A stretch of 64,000 nucleotides of DNA from Timema cristinae (Eukaryota > Arthropoda > Insecta > Phasmatodea > Timematidae), in assembly GCA_039000515.1 (NCBI GenBank), contig JBCFYV010000012.1, forward strand, positions 15,130,290-15,194,289. The letters are read 5' to 3'. Position numbers and translations under genes: made by a program. Shown here piece after piece: positions 1 through 64,000 of this stretch. Below the pieces are notes generated by a model. That model made no database searches. It saw only the letters and a program-made list of their open reading frames with translations, and had not been told where the DNA came from. Position 1 is the first letter of the stretch. Each line of letters starts with the position of its first letter.

Positions 1-104
1 CCTAGAATAGTACATTGGAGGTGATTTTTTCAAATGGTATTTTTACTTTAATTTCCCCATCCTTTTTACCCCTGATGCTTGTTCTTGTTCACTAAGGCAC
101 CCTC

Positions 105-345
105 CTCATATGTACCCCTTTGATTAAGTATTAATAACCCGCATCAGTGGGTCCACAGACCAAGGCGTCAGTCTCATAATAGTTTGGCTTGTCATTTATG
201 GTGAAGTATCAGTTCTAATCTCTACCGGATGTTCTGGGGGGTGGTTTTCCATTATATTATCAATGTGATGTTCCTTCCCCTCATTCAAGTGAGTGTGGGT
301 GTATTCTTCTTAGTTCTCTCTCAATCCCTGTCATTTAGAATAATA
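105..345 (+). repeat. SINE relic, type A-like (weak)
   Basis: The stretch has the order of parts seen in better copies: a degraded tRNA-like head, the words GGTGGTTTTCC and GTGAGTGTGGGTG, then a pyrimidine-rich CCTTCCCCT segment. It resembles the body of the type A SINEs at 2.2 and 60.8 kb (reverse complemented). The tail is not preserved. The match is by eye and the copy is old. Confidence 0.35.
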
Positions 346-2405
<2,060 letters not shown>

Positions 2406-3025
2406 AAACCCGTAGTTGAATAGGCCTAGTAATTATCTTCATCAGCGCCACCAGGAATAATAGCAATGTTTTATAGACATTTAGTTTGCCAAATTGACCA
2501 TTTAACTATAGGCATGGCCAAAAAGCATGCAATGCCTTTTAATCTATGCTTAAAGGTAACAGGCTCACCTTCTCGATTCCATTATGGTGTAGGCAATAAG
2601 ATAGCATCCTGCTGTTATCACTCGAAGTAAACCCGCTACGTTTGAAAATAACTGAGTTGTAAGTACAGAAATAGAAAGATATAAGTTTTCTTCTCATGTA
2701 GGATTGATATAAAATACATATTTTCCTTATGTAAATTTTAAATACCTTTATTATCATAATCACGAATTTCCTGATGGTCAATGGTGTATCTCCTGCTTTC
2801 TCGTACGGAAGGGGTATTTGGCGTGGATTTAGGGGAAATGAGGTGTTTAAATTGAGAGCAAGGAACTTTCAAGGGCATCGTCTAAAAGATGCCAGGAAGC
2901 ATTTCCTCTTGTTAACATCCCGTGAAATGAGGGACAAATACTAGAGGGGTGACCCATCTCCTATTAAAAAATAAAACACTTCTCACACGATGATAAACTA
3001 CTCCAACTCAATAACGTGAATAACC
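2406..3025. other. gene-free DNA
   Basis: Nothing recognisable. The short minus-strand frame at 2539-2781 has no family resemblance and is probably chance. Confidence 0.5.
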
Positions 3026-3027
3026 AC

Positions 3028-3245
3028 TTAAGTGGCCGAATGGTCTAAGTCGTCACTCTCGTTTTAAATTGAAGACGGAAGATCGGAGTTCAAATTACAG
3101 TTTGGTCTATTCAGGTTGGGATTCCCTAAATGATTTCCTACTCTCCTTCCACGCAAGCTTAGGTAGATTACTTCTAAAATTCTTCCTTCCTTATCCCTAC
3201 CTATAGAGCAATTATCAGATGAGTGTATAATCTAAACAGTTAATA
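3028..3245 (+). repeat. tRNA-derived SINE, type C
   Basis: The head GTGGCCGAATGGTCTAAG is a good tRNA A-box region of the Ser/Leu kind, and GGAGTTCAAATTACAG is a weakened B box. The body (CCTACTCTCCTTCCACGCAA, then a TTCCTTCCTTATCCCTACC segment) matches the copy at 35.5 kb. It is not a tRNA gene: the acceptor stem does not close and a ~130-bp non-tRNA body follows. Confidence 0.6.
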
Positions 3246-3329
3246 GGATACCGTGAAAAAAAAGCGTATAGAGGTACTGCTGATTATAGGGATAATTGTT
3301 TGATGCTGTGTACTGTAAATGTTTCCTTT

Positions 3330-3372
3330 AGCTCCACGTCTTACTATCTTCCGGGCAGACTCGCTCCCCATG
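3330..3372 (-). repeat. SINE 3' tail fragment
   Basis: AGCTCCACGTCTTACTATC followed by a decayed CCGGGCAGACTCGC is the reverse complement of the shared SINE tail. No head or body follows it, so it is a 5'-truncated copy. Confidence 0.5.
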
Positions 3373-3624
3373 AGAATTGAGTGGTTGTGTCTGATACTCG
3401 TTCTATCTCACATATGTCAAAACTCACCATTTTAAGTATTTGTATGTTATTTGTCACATTTTAGCAAATAAGGTCATTAGCACCTTGGACTTTCTTATTA
3501 TAGAGCACCAATAAGAATTCCTACTGTCTTAGGTTGATGACTACGTTATCTTCTATTTAATCTCACGAAATAACTATAGTTTTGATGCTAAAAAATGTAA
3601 TAATATTTAATATTGAGGAATACG

Positions 3625-3835
3625 TAATTGTTGGTCTTGGAATCTAAAGCGTCAGGCTCGCAGTTGGCTGGAACATCAGTGCTAGGGTGGTATAAGTTTG
3701 AATCTATAATGATTACATTTGAGGTGGAATTCCATTTATTATTTCCCACAATGGTTTTTTATTCCCTCCCCACGCCCATGCGGGTGCATTTTGTTATTTC
3801 AAACCTCTCCATTCCTTCCCCTTAGGTTAGGGCGT
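3625..3835 (+). repeat. SINE relic, type A-like
   Basis: A tRNA-like head with TTTGAATCT as a weak B box is followed by CCTCCCCACGCCCATGCGGG and CTCTCCATTCCTTCCCC. These match the middle of type A SINEs. The open frame at 3628-3825 lies within this repeat and is not a gene. Confidence 0.45.
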
Positions 3836-3935
3836 TTGATAACTCTTGGGTTAAAACGTATAACGTATTTCTATTGATAAAGAAAATTTTGTTTTCAATT
3901 ACTTGTCATGCCTGTGTAGTAGGAAAATTATCTAC

Positions 3936-3936
3936 T

Positions 3937-3985
<49 letters not shown>
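3936..3985. repeat. TA dinucleotide microsatellite
   Basis: About 50 bp of nearly pure TA. Confidence 0.95.
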
Positions 3986-3987
<2 letters not shown>

Positions 3988-4108
3988 CGGGGAAGTCTAG
4001 GGGTAATGTACTGTCTTGTAGTGAAGCTATTTTCACGTAAAAGATGTTTATTTTAATTTCAGACATATTTTTAAGCTTTTCAAATCACATCTCTCTTAAT
4101 CATTAGGA

Positions 4109-4129
4109 GGGGGGGGGGGGGGGGGGGGG
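4109..4129. repeat. homopolymer tract of 21 G
   Basis: An uninterrupted run of 21 G in otherwise AT-rich sequence. A plus-strand G run of this length can form G-quadruplex structures. Its exact length is likely to be unreliable in any assembly. Confidence 0.95.
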
Positions 4130-4649
4130 AATAGCCCCTGGGTGTAGTGAAGTTTTAATTTATTGTGCCACTTTAGGATCATGCCACGTCGTAGATTGAT
4201 TTTTGGAACAAGAGATAGCATATCTTTGGGGGGTTTTAGTTCTAAACACAGGTTAGCTGAAATAATTATGTCATGCCAGTTGATTTTTTGGATGAGAGCC
4301 ATTAACTCAAATAGTCCCTATTTATGGGTAGACCTTGGTTCTAATCCCTAAAGATATTTATTTTTCTGAGATAAATGAATGAGTGTGATAAACCATATCA
4401 AAATTTACTCTTGATTATAAACAGGGGAAAAAACTATAAACTCAGACCATTGTTTATAGTTTACTCATTAATTAATCAATTTCACTCCCGATTGTATTTA
4501 ATTAAATTAACTATTATTTAAGTTAATTGGTCACCATAACACACCAGATGTTTTTTGGAGGAAAGAAATTTGTATGTTTTTTATTTTACCTCTTCCTATC
4601 TTTCAGAGAAATAAATTATCATCTCAGTCCCTTAGTTATATTAGCATTT

Positions 4650-5990
4650 CCGATTTTTACTTTCGAGCTATCTTACAGGTAGAGAAAGTATTGTGTTCAT
4701 CAAAATAATCTCGAGTTCGATTTTGATGAATCTCGACGTTTCCTGACGCCCTGACTCCGAAAAAGTTGTTTTTGAATTTCCATCTCTTCCTCTGTAACTC
4801 CAAATAGAGCCTAAACTATTTCACCGGTCGGAATAAAACTTGGTATCTAGGGTTTTCATAGGTTTGCCCTGAGGGTTTTTTGAAATTTGATAATTAACCA
4901 TAAAATAATGTAGTTTACATAAGGGCAAAAGGAGTAAAAAGTCAATTTTCTCAAATTTGCCTCTAACGATTTTGATTATTGCGTTAAAAAATTCATTACA
5001 AAATATTTTTAAATATTCTAAACAAAATGGCAACTCTCAAAATATTGACAAAATGAATCTAAAGGTTCCGGTCAGATGAGTAAATTCTTATTCTTTATCA
5101 TATCTCAGAAACTATTTGAGATATCTTATTATTGCAAATTTTTAGTTCTATTTATAATACAAATATTTTATTCGAAACCTATTTTATAAAATGAATAACT
5201 TTAAATATATACCCAAATAGATATATGTTTTACTAAAGGTCAACTATTGAGACCGTAAATATAATCTAAGTTGAAATGTTGATAAATGTCGACGTCTCAT
5301 TACCCCCAAAAACTCTAAAAAGTGTTTTTGCAATGCCATCTGTCTGTTTGTCTTTTTAACCCCAAAATAAAGAGTAGTTTAATAAAAAGTGAGAATATAA
5401 AAAATTGATTTTCTCAAAATGGGCTCAAATGATTTTGATTAAAATTCGTATCTAGGCGTTGATTACTATTATAAATAATCTGGCTATTTTAATTTTTCCA
5501 TGAAAATTAATTTTAAAGTACCTTACAGAGACGGAAATTTCCGTATCTCCACAACTATTTGAGATTCTATAGATCTTATTATTGCAAAATTGTAGTACTA
5601 TTAAAAATACAAAACTTTTAAATGAAATATATTTTTATAAAACCAACGGTTTCTGATGTATTGGCGAATATATTATTACAATTTTGTGAGTTTTAGTTGT
5701 ATAGAGATATTACTTAAATTTTAAAGCAATAATTCTCTAATGCCAAAGAGTCTCTCAAAAAGTGTATGGTATATTTCTTTCAACCACATAGGGGAAATGT
5801 TTGAATAGCAATGATCTATATCATTTTAGACTCTGTAGTTAATATTTATCCATTTTATTGGTCAAAGTTTATAAATGAATAATTTAATAACAATGCAATA
5901 ACCATTAGATGTACAACCCCTATTAAAAAGTCGAAGATTTTAAACTGGAAGGTGACATTTTAATACGAAGTGTTGATCCCTGGGGACCCA
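4650..5990 (+). repeat. composite dispersed repeat, copy 1 (modules I and II)
   Basis: Two related modules lie head to tail. Module I (about 4650-5230) contains AGAGAAAGTATTGTG, a GATGAATCTCGACGTTTC segment, then words like CATCTCTTCCTCTGTAAC and GGTATCTAGGGTTTTCATAG. Module II (about 5236-5990) starts with a GACCGTAAATATAATC-like word and GATAAATGTCGACGTCTC, then CATCTGTCTGTTTGTC, and ends with a tail containing CTGGGGACCCAATATC. The same module order recurs at 6.0-11.8 kb (interrupted) and 17.7-19.1 kb. No coding capacity is visible. Such CGTCTGTCTGTC-containing repeats are common in insect genomes; the superfamily cannot be assigned here. Confidence 0.7.
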
Positions 5991-5999
5991 ATATCAATA

Positions 6000-6576
6000 T
6001 TTTTACTTGACTCTGCCTCACAGGTAGAGCAAGTATTTTGATCGTAAATAAATCTAACTCAAGATTTCGATGGATGTCGACGTTTCGTGATCCCCCGAAC
6101 CCAAAAATAAGTTTTCGCGATGACTTCTGTTTGTCTGTCCATCTGTTTGTCACATTGAACCTCGGGCTAGAGCCTAAACTATTTTACCCATTAGGCTAAA
6201 ACTTGGTATCTAGGATTTTCATAGGGCTACCCCTAGGAATATTTGAAATCAAATAACTAACCTTAGAATTAATGGTAGTTTCCCTAAGGGTGGAAAAAGA
6301 AAAAAATCGAGTTTATCAAAATCTGATTTAATGATTTTGATTAAATTTCATTTCCAAGCTTAGATCAATATTACAAACCAAATGGATTCTCTTAACTTTT
6401 CATCAAAATGACTTTAATGGTTCTGATCTGATGCGTAAATTCTAATTTTTAAATTTATCTCCGTAATCCTTTGAGATATGATAATACTTATTATTGCATA
6501 CATTTAGATATATTTATAATAAACATCTTTTATTTGAAATATATCTTTATTAGCCCAATAGTTTTAAGATATGCGC
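6000..6576 (+). repeat. composite dispersed repeat, copy 2, module I
   Basis: CACAGGTAGAGCAAGTATTT, GATGGATGTCGACGTTTCG and a CTTGGTATCTAGGATTTTCA segment reproduce module I of copy 1 in order. The copy starts where copy 1 ends, so the two are in tandem. Its module II resumes at about 10262, beyond the TA tract and the pogo element. Confidence 0.7.
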
Positions 6577-6845
6577 ATATATATATTATTATATATATTA
6601 TTATATATATATTATTATATATTTATATTATTATATATATTATATATATATATATATTATATATATATATATATATTATATATATTATTATATATATTAT
6701 TATATATATATAATATATATATTATATATATAAAATATATATTATATATTATAAATATATATTATATATATAATATATATATTATATATATAAAATATAT
6801 ATTATAAATAAAATATATATATTATATATAATATATTATTATATA
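6577..6845. repeat. TA-rich microsatellite, left half
   Basis: About 270 bp of TA, TATT and TATAA permutations. It is the left half of a TA tract whose right half is at 10128-10243; the pogo element lies between the halves. Open frames across it are artefacts of the low complexity. Confidence 0.9.
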
Positions 6846-6889
6846 GGCCGGAGAACGGGGAATGCCGTTCATTGGGTAATGCCAGTCAC
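6846..6889 (+). repeat. left terminal inverted repeat and subterminal motif of the pogo element
   Basis: The outer end carries GGAGAACGGGGAATG, matched in reverse complement at 10107-10125. It is followed by a GGGTAATGCCAGTCACC motif (about 6874-6890), which recurs inside the left region and near the right end. Confidence 0.85.
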
Positions 6890-7213
6890 CTCATTATCAG
6901 CCTTATTTATTTGAAAGTGAGACGCAAGAATCACTGCTACCTAGCGGCCTGTTGTCTAAGTAAGATATAAGCCATTGGACACGCGTCAGTGTGCCCTCCC
7001 TTTACACAGAGACCCATTGTCTATAATTCAAGTTTCTGATGTTATTTTTACTGCGCGGAAAATAAGGTCGTTTTCTTTCAGTTTTGAATATTTAATTTCT
7101 GTTTTTGGCACATTAAATGTAAGGTTTGATAGTTTATGTAAATTAATATTTATAATTAACAGAAAACTTGTATTTAGAAAATAGTCTCATGCAAAGGAGA
7201 CAGGCACATATTC

Positions 7214-7247
7214 GGGAAACGCCGGTCACAGTGACCGGCATTTCCCC
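7214..7247. promoter_or_regulatory. near-perfect palindrome made of two facing subterminal motifs
   Basis: GGGAAACGCCGGTCAC, a single A, then GTGACCGGCATTTCCCC. The halves differ at one base. Each half is a copy of the element's subterminal motif, so this is probably a double transposase-binding site upstream of the transposase start at 7311. A role in autoregulation is possible but only inferred. Confidence 0.65.
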
Positions 7248-7310
7248 ATTATGACTGCTATTTTCCCTTGTTGTTTTTAAAAGTTTTTTAATTTAATTTA
7301 ATTATTTTAG

Positions 7311-9764
7311 ATGCCCAGAAACTACAAACGAACAACCGAAAGGGCACAATGGACGGCGAATGATTTATCAGCAGCTATTACTGACGTGAAAAATGGGAAA
7401 TCTATCAGGAAAGCTGCCAAGGATCACGGCATATTGTAATGTAACTGATTTGCCCCTGAAAAGTATGTGAAAGCATTGACAAGAATATCGTCCTAATTTT
7501 ATAAACGTATCTTATTTCATTTAAATTATATAGTATATTAAATGGCACTTAAAGCACTTCTTCTTCTAAGAAGGCAAAAGCCACTGATCAGTGACGTCAC
7601 GCACGTGACACCAGTCAAGTCAGTTTGACAATATATATAATTTTAATAATAACTTCCTCTTCTCGATGGTTCGAAGAGAGATTTTAAAATGTAACTTGAG
7701 TCATTTTCCGGCTCTCGAAGCTTCGAGTAAAACAGAGATGTTTTTGTCTTGTATTTTGTTTTTCTAAACTAAACCTTCTCGAAGCTTCTATGACCAAGGA
7801 ATATATACAAGGGATGGTGCAACATAAAGTTAGTGTTCAGTGGTTAGTTGGGAGTTGGGAGTTGGGAGAGAACTCACTTGGCGTCTAGCAACACCTGTCC
7901 GCGCTAGCCCGCGTATATATTTCGATATGATCTATTTTCGCATTAATTAAACTGATTCAGAAATAAAAAACATATCAAAATGAAAAGTGTATTAATCATA
8001 ATTCTTCAATAGGCACCCATCGCGGTAACGTAAATCCAGAACGTTACAATACCCTTCAGTACCCTGCAGGAAAGAATTAAAATTTCAAAGATGAGTGCCC
8101 AAGCCTAGGAAGAAAAGCAGTGTTCACCCGTGACCAAGAAGCGAACATAGTTGAACACTTAAAGATTATGTCAAATATGTTTTACGAGTTGACACTATAC
8201 AATTGAGAAAACTTGTTTTCGAGTATGCAGAAAAATTTAATATCCACACAGATTCAACAAAGCAAGTAGGTTGGCCGGCAAGGACTGGTTAGAGGGATTT
8301 TTACGACGAAATCCACGTATTTCAGCTCGAAAACCTGAAGCAACAAGCCTAAACAGACTAAAAGGCTTTAACAAGCAGGAGGTGACCAAATTTTTTGATA
8401 ATCTTGAAAATGTTATGGAGAAATTTAAGTTCACTCCAAACAAAATTTTCAACATGGATGAAACCGGGATAGCGACTGTTCATGAGACAAATAAAATCTT
8501 AGCACTGAAGGGACAGAAAAGAATTGGTGCAGCAACATCTGGAGAAAGAGGACAAACCACTACAGTTATTTGTGCTTTTAATGCAGCAGGTAACTATATT
8601 CCCCCTGTTTTCATCTATGCCAGGCAGCGAATGGCTCCTACTTTAAAAGTGAATGGACCACCTAATGCTCTGTATTTCTGCTCAAAAAATGGCTGGACTA
8701 ATGAAGGACTGTTTGTCCAATGGCTACAACATTAAAAAAAATACTCTACCCCAAATGAGGAGGAGCCTGTCTTACTAATAATAGATAACCACGGCAGTCA
8801 CATAACCAAAGAAGCTTATGACTTCTGTAAAGAAAACTTCATAACACTGTTGTCCTTGCCACCTCACTCCTCCCACCACCTACAAACGCTAGATGTAATT
8901 TTCTATGGCCCACTGAAGAAAGCCTACAACAAAGAGTGTGATCTTTAAATGAAGACCCATGCAAACGAAAGAATTACAGTTTACAAAGTTGCAGAACTTT
9001 TCAACAAGGCATACACTCATGTTGCAACACTTGCTAAAGGCATATCTGGATTTTCGTGTACTGGGATATTTCCGATGAACCCAAATGTGTTCTCCGATGA
9101 AGATTTCCCACTAGAAATAGAATCTACAGAGGCGCTCACAGACTCACCTTCTCGGAGTTCACAGGATGTAACGCTTCAGGATCTTTCTCCCTTGCCAGTT
9201 TTGAGTCCGCCAGGACCAAGAAGTATGCACTCAGAAATTTGGACAGCAACGCCTAAAAAAGCTGTGCTCGAAGAAAAAAAAAGAAATAAAGAAGAGCGTT
9301 TGCAAAAGAAGAACAACCAAAGAGAAAATTCGAAGAGAAAAGACGCTGTCTTTGTTAGACCACAGAAGAGGAAATTATCATTCTCTTCATCCAGTTCTGA
9401 AGGAAATGAGGTCAATTTGTGCCAAGAGTCAGGTGAAAGTGACTAGTAGGAGACAGATGAGAGCGAAAGTGAAGATACTTTGTCAAAAGAGTTTACCCTA
9501 GAAATAAAGCCACATAATATTCTTGTAGGCGATTATTTCTTAGTGAGAGTTTCAAATGAAAGATCGGTGAAAAACTTTCTTTTCCAGGCCATTGAAATAG
9601 GCAAAAATTCCATTAAAGTTAAGTTCATGCGTGAATACAGGGGTCAATGGGATACCTATGTTTTCCCTGAAGTTGAAGATACAAGCTATGTCATTCCAGA
9701 AGACATTGTTGGGAAACTTACCAAATTTCAGCAACTGAGATATGGCAAAGTTAAATTTGAGTAA
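7311..9764 (+). pseudogene. pogo/Tigger transposase, split by an LTR and broken by stops
   Basis: The enzyme would cut and paste the element at TA sites. The start is taken at ATG 7311, beginning MPRNYKRTTERAQW, an N-terminal pipsqueak-type helix-turn-helix. The frame runs to codon 41 (AAKDHGI), is cut by a solo LTR (7435-8048) and resumes at 8052 with PFSTLQERI. A CENP-B-like DNA-binding region follows (LGRKAVFTRDQEANIVEHLK at 8105; DWLEGFLRRNP at 8281). The DDE_1 catalytic core shows NMDETG, then LIIDNHGSH, then TLDVIFYGPLK, so all three acidic positions are D. A C-terminal domain (GDYFLVRVSNE to stop at 9762) is typical of pogo-like transposases. Damage: frame changes near 8104, 8190 and 8265, and in-frame stops at 8733, 8946, 9444 and 9447. 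From 8271 to 9764 the frame is constant, so later decay is mostly by point mutation. Confidence 0.9.
7435..8048. mobile_element. 614-bp solo LTR inserted in the pogo transposase gene
   Basis: The insert begins TGTAATGTAAC and ends GAACGTTACA, the TG...CA termini of retroviral-type LTRs, with short inverted ends (TGTAAYGT). It is flanked by 4-bp repeats ATAT (7431-7434) and ATAC (8049-8052), a target duplication with one change. Removing it restores the reading frame exactly (AAKDHGI to PFSTLQERI), which confirms the boundaries. Inside are a GGAATATATACAAGGG TATA-like region and an AATAAA-like signal (about 7961). No internal retrotransposon sequence remains, as expected after recombination between two LTRs. 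Gypsy or BEL/Pao is likely from the terminus; the family is not determined. Confidence 0.82.
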
Positions 9765-9879
9765 CTTTTTTTTTTTCATTTTATGCTTTATTTTTTGCAT
9801 ATTTAAGTTCAATAACTCGTTTCATGGCAATAAATCAAATTTGGTTTATTTGTATCCTTATAATTTGGTATTCTGCTCT

Positions 9880-9942
9880 ATGACTGGCATTACCCACACT
9901 AGTGACTGGCATTACCCAACTTGGTAGGGTATTGCCGGTCAA
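9880..9942 (+). repeat. right subterminal repeat cluster of the pogo element
   Basis: Two direct copies of TGACTGGCATTACCC (9881 and 9903) are followed by an inverted copy, GGGTATTGCCGGTCAA, at about 9927-9942. They are the counterparts of the left-end motifs at 6874 and 7214. Confidence 0.75.
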
Positions 9943-10101
9943 GCAGCTATTTTAACTTTTATCATATTTCATCAGAGGAATTCATGCAATGCAAACCAAC
10001 TTTTAATATGATATACCTAAAGAACTAAGGAACACATTTCACTAAAAATCTTGAAAATATGTTTCATCTCAAAAGACTTAGACTATGGGATTTCTTCCTT
10101 A

Positions 10102-10127
10102 AGTGACCGTCATTCCCCGTTCTCCCC
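10102..10127 (-). repeat. right terminal inverted repeat of the pogo element
   Basis: AGTGACCGTCATTCCCCGTT then CTCCCC. Its reverse complement aligns with the left end over GGAGAACGGGGAATG, with a 2-bp length difference (GG versus GGCC) at the very tip. Confidence 0.85.
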
Positions 10128-10243
10128 TATATATATATTATATATATATATATTATATATATATATTATATTATATATATATTATAATATTATATATATA
10201 TTATATATATATTATATATATTATATATATATATATATATATA
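10128..10243. repeat. TA-rich microsatellite, right half
   Basis: Continuation of the tract at 6577-6845 beyond the pogo insertion. Confidence 0.9.
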
Positions 10244-10261
10244 TTTACTTTTCCAACATTT

Positions 10262-10845
10262 TAAGGTAAAGTATTACGACCGTCAAAAAAATCTAGCCCG
10301 AGATGTTGATAGATGTCGACGTTTCATGACCACCCAAAACCTAAAAAGTTGTTTTTGCAATGCCGTCAGTCTGTGTGACTGTCTAACCCCAAAATTAAGA
10401 GCCGTTTACTAAAGGGTGAAACTAGACCAATTCAATTTTCTAAAGATCGGCTATAACCATTTTGATTACAATTCGTATCAAGGCGTTAATTAAGAGTATA
10501 AACAAAATTTGTCTTTTCCACTTTCCAATGAAAATGACTTTTAGGGTTCTCTACAGAACTTAAAATGTATATAGCTCTGAAACTATTTGAGATACCTTAT
10601 CATTGTAAAATTGTAGTACTATTAAAAACAAAGATTTTTATTTAAATTATATTTTTATAAAACCAATAAGATATTGGCAAATTGTATTGTTACAATTTTG
10701 TGAGCTCTATTTGTAAAGAGATAATACGTAATTTTAAACTCAATAAGTCTCTAATGCCAAAGAGTAAGCAAAATTAAATCTTTTAAGAAGTTTATGCTCT
10801 ATTTTTCCTTTAACCTCTCAGGAGAAATGTTTATACAGCACAAGG
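10262..10845 (+). repeat. composite dispersed repeat, copy 2, module II
   Basis: ACGACCGTCAAAAAAATC, GATAGATGTCGACGTTTCAT and CCGTCAGTCTGTGTGACTGT reproduce module II of copy 1. It breaks off at about 10845, and the tail resumes at about 11685 after an insertion. Confidence 0.7.
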
Positions 10846-11684
10846 GCGTATCCAAGATTTTCGTGAGGGGGAGGGACGCTAGTGCTCCCATCGGGATCAC
10901 GTTGGGCATGGGGGAGGGGTGGGGGTAGAGGGGAGGCATCTCAAGAATATTTGACTTAAAAATACTTCAAAATTTGAGAGTTAATCATTAAGTAATTTTT
11001 CAGTGTAACGTTAAACTTGAGAAAAATTCTCTAGTGAAGGGTAAAACTCTAAATTTGCTATTAGTATTGAAATTAATTATGATAAAATAATAAGAATATC
11101 AACAAATAGTGATTATTAAGAGAGAAATAAATTTAAACAATATCACAATTATTATATAAATAGTATTTTAGTTATAAATCAATTACACAAAATAGATGGA
11201 ATTATTCAGATTTCAAACAACCTAACTTTAACTCCAGCCTATAATTTAGCTAGTTATTTATCATTCTGAATCGAGATTTTTCCACTAAGCCATAATAACT
11301 CGTAGTTTGTGTGGTACTATTAAAATATTTTGTTTAAAACACTTTATTTAAAAATAAATTATTTTATATATCTTCATTTATTATAAATCATTGAAATAGT
11401 AATAATAAAAAGGATGAAATAAATGTAAACCTAAAAAAGGTTTGTGCAACAAGGTGAGAGGCGCGCAATTTAAATTTGGGTAGTTTCATTAGTGCCTATT
11501 CTCACCACTTTAATAATTAATGTGATTTTCTTAAGTATTTACAATAATAACTGTATATTAATAATTTAATGACATTACCAATAACAATTTTTTTAAACTA
11601 AATCTGGTTAAGGAGATAGTATTACGTGACAATAAAACTAGTAGTGACGTTAAAATCGATTTAGTTGGTTTAATTTCTTGAAGG
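10846..11684. repeat. ~840-bp insertion splitting the composite repeat
   Basis: It begins CAAGGGCGTATCCAAGATTT and a G-rich run (GAGGGGGAGGGACGC), then AT-rich DNA with no frame. The insertion is defined by comparison with copies 1 and 3, in which the flanking parts are close together. A decayed reverse-complement relative of its first ~35 bp lies at 14475-14520. Family unknown. Confidence 0.5.
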
Positions 11685-11835
11685 GAGGTGCAATAACCAT
11701 AAGATGTGCATCCCTTTGTAAAATGCCGAAAATTTTAACTGGAATTCAAAATTTTAATACGAAGTATTGACCCTTGGGGACTCAATATTGATATTTTTTA
11801 TTGGTCCAAATATACAAAGACGTTTATTTTAAATA
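11685..11835 (+). repeat. composite dispersed repeat, copy 2, tail
   Basis: CAATAACCATAAGATGTGCA, GAAGTATTGACCCTTGGGG and TTTTTTATTGGTCCAAATAT match the tails at 5890-5990 and 18920-19040. Confidence 0.7.
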
Positions 11836-12000
11836 GAATTATAAAAATTAAAACCTTCATTAAAAAAATGGGTGTGTGTACTTATGTACGCGCGTGAGAA
11901 GTTATACTTCTTTGGCATCATTAAAAATAGTTTTTAATTGAATGCAAATAATTAATTACAATAAAATGATAATATTTAGTATTAATTATATTACATAATA

Positions 12001-12153
12001 ATATTTTAATTTATATCAATAAATAATACATACGGATAGTTAACCTCAATTATATTGGAGCACTTGAAAAAGTCTATAAGCACAATTTTTTTTCACTAAT
12101 ATTTACGAATAGTAAATAATATTAATCAAAATATTCAATTTAAATCACTACTG
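12001..12153 (+). repeat. long direct repeat, left copy
   Basis: About 150 bp, from ATATTTTAATTTATATC to AAATCACTACTG, nearly identical to 12730-12880. The only visible differences are a few bases around 12057-12095 (GGAG versus GTAG, AAGC versus AATC, and T-run length). Confidence 0.85.
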
Positions 12154-12310
12154 GGCCCGGATTCACCAAAGAGAGCAAATAGTTGCGCCAGCGCAAGTTT
12201 GAAATATGTTCCAAATCCTTATTCACTAAAAGGAGCAGGCGCAATTTGAGAGCAAAGTTGCGCCTTTTATTTGCCACCACTCAAGAGTAGGCGCAACTAT
12301 TAAATCATGA
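12154..12310. repeat. possible PIF/Harbinger-like MITE end
   Basis: Starts GGCCCGGATTCACCAA directly after the left direct repeat and contains several GCGCAA/TTGCGC words (AGTTGCGCCAGCGCAAG, GGCGCAATTTGAG, AGTTGCGCC). Ends of this kind are common in Harbinger-type elements. No matching right end was found, so this is a truncated relic at best. Confidence 0.35.
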
Positions 12311-12729
12311 TTGTCACTTCAATAAATTTAAATGGCGGCATATTATTGTATTGGCTTAAAATACAATTAGTTACATAACTGTACTCCAATTAATAATGAA
12401 TTAGTTAAAATAACAAAACGTATGTCAAGCACAAAATTTGTTTCAATTTAGACAGTGGTAACAAAACAATTACGTACCTTTTATTGTTGGATTTTTACAT
12501 TCAAACAACGCAATGGCATTTCTTGCAGTATTACAAAACAAAACTACGAACTGTGTAATCTTTGTCTAGATCCAAAGAGGTTTGTATTGCTCCAAGTCCA
12601 AAGACATCTCGTCACTAAATATGGCAGTTAGTATAACTTTAAAATAAGTTTTAAAGTTTCTATAAACATTAATGTTTTATTAATGGAACTTAAACTTTAA
12701 ACTAATAATATAAATAAATACAAAAAAAT
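12311..12729. other. AT-rich DNA between the direct repeats
   Basis: No frame or internal structure seen. Confidence 0.5.
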
Positions 12730-12880
12730 ATATTTTAATTTATATCAATAAATAATACATACGGATAGTTAACCTCAATTATATTGTAGCACTTGAAAAA
12801 GTCTATAATCACAAATTTTTCACTAATATTTACGAATAGTAAATAATATTAATCAAAATATTCAATTTAAATCACTACTG
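12730..12880 (+). repeat. long direct repeat, right copy
   Basis: Partner of 12001-12153 about 730 bp away. The termini are not TG...CA, so an LTR pair is unlikely. A local duplication is the simpler reading. Confidence 0.85.
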
Positions 12881-13194
12881 AATATAATTTATTAGCACAT
12901 ATATAATTCGCACTTGTATGAAACTAAAACACGTGTTGTGAATGTAGAAACTAGAAACATGTGGATAAATATTATATATATGAAAACAGTGATCAGAGGC
13001 GACGAGCGTACCAACATGCGCGACTAACAGAGGTTCTATTTCTATTTTGTTGGCAGCTTTTTTTTTCGAGACTTAATGAGCTTAGCTTCAACCTGTTACT
13101 TTTGTGTTACATTGATGCGCGCGCATCTTAAAATTTCACTCTCATCATTTTTTCATAACGCGCCTAAAGAACTATAACTTCAAAAAATATTTTA

Positions 13195-13320
13195 CATGTG
13201 TATAGCGCAATTTGTTCTCGGGTTCACTAGTGTATATTATATTACGAATTTTGAGTAGCCTAAATATATCGATTTTTAAACAATAGATCGATAAATTCCG
13301 TGCGGAGTTCCGTACCATTT
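13195..13320 (+). repeat. relative of the 3' flank of the DUF4817 transposase
   Basis: The words GGGTTCACTAGTGTATATTA, TATCGATTTTTAAACAATAG and GATAAATTCCGTGCGGAGTT parallel 19120-19230 (GGGTTTGCTAATGTATATTA, ATCTCAATTTTTAAACAATA, GATAAAATCCTTGCGGATTC). This is the terminal part of the element family whose transposase relic is at 19.2-20.95 kb, with no coding part attached. Confidence 0.6.
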
Positions 13321-14474
13321 ATTATAATGCAGTATTATCTCATTTTAGGTCAGTCGTATATTCGTAGTATCAATAATCCAAACCGATTAACCGACTCATT
13401 CATTTCATGTAAGCAACAGCATAGCACAATATATAACTGTTTCCAATGTCTCATAATAAAAATATCAACCAAATTATCTATTAGTAAATGTGAGATCTAA
13501 CCGTGATATAGAGACAAATTTACTAATTACTTTATTGGTTTCAGGGTTAATATTAATGTACAAAATGTTAAATAAAGGTTCCAGAAATTTATTATCTTTA
13601 AAAGCCTTAGCAAACATAGTTCCAAAAACTGGCTCACACAGAAATACACGCCATTTGGTCGTTCGTTAATAAAAAATAAAATAAAATAATAATTTTATTT
13701 GGGTTTATATGTCACAAATTTACTACCTTATTAAAAAAAATGTGTTATACATGTTGTCCTTACATTTCCGCACAAATAGCTAGTTTTGTGACCGTGAAAT
13801 TCAACTTTAAAATATAATACAATTGTATTAATATTTTTATTTTATAATCTCTGTATAACAATATAAAAATGTCCAGAGGATTAAGACCAATGGGTTGGGG
13901 ACTGGATGAGATGAATAAGTCGAGGAGGTCCAGTCGAAAGGCTGAGATTAATACTTGGGAATTTTGGGTATGGGGCTACTTAAAGAGTTTTGAGTATTCA
14001 TCTCCAATAAATGATTTAGCGGACTTACAATGGTGAATTAAAAACGGTTATCAGACGACTCGAATAAAGTTAGGGATTTTTCAAATTACGCGCATCATTC
14101 TGATTCGAAGATGTGAAATTTGTGTGGAAATAGAAGGACATGTATAACACTTTTTGTTGTAGCATGGTAATAAATTTCTTCTTTTTAAACACAATTAACA
14201 TTTCCTTTACAATCCTATTATTTTACTACATAAATACCTAATTGTCTGTATCTTTTTGTTGGTTTGCTTAAAGGTTTTTCACTCATTTAAATATTATTAC
14301 AACAAATTCCTAAAGTTCTGAAACCTCTTTTTAACAGTCTGTACACTGAAAATCAAGATAATCATATAAAAATACCAAATGTTTGTGTGTAGATAATAGT
14401 ATTAATATAATTTAATACTAGTTAATTTTAGACACGCAGAATTAATAAATTATGTTAATTGTCGTTAAATTTTG
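13321..14474. other. gene-free AT-rich DNA
   Basis: No recognisable frame. The 66-codon frame at 13300-13500 shows no family features. Confidence 0.5.
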
Positions 14475-14520
14475 AGAGGAGTGGATCAAAGCCTCCCTTA
14501 CCACCCGGCTACGTCCTTAA
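14475..14520 (-). repeat. inverted relic of the AAGG(A/G)CGTAKCC repeat
   Basis: CCTCCCTTACCACCCGGCTA followed by CGTCCTT is an approximate reverse complement of the segment at 10850-10885. The two could be ends of one ~3.7-kb element or separate fragments; flanking target duplications do not match, so the latter is favoured. Confidence 0.4.
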
Positions 14521-14544
14521 TGATATTCTTACAATTACGGCTAG

Positions 14545-14610
14545 TAATAATAATATTAATGATAATATTAATAATATTATTATAATAATAATAATAATAA
14601 TAATAATATC
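14545..14610. repeat. AAT trinucleotide microsatellite
   Basis: TAATAATAATATTAATG grading into about nine uninterrupted TAA units. Confidence 0.9.
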
Positions 14611-16244
14611 TTAGCTTAGTTATATCTTAAAGTTGCATTACAGGTTCACATATCTTGAATAATCTATTCTTGTCAACTTCCGTGGTTCTTCCATGCCTTT
14701 TTTTCTTCCTCTTCTTTCTAATTTACTTTCCTCTGTCTGTCTATGTCACGGGTTGAAAAGAAAATTGTACGTGGAGGTGGTTATCGTACACTGGTAAGAG
14801 TTTACTCAGGGAAAAATGTATTACAGTAACTGTTAGCTTAATAACTACCCACACTCTAATATTAATGAAGTTGACATTACTTTAAATGGAAGGGGAAGAT
14901 TCTGAAAGACAAAAGAACATCAAAACGAGAATATTGTGCGTATTTTTATATAGACTAAACTTTAGAAGATATCTAATAGATTTATTACTGCAGTTTCAAT
15001 TTCTGGTTTTGTGGAGGTTACATCTTTTATTTGGTTAAAATACGTTTATGACTGTTGCAAATAAAAGTTATCCTAAAATTCTGACTCAAACTTTAGGTTC
15101 CAGTAACTTAAATAATTTGTTACGATTAGCGAAATAACTTCACGTAAGGACATAGTACTATATTATTTATTTTATCTTCGAGAAGGTGTTGATAGGTGTT
15201 TTCATAATTGATCCTACATATTATCCATGTGAACAAACAAAAATATATATTTTTAAGTATTTATTGACATTATTTGATACAGAAATAAGCAAACTTGAAA
15301 ACAGGTATATATTCAATAGCCTACGTTTGTTTCTCACAAATTACTTTGAATGTCAAATTCAATACATTTCTTTTAGAGCGCTTCATGAGACAATTCCAGT
15401 GTTGACCTTATTGTTTTATTATTAATATTTACTGTATTTTATTATTTTTCTTTAAGTACAAAATATTGAAATAAGCAACGTTTTCTTTGTTTTAAATAAT
15501 GTACAGGTACTCAAGCTTTATTAAGTGTAAATTGATACCTCGTGAAAATTCGTTTACGATTGACTGCCTTGTCAAACCTAGAACTCTATATATCCTTATA
15601 TTAATTTGTGTGCACGCGTGATAACAATTATTTGTTTACCAGACTTCTAAATGTATAATTATTTGTATCCAGCTCTGAGCTGTATTTGTTTCATAACTAA
15701 AGATATTTTAGTAAACTTCAATCTAACTAACCTCCAATTAAAAATCAATTGAAACGATCAACGAACTTAATCTAAGGTTTTATCTTAGGTTACTGTCAAC
15801 CTCAACTTAGTCAAGAAATGTTTTAAGCTGATAATAAAACATCGACCCTTAAGCGAAGGTTGGTCACCTGCCAAAGTATCAAAGTTAAAGAAATAATTAA
15901 AAATAACTATTAAATAATGTTTCAAATTAAAATAGTACTTAATAATATGTCATATGTAAGAAGAGTTTAAAATGTCTAAGATGCAGGGTATATATCAACT
16001 TTGAGTAGAAAATTACTAAAACAATTAGGATTAAGAAATTGGTAAAGTTAAAATTCTAAATAAGAGGACTAAAATATTATGAGTAAAAGGAAAGTGTTAA
16101 ATAATGATATTTATCATAAATAAAAATTGAGTTTACTTTGTATAATTATAGATTTAAATATTTTTTCAAAAAAACAACATTTAGGTTTAGACTTATTATA
16201 AAATTGATTAAGAATGGTAATAAATTCTTTCAAAACAAATATTT
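14611..16244. other. gene-free AT-rich DNA
   Basis: No supported feature. The frame at 15186-15425 (79 codons) contains no recognisable motif. Confidence 0.5.
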
Positions 16245-16830
16245 TATAATAAAAATAAATATATTTATAAAATATATATAATATGGTATAATTTAGTATA
16301 ATATATAAATTTAAATATATATATATTATATATAAATATATATTTTATATTAATAAATATATATAAAATATATAATTTTACAATATAATATTTTATAAAT
16401 ATATATATTTATATAATATATATATAAAATATATATATTTTATATATATATTATATATATATATATAATATATAAAATATATTATATATATATATATTAT
16501 ATATTATATTTATATATATAATATATTTATATGATAATATATATTATTATATATATATATATTACATATATATTATATAATATATTACATATATATATAT
16601 ATAATATATTATATATTATATATTATTACATTATATTATATATATTATATATTATATATAAATATTATTATTACATATATATTACATATATATTATATAT
16701 ATAATATATTATACATATATTGGGTATATAAGATGTCTGTTCAGCAACAAAATTTTGTAAATAAAAACATATATATTATATTATATATTGTATTATATAT
16801 TATATTATATATATATAATATTATGTGTAT
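16245..16830. repeat. ~585-bp AT low-complexity block
   Basis: Almost entirely TATATA, ATTATA and ATAAATA permutations, with only a few C or G bases. It has many potential hairpins. Confidence 0.9.
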
Positions 16831-17699
16831 ATGGAGAAAGATAATTTGAGATTTTCAATATAGACAAACTTATTCAACAGATTACGTAAATAAAAAGTAT
16901 CATCATATTATTTGTTTATCTTTAATTTCTAGGAACCCAGTCCTAAAATGAGGTACATTAAAAAAAGGCTTGTATCAGAATGTCGATTTTTCAAAATGTA
17001 AACAATAATGTAGACCATAATGTATACTCTTTTTATACATAAACACCCACTGGTTATTTATTAGTGGCCATGGGATGTTAAATAAAGATCACGTACTCTG
17101 CGATTTCTATAAATATGTATCGTGTATCAAATTATTATTCAAGATACCATTGTCATAGTCTGACCCTAATATGTTAATTACATGTGTCCTCTAATAATAG
17201 CCCATACCGATGGTTGAACCTTTTAAGCTGTCAGTTTCACAATATACTTACTGTATTGCACATGTTGGGCTGGCTTATTATGGGTACATTCGGGTGTTGT
17301 CGGGGAAGGGGTATGGTGTTTAATTATTCCCTATGCATAGTAATGTTTGTGCATTTCCTTAAATTTCCTAATCAATCCATCCCTATAAATTTTCTAATTA
17401 CATATAAGGGGGATGTGAAGCTTAGAAATGTCATCTCGCCTTCACTCTGACTTTAATACCCACAAAAACCTTCGCCTCTTCGAAACATTTCAAATGAAGA
17501 TGAAAACTTGGATGTGATATGACCAGATTTGAAATATTATACTATTATAAATATAGTGTGATTATTAATTGTATACAATAAAGTTATACAATAGAATCTA
17601 TACCGAAAGATAAACTAAAAGTCTCATAACAATATATTGTTGGGACCACTTCTTTATCGAGAGATTGAAAAGGACAGGTCAGACAGAGACTACCATTAT
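16831..17699. other. gene-free DNA
   Basis: No recognised element. The frame at 17184-17450 (88 codons) has hydrophobic stretches but no start context or family signature, and is treated as chance. Confidence 0.45.
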
Positions 17700-19110
17700 G
17701 CCATAGACATTTTAATTTATCGCTATCTTACATTTGGAAAAAAGAATTGTGATCGTCAAAAAATTGAACTCGTGATTTTGATGAATCTCGACGTTTCATG
17801 AGCCCACGAATTCAATAAAGCTGTTTTCGAATTCCCATCAGTCTGTCTCTCTGTACCTCCGACTAGAGCTTTAACTATTTACCGATCAAGCTAAAGATTG
17901 GAATCTAGGTTTTTCATAGGGTTGCCCGGAGGTGTTTCTGTAATTGGATATCCAACCCTAAAATTAAGGATATTTTACTGAAGAGTAAAAGGAGAAAAGG
18001 TCGATTTTCTGAAAATCGGATATTACGATTTTGATTAAATTTCATTTCAAATCATTTATAAAGATTTCAAACAAAATAGCTACCATCAATATTTTGAAAA
18101 ATAGAATGACTTTAAGAGCTCCAGTCAGATGCAAAAATTCGGATTTTTTATCATAGCTCCGAAACTATTTGAGGTATAAAATTACTTATTACTGCAAATA
18201 TGTAGATTATTTATAATACAGATCTATTATTCGAAACATATTTTTATAAAGCCGATAGCTTTCAAGCTATACGCAAATACATATATTTTTTAAATTTTCG
18301 AAAACTTAAGAGAAAGTATTGTGACCGTAAAAAAAACCTAACCTGAAATGTTGATGGATGTCAACGTCTCATGACCTTCTGACCCTAAAAAGGGGTCTTT
18401 GCAATTCCGTCTTTCTGTGTGTCTGTCTAACCCTAAAATTAAGACTTGATTGGTAAAAAGTGAAAAGAGAAAATGTCAATTTTCTCAAAATTACTATTTT
18501 CATTTTTCTATGAAAATGACTTTTTAGTACTTTACAGAGTGTAAATTTCCGTACTTCCGCAACTATTTGAAATACTTAATAACTTATATTTGCAAAATTG
18601 TAATATTATTAAAAATAAAAAACTTTGATTTGAAATATATTTTAATAAAACTAACAGTTTCTGAGATATTCACAAATACATTAATTCAATTTTGTGAGCT
18701 TTACTTGTAAAGAGATACTACTTAAGTTTATTGCATTTAATAATTCCCCAATGCCATAAACTGATTAAATATAAGTAAGTCTCTAAAAGTTTATGTTATT
18801 TTTCCTTAAACCCCTTGTGTTTGTGCAGCAATTATCTATCTCCATTTTAGACTCAATAGTCAATATTTACATTTTGTATTGGTCAAAATGTATAAATGAG
18901 AAATTTAATAGCAATGCGATGACCTGGAGATGTGCAACACCTGATAAAAGGTTGAAAATTTTAACTGGAAGTTGAAATTTTAGTATGAAGTGTTGACCCT
19001 TGTGGACCCAATATCGTTCTTTTTTATTGGTCCAAACATACAAATGAAGATAATTCCTTAAGAATAAAATTTAAAACCGGGACTCAACAAATATTTTACA
19101 TAAGTAAAGT
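17700..19110 (+). repeat. composite dispersed repeat, copy 3 (modules I and II)
   Basis: Module I: GATGAATCTCGACGTTTCAT (17779) and GAATCTAGGTTTTTCATAGG. Module II: GTATTGTGACCGTAAAAAAA (18317) and GATGGATGTCAACGTCTCAT, followed by the tail TGTTGACCCTTGTGGACCC (18991) and TTTTATTGGTCCAAACATAC. Order and orientation match copies 1 and 2. This copy runs directly into the 3' flank of the DUF4817 element, and copy 2 is followed further on by the related piece at 13.2 kb. The composite repeat and that element may therefore be one larger repeat unit. Confidence 0.7.
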
Positions 19111-19114
19111 GTAA

Positions 19115-20950
19115 TTTATGCTTGGGTTTGCTAATGTATATTATTTATTTTCACATATATTACGAGCTTTAACTAAATATCTCAATTTTTAAACAATAAA
19201 CCGATAAAATCCTTGCGGATTCCCGTGTATTTAATTTAGACCTGGGTGGTGGAACATTGCACGTTCGTAGGAGATGTTAGAAGTGTCCCCCATTACACTC
19301 ACAAACAACTAATGCCGGGATCACGATCAACTTAACGTAACTTAACGTAACTTAACGTAACGTTCACTTAAAGTTAACTCAACTTATGTGTGATCACGGT
19401 TCACTTAATTAACGTAACAACTCGAGCAAAACATATGCATTCTCGAGTATGATCTGTGGTTTTGTACTATTTGTAAAGTGATGATCTGTGAATGTTTACA
19501 GTTTTCTATCACTATAATAAATATCTATTATTAAACTTTTTTGATAAATTTATTTCCCTATTTTAGTTTAATTATTTTGTTCCAATGTCTGATCACTAAA
19601 CTTAAACTAAAGAGTAAACATTGGTCATAATACCAACAAATGAATTACTAAATAGCCCTGTTGACGTCACTCGCATAATGATTGGCTGGCTAGATCACGT
19701 GATACCCTTCAAGTAACGTAAAGTAAAGTAAAAGACCTCCCAAGACATCTTTTACGTTAAGTTAACGTTAAGTTAAGTGCATCGTGATTGCTTACATTTA
19801 AACACACGAGGAGGTCCTTTACGTTAAGTTACGTTAAGTTGCGTTAAGTTAACGTTAATTTAACGTTAAGTTGATCGTGATCCCGGCATCAGCCCTCATG
19901 GACTACGATGTCGTGTTTATTGGAAGATGTGCGGCATATCCCGGATCGTATTTCCAGCAACACAATTGCATTCTACAGATGTTCTATTACGTTGGTAGTA
20001 CACAATTCCCTTCATGTGGCCCCACAACCAGAAGTCGTAATGTTTTAGATAGGGAGATTGCGCCGGACATGCAACGGGCCCGTTACTTCCGATCCATCGC
20101 CTGGGATTGTATTGGTCTTAATGACGTCTCACTGCACGATCATTATGTGCAGGGGCTCTATTGCTCTATTATGAAGCAGTCACATGTTCAGCCGCGCTAC
20201 CAGCGTAGCGTCCTCCAGTATTTGGGGGAGAATGGTCTGCAAAAAGTGTAAGTAGTTTTCACTTCGTAGTCATGCAAGAATTTCATACGGCACAAGTAGG
20301 ATATCACCCAATCCCACCCAAACGTTGATGGAAAAATGATATTGCTAAATGACCTCCAGGATGGCATTTGGATTTGTGTCGCCCCAAATATGCTAGTTGC
20401 GGAGATAGACTCTGCCATTTCTGGTAAATGTTGCTCTATCCATTGCCAGTACTCTGCATAGGAATTGTGGATCTTGTGGCGTGAGGGTGTACATCCATTA
20501 TCAGAATGTATTTCGGGGTTCAAATCTAAAGCTGTATTCAACTCCTGCACATGTTTCAAATGGAAGGGGTGGAGTAATTTGTCAAGTAATGTTCTACACA
20601 CGGACGTCTGTGACAAGTTGTGATTTGTGGATAATCACATTGACCTTGTATCTGGTGATTGTTTCACAGAATGCACAATTGCCTCTACCATGCAACAATC
20701 CTACGAAGTCCTACCAGCATTGACCATCACAGGTGCAAAGTGACCGGTTTCCCTCAGGTGAAAATTGATCGCCACAAATATCCTTATACTTGGTGTCGTT
20801 GAACAGGGAAATATGCAGCATATGTTCAAGCAAGTGGCAGTGAATTCTGTCATTCCTCACAGTAGATCAGAATCATATCGGTCAGTTCCTAGTTTTTTGT
20901 ATTTTCCTAACATCTCACGAGCCCCTTGCAATCACAGATGTAACTGAGTG
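19115..20950 (-). pseudogene. decayed DUF4817-type (mariner/IS630-like) transposase, split by a MITE
   Basis: Read on the minus strand, the longest surviving frame (20616-20197) has LLDKLLHPFHLKHVQELN, a hallmark of the insect DUF4817-type DDE transposases just after their helix-turn-helix. Upstream, conceptual fragments in several frames keep the N-terminal order (a YFPVQRHQV-like piece, then GKPVTLHL). Downstream, GPVACPAQSPYLKHYDFWLW then GHMKGIVY corresponds to the family segment WPARSPDLxxxDFFLWGHxK around the third catalytic D; here that D reads Y (SPYL), so catalysis would be lost. NTIRDMPHIFQ follows, then the MITE (19312-19889). Beyond it, CECNGGHF and HLL form the expected C-terminal end, with a stop replacing E. 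Many frameshifts and stops are present. Element boundaries and TIRs are not resolved. Confidence 0.78.
19312..19889. mobile_element. 578-bp MITE inserted in the transposase relic
   Basis: Both ends read ATGCCGGGATCACGATCAAC going inward, followed by TTAACGT: a perfect inverted repeat of about 26 bp. Behind it lie several degenerate units of ACTTAACGTA on both sides, partly nested. The interior has no frame. The insert separates MPHIFQ from the GGHF terminus of the transposase, which proves it landed later. A target duplication is unclear (TAA on the left, TCA on the right if the element starts at TGCC), so the superfamily is not assigned. Confidence 0.82.
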
Positions 20951-22295
20951 TGACGTTCATTGTATTCGGAAAGCCGAATGACGCATGTGTAGTTATACCC
21001 AGCAGTGTTGCCATATCTCGGTAAAGAAGCAGTCACGGCAATATTTTGTAATAAGACTTTTAGTTTCTTTTTCAGTTTAGTTTACCCTGCACCACTTTAT
21101 TGAATACCATTACGAATAACTTGTTTATATAATTTATACATAAATAATATATATTAGACTATATAAAATATAATGATGTATAATAAAATATTATAAATAT
21201 TAAATATATACAATGTGGTATATTAATATATATAATGATTATATTGTATTTATAGATTATATTTTACATATTATATTACATGTAACACTGGGCTCTTGCA
21301 GCTAGTGTTATTAAATAAGATAAAACATTCTAGCCGTTCAAAATACACTAGATAAAATAAGAATACCTATTAAATATTAATGTGAAATTTCATAGCTTTG
21401 CGCGTGTACACTAGAATGAATTTTCAATTTCAATATTAATAAAATCTAATTAATCGTTTCAAAACAGTTTTGTATATTAATGAGAAAAATAATGTAAGTG
21501 CGGAAATGAACTGTCTAGCTCCTAATGCTATCGTAAGTAATGAGAAATATAATCGATTCATAAAGGACTGTTTTTATGCGCATACATAATATTAGTCCAC
21601 CTACTAAAATATAAGCAAGGTCTACCAATTGTTTCTGTTATTTATTTGGTTAATATTAAAAGTAGCCTCAGGAAAACAAATGTTATGACTATTTATTTAT
21701 TCATTGAAGCAACTCTGTTCATACCAACGGGCTTCCCCGTGTATTTGTGTTAAGCCAAAACACCTTAGATGCACAGATATTACAAATATAACTAAAACAT
21801 TAGGAGTATCCAATTTTTAATTGCTATTCACAATCACTAAAATTTAATCAACCAGATTAACACTTTATTTATTCAACCATACATAATTCTTGATTTTTTT
21901 ATAAATAAAAAATATGTTTAGCGTTGGAGTTAAGCCCAAATACTTAGTAGGAAATATTTCTGCTCACCTATGTTCAACCTCACCCCTTATTATATTCAGG
22001 TGTTCGTATTCCCTGAAACCCGGGGCTCTTAACGAGTTGGAAACAAAATATTTTCATATAACTTTTTTTTAAATCTATCGAATATTTGTAATAATTTACT
22101 CATCAATTTTTTGTGTTATTATTTCATATTGCTTTAGAAAATTTTTTGAAGCAGAAATTGTTTATAATCAAAAAATATATGTTATGTTTTATTCTACCTA
22201 CCCTTTTAGTGAATCAAATACTATTATTTATATAGTAGTTTTTAATTATAGAACATTTGGTTTTCAAATGTATTAGAGTATGAAGGATCACATTT
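20951..22295. other. gene-free AT-rich DNA
   Basis: The first ~70 bp may still be the 5' flank of the transposase relic. The rest shows nothing beyond AT-rich runs. Confidence 0.5.
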
Positions 22296-22299
22296 TTTT

Positions 22300-22480
22300 A
22301 GCTCCACGTCTTACTACCCGTTTAGATTATACCTTATGAGTTTAGGGATTAGGAAGTTTATACTAAGAGTAAGTGTACCCGACTTTTGCGTGGAGTAAGA
22401 GTGGAAAACCATTTTGGAAAAAACTCAATACACCCTACGTATACTAGACTATACTGCGAATGTAGCGCATTAGAGCAAGC
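22300..22480 (-). repeat. SINE, type A, decayed
   Basis: AGCTCCACGTCTTACTACCC is the reverse-complement tail; CTTTTGCGTGGAGTAAGAG and TGGAAAACCATTTTGG are the type A body. The tRNA-like head is hardly recognisable. Confidence 0.65.
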
Positions 22481-22558
22481 GGCCACCAAAGTGGGTGTCA
22501 AAATTGTTATAGTAGTATTAGTATTAGATCATTTATAATTTTTTATTAGATTTATTTT

Positions 22559-22745
22559 TATGGTCCACGTCTCACAACCCATCCAAAATATTAATATCGA
22601 CATTGACGTGGGCAAGGACTATCAAGGTACAAATTAGAATAAATGCACCCCTATTAGGCCTAGATAGAGAGTGAAAAATATTTAGGTAAAATATCAGCTA
22701 CATTGTATCCTGCCGAGTTTCGAATATCTATCTAGTCGTAATAGG
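22559..22745 (-). repeat. SINE, type A, strongly decayed
   Basis: GGTCCACGTCTCACAACCCA (tail) leads to AGAGAGTGAAAAATATTTAG and a B-box remnant in GCCGAGTTTCGAATATC. It is the second type A copy within 450 bp in the same orientation. Confidence 0.5.
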
Positions 22746-23505
22746 AAAACCATAATGTATAATCTTGACACCTTTGTCCACGTGTTCAATATGTGGTCAG
22801 AAAAATGTGTGCTATTCATTTGTCACGTTTTAGAATCATGGAAATAGGTAATGTCTTCCAATAATTACTCCCACTCGCTCATTATGATGTACTATAAAAT
22901 GTTATACTTGCGGAAATCCTATTTTTTATCGTGTATCTTATGGATATCATCACAATAAATATTATACTACTACTATACTACAAAACTACTACTACCACAA
23001 TTCTAAGCGGTGACCGAGTGGGTATAGGTGCTACACTTTAATTGCACTAGATGATCAATAACTCGCCCACACTGATGGTCACGTAGTCTAAGTTCCGTAA
23101 GAGTGTAGTCGAGATTTAACCTCAGCCAACTCCCCATCAGAATGTTACTGCTTGTTATTCGTATACCTAGAAATTGGTTGCCCCCCGAGAACAGGATATA
23201 CCACAAATACGGCCCTAAACGTCAAACTCGTTTAGTCTGGTTTGCCTTTAACCTAGAGGTCAATATTCTAAATCCAGACAGGTGTTTTGGGTGTGTGTAT
23301 TTATTTCCAACTCAAATTTCAAGAAAATGCGAGTAAATTAATTCCACCTTTCTCATGCCTAACACACTAGCCTAATTACATTGTATGTGTTTTAACCCGA
23401 ATGGGTAATGAGACTTTGTGAGACTGAATCACTCATTCATGTCTCGTCCGGGTGTTAAAATAAATGAAAAAATTTAGCCTTGGACACTGGGATGGATTAT
23501 TATTA
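22746..23505. other. gene-free DNA with a possible SINE tail fragment
   Basis: TTTTAACCCGAATGGGTAAT (about 23390) resembles the SINE tail in plus orientation. Nothing else was recognised; overlapping frames near 23.0-23.3 kb on both strands look like chance. Confidence 0.4.
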
Positions 23506-23775
23506 GCACCACGTCCTACTACCCGTTCGGGTTATACGCACTTACGGTAATGTGTAATGGTAGGGTGATTGTGAGATAAATGGAGGACCAACCGTTTAAA
23601 CGTGGAATCCAAACCTTGGTGGAGGCCTGGCATTCCCCACATTCACTAGTTGTGATTAATACACTTCTTGTCAGAGGTGAAGGAAGGGTTTGGCAACCAG
23701 ATTAATCTGTGCCGGGACCAAGGATTGAACCCCTGACCCCCAGCACAGAAGTTACCGCTAGGCCACCCGTTGGGG
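23506..23775 (-). repeat. tRNA-derived SINE, type B
   Basis: On the minus strand the head reads GGGTGGCCTAGCGGTAACTT (A box TGGCCTAGCGG), then a B box in GGGGTTCAATCCTTGG, then CCGGCACAGATTAATC. The body is AAACCCTTCCTTCACCTCTG and GGAATGCCAGGCCTCCACC. The tail is GCGTATAACCCGAACGGGTA, then GTAGGACGTGGTGCTAATAA. Head and body differ from type A but the tail is the same. A near-full copy lies at 61.3 kb and a plus-strand copy at 57.4 kb. Confidence 0.8.
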
Positions 23776-24036
23776 ATGGAAAACAGTTAAAAATAGCTTT
23801 TTCTATGTGTTGAAAGTTATTTAAAACTGTTATGTTAACCTTTCTATTAATATTTTTTATTTAAATACTGTTTTAATTATAATTTATTTTAATAATTGAT
23901 TTAAAAACTAACAGGTCATGGTTCCATAAAACTTTGCTAGTAAGAAAAGAGTAAAAACATAATAAATTAAAACAGTAATGAAAATAAAACTTTGTAAAAA
24001 CTTGTGCGTGTTACAGTAAAGTTTTCAAGTGAGTAA

Positions 24037-27000
24037 AATGGGCAATAATGATCATGTTTCTCAGATTGAGAATTTAATTGATAACAACAGCTTTCATTTA
24101 TGGGAAGACCAATTAACTGTTTTAATATAGGAAAATGATATTTATGATATTGTAAATGAAACAATAAAACTGGAAGACGTAATCATTAGTCGGGGGAAAA
24201 AAAAAAGCATCATGGATTTAAAAGGACGTGCGTGCTCAAAAGTTATTAGTACAAACATTGATAAAACACTTACATGTTATTGTTGTGCTACAGCCAAAAC
24301 AAGTTTGGTGAACTTTGATAATTGGTAGGGACACAGAGTGACAAATATATCATATTTTACAATAGTTTTTTTATCTTAAACTCATGATAAGGGTACTGAC
24401 ATTGCTCTTCATACTTACAGCACGTTTGATGTCCAAAGAAAACAAGTTGAATATAGGAGAATTGTCTGAAAAGGCTGTTGCTTTCAGATCGGCAGAAAGG
24501 AAATACTTTAATTTTAAAAACTATTCTCGTATTGCAAGATACTGCACTAAATAGGAAGTAATTAATTCTTCGACTGTAAGACGTTGCTTCAAATGTAATA
24601 GCCTGCCTAATCTAACTAAATCGTGTGCTCAAGACATGGAAAACAATAAAGAGTCCTGTAATATTTGTACAAAATAAAATTATCTTGAAAAATACTGTTT
24701 TTGTATAGATAAAACATTGGCCAGAAAAAAATTATTTTCTAACGTGTGGGGATCATGCACTCATTGTTATTGTATTTTTATTGTTATTGACTCGGATGTG
24801 TCATCTAACATGATAAATGATATCTCCCTCTTGTCAGATATGTTTGAGAATAAAAGTAAAATACCAGTTGCAAAAATAGATCATTATATGGAAAATTTTG
24901 GTGTAAGGTTTGTTGAAAGTCAAATACATTATATATTTAAATGAAGTCTTGTATGTGCACGGGCTGAGAAAAAATATGATTTCATTGAGTGCCATTACTG
25001 AAAATGAGAGTGAAATGCTTCTCAACAAGAATAAATTAATATTTTCAAAGATAAACTGAAAACCCTGGGAGGCAATAAACAAAGAAATCGCCTGTATAAA
25101 ATACACCTTAATCTGCGAGAACACATGCAGGCTCTGGTGGCAAGTGAAAAGGAAGTCTATTCTAGTCGCACCGTAAGCTAGGACACTTGGAATTTAAAAC
25201 CTATGAAAGCTTGTGTTATTAGTAGATGGATGTAATATTGAGGCCACTGATATTGACAAACTGACTTATGTTTGCGAAATGTATCTGGAAGCAATAGATA
25301 CCAGATTTCCGTTCAAAAGTGAGAGCAGATAGCCACAGGATCCCTAAAAATTATCCACAGTGGTACGTGTACTTTGAGCAAACCTAAGACTTGGGATGGA
25401 AAAGCATACGTGCCTACGTTCCGCGACAATTGTATTCACTTCTGTGTAGTTTACTTGTTAAAAAGTAAGAGTGAGGTGAAACTAATTTTGAAAGAATATA
25501 TTTCAGAAGTCAAAGCATTAAAGAACCTAAAAGTGTATAAAATAAGATGTGATCATAGTGAGGAGTACAATAAAAATAACTTTCAAGCAAGATGTAAGCA
25601 TAGAGGTATTGTATTAAACCATACCATGAGCTTTAGCCCATAGCATAGTGGAAAAATTGAAAGACTAAACCAATGCATTATGGAGAAAACAAGAGATTTA
25701 ATCTTTGGTTCTTAATTAAGTAAAGATCTTTGGGAATAAACTATCCAAACTTCGACTTATTTATTGAACAGAAGCCCGAATGATACTATCTAATTGGCAC
25801 CGGCATAAAAATGGGCTGGAAAAAACAAAATTTGTCAGGCTTGCAGTTTTTTAATGCTGTGCGTATGCAAAACTCTTGGATATCTTAAAATCTGGGTAGA
25901 CATTCTGAGAAATATGTTTTTGTGGCTGTGCCCTAAATGGCTAACGTCTATGGGATCCAGTTGGGCTTAAAGTTATAGTCTCTAATGACGTCTGATTTGA
26001 GGCTCCAGACTTTAAATCCCATAGGAAAAGTATTTTAAACACAATTTTGACTATGACACTGAAGGAGAGGATTCTTAAAAAGGTCAAGTCATCGAATATG
26101 AAATTAAAAATGACGAGAAAGATAGAATTAATGTAGAAGTAGAAAATGACAACATTAACAATACAGAAGATAACCTTGAAGACCGAAGAAGCACGGTCAG
26201 AAAATTACTACATAAATTTGATGGTTATTTCGTATGAGATAGCCGGGATAAAGAAAAGTGCCCACTCTAATAACATGGAAGAAAATTCAGAACATCAAAG
26301 AAGAATGTATAAGAAGAAAACCTTCGCAATATAACGGATATGTAATTATGAGTTACCAAGAGGCTTTGAGAGTATCAGTTGGAAATAAATTGAAGATATC
26401 AATAGGTGAGTATAAAGTATATTTGAACAAAGATAAAACATGGTGGTATGTAAATGAATATGAAGTACACGATAGAAAAATCTTGTTCAGCAAATGAGTC
26501 TTCAGAGCTTAAAGCAATGGACATCATAAGTAAGGGTTTGTTGTTAAGAGAATTCACGAAAAAAAATGGACTTGACTATCAGGAAACATTCAGTCCATTT
26601 GTTACTACAGCTACTCTAAGGGTTATCTTGGCACTTTCAACCTTGAAAACTTTAAAATTAAATAATGTAATGTTAAAACAGCATTCTTGTATGATGATAT
26701 TGATGAAAGGATATATTTGAAACCTCACTAAGAATATGAAAGAAAGGGAATAGTCTGCATGCTTCAAAAGGCACTTTATGGGTTGAAACAAGCTTCCTCA
26801 AAATGGAATAAATGTTTTACCGAATATATAGAATCCAGAAGACTGAATCGTAACAAGCCCTAACATTGCATATAAAAATGAAAGCAGAACATTATGTCTA
26901 GCTATTTATATAGATGATGGTTTTTTACTAGGAAATGATGAAATTGAAAAGGTTAAATTTCTAAAATGCTTAAATAAAGAATTTGAGCCAGTAACGGTTG

Positions 27001-27980
27001 AGAATCCTAATACATTTTTGAGGATAGATATAAAAAAAGGATGAAAATAAAGTCATGCGCTCCCAATAAAAGTATTTGGCTTCAGTTTTGTAAATTTTTG
27101 GGATGGAACACAGAAAAATTACCATAACACCTATTGTAACATAGGTTTCTGCTGATTCAGAAGTGATAGCTTTTAATTTCCCATACCGGGAATCCATAGA
27201 GTTTACTGTTTTTAGCTAACAAAACCCAGCCCGGTGTGTCTTATGATGTAAGCTACTGCAGCAGATATCTGTAAAATCCAACGTGCCAAAAATGTGTCGA
27301 TGGTAAAGAGAATTGGAAATACCTCAATTTTCAAGAAAATAGACATTACATTTTCTTCTCGCACTGATCCAAATATCGAGGCCTATTGTGACTGAGAAAT
27401 TTCAGGGGACTTGGAGTCGAGGAAAAGCGCATCAAAATATGTTATTATGTTCTCTGGTGGCTCAACCACATTGTTTTCTCGTAAACAACCTATTGTGGCT
27501 TTTAATGACACAAAGGCTGAATTGATTGCTCCAGATGAGTGTTGCAATGAAATTGTTTTCTTAAAACCCCATATCGAAGATCTAACAAAACTAAATTAGG
27601 ACATTAGCTTGAATATAAAAAATCAAATTTCCATGAAATAGATTGAAAATGCGCAGTTTAATAGGAGTAAGCTCATAAACTTGCGATTTCGTTTTATCAG
27701 TAACACTATTTCAGAAAAAAATAATTAAACCTAAATATAGACCCAATGAGGAACAAACCTATTACGGTTTTATAAAGGCATTGATTTCTGAAAAAAGCAA
27801 TAAGGGTCCATTGCTTGAAAATTTTAAATTTGTTCCAATTTTGACACTGAAGTTCTAGATTGCGTTGACTCTATTTTAAATGTCCTTTCTAATGGTTGCA
27901 TTAAACTTGACATAAAAGCTAATTTATGAGTACAGTGGAGAATATTTAGTTTGTGAGCGGTGTCCTTATACTTTTCTAAA
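24037..27980 (+). pseudogene. Copia-type retrotransposon polyprotein, heavily decayed
   Basis: Fragments occur in the Copia order Gag, protease, integrase, reverse transcriptase, RNase H. Gag-like: the start MGNNDHVSQIENL at 24037 with FHLWEDQL. A cysteine-rich stretch (RCFKCN, 24584) may be the zinc knuckle. Integrase: RDNCIHFCVVYLLKSKSEV (25416) and MSFSPxHSGKIERLNQ, the region holding the last catalytic E. Reverse transcriptase: NGLDYQETFSPFVTTATLR (26566), CMLQKALYGLKQASSKWN (26756) and LAIYIDDGFLLGN (26904), which keeps a YxDD-like core as YIDD. RNase H end: ESRKSASKYVIMFSGG (27414) and KAELIAPDECCNEIVFLK, typical of Ty1/Copia. Integrase before reverse transcriptase identifies Copia rather than Gypsy. 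The frame changes many times and flanking LTRs were not found. Confidence 0.85.
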
Positions 27981-28890
27981 GCACTGTACTTTTCAAAGCT
28001 TTGATAAAGCATAAATCATTAGCTGGATCACCACACGAAATTGAACTTTATTATATCACAAGGTATAAATAAATAAAACAAATGATATATTTAACTATAT
28101 ATTCATATCTCAAGGTGAATATTACAAGAGCACTTCAGTTCATCTCTAGCACTGAAAAGAATGTACACCAATCAGTCACATTAAACCACGCTTGATGCAG
28201 TTCTGAAAAGCATCCAATTAAATTAATATTTCTCATGTATAGTTTTATTATCAAAAGAAATTTTAAAAATATCATGTTCAATTTGCGTGGGCAAAAATTT
28301 CTCTTTTTTCATTTTTTTTTTACATATATTCTTGAAGCCCCCTAATATACATTCCGAGTTCACAAGATTTCAAATTGTGAACCTAGTATAATTTGCAGTT
28401 ATCCTGGTGTTACTAGAGTAACGTGAACAGGGGTGTGAGTGGTTGAGGATATGGGGCAATGCGGCTGTCTCCAAGAACGTTCTCTTCTCGCTGTTTGTCG
28501 CCACCGCAGATAAGTTATGAATTATGAAGTAAACCTTGATAGCAGCACCAACATGAGAAAGATGTCGTGTACTTGTCAAGCACTGCCCAGGGAACTATAC
28601 TCTACCTCAAGGAGAGCTACCAGATTAAAAAAAAGTTTTTCTTATAAAGTGCGTTGAAAAACTTTACTTAAGTATACTCATTTGCACGAAATATGATTCA
28701 TGAAATATTTACAAATGACATCAACTTTTTTCTTTCAAAGTGCCGCAATACTCTACTTTTGTTCGTGTATGTTAAGGTCATGATGTAAGATTAAAATTAA
28801 TTTTTCACATATTTTTTGATATCATTGCACGTGTGCTTGGATGGTTTCATCCACCCTTGCGGGTTTTTTCGCATGGTAATTACTGGGATT
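27981..28890. other. gene-free DNA
   Basis: May include the 3' flank of the Copia relic, but no LTR could be paired with upstream sequence. The minus-strand frame at 28370-28579 has no recognisable domain. Confidence 0.45.
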
Positions 28891-28894
28891 AATT

Positions 28895-29080
28895 TATGTG
28901 ATATGAATGAAGGAGGTGGATTTTTTGGTAGTGTTCCCAGATTCACGAGGAAGGAAAATTGGTGAACCATTTAGAAAACACCACCATCAAGTACACCTAG
29001 GCTGGGATTCGAACCTCAACTGATTCGTTCCCAAAATAAGTAAGACTAGAACAGCTTGGCATTTAGTCAACGTGTCTATC
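28895..29080 (-). repeat. SINE relic, type A-like
   Basis: GGTGAACCATTTAGAAAACA, a CACCATCAAGTACACC segment and the B-box complement GGGATTCGAACCTCAAC keep the type A order. The tail end is lost. Confidence 0.5.
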
Positions 29081-29760
29081 GATGTGGATGTGATAGGTTG
29101 TTGATTAAAATAATATAAAGGGAATTAAGGAGGGGGTAAATTGTATAATAAGATAGATAATTAAATGGTAATAAGACATGTTAGTAAAAAAGTGTTAAAG
29201 AGAATAATTAAAGAATATGGGTACAAAGTGTTTTTAATGGAATTACTTTTCATCATGTGCTAGGCCTATTTATCGCCAAAGTGATATTTCTTATTTTAGT
29301 CAAATATTTCATGTTAAATTAACATCACTTTCAAAAGAAAACTTTTTAAATACAAAAATTAATCTAGTGGTATATTTTAATATTCATAATCTAACATATA
29401 TAATGTTATTGTCTTTCCCAATAAATTTTAGTTATTTACATTATGTAAAAAAAATATTTTATGCATTTATATATAGAGAGAGTTATCATCTATTCTTGTA
29501 AGCAACCTATTATCTATATTAATAAAAGTCTATCGGTGTCTATATATATGTAGGCATACCTGTCGAGAGAATTTTAATTACTTCTCGTTGAGATTGAAAG
29601 CGAAAATTTTGTGAAATAGTATATTAACAACTCGAGAAAAGTGCAAATATTTTAAAATTGAAAACGGATTAGAAAAACAAATAAGTGATAGTATAATCAT
29701 TTTATTTCGTCGATAATATGTTATTTGTGCTAGAACTGCAAAGCTTAAGAGGTGAATTAT
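29081..29760. other. gene-free AT-rich DNA
   Basis: No supported feature. Confidence 0.5.
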
Positions 29761-29764
29761 TTGG

Positions 29765-29990
29765 GCACCATTTCTACTACCAGTTTGGGTTATACGTCTA
29801 TGTACTAATTAAGCTAATGTTTTAGGGACGAGTGAGGTTGAATTTTATAGGAGTGTATCCACTTTTGCGTGGCGGTAGAGTGGAGAACCGTTTAAGGAAA
29901 AAGCCTTTAGTACACCGATTGGGATTCGAAAACCAATCTCCCCACCAGCACCTTAAAATATATTGCGAGACTCACGCCTTGGAGCGTAGA
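29765..29990 (-). repeat. SINE, type A
   Basis: Tail complement ACTACCAGTTTGGGTTATAC, body CACTTTTGCGTGGCGGTAG and GGAGAACCGTTTAAGG, and B-box complement GGGATTCGAAAACC. Confidence 0.65.
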
Positions 29991-31765
29991 CCGTGGTGCC
30001 AATGAAGCGCTTTATTTCAAATTGAAATCCAAATAAAAATTATATAAAATATACACGATCACATAGTTTTGGATTTATTTGATTAGTTTGTATTCACATT
30101 AAGCGGTAAAAAGAGTTTTTTGTCAAATTAATTTTTTGACGTTTGACTAAAAGTAATATTTGTGGATTATTTAATGTTTTAAAATATTTGTGGTTATATG
30201 AAATATACTTTTGTAACAACCTAACAAAACCTTATCTTCCATGCATCTACAACTTGAAGTTTGGTTTTTTAGGTGGGGTAATATTGACAGCCTGTCATAG
30301 ACAGGTTTAAGAACCAGTAATACATAAAGGTCTGTTGTAATTCATAGTTAGTTTATACATTATCTAAAGGTTATTAATGAATCATATGGTTTCCATTTAG
30401 TAGAAAAACATAAGAGTATTCATAAATGCACATTCACTTTCTATTAAAAAATAAATCTAAATTTGGCTGTGAAAATAATTAGTTGTATCATTCAGGGTCT
30501 ATTACTTTATAATTTTATGTGGTTTAAAGCAAGACATGACTTCATTTACGGTGTAAATTCTGTAATACTACACCCACGGTTGTCTATTATCAGTTTCCCG
30601 CCATTTGTTTCCTCGAGATTAAAAAGAACAAGGACGAACTCTTTCCTTACCCCCTCACCCTACAGTTTCTCCCTTCACCTCACGCCATCAACAAAAACCA
30701 ACTCATAAACTTTTTTTTTCTTCTCTTGATCCCTAAACTCATGCAATTTTTATGCTTTAGCCTCCTTTGGTACAACATGGTGAAATCTCAACCCCATTTT
30801 TTTTCTCTCAATTCAAGTTACGGTTTGATAAAGTTGGCTCTGGAGTAGGATGTAGAGAGGTGTAGGGATGTGAGGAACATGGATGGTGGGGAGGGAGGGG
30901 CTAAGAGATTCGGGATATTTAATAGAACCACACCACGTCCTTACATATTATCCTTCAACCCTTACGTTGGAGAAAAAGAAAATAGGTTGTCTTGTTTCGT
31001 TGGCTTCTTCATTCCTTCTTCTTGCACAGGATGATAAAAAACTATGAAATAATAATTTAGCACGCCGATACTCTTTGTGTGTTTTTCTCGTGTTGGTGTG
31101 AGTGCTTGTATGGTGTCTATTTGTACTGTTTACTGTATCTGAGTAAATAAAAAAGGTAAACTAATAGTTTTGTCTAGGATATATTATAGTAGGATTATGG
31201 TAGGAATAGAGATTTGCAAAATACCAAAAACATAATATTTTGTGGTAAATATGGTTAACATTTGATTATATTATTAGTTTTATTTTATACCGGTTGATCA
31301 TCTGATAATTTTCCACCAAAATATATCGAAAACAACGCATTGCAGTAAAAAATGTTTTGACAAATGTTGTTTGGTTCTGAGGAGGAGGTATGGTGGTAAG
31401 GCTTGTATGACCTTGGGTGGCTTTGCTAAGGGGACTCCCTAATTTTTATATTACATATTATTGTAGAACACGTTGTGCCAGTTTAAAAAATGTGGTTTTA
31501 TGCTTTTTAAAGTAAAAGCTAATGTAATTTGGAAAGAGTGCTGTATTCTACGACACGACGACTGCAGGAATGTTGCATCTAGGCTGAATATGAACATTTT
31601 GAGCACTTCCTATAATGTTAATCAGCTCAACATTACTGGAGTACAAACATGACTATAACTCGGAAACAAGGTCAAATGGAACACATGTGTATATTAAATT
31701 TCTTCTATTGTTTTAGTGTCTGTTCACCACCAAAGTGGGTCCCACATGTTACGGTACATACTGTA
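29991..31765. other. gene-free DNA with a pyrimidine-rich segment
   Basis: A C/T-rich stretch at about 30590-30760 (CTTACCCCCTCACCCTACAG) gives an open frame without known features. The remainder is unremarkable. Confidence 0.45.
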
Positions 31766-31767
31766 TA

Positions 31768-31771
31768 TGGG

Positions 31772-31815
<44 letters not shown>

Positions 31816-31842
31816 ATTTATTATTTATATATATATATATTT
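31768..31842. repeat. TA microsatellite adjoining a SINE tail
   Basis: About 75 bp of TA with a few TTAT interruptions, abutting the tail end of the SINE at 31846. Confidence 0.9.
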
Positions 31843-31845
31843 AGC

Positions 31846-32085
31846 ACCACGTCTTACTACCCATTCAGGCTATATGCCATATATGGGATATTAACAGCAG
31901 TAATTTTTGCTACACTGCATCTTTCTAACCATTCGGGAAGAACGTATCTAATAAAACTAATTAGGTAAGGATAAGGAAGTTATAATATAAGAGAAAACGT
32001 ACCGCATTTTCGTAAAGGGATGGTTGACCATTTAGAAAGAACCAACCCCGGTAGATCAGGCGTAGAATGCGAGTCTTATGAGCCC
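31846..32085 (-). repeat. SINE, type A with an internal insertion
   Basis: Starts GCACCACGTCTTACTACCCA (tail complement). It diverges between 31885 and 31960, then resumes type A body order with GGAAGTTATAATATAAGAG, GGTTGACCATTTAGAAAGAA and a decayed B box in GTAGAATGCGAGTC. Confidence 0.6.
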
Positions 32086-32446
32086 ATCTCAGATCTGATT
32101 AATCAAGATATTATACATAAGATTACGTTCGAGCCAGAAAACTTATCAAAATGCGATTGTATACATTCTTTACTCAACAACAGAAAAATTGGTGTATATT
32201 CTTTAATTTAAAATATGTATAGTTAATTTTCACTTCTGATGTGTTATTTTAAAATATGGTAGAATAACGTCATTGGTCTCAATTCCACAGTATTTTTAAA
32301 GTAGAATATAAGAAAACCACGCAATGGTACGTCGTTTAGTTCGAACTGTATTATTTACTTAATATTTAGGTGCTATCCATGTTATGTGAGGCGATATTAA
32401 TAACTCTCTAACACATGAGTGAAAATCACCAGCTCTTGTTTGTTTT

Positions 32447-32600
32447 ATTACTGCATCTTACTACCCATTCAGATTATACGCTTATCAGCTCTTTTTACTG
32501 CAGTTTTAGTGAATACTCAATACTCATATCCCCTTGGTTTTCTAAAAGGGTAAGATACTAAATATTCAGACCTCAACAGGATTTGAATTATCATATAACA
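32447..32600 (-). repeat. SINE tail and decayed body
   Basis: GCATCTTACTACCCATTCAG followed by ATTATACGC is the tail complement. CTCAACAGGATTTGAATTAT about 110 bp on is a weak B-box complement. Confidence 0.45.
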
Positions 32601-33587
32601 ATGTTGGTTGGGCATCTTCTGACACCCAGTGTATCAAAGACAATGGCCATAGCAGAGATGCGTAAGGCAAACAGTCCTGTGTATAGCTACATTTATAAAT
32701 TCAATATAGCCTTTTCTTGACAACTTTAAATTATATTACAATTCTCATTCCTGGGGCTTGGCTCAGCTTACATTCATGCATAGCGCATAACAAATAGAAA
32801 CATGGCATAGCGTACAGTGCACAATGCATAGTAAAATATTAACCACTCACAATAAAGTTAAATGATTAAATAATAGGTCTTCAGTCCCAGTGTTGGTACC
32901 GATGCGCTTCCCATCCATCCGGAGTTGGTAATGCACTCATCTCCTCAGCTGGTTAGTGCTGCCTGAACTATCCGGGAGAAATCACAATTCTAAGAGAAGC
33001 TTACAAAGTTCTGCTAGTTTCCCGTTACTTTCCGCATCAGACTTATACGAGCGAGTGAGAAAGACCCTAAAAATTGTACCGGAAAAGTATTTTCACATGT
33101 AACAATTTTTTTTCCCCACAAAGACATTGCCAAAACATATCCATGTAGCGTCAACTTGGAGTTGGGGAGCAAGAGTGATCAGGAATGGTCGGAAATAACC
33201 ACACGTAGTGAAAGTATAACTCTAGTCTCAAAACGTCAAGGAGGTAACGTGACCATATTGGACGCCACTTGGTGTTATTACTTCTGGAACCAAGAACCAC
33301 CGAATTTAAGAAAGTTGACTTAAAATGATTAATGATTGCCACTGACGGTAGCCCAGTAGATACAGCACCAGTCCCTATGTCCATTAATTGAACTGAAATA
33401 ATATCAACTGAATATAATCTTAACATTTAATAACAAGTCATAATATTCCTAGTGAATTAAATGGAAATAACAATATTTACTTCCCAAAATAATCTTTGAA
33501 CAAGTAGTAGCTAAACATTACGCTCACCAATGGGGTTACAGGGACGTGTCATGTGTCGAAAACAAACAGATTACCTTCAAAAGTAAC
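32601..33587. other. gene-free DNA
   Basis: No element was recognised. The minus-strand frame at 33151-33426 (91 codons) shows no domain. Confidence 0.45.
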
Positions 33588-33589
33588 TA

Positions 33590-33620
<31 letters not shown>

Positions 33621-33690
33621 ATATATGTATATATATGTATATATATATGTATATATATGTATATATATATGTATATATATGTATATGTCT
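33588..33690. repeat. compound TA/TG microsatellite
   Basis: TATATATATG and TATATATGTA units repeat about ten times, with the G recurring every 8-12 bases. Confidence 0.9.
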
Positions 33691-34559
33691 ATTGAAGGAT
33701 AATATTAAATTAGGGACGGTGGATTAAAGTCTAACTGATATTACGGAACTACATCTGAAACACTTCTTGGTCATTGTTCACATTCGGCCCTGCACATATA
33801 TTAATAATTCAGTCTGAGAGAAGCCCCCTAAACGTACCAAACCTTGGCCTTCACAGTTATCATGATCTTAATGGAAAAAAAATAGAATTTAGTCGTATCC
33901 AGCATTTTTTTTTTTAAACAGGTAGATGCCTGACTATCAAACTTGCGTGTACAAAGTGAGTTAGTTCTGCCCGAACCCATGACCCCGTCGTCGGTTGGAT
34001 CATGCCGGTACAAATGGGCCACCCTCTGTCACCATCTCCGCTGAGAGGTAAAATAGTCAGCACTCTAACTGGCGGTGTGTATCACCATGATATTGTCGGG
34101 TAGGAGCTCCCTATGCAGGGTCACAAATAATACAGTCCATGTCTAATAAATGCCCAGGCTAATAAATAACTTACATCGTTCAAACTAAACTTGATTAATT
34201 TATCGGTGATAGAACTCCGACCACCGCTATGGCCCTTTCAATCTAATCCAGCACACAGTTCTCGTGAATATACCAATGTACAAATCACTTACTAAGATTC
34301 ACGAATATCCTTCCAGGCTTGGAATAATGCAAATTGACTCCTCGAAAATTTTCACCAACTACGCCCTTTCCCATATACGTCACAAATCCAGCGTTCGTTA
34401 CCCACACTACCCTAAAATTCATTATCTCTGATCACTCGGGGTAAATAGTGCAAGCGTCTCATGTAGCTGTAGTTAATGTTTCGCTCACCATATGTAAACA
34501 TAAGCTAAAGTGGCCAGTAACAGTTTATTTAATGAGAGGGTACGCTAACCCTTAGAGAC
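33691..34559. other. mostly unassigned, with a possible SINE head
   Basis: A minus-strand tRNA-like head may lie at about 33930-34030 (CCCGAACCCATGACCCCG as B-box complement, ATGGGCCACC as A-box complement). The rest is unrecognised. Confidence 0.4.
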
Positions 34560-34770
34560 CACGTTGCTGAAAGTCTGATTAATTAACACAACATACCGTC
34601 CGGGTATCAATCGACATGGCATTGGCAATCTACTTCCCTTCCAAAAGAAGTGGTCCTACGGATCTTCGCTCAGTAAAGATCCGTCAACCTCAGCTGGGTT
34701 TGAACCAGTAAACATCGGGTCCTGAGGCGAGCACTCTACTCCAAGACCACCGAGTACCGATAATGATTAA
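34560..34770 (-). repeat. tRNA-derived SINE, type D
   Basis: On the minus strand the head reads GGTGGTCTTGGAGTAGAGTG and GTTTACTGGTTCAAACCCAG, with A and B boxes in normal order and spacing. The body contains GACGGATCTTTACTGAGC and ACTTCTTTTGGAAGGGAAG. A partial relative lies at 47.08-47.22 kb. Its 3' part (ATACCCGGACGGTATG) may be a remnant of the shared tail, which is uncertain. Confidence 0.55.
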
Positions 34771-35381
34771 AGGTGGACACAAATCCATTGTTTGGTACAT
34801 ATATAAGTTGGATTAGCCTCTTTTGTCTGGTAGATAGTGTTCCTAGAAATACTTATTTCAAGTGTTCACTCAAAAACAAAGTTCATTAAATCTAATACTT
34901 AGGAACATACAAATAAACCCTGTTTAAGTGGTGCTTGTACTATCAAATAAAACGTTCTTTTGTTTTATATTTGATTTTATTACTGTCATGTTTTAAATAG
35001 TAGACCTTATTCTCAATAAATAAGTCAAAACAGTTATAATAGCTATACTTTATTCTCAATTGTATCTACAATAGTAGTCATCGACGTTCAAACAAACTAA
35101 AATTATTGATAAAAAACAAACACGCACCAGTGGTTGGGCTAGACTGAATTGTGCCAATCTATCTGGCTCAGTGACCAGACTCGAACTGTACCAATTGTAA
35201 AACCAACATAAATAAATAAATATAGGTCAAAATAAGTATTCCCCAAGACCAGAATACAATTTTATAGAATGCTATTATATAGCGAATGACGGAATAGTTC
35301 ATCCGATATCGGTTATACCTTTACCCTAAATGTGAAATAAAAATTAATTTCAAAATTACTTTGTTCAAAATGTAACATGGA
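34771..35381. other. gene-free AT-rich DNA
   Basis: No supported feature. Confidence 0.5.
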
Positions 35382-35414
35382 GGTTAGGTTAAGTTAGGCT
35401 AGGTTAGGCTAGTT
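35382..35414 (+). repeat. interstitial TTAGG-like block
   Basis: GGTTAGGTTAAGTTAGGCTA then GGTTAGGCTAG: about six units of the arthropod telomere pentamer TTAGG with substitutions. It is too short to be a telomere. Confidence 0.7.
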
Positions 35415-35504
35415 CAAGTTAAGGGTTAGAAGTTGAACAGGATTACAGGTTGTTCCGCAATTAATGTGTATCAGCTTGACGCAATTCGGGTCGTCCCCAA
35501 TGGT

Positions 35505-35735
35505 TGAATGGTCTAATGCGTCCCTCTCGTGTTAAACTGGCCTGCTGATGACATGGATATCAAGGTTCGAATCCTGGATGGGTCTACTGAGTGTGGTTTT
35601 TCCTAATTGTTCTTCAAATCTCCTTACATGCAGATTCGGGTAGATTATCTTAAAAATGATTCCGTTCTCATCCATACCCTATTAGAGTAACTATCATATA
35701 TGCGTATTACCAGAACAGGTAGTAGGACCCGATGT
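35505..35735 (+). repeat. tRNA-derived SINE, type C
   Basis: Head: GGTTGAATGGTCTAATGCG (A box) and a well-preserved B box in CAAGGTTCGAATCCTGG. Body: GTGGTTTTTCCTAATTG, CTCCTTACATGCAGATTCGG and TTCTCATCCATACCC. The end GCGTATTACCAGAACAGGTA then GTAGGACC is the shared tail, decayed. It matches the copy at 3.03 kb. Confidence 0.7.
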
Positions 35736-35773
35736 TTAAAAAAAAGAAGAAAGGTGATAAGTAATAACAAAAA

Positions 35774-36070
35774 ACACTTACTACGACTTTATTGAAACAC
35801 ATACATTTGAAACACATACATATTAATGCAATTACATTAATCCTAACTCTATGCTCCAATACCTATATTTTAACTTGGAGCTTATTATTCTCTATAAACT
35901 AAACTATTAAGCAAAAAGGACATATAATTGTAGGCAAGAGTTAAGTTTATAGAGAATAATAAGCTCCAAGTTAAAATATAGGTATTGGAGCATAGAGTTA
36001 GGATTAATGTAATTGCATTAATATGTATGTGTTTCAAATGTATGTGTTTCAATAAAGTCGTAGTAAGTGT
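35774..36070. repeat. perfect 127-bp inverted repeat with a 43-bp spacer
   Basis: The left arm (35774-35900) starts ACACTTACTACGACTTTATT and ends TCTCTATAAACT. The right arm (35944-36070) is its exact reverse complement base for base. The spacer is 35901-35943. The left arm contains a short internal duplication of GAAACACATACAT. No frame and no obvious target duplication were seen. Confidence 0.95.
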
Positions 36071-36221
36071 CAACAAAAAACAGAAAAAAAGTATTTCTAC
36101 TACAAGACAATTTCAAACATAAACACTAGGTGTTTTCTTTTTGATGCTGTTACTGCCGTTTTAATTGGCTAGATAGAGCCTCTCATCGCATTCTCATTGG
36201 CTGATAATCTCAAATCAAAGG

Positions 36222-36450
36222 GTTGTTTATGCTCAAGTCCAAAGGCTGTGTATGTCAGGCCCAAGGGTTGTTGACGCCCAAAACCAAGGTTTGTGTATGC
36301 CAAGTCCAAGAGTTGTGTATGTTCAGGACCAAGGGTTGTCTTTGCTCAAGTCCAAGAGTTGTGTGTGTTCAGGACCAAGGGTTGTCTTTGCTCAAGTCCA
36401 AGAGTTGTGTGTGTTCAGGTCCAAGGGTTGTCTTTGCTCAAGTCCAAAGG
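36222..36450 (+). repeat. 23-bp minisatellite, about ten units
   Basis: Two alternating 23-bp subunits, CAAGTCCAAGAGTTGTGTGT-like and CAGGACCAAGGGTTGTCTTT-like, form a 46-bp higher-order unit. The last three 46-bp units are nearly identical and the first is more diverged. The 23-bp length is not a multiple of three, so the overlapping open frames here are by-products. Confidence 0.9.
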
Positions 36451-38352
36451 GCTAAGTTCTTAATTAGGTATAAAAAATGTATTTTATTTTAAAGTAGTAT
36501 TTTTAAATACTTTTTTTAAGAAATTCTACAGCTTAGACAATTTGGTTTATTCAAAAAAATGGCATGAAGGAATCTACCTGCCATGATGTATATTAAAAAG
36601 TCCGTGGAAGCATATGATCATATAAGATAAGAAACCAGAAAAATTTAATTTTGAAAATATGCAAATCAATGCTGTCCAGTAGAAAATGTTACACTTGCCC
36701 TTAAATAGGGGAGTGTAAACTAAGACACGGTGATATGATTTATAATAGATTGAACAATTTAGATAACAAATAGATTTATTATAACAACAGGATTAAATAT
36801 AATTTACAACATGAATATATGAACACTAGATTTAAGTTTGTTCAAATCAAATAGAATATTAGGTGATTGTCTGGCAGTGATAACAAAAGCTGGCTGGAGC
36901 CAGGCTACAGTCTGATGTTTCTAGAAGAGAGAGCAGTAAGGTAATCATTAATGAAAATTAACTAAAAATCGTATACATCTAGGATTTTGGACACATTTAT
37001 AATTTAATAAATCTTGCTTGATTGGAATTGTAGCATAAGAACTTAAGAGGCAATGAATCTTGAAAAGCAATAGAAAGGCCTGTTTATTACATTGTTCGAT
37101 GGCTCACAAACAGGTGTCAACAAAAATAGTACTATGGCAGGTCTCTTTCCCTATTGGTACTGCCGGGGCATTCAATAGTACAAACATATAGTGACTCACT
37201 CTCCCAGGGGTGCAACACTAATTTGAATTACGCCTACTAGCCATACAGAGACTATAGCGCCCAAAGCGGGCAAAGAGAAAAATGGTATTATCTGCGCGGA
37301 CCCCACTATGAATCAAGCGGAGTTCCGTGGTTTACACACCCAAGCTAATACCACACGCGAAGCGTGACTACACGCCCTACTCAGAGATAGGACTAAAAAA
37401 CCCAACAGGGATTTAAACAAGGACGGACAGCCTGGTTGAAGCTATACTAAATATTAACAAATGCACATGACGTCCACGGCATCATGAGAAACATTGACCA
37501 GTCTTATGAAACTTATGCGGACCAGAAGGATTTAAAATTAAATCCTTCTTACATCTAGAGCAGAATGCTCATATTTTGAAACTGTACAAGAGAACAATAA
37601 CCGCTAGGACTAATATATCTAGTCGAAGGACTTGCTACATATATGAGTTATTTTGACTCTGACCCCTCAGTCACAGGGTAACTATATACAACAAATTAAA
37701 TAAACATCATAATTTAGAATTCTGATAGACTTAAGATGATTTTACAGTCAATTAGACTAAATATGAAAAATACACAAAATGAAAGTCGCTTTCGACTATA
37801 AAGATCATAAACACAACAAAAAGTTATCAATCATAGTGTCTTGACAGACATTGTCTAGATTTTTTACAAAGAATAGACTCTAAAGTCAAATAGACTTGAA
37901 AACGACGACAGGATACTTATGAAATTGCAGAACATCCTCCTGGACGGCACGGCAGTGGATCCCACGCCCAATACTGCATGGTTCCGTCGTTGAGCGAGTT
38001 ATCAGGGGTCCCTTCTTTGGAGCTACATTGTGATAGATTGGCATACCGTGAAACTGAGGCACAGCCTTTTCATGCTATTAAATCTGACTTAAACGAACAA
38101 AACAAAATAGGTGATAAACTCAGAATCATAGAGAGAGACAGATGAAAGCAAGGTGAAAGGGAAACAAAGGAGGGAGAACAGCTCGCGGGGTGAGGGGAAG
38201 GTAAGGTTGGTTGAAACGCCGCTTGGAAACTCCGAGCGCAGCGGGTCACTGGGTCGAGTTCATTCTAGACTTCTTGGGCGCATCAGGAGTAGAAATGAAA
38301 GCACGTGTTGAAGCCACCATGATGCTGCTTTTTGAATTTTTTCTCCAAACAG
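36451..38352. other. unassigned DNA, more GC-rich at 37.1-37.5 and 37.9-38.3 kb
   Basis: Segments such as CCCAAAGCGGGCAAAG, AATACCACACGCGAAGCG and CGCTTGGAAACTCCGAGCGC stand out from the AT-rich background. They might be part of an old element or exon-bearing host sequence. No frame or domain could be supported. Confidence 0.4.
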
Positions 38353-38385
38353 GATGACGAGGGAATCCAAGAACATCCTAATACG
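38353..38385 (+). other. candidate 33-bp coding microexon
   Basis: A good acceptor (TTTTTTCTCCAAACAG, ending 38352) and a consensus donor (GTGAGTAAAT, from 38386) bracket 33 bases that encode DDEGIQEHPNT in the only frame checked. The length is a multiple of three. This is the best splice-site pair noticed by eye. No neighbouring exon was found and the peptide was not recognised, so it may be coincidence. Confidence 0.25.
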
Positions 38386-41300
38386 GTGAGTAAATATTGA
38401 AGCGTATTATAACTAAATATGTCAGTTTAATTTTCTTCTTCGGAATCTGTTACAATATTTATCAAAATTTAACGTCTCTTAAAAACCGAGTGTTTCACCC
38501 TCGGGAAAATCATGATTATCTATCTGACTTCATCCAGTCACGGAATATAAATATTGAGGCAGATGACTCTTAAATATGCTGATATTAATTCTTTCTTTCG
38601 TTTCTGTTGTCATAAATTATCAAATTTTTAATATTTAATTTTAGATGTCTAATCATTCTGATTGACATGCTACAAAAATAGTAGAGTGAATGTATATACT
38701 CGTCAGCGGAAGTAGGGAATTGCTATCATCAGATAAACTATAGGCCTTGCAGGATTAACTGCTCATGTTATTCCTTTCTTCCGACGCAGCCCGCTTCTCA
38801 AAATAGCTTCAAATTCCTCAAGCATGCAAAGTCGTGAATTTAAATCAATGTTTTGAATATTAACCATGTCTTGGTTGTGAACACATTCATTTTTTAAACC
38901 TTGTATGCATTACCTATGAACTATCCACTATTCAATATTAGTTATGAACTATGATGAATCAATTCACACCTACCCTAAGTCGTTTAGAGTACTTGGCCAT
39001 TAGTCTAGGAGGTCCTGGTTCTATTCTGGATGTTGCGGTGAAAAATGTTCACTTTTGGTATACGGATTCATAAAATATATAAGCCAAGTTAATTCATTTC
39101 AGTTTGGTTTAAAAATGTTGTGCTCTGGAGATATCTTAAAACCATCAAACTAGTTCACATACCAGCTAAAATATACATTTATTCGCTTATTAACTCAATT
39201 TCACATGAACTCGAAATTGTTTCGAGTAATAGCGTATCAAAAAGAACCAAACCAAATAAAAGTGTTCATAAAACACACTTCTTAAAAGCACCGTGGATAC
39301 ATTTGCCATATTAGAAGGTCTAGAGTTAAATACATCTTAAATAGTTATAATAAGTAAATCAACCCCTTGCTGGGAAATACCTTAGCAATGTCATATTTAT
39401 TATTATAATGACAGCTATGAAGATTAAAAACCATATAAAGACCCTCATTTATCATAGAATGTTATAATGTGATCATATTTTTAAACCATTTTATTTTAGG
39501 AAGGCCAAATCTATGTTTCTAACTATCTACGTTGATCTCAGAAGTGCAACATTTTGCAGGGGCCATCCATACACCACGTGACGCTGTTAGGTGGGGGATG
39601 GAGAGAGCTGTAATGTCTACATAGTGTTACATGGGGGAAGATGGGTACATCACAGAGTTACGTAACACAGATCTTATACTTAATTTGTAGTGTTGACAAA
39701 AATATATCGTTGCTAATATTGTCATCATTAATAAATATACGTATATATAACTTCCCATTTTGAGTAGTATTAAGTCCAAGTCTCTCTTTTAGTGTCACAA
39801 GAGCTTCCGTATGAAATAATGGCGTTGATTCTTGGTGTACAAAGCTACGTAACACAGGTTGGAGGGGCTGAGGTGTCAGGCAAAATGTCTACTTGGTCTT
39901 ACATAGGCATATGAGGGGGATCAAAAAATGATTTATGGATGACCATTAGGTGTAGTCGAAAATCAGCTGACTAAACCTTTTCATCATTTTATTTTCTTAA
40001 ATTATATATTTCATTAGGCCAATGTAAGGTTTTTAATCCTTAAGGGACATTTTGATACCTCTCACCTCCATTTTATCTTGAGCTATATTTTTAAATAACA
40101 AACTAGTATTCTTGGATTACACGTGGTTCCGGGACGTCTTCCACGCAACTGGGTGATCTGGTGGATATAATTACTGTTCTAACTATCCAGTATTTCTAGA
40201 ATAATCTTGTGAATAAAGATCCAATGTCCCACCTAGTGTGATATTACCAACTCTTACCTAGTGCCTTGAGCTTTGTGCCTGAGCCAACTAAACATACCAC
40301 TTATGACATTAGGGAATATACCACTGCATTAGCACTCCCAGAGTGTAATTAATCAGTAATCACGAATCACTGGAAGATGGTTTGTGACACGGCTGACACT
40401 GACAAAGGAAGGGTATTCCCATCAGTGTTACCAACGTAGTGGAATGTAGACACGCTAGCCAGAAGCCCGGTAAAGCCTTAGAGGGATGTTAGGTTGCGCA
40501 CTTATAAAATAAACATGTATGTCTTGCGTAGTAATATAGGGTGCTACAAAAATAAACTGTCCATGAACTTAAGAAGTAAGGCATGTTTCCACCAAGTTCT
40601 AAGAAACAATCTTTCCTTTTTGGTACATACTATAAGTGATGAATATTTAATACTGGATTGGTTAAACTTGATATTTATTAAAAGAAAGACTTTTACTTAG
40701 AACAAAAACTACAGCAATAAAGATTTATTTCAAATTTTAAGAAAATCTCAATATAGTTAGAAATATTCAAATATACAGTACCTTTATTTTGTGGTTAGAA
40801 GTAAAATATTTTAGGGAGTTTACCTACAAACTTAGGAACTTTTAAGGGTGTTTATGTTTGAATCTCGGTAAGGATATATATTTTTAAGACAATTCCAAAA
40901 GTTTATTTTTTATTATATTTTGTAGGTTTCTGGCGCTAATCACCCACGAGTGCATTGACACAATTTGCTTAGCAATAGTATTTTTCTTTACTTTGCACAC
41001 AGTCAATAAAAAATAAAAAAAATCCAATTGTTATTGTTCTCAATTTCTAAAATAATTGTAAAAGGTTTGACTCAGATTGGGACTTGAAAAAACACCTAAT
41101 ATTATCAAAAACGTTGTAAATACACCTTCTGCACTGATGGTCCCGTGGCTTGAGGCGTCAGGATGTCAACAGGCTGAATCGCTCACGACAGATTCGGTGG
41201 ATAGATATTCGCCCATTTTTATTCACGCTAATGCAGCCGAACTTCCTCTAATATACTCTCCACTATAACTCTCCTAAGATTAGTTAATTAATGACCTTGG

Positions 41301-41690
41301 TTATAAATACTCTAATAACAAATTCATCATAGATCTATGACGTATTTTTCTCCTTCTAGAGAACTTGGGGTGTAAGCGAAAGAGACATCAAGTTTGTATC
41401 TGGATTCTCGACTTATACGTCGTCACCTCGACATATACACCATTGATGGTTTCATAGGCAAGGACGTGGGAGAGTTATAGATTAATCTGAACTGTCACCA
41501 AGGATACTACTGTACACCCTACCTCGTCCGTAAATACGAGGACATAAGCCAAAAGTCCTCGCCACGAACTCGCGCAATGAAGTTGCGGTTCTTGAGTGGA
41601 CACACTTTAATTCTCTTTTCCTCCAGTAGAAAAGAGAAATGTACATTTCTCGTCATCTTAGGATAAACAAAGAATCCTTGTGGTCAAAAT
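38386..41690. other. gene-free DNA with weak SINE-head fragments
   Basis: A tRNA-like remnant may lie at 38990-39050 (TTGGCCATTAGTCTAGGAGG, then CCTGGTTCTATTCTGG). Another at about 41140-41230 is weaker. Frames at 39120, 39658, 40494 and 41077 are short and carry no motifs. Confidence 0.4.
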
Positions 41691-41696
41691 TTATAT

Positions 41697-41835
41697 TTAT
41701 ACTAGTGGGTCGTTACAGCGATGTCTGAAGTTTATTGCACTAAAATGCATTCTAAACTTCTTATTGAGAAACTATCTATATAATAAGCCCTCACTCGACT
41801 TTTCTAATTAAAAGTTTACTTGTCAAAGGTTATCA
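41697..41835 (+). repeat. dispersed repeat X, copy 1
   Basis: ACTAGTGGGTCGTTACAG, TTATTGCACTAAAATGCATT and CTATATAATAAGCCCTCACT occur in the same order at 62008-62140. Unknown family; a non-autonomous element end is possible. Confidence 0.65.
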
Positions 41836-44800
41836 ACATTACAATCAAAAGTATATAAAATCAGCCGTACATCAATTATATTTTACTATGTTATATCATA
41901 TTTTATCAGTGAATCTCCTCTGAAGATAGACCATACACTATATAAATAATGAAATAAGTATTGTGTGCGTCAACATCGTGGCTCCAAGACCACAAGACCT
42001 GAAATTTTGAATAAATTCTAAGGGTACTCTGGATGTAATTTTTATTTATTGTTTGACTATCTTGAAGGGCTCAGAACTAGATTTTGGGTAGAGATGCGTT
42101 GAACCTAATTTGTATAGAATCCTAATCTTACTCTTATGAAATAATCCTGAATTCCTAATCTCTTAGAAAACATAAATATTCAATTAAGATGATTGTGTTC
42201 ACTCACATAAAATGGAAAATTACTAGTCTGGGGTTAGGATGTTATGTTTTTTCCTGCAATTAGATTTACCTAAGCCAGTAGCTAGTATAATTATAGCTCT
42301 TAAAATAGTTTATACTAAAAATGTAAGTATATGTTGTTTATTTTCTAATTTATCATATTAATTATTTTTGACTCTTCAAATATCGATAATACTTTAAGAT
42401 TTGAGGGTTTGAAGACTCTAAGGGTCCATCCATAAATGTAAGCTTATTGCTTATTAGAATATAGTGAATAATTTACAAGTTATAGATACATAGATAATTT
42501 ATATAGATTCTCAAAAGTTTAGAAAGGGTTTTTTACGTCCCAAACTATAAATTATTTATTTTATGCGTTTCTGTCGGAATTATTCATCAATTTAAGATTC
42601 CTAGTAAAACAATATGAAATCTTATTTCACCTCCCAGCATATTTTTGTTTTAAAATAGGTCATCAGTCTATTAGTCAGCAGAGTTGCAAGTATATTTGTA
42701 CATGCTCCTCAGTTACTTGAACCTACAACCTTTGTAAGCTTGAGTAATGAGCTAATGTACAAATAATTCTAATTTTAAAAGCAATAAAAAATCATCTGAG
42801 CAGGTTGTTTTTTACTAACTCAATAATATAAGGTCCATGTTGCAGGTCTCAACAACCTAATAAATGTTATTTATTATATAATTTAGCCTTTGTATTTTCA
42901 GGAGAAAGGTAGTTTAATGTAATAGGTTAAAATAATTACATACATACGTTTGATAAAGACCAAAAGGCTTGTTTTTTATTTTCAGAACTAAATCAATAAT
43001 GTAAATGTAAACAATTCAAATGAATATCATTGCAAACAATACGCAATAAGTGTTAGAATATAATATTGGACTATGTAGGTGGGGTCAACTAAATATTTTC
43101 TTCACGCACAAATTGTTAAACCTCAAATTTTAGAAGTGAAAAAATCATCTCTTAAAATTATACAGGTTTGGTCAGTGATGGCGGAATCTTACTTATGTGT
43201 GAGGGAGGGGTTAGTTAACCAAAAAGGGGTTTTTAAGAACTTGTTTTTGGCCCCACACCCAAAGAGCTTTGGGGCACTCCATCGACAAACTTTGACGATT
43301 GGATGGAGTAGTCCTCACTTGGACATTTTTAATTATACTCCTCTAAAATTTATTTTAAGTAGTTTTCACTCAGATATTTTTTTGGAAATGTGATGGCTCT
43401 AGGAGATTTAGAATGGTCCTCGCCTGATTCTAAAATTCTAGTTCGATGCGTTTAAAAGATTTTTGGAGGTTTTTTAAAATAGCATAGTATTAGTAAGGGG
43501 ATATTGAAATAAATTTAGAGATTAGGGGTGGGGGGGGGAGGATATAATTAGAGTGGGTGAAAATATTTTTAGTAGACAATGCTCCCTTTCCCCAACTTTA
43601 AATTCACCTCCTCTCCAGCTATGCAGCCAATTACACCTATATTTGAGAAGTAATCAATGTTAATTTTCGAACCTGGCAGGAGAAGACGTTATGTAAGTTT
43701 TTAAATTCTATTCAGATTCTAGCACTTAATTTCTCTGGTCTTAATTACCATAAAATAAATATCATATATCTTCTAGATGTATTTAATTTTTCAAAATTTT
43801 CTTTGCCTATGGTTTTTGGAACCCTCCCTGAAATATTGGCCTTGCTACAGTCTTGACCGAGAGTCCGAGTATTGTGTCCTTTCTATAGTTAATTAATTTG
43901 TAAGTTTTAATAAAAACTTTATTTTATAAACTTATGCTTGATTGAGATGAATTTTATCAACATTGAAAGAAAAAAAATCTCGTATTCCTAGTCTAATAAA
44001 AATTTAATATTATTCAGTTTATTATGACTAATGTACTTCCAAGATCAGGAATTTTATTAGTTAATAGTATATCTCAGCATCTGCACGAGACCTCTAATAC
44101 CAAGACCACTTGGGAAAATACCTATTTTATTACCTTGTCAATTAAGTCTCTTAACTCTGACTGACAATACCCCTCCACATCGCTACAGGATGAAACTAAC
44201 ATGGGTAAAAGGATTACTTGGAAGATTACACTTAATTATAACATGGCAGTTCGCATAGAGAAATATGTAACAGAAATTAATACATAAACTAAATAAGTTA
44301 AAATTATTGTTGATCTTATTTATGGAATCTTAGACAAATGCATGTCCCTGCAGTACCTGCCTAAGGATATCCGTGTAAGTATAAAACAAATTGTAACAAA
44401 ATAGTTTAAAATAAAAAAACATTTCAATATTAAAATATTTTATGAGATTAAGATTGAAATTTATTGTAATAAATGCATTTTGTTTATGTATACTTAATAA
44501 TTTATAACCAAAAACAACATAACAATGGAATTAATTAAAACACATAATGAAGTTTTAGTATTTAATAATGTTGGAAAATATAATTGGTTTACTATTGTTG
44601 AAGAAAATAATAATTAATAAACTATTTAAATAATAACAACATTGCAGTTCTGGGAGGAATAATATTTAAAATAATTATTAATGTATTATATATTTCTGGA
44701 GAGTTTTAAAAGTTTGATGTTTAGAATGAAGTAAGCTAGATTTTTTAAGAAAGAGTGAAACAATCTCAACAATGTAGAAAATTATCTTGGTTCCTTTGAA

Positions 44801-46538
44801 AAATTTGGATGAATTTTTTCACATCTTCTTTATTGTAAAGTATTGATGGTTATTTCCACAAATTCTCATAGTTGAACTTTAAGCACTAGTTTAGATTTCT
44901 ATGATAGATTACTTTCTGGTGACATTCCATCCTTGATTCCTTTAAATTGGGTTCAATGGAACACCGATTTGTGCCTAAATAATCCAAAAGCAGGAAAGAA
45001 TAAGCCCAGATCATTAAACAACAATGTTCCATCTCCCCTCCCAGCAAAATTTTTAAAAAAAGTTCTAATTTGGACATTACATTGGGACTTAAGGAATAAA
45101 ATAACAGGTCTAAGAATACTTACTAAAACAGGTGAAAATAATTTGGTGATAACTAGAATAATGAAAGCAAAATAATTGGGAGAAAAATGGTCAAAAACTG
45201 AATACGGAAGAAAAACCTTTACATCCAAGTCTTCATTCACAGTATCGAACTCACGTCATTCAGAAACCAAACAGCTGGATATCCCTCTCTCTAGTCGATG
45301 TTCTAATTTATTCTCGGTGGATCTTCGGGTGAATTCGGCTCCTGTCGGCTAGCTAGTTCCCGAAACAGAATGGAGGGTCCAGGAGTGCACAACAGTCGCT
45401 TCACGATGTTCATTTTCCAAACAAAGAAAAGCAATATTTTCTTCAAGACTTGAATGGATTATAATCGTGCAAAAAAAGGTAAGTTATCCAAGCTATGTAT
45501 TGGGACTTTAATTATTAGAGTATTTATCCGATGTAATGTGAGGTCATGTCCTTAGATAACAGGAAATAATTAAAGAAAATATTAAATACAAGAACTGAAT
45601 TTGGCTTCAGCCATGGTTGCCAACTAAAGATTTGTAACACAACATATATTTTAAACATAAAATGGTTATTAATAAATAATACAGTCTTAAAAATAATGTT
45701 AGAAAGTCATACGCTGATATAAGCAAAATATTCAGGTAGAGAACTTTAAAAATACCTTCATAATTTGGGAAACGAATGAAAAAAAAAAGGAACTTGGCAC
45801 ACGGATTTCATTTATTTTTACTTTATTTGCCATTTACCTTTATCTCTGTAGCATACCAACTTCTAACTCTCCAAGTTTGTATTTTTCTAGATCGTTTCCT
45901 ATATATTTCCCCTCCCTATTTGTGACGCATTCCCTTACAACCCTCAACCCACCCCCCTCCAACTTCGCCCTCCACCACTCCTCAAGAAAACGTAAACCGC
46001 ACTGCCTTTGCCTAGGTAAAAGTAATGGCCGGAGCATTTACTACTTTCTTTTCCTAAACCCTCCTTCGCATACGACGCTTTGGAAATATGTAACCCATAA
46101 AATGAAGAAACCGCGTTTTCCTTCCTTCGTTGTTAAATATTTCAGACAACGCTACTACCTCCCACCCTCCCATTGCGTCAGACGGTTTGTTACAGACTAG
46201 TATTACCAATGAACGGAACGTCTTCCCCAATATGCAGTCTCGTCTTTTCTTTCGCTATGAAAAAAAAAGCTTTAAATCAGAAAAAAAATAGTTTAATTAA
46301 ATCTATTTAAGTACAGTTTATCAAGAAGAAAATGTTGAAATAAAAAGTTTTTACGTCAGTCATTTTTTCTGATTATAAAAATAATCTGAACTTTTAGACA
46401 AAGGGTATTATTTTGTTTTGTTATTTTATTTTATACTACAATAAAATCAAGGTTTTACTTATAAATATCCAGAGTTGCCTTAATGGACAAGCGCGTACAT
46501 TTAACTATATTTAAGAAGCAATCTTTAGTTCAAATATA
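41836..46538. other. gene-free DNA
   Basis: Includes a short G run near 43530 and a C/T-rich segment at 45860-46200 that yields a 107-codon frame of low complexity. A sequence ending in a GTAAGT donor-like word near 45480 follows an in-frame stop and is not supported as an exon. Confidence 0.4.
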
Positions 46539-46596
46539 GCGTATAACCCGAACGGGTAGTAAGACGCGGTGCTAATAATAATAATAATAATAATTT
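46539..46596 (+). repeat. SINE 3' tail with TAA microsatellite
   Basis: GCGTATAACCCGAACGGGTA then GTAAGACGCGGTGCTAA, followed by about six TAA units. Only the tail is present, so this is a strongly 5'-truncated insertion, as target-primed reverse transcription would give. Confidence 0.8.
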
Positions 46597-46726
46597 AGTT
46601 CAAATAGATTAAATCTATTTATATATGATTTATTTTGGAAAATCTTTCTTACAGACCATGGCCGTGCCTATGAATACTATAAAAAATACACCAAAACTAA
46701 ACTTTTCATAATTAAATATATCTATT

Positions 46727-46730
46727 TATG

Positions 46731-46796
<66 letters not shown>

Positions 46797-46830
46797 TATA
46801 TTTATTTATATATATATATATATATACTTC
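46727..46830. repeat. TA microsatellite
   Basis: Two TA runs joined by AATTAAATATATTTATT. Confidence 0.9.
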
Positions 46831-47079
46831 TACTTCTTATGTCAACAGCCCGAAGGTTGGTTTAGTGTGATCTCTATCCATTCGGCGATAGTTATACATT
46901 CAGTCCTCCATTTGAACTATATGATGGAGATTTCTTATAATATAACAATAGCTCATAAGGTGTGGTGGTTATCCTTTGCAAAACAAACTGAATTTCTATG
47001 AGCGAGCACAAATGATCTTACTGATTTTTGCAGAAAGGTATTTTCATGCCAAAATCGCTAATGAAGTGACGGGTGAACT

Positions 47080-47220
47080 CCCCCTCCAAATTACGCTGTG
47101 CTACGGATTTTTATCGATCAAGAAGAATCCGTCGAATTCGGCTGGTTTTGAGCCCACAGATATGGGTCCTGTGGGGAGAACCTTGCACCAAGACCAAGTG
47201 TTCGACTATTTAAATATAAT
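47080..47220 (-). repeat. SINE relic, type D
   Basis: On the minus strand, CTTGGTCTTGGTGCAAGG, CACAGGACCCATATCTG and GGGCTCAAAACCAGCCGAAT follow the head of the type D copy at 34.7 kb, including the downstream GACGGATTCTT. Confidence 0.5.
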
Positions 47221-49325
47221 AGCGTTTCTAATCCCAAAGTTTTTAAATTATTGCTCAAAGAAGGAATCATGCAACTTATAAGATAGAATTTACTATGATG
47301 AAAACTTTGGAGTTGATAAGAGATGTAGCTTCAAAATCAAATGCAATGAAATGTAATTATTTCTGTTTTAAAATTAGCCACAAGGAATATTTGTATTATT
47401 TAAGAAAACAAATTAAAATTTAAGGTAAGGCCCCTTTGTAAACGATGTTAGTGGTTTTATTATTAGGAGCCGAGCATTTATAGATTACTGTTAAGACTAT
47501 CATGGAAACACACTACATATAGTTGTCTTTCTGAGAAGGACTTGTCATGGAGCTCAACGTTATACACCTTTAGGGTTTGTCCTTGAGCTCTGTTGATGCT
47601 CATCGCATGGCAAACCTTGATAGAAAATAGCATGCATTTAAACTGTAAGGGCAGGTTTGATGGAATTCAGGTACTCTTGATATCAAATTGACTAAGGGAA
47701 CTAAAAAATTAGTAACGGTAGTTCCTATGGACATATAGGTGCGAGATGGCATTTCAAACTAGTCTAAAATACCGTAGTTAATTTTACTAGCCGATTAATT
47801 TTTGGGGTAAGAATAACTTGCTCCTGTAATCAGGAAAGAGGCTTGTTTTGCCAAAGACGTATATCGGAATGAATAAAATGGAATGATTCCTGAATATCCT
47901 TGAATATGATGCATATTTGGGAGTTATTCAAGGAAACCTTGTTTTCGTGCTTTGCAAAGACTCTAATACCGAATTTTATCAAGACGTACAGTTACTGGTA
48001 TGACTTCAGGAAAAAATACTGATTCAAATATTGACCAACAGCTGCGTGAAAATGTATTAATGTATAATATAATGTAATGTATTAATGTATAATATAATGT
48101 AAAATGTATATATATTACACTTCCCATACAAATATTTGAATCGATCGTCTCCATACATGCAGCAAAAAATTATCCTAAAAGATTTAAAGAGCTACGTTGA
48201 TGGGCATTATGGATATCACAAATACCGTAGACGGCATCTCGACGCTGAAGTGCTGCTCGGCCAAGATCCGTTCTTGAGCGTTGGACACACCTTCGGCTGG
48301 TCCCACAAAGCCCTACCACGTTAAGAGTATTGGTTTCCTGAATTAATGTGGAGATATGCTGTGTCACTAAATCCATGTATGTACGTAAATCATTTAGGGG
48401 AGTGATATAAGGCTACATTTAGTAAAAACTTAAACAATAAGGTGGAAAAATTTCAGTTGGAATTATTCAGGGTGTTATATATTCAGCTTTCAATATAGAA
48501 AACAAACAATGGGTATATTTTCTTATAAGTATTATCACTAACATCACCAACAACCTATGCGACACACCAATAATAATCTTTCTTCAAATGTTTCACTGTA
48601 GCACCTTTTGCGAAGACGCTTACTTGTAAAGAGGTTGCTTCATATAATGTTTGAAAAATTAAGACCTTCCAACGCTGAGGGCAAAGTGTTTCTGTTGAGG
48701 AAGCCCCAGAATAAATGAATAGTAATTATTTTATTTGGAGATAAGCCACCACGTACCCGATAAACACAGTGTGTTATTATGTGAGAATATGGCTCCTTGT
48801 CGTCAAAGATCCAACTTCATATGTGAAAAATTATTTTCAATGAATGACGTAACCTACGCATTTTACCAATTAGTTGGCATAGCAATGGGACAAAGCCCCT
48901 TTGCGTTGATCTTATTTCTCACTCAAATATTTGCTCTCCACCACATTAAAAAAATTCACGTGACATATCCTCTAGCAATTTGCTCACCCACAGGGAACGC
49001 ATTTAGGAAGCTGTTGAACATAGAATCAGAACAGATCAATAACTATAAAATTTGGACTTCAATGAAGATATTTTTAATGTGGGCTGGGCTGAATCCAATC
49101 AAATTTTAAAGTATCTCTAGGATAATAATATGAAATTCCTGGTCTTCTACCTGAAAATTTGTTTGGATTTACGTTCTATAGTTACTACTTGGGAGAGACT
49201 ACAAACGACCATATATTTCTATTACAAATTCTGAATATGAACAAACCTCTATTAAACACAGCTCATCTTATCGTGTAGATAAATGTATTTTAGAATACTG
49301 GAAATCTAGTAGGAAAAGTTTTATT
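47221..49325. other. gene-free DNA left of the piggyBac element
   Basis: Two frames were weighed: 48136-48376 on both strands, and 48735-49109 on the plus strand (124 codons with a hydrophobic middle). Neither shows a recognisable family. A short direct duplication of TTAATGTATAATATAATGTA occurs at 48057-48105. Confidence 0.4.
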
Positions 49326-49329
49326 TTAA

Positions 49330-49345
49330 CCTTCTTATATTCGCG
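49330..49345 (+). repeat. outer part of the left piggyBac TIR
   Basis: CCTTCTTATATTCGCG, directly after TTAA. It matches the right end CCTTCGTATGCTCACG at 12 of 16 positions. Confidence 0.82.
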
Positions 49346-52300
49346 CCCAACGGCATCACACATATACTCGTGCCCAAATGCATCAAACATATACTCGTGC
49401 CCAACGGCATCACACATTTACTCGTGCCCAACTGCATCAAACATATACTCGTGCCCAATGCATCACACATATACTTGTGCCCAATGGCATCACACATATA
49501 TTCGTGCACAAAGACATCACACATATATCGCGCCCAAAGACATCACACATATACTCGTGCCCAACTGCATCAAACATATACTCGCACACAACGCATCACA
49601 ACATATACTCGTGCCCAACGGCATCACACATATACTCGCGTCCAACTGCATTAAACATATACTCGCACGAAACGGCATCACACACATACTCGTGCCCAAC
49701 GGCATCAACATATACTCGCACGCAACGGCATCACACATATACTCGTGCCCAACTGCATCAAACCTATACTCGCACGCAACGGCATCATACATATACTCGC
49801 GCCCAAACACATCACACATATACTCGTGCCCAAAGATATCACACATATACTCGGCCCAACTGCATCAAACATATACTCGCGCGCAACGGCATCACACACA
49901 TACTCGTGCCCAACGGCATCATACATATACTCGCGCCCAAAGACATCACACATATACTCGTGCCCAACTGCATCAAACATATATTCGAGAGCAACGGCAT
50001 CATACATATATACTCGTGCCAAGGATATCACACATATACTCGTGCCCAACTGCATCACACATATACTCGTGCCAACGGCATCACACATATACTCGTGCCC
50101 AACGGCATCACACATATACTCGTGCCCAACGACATCACACATATACTCTGCCCAACGGCATCAACATATACTCGCGCCCAAGACATCACACATATACTCG
50201 TGCCCAACTGCATCACAACATATATCGTCCCACAAGACATCACACATATACTCGTGCCCAATGGATATCACACATATACTCGTGCCCAACGCATCAACAT
50301 ATACTCGTGACCAAAGGCATATCACACATATACTCGTGCCCAACGCATCACACATATACTCGGCCAACGGCATCACACACATATACTCGTGCCCAACGGC
50401 ATCACAATATACTGCGCCCAAAGACATCACACATATACTCGTGCCCAACGGCATCACACATATACTCGTGCCCAACGGCATCACACATATACTCGTGCCC
50501 AAGCATATCACACATATACTCGCGCCCAAAGACATCACAAATATACTCCGCGCAAGGAATCACACAATTACTCGTGCCCAATGGCATAACACATATACTC
50601 GTGCCCAAACGGCATCACACATATACTCGTGCCCAACGGCATCACAATATACTCGTGCCAACGGCATCACACATATACTCGTGCCCAACGGCATCACACA
50701 TATACTCTGCCCAACGCATACACATATACTCGTGCCAAAGGAATCACACATATATTCGTGCCCAACGGCATCACACATATACTCGTGCCCAACGGCATCA
50801 CACATATACTCGTGCCTAACTGCATCACACATATACTCGCGCCCAAAGACATCACACATATACTCGCGCCAAGCATCACACATATACTCGTGCCCAAGGC
50901 ATACACATATACTCGTGCCCAACGGCATCACACATATACTCGTGCCCAAAGGCATCAACATATATAAGCTCGCACTTGCCAAGGCATCACAATATACTCG
51001 TGCCCAAGGCATCACACATATCTCGGCCCAAGGCATCACACATATACTCGTGCCCAACGGCATCACACATATACTCGTGCCCAACGGCATCACACATATA
51101 CTCGTGCCCAACGCATCACACATATACTCGCGCCCAAAGGACATCACACATATACTCGTGCCAACGGCATCACACATATACTCATCACACATATACTCGT
51201 GCCCAACGCATCACACATATACTCGCGCCCAAAGACATCACACATATACTCGCGCCCAAAGACATCACAATATCTCCGCGCATGGCATCACACACATACT
51301 CGTGCCCATCATACTGGCCCTCACACATATACTCGTGCCCAACGCATCACACATATACTCGTGCCAACGGCATCACACATATATCGTGCCCAACGGCATC
51401 AACATTATCGTGCCCAACGGCATCACACATTTACTCATGCCCAACGGCATCAACATTACTCGCGCCCAAAGACATCACACATATATTCGCGCCAACGGCA
51501 TCACACATATACTCGTGCCCAACGGCATCACACATATACTCGTGCCTAACTGCATCACAATATACTCGCGCCCAAAGACATCAAACATATACTCGTACGC
51601 AACGGCATCACACATATACTCGTGCCCAATGGCATCACACATACTCGCGCCCACCATGCATCAAACATATACTCGCGCCCAAAGACATCACACATATACT
51701 CGCGCCCAAAGATATCACACATATACTCGCGCCCAAGACATCACTCATATACTCGCGCCCAAGACATCACACATATACTCGCGCCCAAAGACATCAAACA
51801 TATACTCGTGCCAACGGCATCACACATATATTCGTCCCAAAGATATCACACCATATACTCGTGCCCAACGGCATCACACATATACTCGCGCGCAACGCAT
51901 CACACATATACTCGCGCCCAACGGCATCACACATATACTCGTGCCCAAAGACATCACACATATACTCGTGCCCAACGGCATCACACAAATATTCGCGCCC
52001 AACTGCATCACACATATATTCGCGCCCAACTGCATCAAACATATACTCGCGCGCAACGGCATCACACACATATTCGTACCCAACGACATCACACATATAC
52101 TCGTGCCCAACGGCATCACACATATACTCACGCGCAACGGCATCACACATATACTCGTGCCCAATGGCATCACACATATACTCGCGCCAACGGCATCACA
52201 CACATATTCGTGCCAACGGCATCACACATATACTCGCGCGCAACGGCATCACACACATATACTCGTGCCCAACGGCATCACACATATACTCGCGCGCAAC

Positions 52301-53146
52301 GGCATCACACATATTCGTGCCCAACAGCATCACACAAAATCTGCGCCCAAAGACATCACACATATACTCGTGCCCAACGGCATCACACATATACTCGTGC
52401 CCAACGACATCACACATATACTCGCGCGCAACGGCATCACACATATACTCGCGCCCAACGGCATCACACATATACTCGTGCCCAACGACATCACACACAT
52501 ATTCGTGCCCAACGGCATCACACATATACTCGCGCCCAAAGATATCACACATATACTTGAGCCCAATGTATCAATCTATATTCGCACGCAAAGGCATCAT
52601 ACATATATTCGCGCCCAAGGACATCACACATATACTCGTGCCAAACGGCATCACACACATACTCGTGCCCAACGGCATCACAGATATACTCGCGCCCAAC
52701 GCATCACACATATACTCGCGCGCAACGGCATCACACACATATACTCGTATCCAACGGCATCACACATATACTTGTGCCCAACGACATCACACATATACTC
52801 GTGCCCAACGGCATCACAGATATATCGTGCCCAACGCATCACACATATACTCGCGCGCAACGGCATAAACATATACTCGAGCCCAAACTGTATCACACAT
52901 ATTCTCGTGCCCAACGGCATCACACATATACTCGCGCCCAACGGACTCACACATATACTCGCGCGCAACGAATCACCACATATCGTATCCAACGGCATCA
53001 CACATATACTCGTGCCCAACTCCATCACACATATACTCGCGCGCAACGCATCACACATATACTCGCGTGCAACGGCATCACACATATACTCGTGCCCAAC
53101 GCATCACACATATATTCGCGCCCAACTGCATCAAACACATACTCGC
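49346..53146. repeat. 27-bp minisatellite, about 140 units, inside the piggyBac TIR
   Basis: The commonest unit is TATACTCGTGCCCAACGGCA followed by TCACACA. Variants occur in linked groups: TCGCGCCCAAAGACATCACA, CAACTGCATCAAACA, and TCGCGCGCAACGGC. Units with CTGCATCAAACA tend to be followed by a TCGCGCGC or TCGCACGC unit, which indicates higher-order structure. One-base losses in C and G runs (GCCAACGG, CCAACGCATC) are frequent, mainly about 50.1-51.7 kb. Since 27 is a multiple of three and the unit lacks stops in five frames, long frames reading ITHILVPNG, SHIYSCPTA, HHTYTRAQR, MCDAVGHEY or CVMPLGTSI appear. They are not genes: both strands and several frames are equally open, and there is no other protein feature. 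Confidence 0.95.
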
Positions 53147-53165
53147 GTAATGTGTCTCAGACCGA
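53138..53165 (+). repeat. inner part of the left piggyBac TIR, displaced by the array
   Basis: CATACTCGCGTAATGTGTCT then CAGACCGA. It aligns with the right TIR (GTATGCTCACGCATTGGTCT, CTCAGACCGA), including the exact CTCAGACCGA. It overlaps the last array unit at ACTCGCG. Confidence 0.8.
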
Positions 53166-53442
53166 GATTTGATCTCGTCTGTATTATTTTAGTTATATAC
53201 TTTTTATGCATTATTGGGATTTATTATATTGAAGGAGGTGTAATTGAATAAAAAAACAGAAAAAATATTAAAACTTTAACATTGTTTGGTAGAAACAGAC
53301 TTTTAACTCATTCTCTTAAAATAGAACATATTTTTTCACTCTAACTTTAATAAACGTTTTCATGTGTTAATTATAAAAAAACTCTGAAATCTAATAAATG
53401 AAAAAAACCAGGAATAATAAAATATTATAAAAATAAGAATTA

Positions 53443-55163
53443 ATCATTATTAGGGTTGTTTGTGTAGCAATCAGAACTGCGTGTTCGAGACAAAAATATT
53501 GTTTGCAGTTTATGCAGTTATATCGTGTATTTCGGTTTGTTTTCTTACGAACAGAATGAACAACAACCTGCCTGATGATTATCTGATGATGTAGGTTCTG
53601 GATTATCAAGTTTTCATATTTCTAAGAGCCTCTGTCTCGGTGTTCTTGGCAAACTTGAAATTAATTCCCGCCTTTTTAGTTCTTAGTTTTAGTTTAGTTT
53701 TTAGTTTTAGTTTTTAAGTTCTTGTGAAAGCGTCTCTAGAAACTTATTGCGGCTTGTTTTTATGTTTAAATTGTTAAGACCATATATTATATAAGAATTA
53801 ATCCACGCAACATCCATAAAGCTGTAAAAAATAACCATAGGCTACTGATTAGTTCCTCTAGTGCAGTCATAGGTACCACATATTTTGTCTACAGTGTCAA
53901 CACCACCTTTTGTAGCATTGTAGTCCATAATTATCTATGGTTTTCCAGTTCATTTATTATTCATTTGTGCATCATCGTGCATACTAGAAACAAGTAGAAC
54001 ATTTTTCTTTTTCTTTGACACATATGAAACTAAGGTGCATTTATTTCGTTGTCCAAATAAACTTGAATTTTCTGTACGGCCTTTTACATCAGTAAATTCC
54101 ATTGTCAGTTCCTTTTTATTCTTGAGAATTGTGCCTTTAAAAATTAGCTTGTGATCCCACATCAAACTTTCGACTAAAGGAATGCTTGTGAAAAAATTAT
54201 CACATGTTATATTTAGACCAGATCGATCGATTACGCCACAAAGATGATTGACTAATGCTTGTGGCTCAGTGTCGACTTTATATGGCCCTTCATGTTGTTT
54301 TCCTACATAAACTTCCAGACTCAACGTATAAAACATTTTGGCATAGGTCAGTGCATATATTTTTATGCCATATTTGTTTGGTTTCAAAGGTATCTACTGA
54401 TGGAAGCTACAGCGGCCTCTGAATGCTTCCAACTTCTAATCGATTGTTACAAATTCAGGGGGGCTGAAATGTTTTTTTTTTAAGATGACACAATGTTTCA
54501 AATAGGTATCTTATTGGAGCCAACTTGTTGACTGAAGCACGTTGAGTTCTTGTTTCTTGTCGTCAAACCTTAAACATTTAAATAGAAGGTAAAATTGACT
54601 CCAGCTCATTGTCAATCGGAAAATTTCTGGAGATGAACCATCAGTCCTGAATATATCTTTAGCATTCAGCCGACCATTTCTCCTACCACCAGCAAATAAA
54701 AGAAGGCCAAGAAATGCTCGAATTTCCTCTTCATCAGTAAGTCTACAGTCCCTTGCTCGTTTGAATGCAGGTGAAAGTCGTTCAATGTGTTGGTTAGTAT
54801 ACATCGTAATAAGATTGATTACTGTATCAGAAAAAAATTGTTTCCAAATATCACCTGGATCTTTTGTATTCCTTGCTTCTCTCTTTACGCCAGGAAGTTG
54901 CATAACAATATTTTGAGACCGTGTTCTAACAGTAGACGATGGACTATTTTTGTTCCATCTAGTCGTTTTGTCTTTTCCGACATAGTAGTTTACAGACTTT
55001 GCAAAACCTCTTCAAATTCGTTTGACGAATCACCCTCCTGCTCAGTGTCGGTATTTTTCTCTTGGACTTCTAGAGCGTCCTCCGCCTCACTGTCACTCTT
55101 GTCAACGTAATTTTAATCTGAATCTTCACATTCTAACAGCGCCTTTATTCTTTCTTCCTCCAT
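53443..55163 (-). pseudogene. piggyBac transposase, inactivated
   Basis: The enzyme would excise and reinsert the element at TTAA without a scar. The start is ATG at 55163 (MEEERIKALLECEDSD), followed by an acidic N-terminus typical of the family. Conserved landmarks follow in order: RTRSQNIVMQLPGVKREA (about 54935-54880), EEEIRAFLGLLLFAGGRRNG, SWSQFYLLFKCLRFDD, NITCDNFFTSIPLVESL (first catalytic D), LLVSSMHDDAQ (second), MDYNATKGGVDTVDKICGTY (third) and PMVIFYSFMDVAWINSYIIY. A C-terminal cysteine-rich domain closes it (CSFCSVRKKTNRNTRYNCIN, then CLEHAVL). Damage: a stop at codon 17 (TAA), a frameshift before RTRSQN, another after QSTSWLQ near 54510, stops at 53950 and shortly beyond, and a frameshift near the end. 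All three catalytic D residues survive, so decay is moderate. Confidence 0.92.
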
Positions 55164-55487
55164 TGTTGTGACAAAAATGGCTAAAAACCAAGAAAACAGT
55201 TCTCAAATAATGTAATACAATAAACTCAATAAGTATTATACACCACTATAATAAATAATACATTTTATTGAGTAACGTTATAAAATAAAAAAATGTTTCT
55301 TACCTAAAATAGTAACACTTAGACTCGCGTCGGTCTCACGGGCCGATAACCGTAATAAAGTGTCTCACGTCCACTCGGCACCAATGCGCGCGCCGCACTA
55401 AACAATGTCTAACAACAAATTAAGAAGCTACTAAAAACCGAAAGTCCCAGTGATGTTAATTTTCGAGAAAAAAACGAATTATTGATT

Positions 55488-55524
55488 TGTCGGTCTGAGA
55501 GACCAATGCGTGAGCATACGAAGG
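55488..55524 (-). repeat. right piggyBac TIR
   Basis: TGTCGGTCTGAGAGACCAAT then GCGTGAGCATACGAAGG, ending at TTAA. This end is intact and serves as reference for the split left end. A related word, GCGTCGGTCTCACGG, occurs about 180 bp inward (55327-55341) and may be a subterminal repeat. Confidence 0.85.
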
Positions 55525-55528
55525 TTAA

Positions 55529-57275
55529 GATATACTCGCGGGTAAAGGAAATACATTTATAATTAATGTATTCTTGGCTAAGCTCGAGCTTGAGGGTTGT
55601 CATACCTTGAAGTGACTTAATCAGGTATAGCCGTTAATTTGATAGAAGAGGGAAGAACAGTGAATGTAACATTTAAATTATTATTACATTTTTCTAATGG
55701 ACAAATTGAGGTGCGCAAAGTATCGAGGCAAAGATTCACATCAACATTACTACAGCAAAATTCCTTATATAAGGTCACATAAGACTTCAATTTAAAATAC
55801 GTATATAGCTCTCAGAGATCTCAGAAGCAAAATGGTGCTCATTGGAAGCGTCACCGTACTATTCTAAGTAAACTTCCAACAAACTCTACCGGTGATTTTG
55901 AGAATCACTAGAACTAACAACGTCAACGTCTGCCTGAAAAGTTCTTAAATATTCTCAGACGTTTTGAACCTTCCCGGTCAACCAACATATGCAGCCACCT
56001 GTGTGAAGACAAAAATATACTTGTGTGTCGGTTTATTGCTGAAACTCGGCAAAGGAGTCTTCGCAGATCACGAAGGAAGAGTGTCCCTGAATAACTCCCA
56101 TATATACGCCATTGTCAATATTATCAAGGAACTAGTTCATTTGATTAACCCTCCTTTACGTCTTAGGTGATACCAGCCTCTTTTGTTGTTCCAGGAGCAA
56201 GCTATTCTAGTTCAAAAAATGAATCGTACAGTAAAATTAATGACTGCATTTTAGACTAGTTTGAAGCGGCATACCACACTTACATATCCATAGGCACTAC
56301 CCTTACCTATTTTTTAATTCCCTTAGTCCATTTCCCTTGGCTTCCCCATCTACTCTCTTCAATTAAAATTTAAACACCCATCATTTTACTGCGTAGTTTG
56401 AACCCGCCTAAACAGTGCAATGGGTAAATAGTTAAACAGGTTAACAGTATGCAAAACTATATAACATAGGTCTCTGTCATTTCATGTTACTATACTAAAA
56501 GTTGTGTCTCGGTACCAAGAATACTCATAATTCCATCAGACCTGCTCTAACAGTTTAAATGCATGCAATTTCATATCAAGGTATGCTAAGCAATGACCAT
56601 CAACACATCACAAGTACAAACACTGAAGGTGACGGGCGTCAAATCTCCCTGGCAATTGTTTTTCATATGGACAACTTTACGTGGTGTGTTCCATGATAGT
56701 TCTAACACCAATCTATAAATTATTTCTCCTTATTTTAAAACCACTAACGTTGTTTATAAAGAAGTATTGTCTTAAATTGTGTTACTTTGTTTACTTCAAT
56801 TAATACAGATAACTTAGTCTCTGTGCGGCTAATCTTAAAACAGAATTAACTACACAACATTGATTTCGCTAAGTGATTTTTTATCTGTGCGGAAAATTAA
56901 AAACTAGGGAGCTATAAAGGCTATTGTTTTAATCAACATGTTTTAAAAAATGGCATTAACATGAGCGAAGCTATTTATTTTATAAGTATTAGAGATGTAA
57001 ATTTGTATTCCTTCAATTCCTAAACTAACACCTTATTGAAGTCCCATAAAATTCCTAACACCTTCAATCTTAGCTATGCTCAAAATAAGATAGCTTTAAT
57101 ATGTAAATGTAAGATATTCCTTAGCATAATATCTTGTTAGGGAGCTTTACCTTTAATAACCACATGTTGGTCAGTGGTTACAACTTTTCTTTCGTCTCCT
57201 CCAACTACTCAAAATCAATTTCTGGAGTTCAATAAATACTCTCTTTGAGTAAAAAAAATAATATATTAGGTTTTT
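55529..57275. other. gene-free DNA right of the piggyBac element
   Basis: No supported feature except that TATACTCGCG occurs 3 bp beyond the right TTAA (55532-55541). Short frames at 55409 and 55964 carry no motifs. Confidence 0.45.
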
Positions 57276-57284
57276 ATATTGCCA

Positions 57285-57325
57285 TAAAATCTTACTACTT
57301 GTTCAGGTTATATGCCAATATCCTA
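57285..57325 (-). repeat. SINE tail fragment
   Basis: ATCTTACTACTTGTTCAGGT then TATATGCC, the decayed complement of the shared tail. Confidence 0.5.
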
Positions 57326-57364
57326 TTAACATTCTACAGTTAAACATATTATATTTACGAACCT

Positions 57365-57610
57365 TGCAGTCTAAGAGTAATGTGTTCGACTTTTGTGTTA
57401 GGGGTCCGGGATTCAAATACCAGTCCCGGCTCAGATGTATCTAACTAACAAACCCTTCCTCACCTCTGGAAAAGTGTGTGCTTTCACGCTTTGTGAATGC
57501 GTGAAATGCCAGGCCCACACCGTGGTTCGGAACCCACGTTAAACTGTAGGTCCACTCTGCTTCCACCATCATAATTCCCACGTATTATCCTACCATTTGG
57601 GGATTTTTAA
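57365..57610 (+). repeat. tRNA-derived SINE, type B
   Basis: A B box in CGGGATTCAAATACCAGTCC, then CCGGCTCAGATGTATCTAAC, AACCCTTCCTCACCTCTGG, GAAATGCCAGGCCCACACCG, GGTCCACTCTGC and TATTATCCTACCATTTGG match type B in order. The tail is lost, and the A box is partly decayed (CTTGCAGTCTAAGAG). Confidence 0.7.
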
Positions 57611-59984
57611 TTTTCAACTTCCTTGTACATATGTCCTGACATCTTATTCTGCTATAAATCAGAACCTTTTTGTTCTATTTATTTTACGATAATATGCATT
57701 ATATATATTTAATTTCAAAATTTTAACATATAAAAACTATCTGGAGTATAAACCTATTATGCCTTAGTTATCCGTTTGCCTCAACCTGTGCTGGTGTGTC
57801 CATCCAGGGTATTTTAATTGCCTGGTATTCTCCCCCGCTTGATCTCCAAGTTGCCGCCTGGGACCATGTTTTCAAAGCTCTTAGGACAATAAGCGAAGGC
57901 GAGCATCCCACCATCTGGGGATAGTATAATTTGCCTTTATGGTGATCCCACCTCAGAAATGAGATCCTCCCTACGTCAAAAAAGCAGAGGTATGATAAGC
58001 TTAAATGGCCAGATCTAAAGCATTAGCCCCACCCACATATGATTTTACCAAATAAATGTTCCATTAACTTTATATTTGTCAATATTTAATATGGAAAATC
58101 AATGTTCCCTTTTAAAGAATATAAGTTCTGAGGTCAAAGCAACATTTTTGACTTGACTTTACTTGACTCGATTTCTAGTGGGAAGCTGCTAACGGTGTGT
58201 ATACTATCCGTGAACATATAAATTGATTAAACCCAAAAACAATTTATTTTCATATTTAGAGGCTTTTTTTTCATGGTTAAGGAAAACAGGGAATTGCATT
58301 TTATTCCAAAAGGCGATGGCCGATACAATTATTTAAATTCCATCCTCCTCACCATCACCCCATTGATGTAAATTGGCGAAGAATCTGGATAGGCAGTAAA
58401 TTATGAAGCCCAAAAATAATATGCATAAATAGATCATGAGTCACTACAGAGTGAATTTCTTAAATATCGTCCTCCAACATTAATTATTTCTTTCCTTCGG
58501 TCCCAATTTTATGGTAAAACTGCCTTGAAAATTACGTCACCATATTACATCCACTGTCACAATATAAATTAGTGCCCAAGTCTCAAATTTGAACCATTTG
58601 AACCATTGACAGCTGTTTATTTCCCTTTTGAAATCCAATAACATTCTTTCCTCCCGTTCCTATTCTAGAACGAGCTTAAGACAATTATTAATGGATGGTC
58701 TGTGAGTCTGTCTCATTCTGAAGAAAGAGAAGACAAAACTACTACTAAATTACAATAATATTATTATTCTCTGACCGAATTGAGTTCTTCACTTATCATG
58801 GAGATGAGTGGTTCGATTCCTGGCTGGGTGTTTTAAATATATTTATTTTATCCCCCAGTATTATCACATACCCACATGGCTGGGCACGGGTTCTAAATAT
58901 CAGCCTGATTTGCCAGTAACGGGTAGATCTGGGTTCGAGTTCAGGCTAGGTGTGATCATAAAGCTTTTTCCTAAAGGATGTTTCAATAAAATGAAGGAAT
59001 ATTTCTTCTTAATTCTACTTTTTCAACCCAAAACAATTGTTTAATAAAATTCGTTTAGCCTGAGTGTGTAGTAAAACGTGGGTGTCAGGTGGGGTGGAAT
59101 TGGAATGTAATTACATATTCTATTAAACCTAATAATTATTTAATTTCCTTGTGATCAACCATCCTCCTCCTGTCACCTTAGATGTAGTAGTTTAATGTAC
59201 TACTAGCCAGTTCACTGACACTGAAGCGCGCTGCTAAACTGAACTAATAATCCGAACTGTTGCCTGGACCTGTGTAATATGATATAATTCCCATTAGACG
59301 TGTGCAGTCTTACCAACCCCCTTGTTTGTAAACCAGGCTTGAATAATTCCCAATGTCCAACCAAATGAGTAATGACCAGAGGATCGCAACCCAGCTTTGA
59401 TATCCGTTTGTAGTTGGCGTGAAGGGGAAGGGATAGAAGTTTAGTTGAGTCTCTCCCCTTGCCCCTCCCTTGTTAATTGATTTCTCTGGGGAACAAGGAC
59501 AATTACTCGGACAGCATCCCAGTACTACCCCCCATGCCCTCCAACCCTCACAGTAACCGTCTCATCTTCCCTTATAGACACGCAGACAAGCTACACTGAC
59601 CACGGGCCGTGGGTAAGGTGCAGGGTTGGGTGCATGCAGTGACATTCACTTTATTTTCTTATGACTCATAAACACGGACGATGTTTTAGTAAATAATTCA
59701 GTAGATAAATTTGTTTCTTACCAGTGATGACAAATAAATAACCAGTTAGGTAGCTTTTGTGAACAATACAGCGCCTGTTCAAACTGACAATGTGTTCATC
59801 CTTGTTTTGGAAATCATTAACAATCAAAAACAACATCTTATATTAATGAATTGTTATCAAATAAATTAAAAATTTGATGTGTATTTTCAAATAATTGGGC
59901 AAATTAAAAAACTAATCGATGTATTTATAAATACATTCAATCAAAGCCACTTCTATCCTTCTTACCGTATCGTTTGAGGAGAAA
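57611..59984. other. gene-free DNA
   Basis: A plus-strand B-box-like word GTGGTTCGATTCCTGG at 58809 hints at another SINE head. A more GC-rich stretch at 59.4-59.65 kb has no frame of note. Nothing else was recognised. Confidence 0.4.
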
Positions 59985-60215
59985 GTTTTATAATCGTGAA
60001 AGTTGTCGATCTCGAGATTATGACGAATGTTTACGTTGTATGTGTCACTGAAGCCAAAAACGTTAATTTTGACGTTCTATCTGTCTTTATGTGTATATAT
60101 CCGTCCCTGGGCATAGATCTTAAACGGTTTAATAGATTTTATTCTCACTTAATACTTAGATATTATAGAGCACAGATAAGTAAGAAACAGACTCTCAATC
60201 TTACGGGGTTCTCGC
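59985..60215 (+). repeat. distant relative of composite repeat module I
   Basis: AAAGTTTTATAATCGTGAAA, GATCTCGAGATTATGACGAA and TTCTATCTGTCTTTATGTG preserve module I order with much divergence. Confidence 0.4.
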
Positions 60216-60216
60216 T

Positions 60217-60337
60217 GCGCTCCTTTTGCCAGCTTGAGTCCTTCAACACTGGGCCTCGCTATCGTCACTGCTGGGTGAAGACAGGACTAACTACAGCACT
60301 CCTAGTGTTGAAGGACTCAAGCTACCAAAAGGACCGC
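60217..60337. repeat. fold-back element with ~34-bp arms
   Basis: CTCCTTTTGCCAGCTTGAGT CCTTCAACACT-type left arm (60217-60250) and its near-perfect complement (60304-60337), with about three mismatches and a ~53-bp loop. Its GC content is higher than the surroundings, suggesting an inserted fold-back or hairpin-type MITE. Confidence 0.7.
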
Positions 60338-60732
60338 AACCATTTTAACCGGGAGGTTTAGTGCCCTAGTATAATATTTGTCTGTGACCTCAGTGCATTT
60401 TTATTTTATTTTTATCTTAGCCCTCAATGGTATTTCATTGATGACAGTTGTTTTTATTTGAATGTTTTAAAAAAGGCTCAAACGATTTGGTTCAAAATTG
60501 ATAGGCCTTAAAATAGTCTTAGTCATACAAATAAGTTATTTTGAAAATCGTATTTTTTAAATGGTTTGAACAATTTATTTTAATTAATATAATATATGAA
60601 GAGTATTTATTGTTACCAACAATATGTTAGGTTTGTTTTTTTCTAAGGAAAATTTACTTATGGTTAGTTTATTGAAAATATTTTTTAATAAGAAAGTGTG
60701 TATGCTTCTAGAGAACCATTTATATTTTAATT

Positions 60733-60945
60733 TAGCACCACGTCTTACCACCCGTTCGGGTTATTCGCTACTCTAATGGACTAGGAATTGGGAAGGTTGA
60801 AGTTAAAGGGAGTGAACCTGTATTGGCGTGAAGGAAAAGTGGAAAAATATTTTGGGAAAACCACCCCCAGCTTACCTACCTGAGATTCGAGCCTCAATAT
60901 CTCCGTCCTTGGCAATTTAGCTCAACACGAAAGCCATTTATATCA
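60733..60945 (-). repeat. tRNA-derived SINE, type A
   Basis: GCACCACGTCTTACCACCCG (tail complement), GGACTAGGAATTGGGAAGGT, GTGAACCTGTATTGGCGTG, GGAAAACCACCCCCAGC and B-box complement GAGATTCGAGCCTCAATATC. It closely parallels the copy at 2.2 kb. Confidence 0.78.
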
Positions 60946-61283
60946 ATTATAACGTTGGTACTTTCACAAAAACCACATATTTAGTTGTTTTTTTGTTTGT
61001 TTGAAAGAGAAGGAAATCACGGCTCAATTTTCTGTTGTAAGGAAACTATCACTATTCTACATACTTACCTGTACCTAAACACCACTTTAAATTATGATCT
61101 GTGGTATTAGCCAGTTTATCACAAGTTTTCATGAAAGATACTTTTTTTTTTAAGTCACCACTTTGGTTGGTCGTACACACGTTATTAGTTGACTTTATAC
61201 TGAATTTATTATTTTCAAGGCATTATTTAGAAGATAAAATAGAGTCCATTATAGGTTTTCAAACACCTACGCTAAGACCTCGT

Positions 61284-61327
61284 GTTTATTATTATTATTA
61301 TTATATTATTATTATTATTATTATTAT
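61284..61327. repeat. TTA microsatellite at a SINE tail
   Basis: About 14 TTA units with one interruption, directly abutting the tail of the next SINE, of which it is the extended poly-TAA end. Confidence 0.92.
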
Positions 61328-61560
61328 TAGCACCACGTCTTACTACCCGTTCGGGTTATACGCACTTACGCTAATGTGTAATGGTAGGGTGATTGTGAGA
61401 TGAAATGAAGGACCTACAGTTTAACGTGGAATCCGAACCACGATGGAGGCCTGGCATTCCCCACATTCACAAGATGTCTTGTCAGAGGTGAAGGAAGGGT
61501 TTGGAAATCAGATAAATCTGTACCGGGACCGAGGATTTAACACCGGAACCCTCGTGTTTA
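61328..61560 (-). repeat. tRNA-derived SINE, type B
   Basis: GCACCACGTCTTACTACCCG, TTCGGGTTATACGCACTTAC, GGTAGGGTGATTGTGAGAT, GGAGGCCTGGCATTCCCCAC and GTACCGGGACCGAGGATT reproduce the copy at 23.5 kb with few changes. The A box end is missing. Confidence 0.8.
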
Positions 61561-62007
61561 TCTAAACACTGTCGTACCTACTGAGATTAACAGTCGGGTC
61601 ACTATAGCAGGATATTCTAGAACAGGTAAAAAATAGATTATTAAGTTAAGTTTAAAGAACCAAAGAGGAATCTTCCTGGAGAGGGGATTGAGCCGAGCAT
61701 TATATATATCTGGTCTACTGAGTTAGAACCACAAATAGAGATTTTGAAAAAGTGTCAATGTTTTACTTATATAAATCATTTATTTTTGATTAAAATTCAT
61801 TTGTAATTGATACTTTTGTTTTAAAACTTTAATTGATATTATGAGTGCACACATCATTGTATTGGTTCAGTTTTTAAACAAATTATCATTTGTTTGTTCA
61901 TATATTTATCTTAATACTGTAATATATTTAAATCTCCATTTTGTTAAACTATTAAAACGTCCTATTGTTTAGTTCAGAAGTGATTGAGAAACATCCATAC
62001 TTATTAT
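61561..62007. other. gene-free DNA
   Basis: No supported feature. Confidence 0.5.
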
Positions 62008-62140
62008 ACAACTAGTGGGCCGTTGCAGAGATGGTTGCCGATTATTGCACTAAAATGTACTTTAAACTTAATATTTGGAAAGGATCTATATAATAAGCCC
62101 TCACTCACTTTTTAATTAAGAGTTTACTCATCAAAGTCTA
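62008..62140 (+). repeat. dispersed repeat X, copy 2
   Basis: ACTAGTGGGCCGTTGCAGAG, TTATTGCACTAAAATGTACT, CTATATAATAAGCCCTCACT and AAGAGTTTACTCATCAAAG follow copy 1 (41.7 kb) over about 130 bp. Confidence 0.65.
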
Positions 62141-62579
62141 TCAACTCTACTTAAATGTTAGTATTCGGTGTGTAATTTTAATAAAAACTTATATTTTCTA
62201 CCTTCTAGCCCCGATGAGAATTTTAAAATGACCCATCTCCCAGATCTATATTTATTAGTTGCACCAAATCACTCAAGTAACGATTGAGCTGATATTATTT
62301 TTAAACAACGACAAATGTTATATTTAATAATATATATCTACACACAAATCATTGTTTCCATGGTGATGTAAACAAAGAATGATTATACAAATGAACCACT
62401 GCCCACACAGAAGAAAAATATGGAAAATTCACTAGGAAAATTGGGTTTAGTTTTAGGCCACTATTTTTACCGGCATCCTGATTCCCTAATCTTTAAAATT
62501 AGTGTTCATTTGTCAAGAACTGTTCAGTCACTTCTCCGTAATTTTTAACACTAGAAACGGGCTTATCAAATAATATATA
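62141..62579. other. gene-free DNA
   Basis: No supported feature. Confidence 0.5.
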
Positions 62580-63520
62580 TTAATATATAAGATAGAGAGG
62601 GTGAAAAAATGTGATAGTGAAAATGAGAGTGTAAGTGTTTGAGTGTGTGATTGTATAAGTGTGTGGGTGAGTGGGAGAAATTGATTGTAAGAAACTGAGA
62701 ATGAAAAATTTAAAAAGATCGAGTGAGTGTGATTGACTAATAGTGAGAGTATGTGTATATGTTTGAGAAAGAGACATACTGAGATAATAGGGAAGAGAGG
62801 GCGTGATAAAGTGTGTGTAAGTATATGTGTGTGGGAGAGAGAGAGAAAGTGAGAATGTAAGATTTTGGGAGGGATATTTTGTGAAATATAGATAAAATTT
62901 TATTGCGTGTGAGAAAGTTAGAGAGGGAGAGATTAGTTTATAGAAGAAAAATTAGAGTAAGATAGAGTTAGGGTGAATTTGAGATTTAGAGAGTGAGATT
63001 TAGATAGAGAGAGTGATATTAAGATAGAGAAAGTGAGATTTATTTTGAGAGTTTGAGATAGATAGAGTGAGAGTAATTTAGAGAGAGCTTGAAAAAGGAT
63101 TTTGAGAGAAAATAAATTTGAGATAACGTTTTAGAGGAGCGTTCAAGAGATAGAACATTTGAGAGAGGAAGAGTTTGAGAGAGAGTGCGTTTGAGAGAGA
63201 GAACGTTGAGAGAGAGCACGTTTGAGAGAGAGCATTTGAGAGAGAGTGTTTGAGAGAGAGAATGTTTGTGAAAGTGAACGTTTGAGTGACAGATCATTTG
63301 AAAGAAAGCTTAAGAGAGAGAGTATAATAAAAATAATTTGAGCGAAATTCTGTGACAGAGAGTATATGTGAAGGTAGAGAGTGCGTGTGGGAGAGAGATA
63401 AAGTATGAGCGAGAGAATGAGAGAAGATTATATTAGATAATGTGTTGTAGCGGGTGTGTGTGAGAGAGAATGTCAAATAGCAAGAGAATGTGAAAATATA
63501 GAGGTGGTACACAAAACATT
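62580..63520. repeat. ~940-bp purine-rich GA/TGAGAG tract
   Basis: G, A and T only for long stretches, built from GAGAGA, GTGTGT and units like CGTTTGAGAGAGAGAAC (clearest at 63120-63260, about 14-20 bp apart). It gives three serine/leucine-rich minus-strand frames (SLSQTLSL type) that are artefacts of the repeat. Confidence 0.88.
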
Positions 63521-64000
63521 ACTTTTAAATATCATATCCTCACAATTAAGCGTTAAAATGAAAACATAGCTTAACTTATGTATTTGTATTGTTTTACTGT
63601 TTGCTAAAATGAATATCAAAACCCATAATTTGAAAAAAGATGAACACCAAAACTCATACGTAGATAGCTAAACTAGATATTTTTAAACATAATTTAAGAT
63701 CAGTTGATCGTTTTTGAGCATATAATACATACCAAAATATATTTAAACATCAAGCTATCATGCGCGAAACAAAAAGTAAATAATATTTTCACAAATTTAT
63801 AAACTTAACCTTTTAGTTTTTAAATTATTCTCAATTTTATTTATTTAAATGAGAATTAACGATAACAATATTCCAATAAAAAAATAAATGTTTCCTCATT
63901 TTAGGCATCTCAATTTAAATGTGTTATGACCAGCATCCAAAGAGAAATATTCATCCAAAGAAAAAATTGTGATGTGCTTGGACCAACAAATAAAGACTGA
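63521..64000. other. gene-free AT-rich DNA
   Basis: No supported feature up to the window end. Confidence 0.5.

Follow-up and report, generated by a model that had tools for sequence, protein, structure and literature searches.

How does the end of a DNA transposon come to be divided by several kilobases of minisatellite? We addressed this question at a piggyBac element in a 64,000-nucleotide stretch of the Timema cristinae genome (the window). A sequence-only reading of the window had placed the outer 16 bp of the left terminal inverted repeat (TIR) at a TTAA and the remainder of that end about 3.8 kb later, with some 140 copies of a 27-bp unit in between, and had explained the array as amplification of a segment of the TIR itself. 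The description held. The tip occupies 49330-49345 and the end resumes at 53148 with TAATGTGTCTCAGACCGAG, and the intervening array was measured at 142.3 copies (82% matches) by TRF and 143 full units by cyclic alignment. The explanation required comparison with other copies of the family.

The window element and its array

The element spans 6195 bp at window positions 49330-55524, with TTAA on both sides. Its features, and the basis of each, are as follows.

48700..49325, + strand: flank, a piece of the dispersed repeat that hosts the insertion (genome matches)
49326..49329, + strand: TTAA target site, array side (sequence; single-TTAA empty site in L038-L040)
49330..49345, + strand: array-side end, outer 16-bp tip, bp 1-16 (similar tip in other copies)
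49336..53137, + strand: array of 143 full 27-bp units (TRF; cyclic alignment)
53138..53147, + strand: final 10-bp box, corresponding to bp 34-43 of the unexpanded end (cyclic alignment)
53148..53190, + strand: inner part of the array-side end, beginning TGTCTCAGACCGAGATTTGATCTCG (sequence)
53391..55163, - strand: broken piggyBac transposase gene, limits approximate (PF13843 pieces, reading frames)
55490..55524, - strand: opposite end, bp 1-35; carries one box and lacks the 17-bp segment (sequence)
55525..55528, + strand: TTAA target site, opposite side (sequence; repeat-copy alignment)

TIRs of the piggyBac superfamily begin CC[C/T]T (PMC2872659), and both ends of the window element begin CCTT. 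The TTAA target duplication and a PF13843 transposase, its gene broken, also place the element in this superfamily. The transposase gene is interrupted by stops and frameshifts, and its 3' end faces the array side. PF13843 was matched by pieces at 54511-55011 (E 1.3e-16) and 53950-54393 (E 6.7e-16), and by a weak third piece (E 0.019). A protein search with the joined pieces gave 748 relatives. The best named relatives by E-value, among the best 120 of the 748, were from Episyrphus balteatus (62%) and Amyelois transitella (59%), PGBD4-like, and the top relative (P0001, 73%) matched the solved piggyBac transposase 6x67 with an E-value of 3.9e-106. The window copy is an old element with a broken transposase.

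The left flank had at least 50 matches in the genome including itself, the others at no more than 80% identity; among the at least 50 matches listed in this search, none represented a second contig for the window locus. When the flanks were joined by a single TTAA, they aligned across the junction to all three repeat copies tried (L038, L039 and L040; 68-75% identity), indicating precise insertion at a TTAA within a dispersed repeat. The opposite end is intact and unexpanded, and a palindrome within it, considered as a CRD site, was no better than shuffled sequence (p 0.27). An exact copy of the 10-bp box, TATACTCGCG, lies directly outside the opposite TTAA at 55531-55540, probably by chance. 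We rejected it as a second end or footprint, since L038-L040 align through this spot with other letters, which identifies it as flanking repeat DNA.

Each array unit consists of a 10-bp TIR box (TATAYTCGYG) followed by a 17-bp tail, with consensus CCCAACGGCATCACACA. Cyclic alignment placed the 143 full units and the final 10-bp box at 49336-53147, with a mean identity to consensus of 0.908; this copy number is approximate, gap positions being denser in the middle of the array. Bp 7-16 of the tip double as the opening 10 bp of unit 1, and both edges of the array join unique sequence in register with the transposon end. Substitutions were about threefold more frequent at the edges (27-33 per 11-12 units) than in the middle (9). 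More variation at the edges of an array than in its middle is the expectation under unequal exchange.

Units up to 12 and up to 24 positions apart were more alike than in shuffled order (none of 150 shuffles was as low). Similarity within 4 units did not reach significance (p 0.053), and neither nearest neighbours (p 0.29 and 0.52) nor a lag test for multi-unit blocks (p 0.29 and 0.76) departed from shuffled order in the window array. An 80-bp higher-order unit suggested by TRF was rejected, as similarity at lag 3 did not exceed that in shuffled arrays (p 0.5). Gap positions numbered 7-21 per 12 units in mid-array versus 2-6 elsewhere, with a single unit supplying 12 of the 21. Across window positions 50000-51500 their density was two to three times that of the remaining array, and substitutions were fewer. 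We suspect that the mid-array excess of gaps reflects assembly error, possibly that of an unpolished assembly, and some of the difference between units may have the same source.

Elsewhere in the window, positions 35774-36070 form a near-perfect hairpin with two 135-nt arms, 99% complementary and 27 nt apart, which is either a short foldback element or a palindromic sequencing artefact. A separate 23/46-bp minisatellite (36209-36447) begins about 140 bp after it. Two frames at 8271-9446 resemble a remnant of a pogo-type transposase; the first matches Pfam DDE_1 (E 1e-4) and the second matches nothing in Pfam. Neither the Rfam nor the tRNA scan gave a hit in the 64-kb window.

Single units at other ends of the family

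We searched the 1.29-Gb genome for the 27-bp unit (A unit) and for other parts of the array-side end; the family copies found represent a lower bound, from a possibly incomplete list. At up to 3 mismatches the A unit was found at 79 places (control, 0): 69 in the window array and 10 in other left ends. Every one of these 10 ends carried the unit once, at bp 7-33, beginning 10 bases past the first T of the TTAA. The sequence-only reading had proposed checking other left TIRs in the same genome for the unit, and had held that left TIRs without similarity to it, or the same array away from any piggyBac end, would count against a TIR origin. Neither was found at this threshold. No A unit lay outside the window array and the 10 left ends, and all 79 places fell in ends of the family. 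There was no free-standing array of the kind expected of a transposon-independent satellite or minisatellite, and a large expansion of the A unit was present only in the window. Viral contigs scanned with the 27-bp unit and with the TIR gave no match.

The tip pattern at up to 2 mismatches occurred at 47 places, versus 35 for its reversed control, and 12 places had 0-1 mismatch; matches with 2 mismatches were accepted only with other support. The inner part of the array-side end was found at 8 places (control, 0). The family loci that we read represent at least six insertion events, of which the window is event 1; events 2, 5 and 6 are unexpanded, and events 1, 3 and 4 carry arrays. The other events are as follows.

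Event 2, C7605:73582429-73585032: unexpanded end
Event 3, C3:78464-100644 and C3:10649189-10652359: arrays
Event 4, C420 and C2286: arrays; 7.9 kb in common at 97.7%, about 1.3 kb of which is array
Event 5, C926, C1164 and C1243: unexpanded end; 95.6-99.7% over about 9.9 kb
Event 6, C2250 and C4966: unexpanded end; 97.2% over 2.3 kb, surroundings rearranged

The two copies of event 3 have short stretches of both flanks in common (170 bp at 92% and 164 bp at 90%). The copy at C3:10649189-10652359 has a tip with 2 mismatches; its unit, inner part and opposite end support it. In the other, about 16 kb separates the opposite end from the array (C3:78464-94588; L009 and L010), versus a body of about 2.4 kb in the window element, and this copy therefore probably contains nested insertions. 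The event 2 copy has a stretch of about 200 bp of body (L019, 1382-1587) that has no match to the window element and is probably a nested insert. The event 4 copies lack the inner part of the end, and the opposite end was not seen in about 10 kb from each contig.

The unexpanded array-side end begins with 6 bp, a 10-bp box and 17 bp, followed by a second box at bp 34-43 and then an inner site. The second box followed the first by 27 bp in all six unexpanded array-side ends read, from three insertions (events 2, 5 and 6); in L015 (C1164) the downstream part is shorter, a few bases having been deleted at the second box. From bp 34 onwards the array-side end matches bp 7-35 of the opposite end, the second box being followed by sequence like opposite-end bp 17-35. 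All 12 comparisons (3 array-side by 4 opposite ends) were better than all 4000 shuffles, with 20-25 identical bases. The four opposite ends read, also from three insertions, were all single, without a 17-bp insertion or offset repeat. The layout of the unexpanded ends identifies the 27-bp unit of the window as bp 7-33 of the array-side end.

Ends of another TTAA family (L023, L024 at 191-1291, and L025) have tips like CCTTCTTAGACTGGCG. The L024 element looks complete at 1.1 kb and has a repeat motif at bp 17-35 of one end that is displaced at the other; by eye, its ends resemble the same asymmetric layout.

The tail of the unit had been aligned to the right TIR in the sequence-only reading, and this alignment did not stand. 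We compared the 17-bp tail with left, right and internal sequences in 12 tail-target pairs, each with mononucleotide and dinucleotide shuffles. The p values ranged from 0.03 to 0.95. Three of the 24 were below 0.05, all for the right TIR, and none remained so after allowing for the number of tests; we therefore rejected the tail as a diverged right TIR. Against the opposite ends of the family, the 17-bp segment gave p values of 0.0085-0.32, with 4 of 12 below 0.05, all involving L019. From its position in the other copies, the 17-bp part of the unit is the segment normally found at bp 17-33 of the array-side end. The proposal of tandem amplification from the element's own TIR is thus retained, with the unit present in 10 of 10 other left ends, and the supposed likeness to the right TIR is not.

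Taken together, these observations suggest that a short direct repeat, normally built into the 3'-side end of this piggyBac family, very probably underwent runaway expansion at one insertion to give the array. Two 10-bp boxes in direct orientation would allow out-of-register pairing, and since they lie 27 bp apart, each event of replication slippage or unequal exchange would add one 27-bp unit (bp 7-33). Once several units were present, further exchanges could have carried the array to about 143. We infer this molecular mechanism, and likewise that the array has no selected function.

A ready-made minisatellite might instead have been captured into the end, as filler DNA at a break or by gene conversion, its TIR-like box arising by chance. 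This would account for a 17-bp tail without clear similarity to the other end and for the lack of clean intermediates between 1 and 143 units: the ends with one, two or few units that had been suggested as a check were found as single-unit ends, and no family copy located had a few clean A units. However, the whole 27-bp unit, tail included, sits at the same place in each of the 10 other left ends, and these single-unit ends argue strongly against capture. No A-unit array was found at another locus with up to 3 mismatches allowed, and both edges join the end in register, which also speaks against capture; we regard it as extremely improbable.

Related arrays of a 24-bp unit

In events 3 and 4, one A unit is followed by an array of a 24-bp unit (B unit) with consensus TACTCGCGCACGGTGTCTCACAYA or close to it. 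The B unit combines the second box with the inner site. By cyclic alignment, the two C3 copies have 253 and 41 full rows, and C420 and C2286 have 135 and 53; the first row of each, the A unit, is not part of the 24-bp array, nor are the last rows of C420 and C2286. The 24-bp module is thus present in roughly 40, 50, 130 and 250 units at the four loci. A genome search with the B unit gave 210 places (control, 0), and the approximately 100 of these that were listed all lay in the four loci of events 3 and 4. The 17-bp tail showed some similarity to the 24-bp array consensus (p 0.0055) and gave p values of 0.03, 0.06, 0.11 and 0.21 against four single ends; on this comparison, a remote common origin of tail and module is possible.

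C420 and C2286 represent one insertion and their last units are nearly identical, but their arrays are about 3.2 and 1.2 kb long. The arrays of the two C3 copies are about 6.1 and 1.0 kb. In both pairs, which are alleles or duplications, array length has changed and the rest is alike. Lag tests found near-identical runs of 11 units at lag 12 in C420 and of 10 units at lag 67 in the C3:78k copy, a recurrence unreached in 200 and 60 shuffles respectively; the same test for multi-unit blocks gave p 1.0 in C2286 and in the C3:10.65M copy. After its first A unit, the C3:78k copy has a degraded A-like second unit, TACTCGCGTCCGGCATCACTC, below the 3-mismatch cut-off, which appears to be the nearest thing to an intermediate. 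The occurrence of the same B unit at the different sites of the two events could mean that an already-expanded end transposed, or the two arrays could have arisen independently.

These loci also bear on whether the window array owes most of its length to misassembly of a much shorter repeat. C2286 was noisier than C420 at the same locus (23 versus 4 deletion positions, with about 4 each in edge rows outside the array), which is consistent with such an artefact, as is the denser spacing of gaps in the middle of the window array. However, substitutions among the window units fall in regional clusters, unique sequence is joined at both edges, and two other insertions also carry arrays. We consider an artefact on this scale very improbable, and retain expansion of the built-in repeat as the origin of the array.

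Possible function and comparison with known systems

Compatible with that expansion, the repeats could have been selected as extra transposase-binding sites that raise or restrict transposition. The sequence-only reading had proposed a decoy or a recombination hotspot, and both roles are conjectural. In Trichoplusia ni piggyBac, a third site added to the left end (LEtandem) increased integration about two-fold (PMC7351741), and an internal LE site restricts piggyBat (PMC11707139). Extra sites therefore matter in the piggyBac superfamily, and by analogy the 143 sites of the window could help or hinder. Expansion is also not confined to one insertion, and it has affected both modules. Sequence conservation gave a mixed picture. 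Counting all positions of the window array, the box was no more conserved than the tail (0.069 and 0.068 substitutions per site per unit). However, 55 of the 99 box substitutions fell at one C/T position, and when this was excluded the box rate was about 0.034, roughly half that of the tail, so that the 10-bp box may be under weak constraint. Against selection, the window element is broken, and the two B-array insertions with their common 24-bp unit could represent one origin followed by transposition. On balance we think selection for extra sites unlikely.

A broader and still doubtful proposal, which we rate only marginally higher, is that the 27-bp repeat of piggyBac right ends is both an inherited weak point and a control knob, with the number of boxes tuning synapsis so that a few raise activity and hundreds silence it. 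If this were so, expanded ends would be natural self-restricted or dead-end forms, and the presence of B arrays at two insertion sites would imply that an end had gone on to transpose after partial expansion. Whichever holds, natural ends with 1, about 143 (27-bp) and about 40-250 (24-bp) units would allow a direct comparison of whether repetition of transposase sites favours or impedes a piggyBac.

In T. ni piggyBac the right end (RE) lies on the 3' side of the gene, and by this map the window array is on the corresponding side. The T. ni RE63 has a 17-bp insertion, and its bp 34-63 are almost identical to LE bp 7-35 (PMC7351741). The unexpanded Timema end agrees with it in having 17 bp inserted at bp 17-33 and an offset repeat of about 27 bp at one end only, a likeness to the asymmetric LE35/RE63 pair that is one of spacing, with the letters uncompared; T. 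ni RE63 has one such repeat, whereas bp 7-33 are repeated about 143 times in the window (PMC7351741). In T. ni, insertion of 5 bp in the RE reduced transposition by about half, and the authors of the structure described the insertion and duplication as a puzzling arrangement (PMC7351741).

Tandem repeats at or near transposon ends are known from other elements, TIRs being listed among the sources of tandem repeats in a review (PMC9659126). In Tetris/TIR-220 of Drosophila virilis, repeats have been attributed to duplication of part of the TIR, with variable allelic numbers and arrays of kilobase size, as in Timema. Tetris is a foldback element and suggested Mutator relative, with 220-bp units in long TIRs, long satellite arrays and no transposase found; the Timema family differs in its 27- and 24-bp units, its confinement to one piggyBac end and the absence of free arrays among those seen (PMC4079207). 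Galileo, of the P superfamily, likewise has internal tandem repeats that vary TIR length and are proposed secondary binding sites, although subfamily F of D. mojavensis has none, two or three units of about 210 bp in long TIRs, unlike the window (PMC3573991). Nor does the Timema family have the long repeated TIRs on both ends of foldback or Galileo-type elements, as only the 3'-side end is expanded and the four opposite ends are single. Pokey, a piggyBac-superfamily element of Daphnia, also has one-sided repeats that vary in number; unlike those of the window, they originate from a host rDNA spacer, occur in 2-5 copies (about 200 bp and about 50 bp) and lie 5' of the gene (PMC3849761). In a Xenopus piggyBac-like MITE, a tandem array similarly formed from part of a TTAA element, in that case a partial internal sequence of the MITE (Hikosaka and Kawahara 2004, cited in PMC2872659).

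We found no report of expansion of the RE-type 27-bp repeat in a piggyBac among open-access titles and abstract openings, a scope outside which most subscription literature lies. Since TIR-derived tandem repeats were already known from Tetris and Galileo, the Timema array is a variant on a known theme; within the literature so covered, what is new is the expansion of the piggyBac RE-type repeat. It makes the birth of a minisatellite visible alongside a one-copy ancestor in the same genome, and indicates that the 17-bp/27-bp spacing of T. ni recurs in another piggyBac family, where long minisatellites arose from it.
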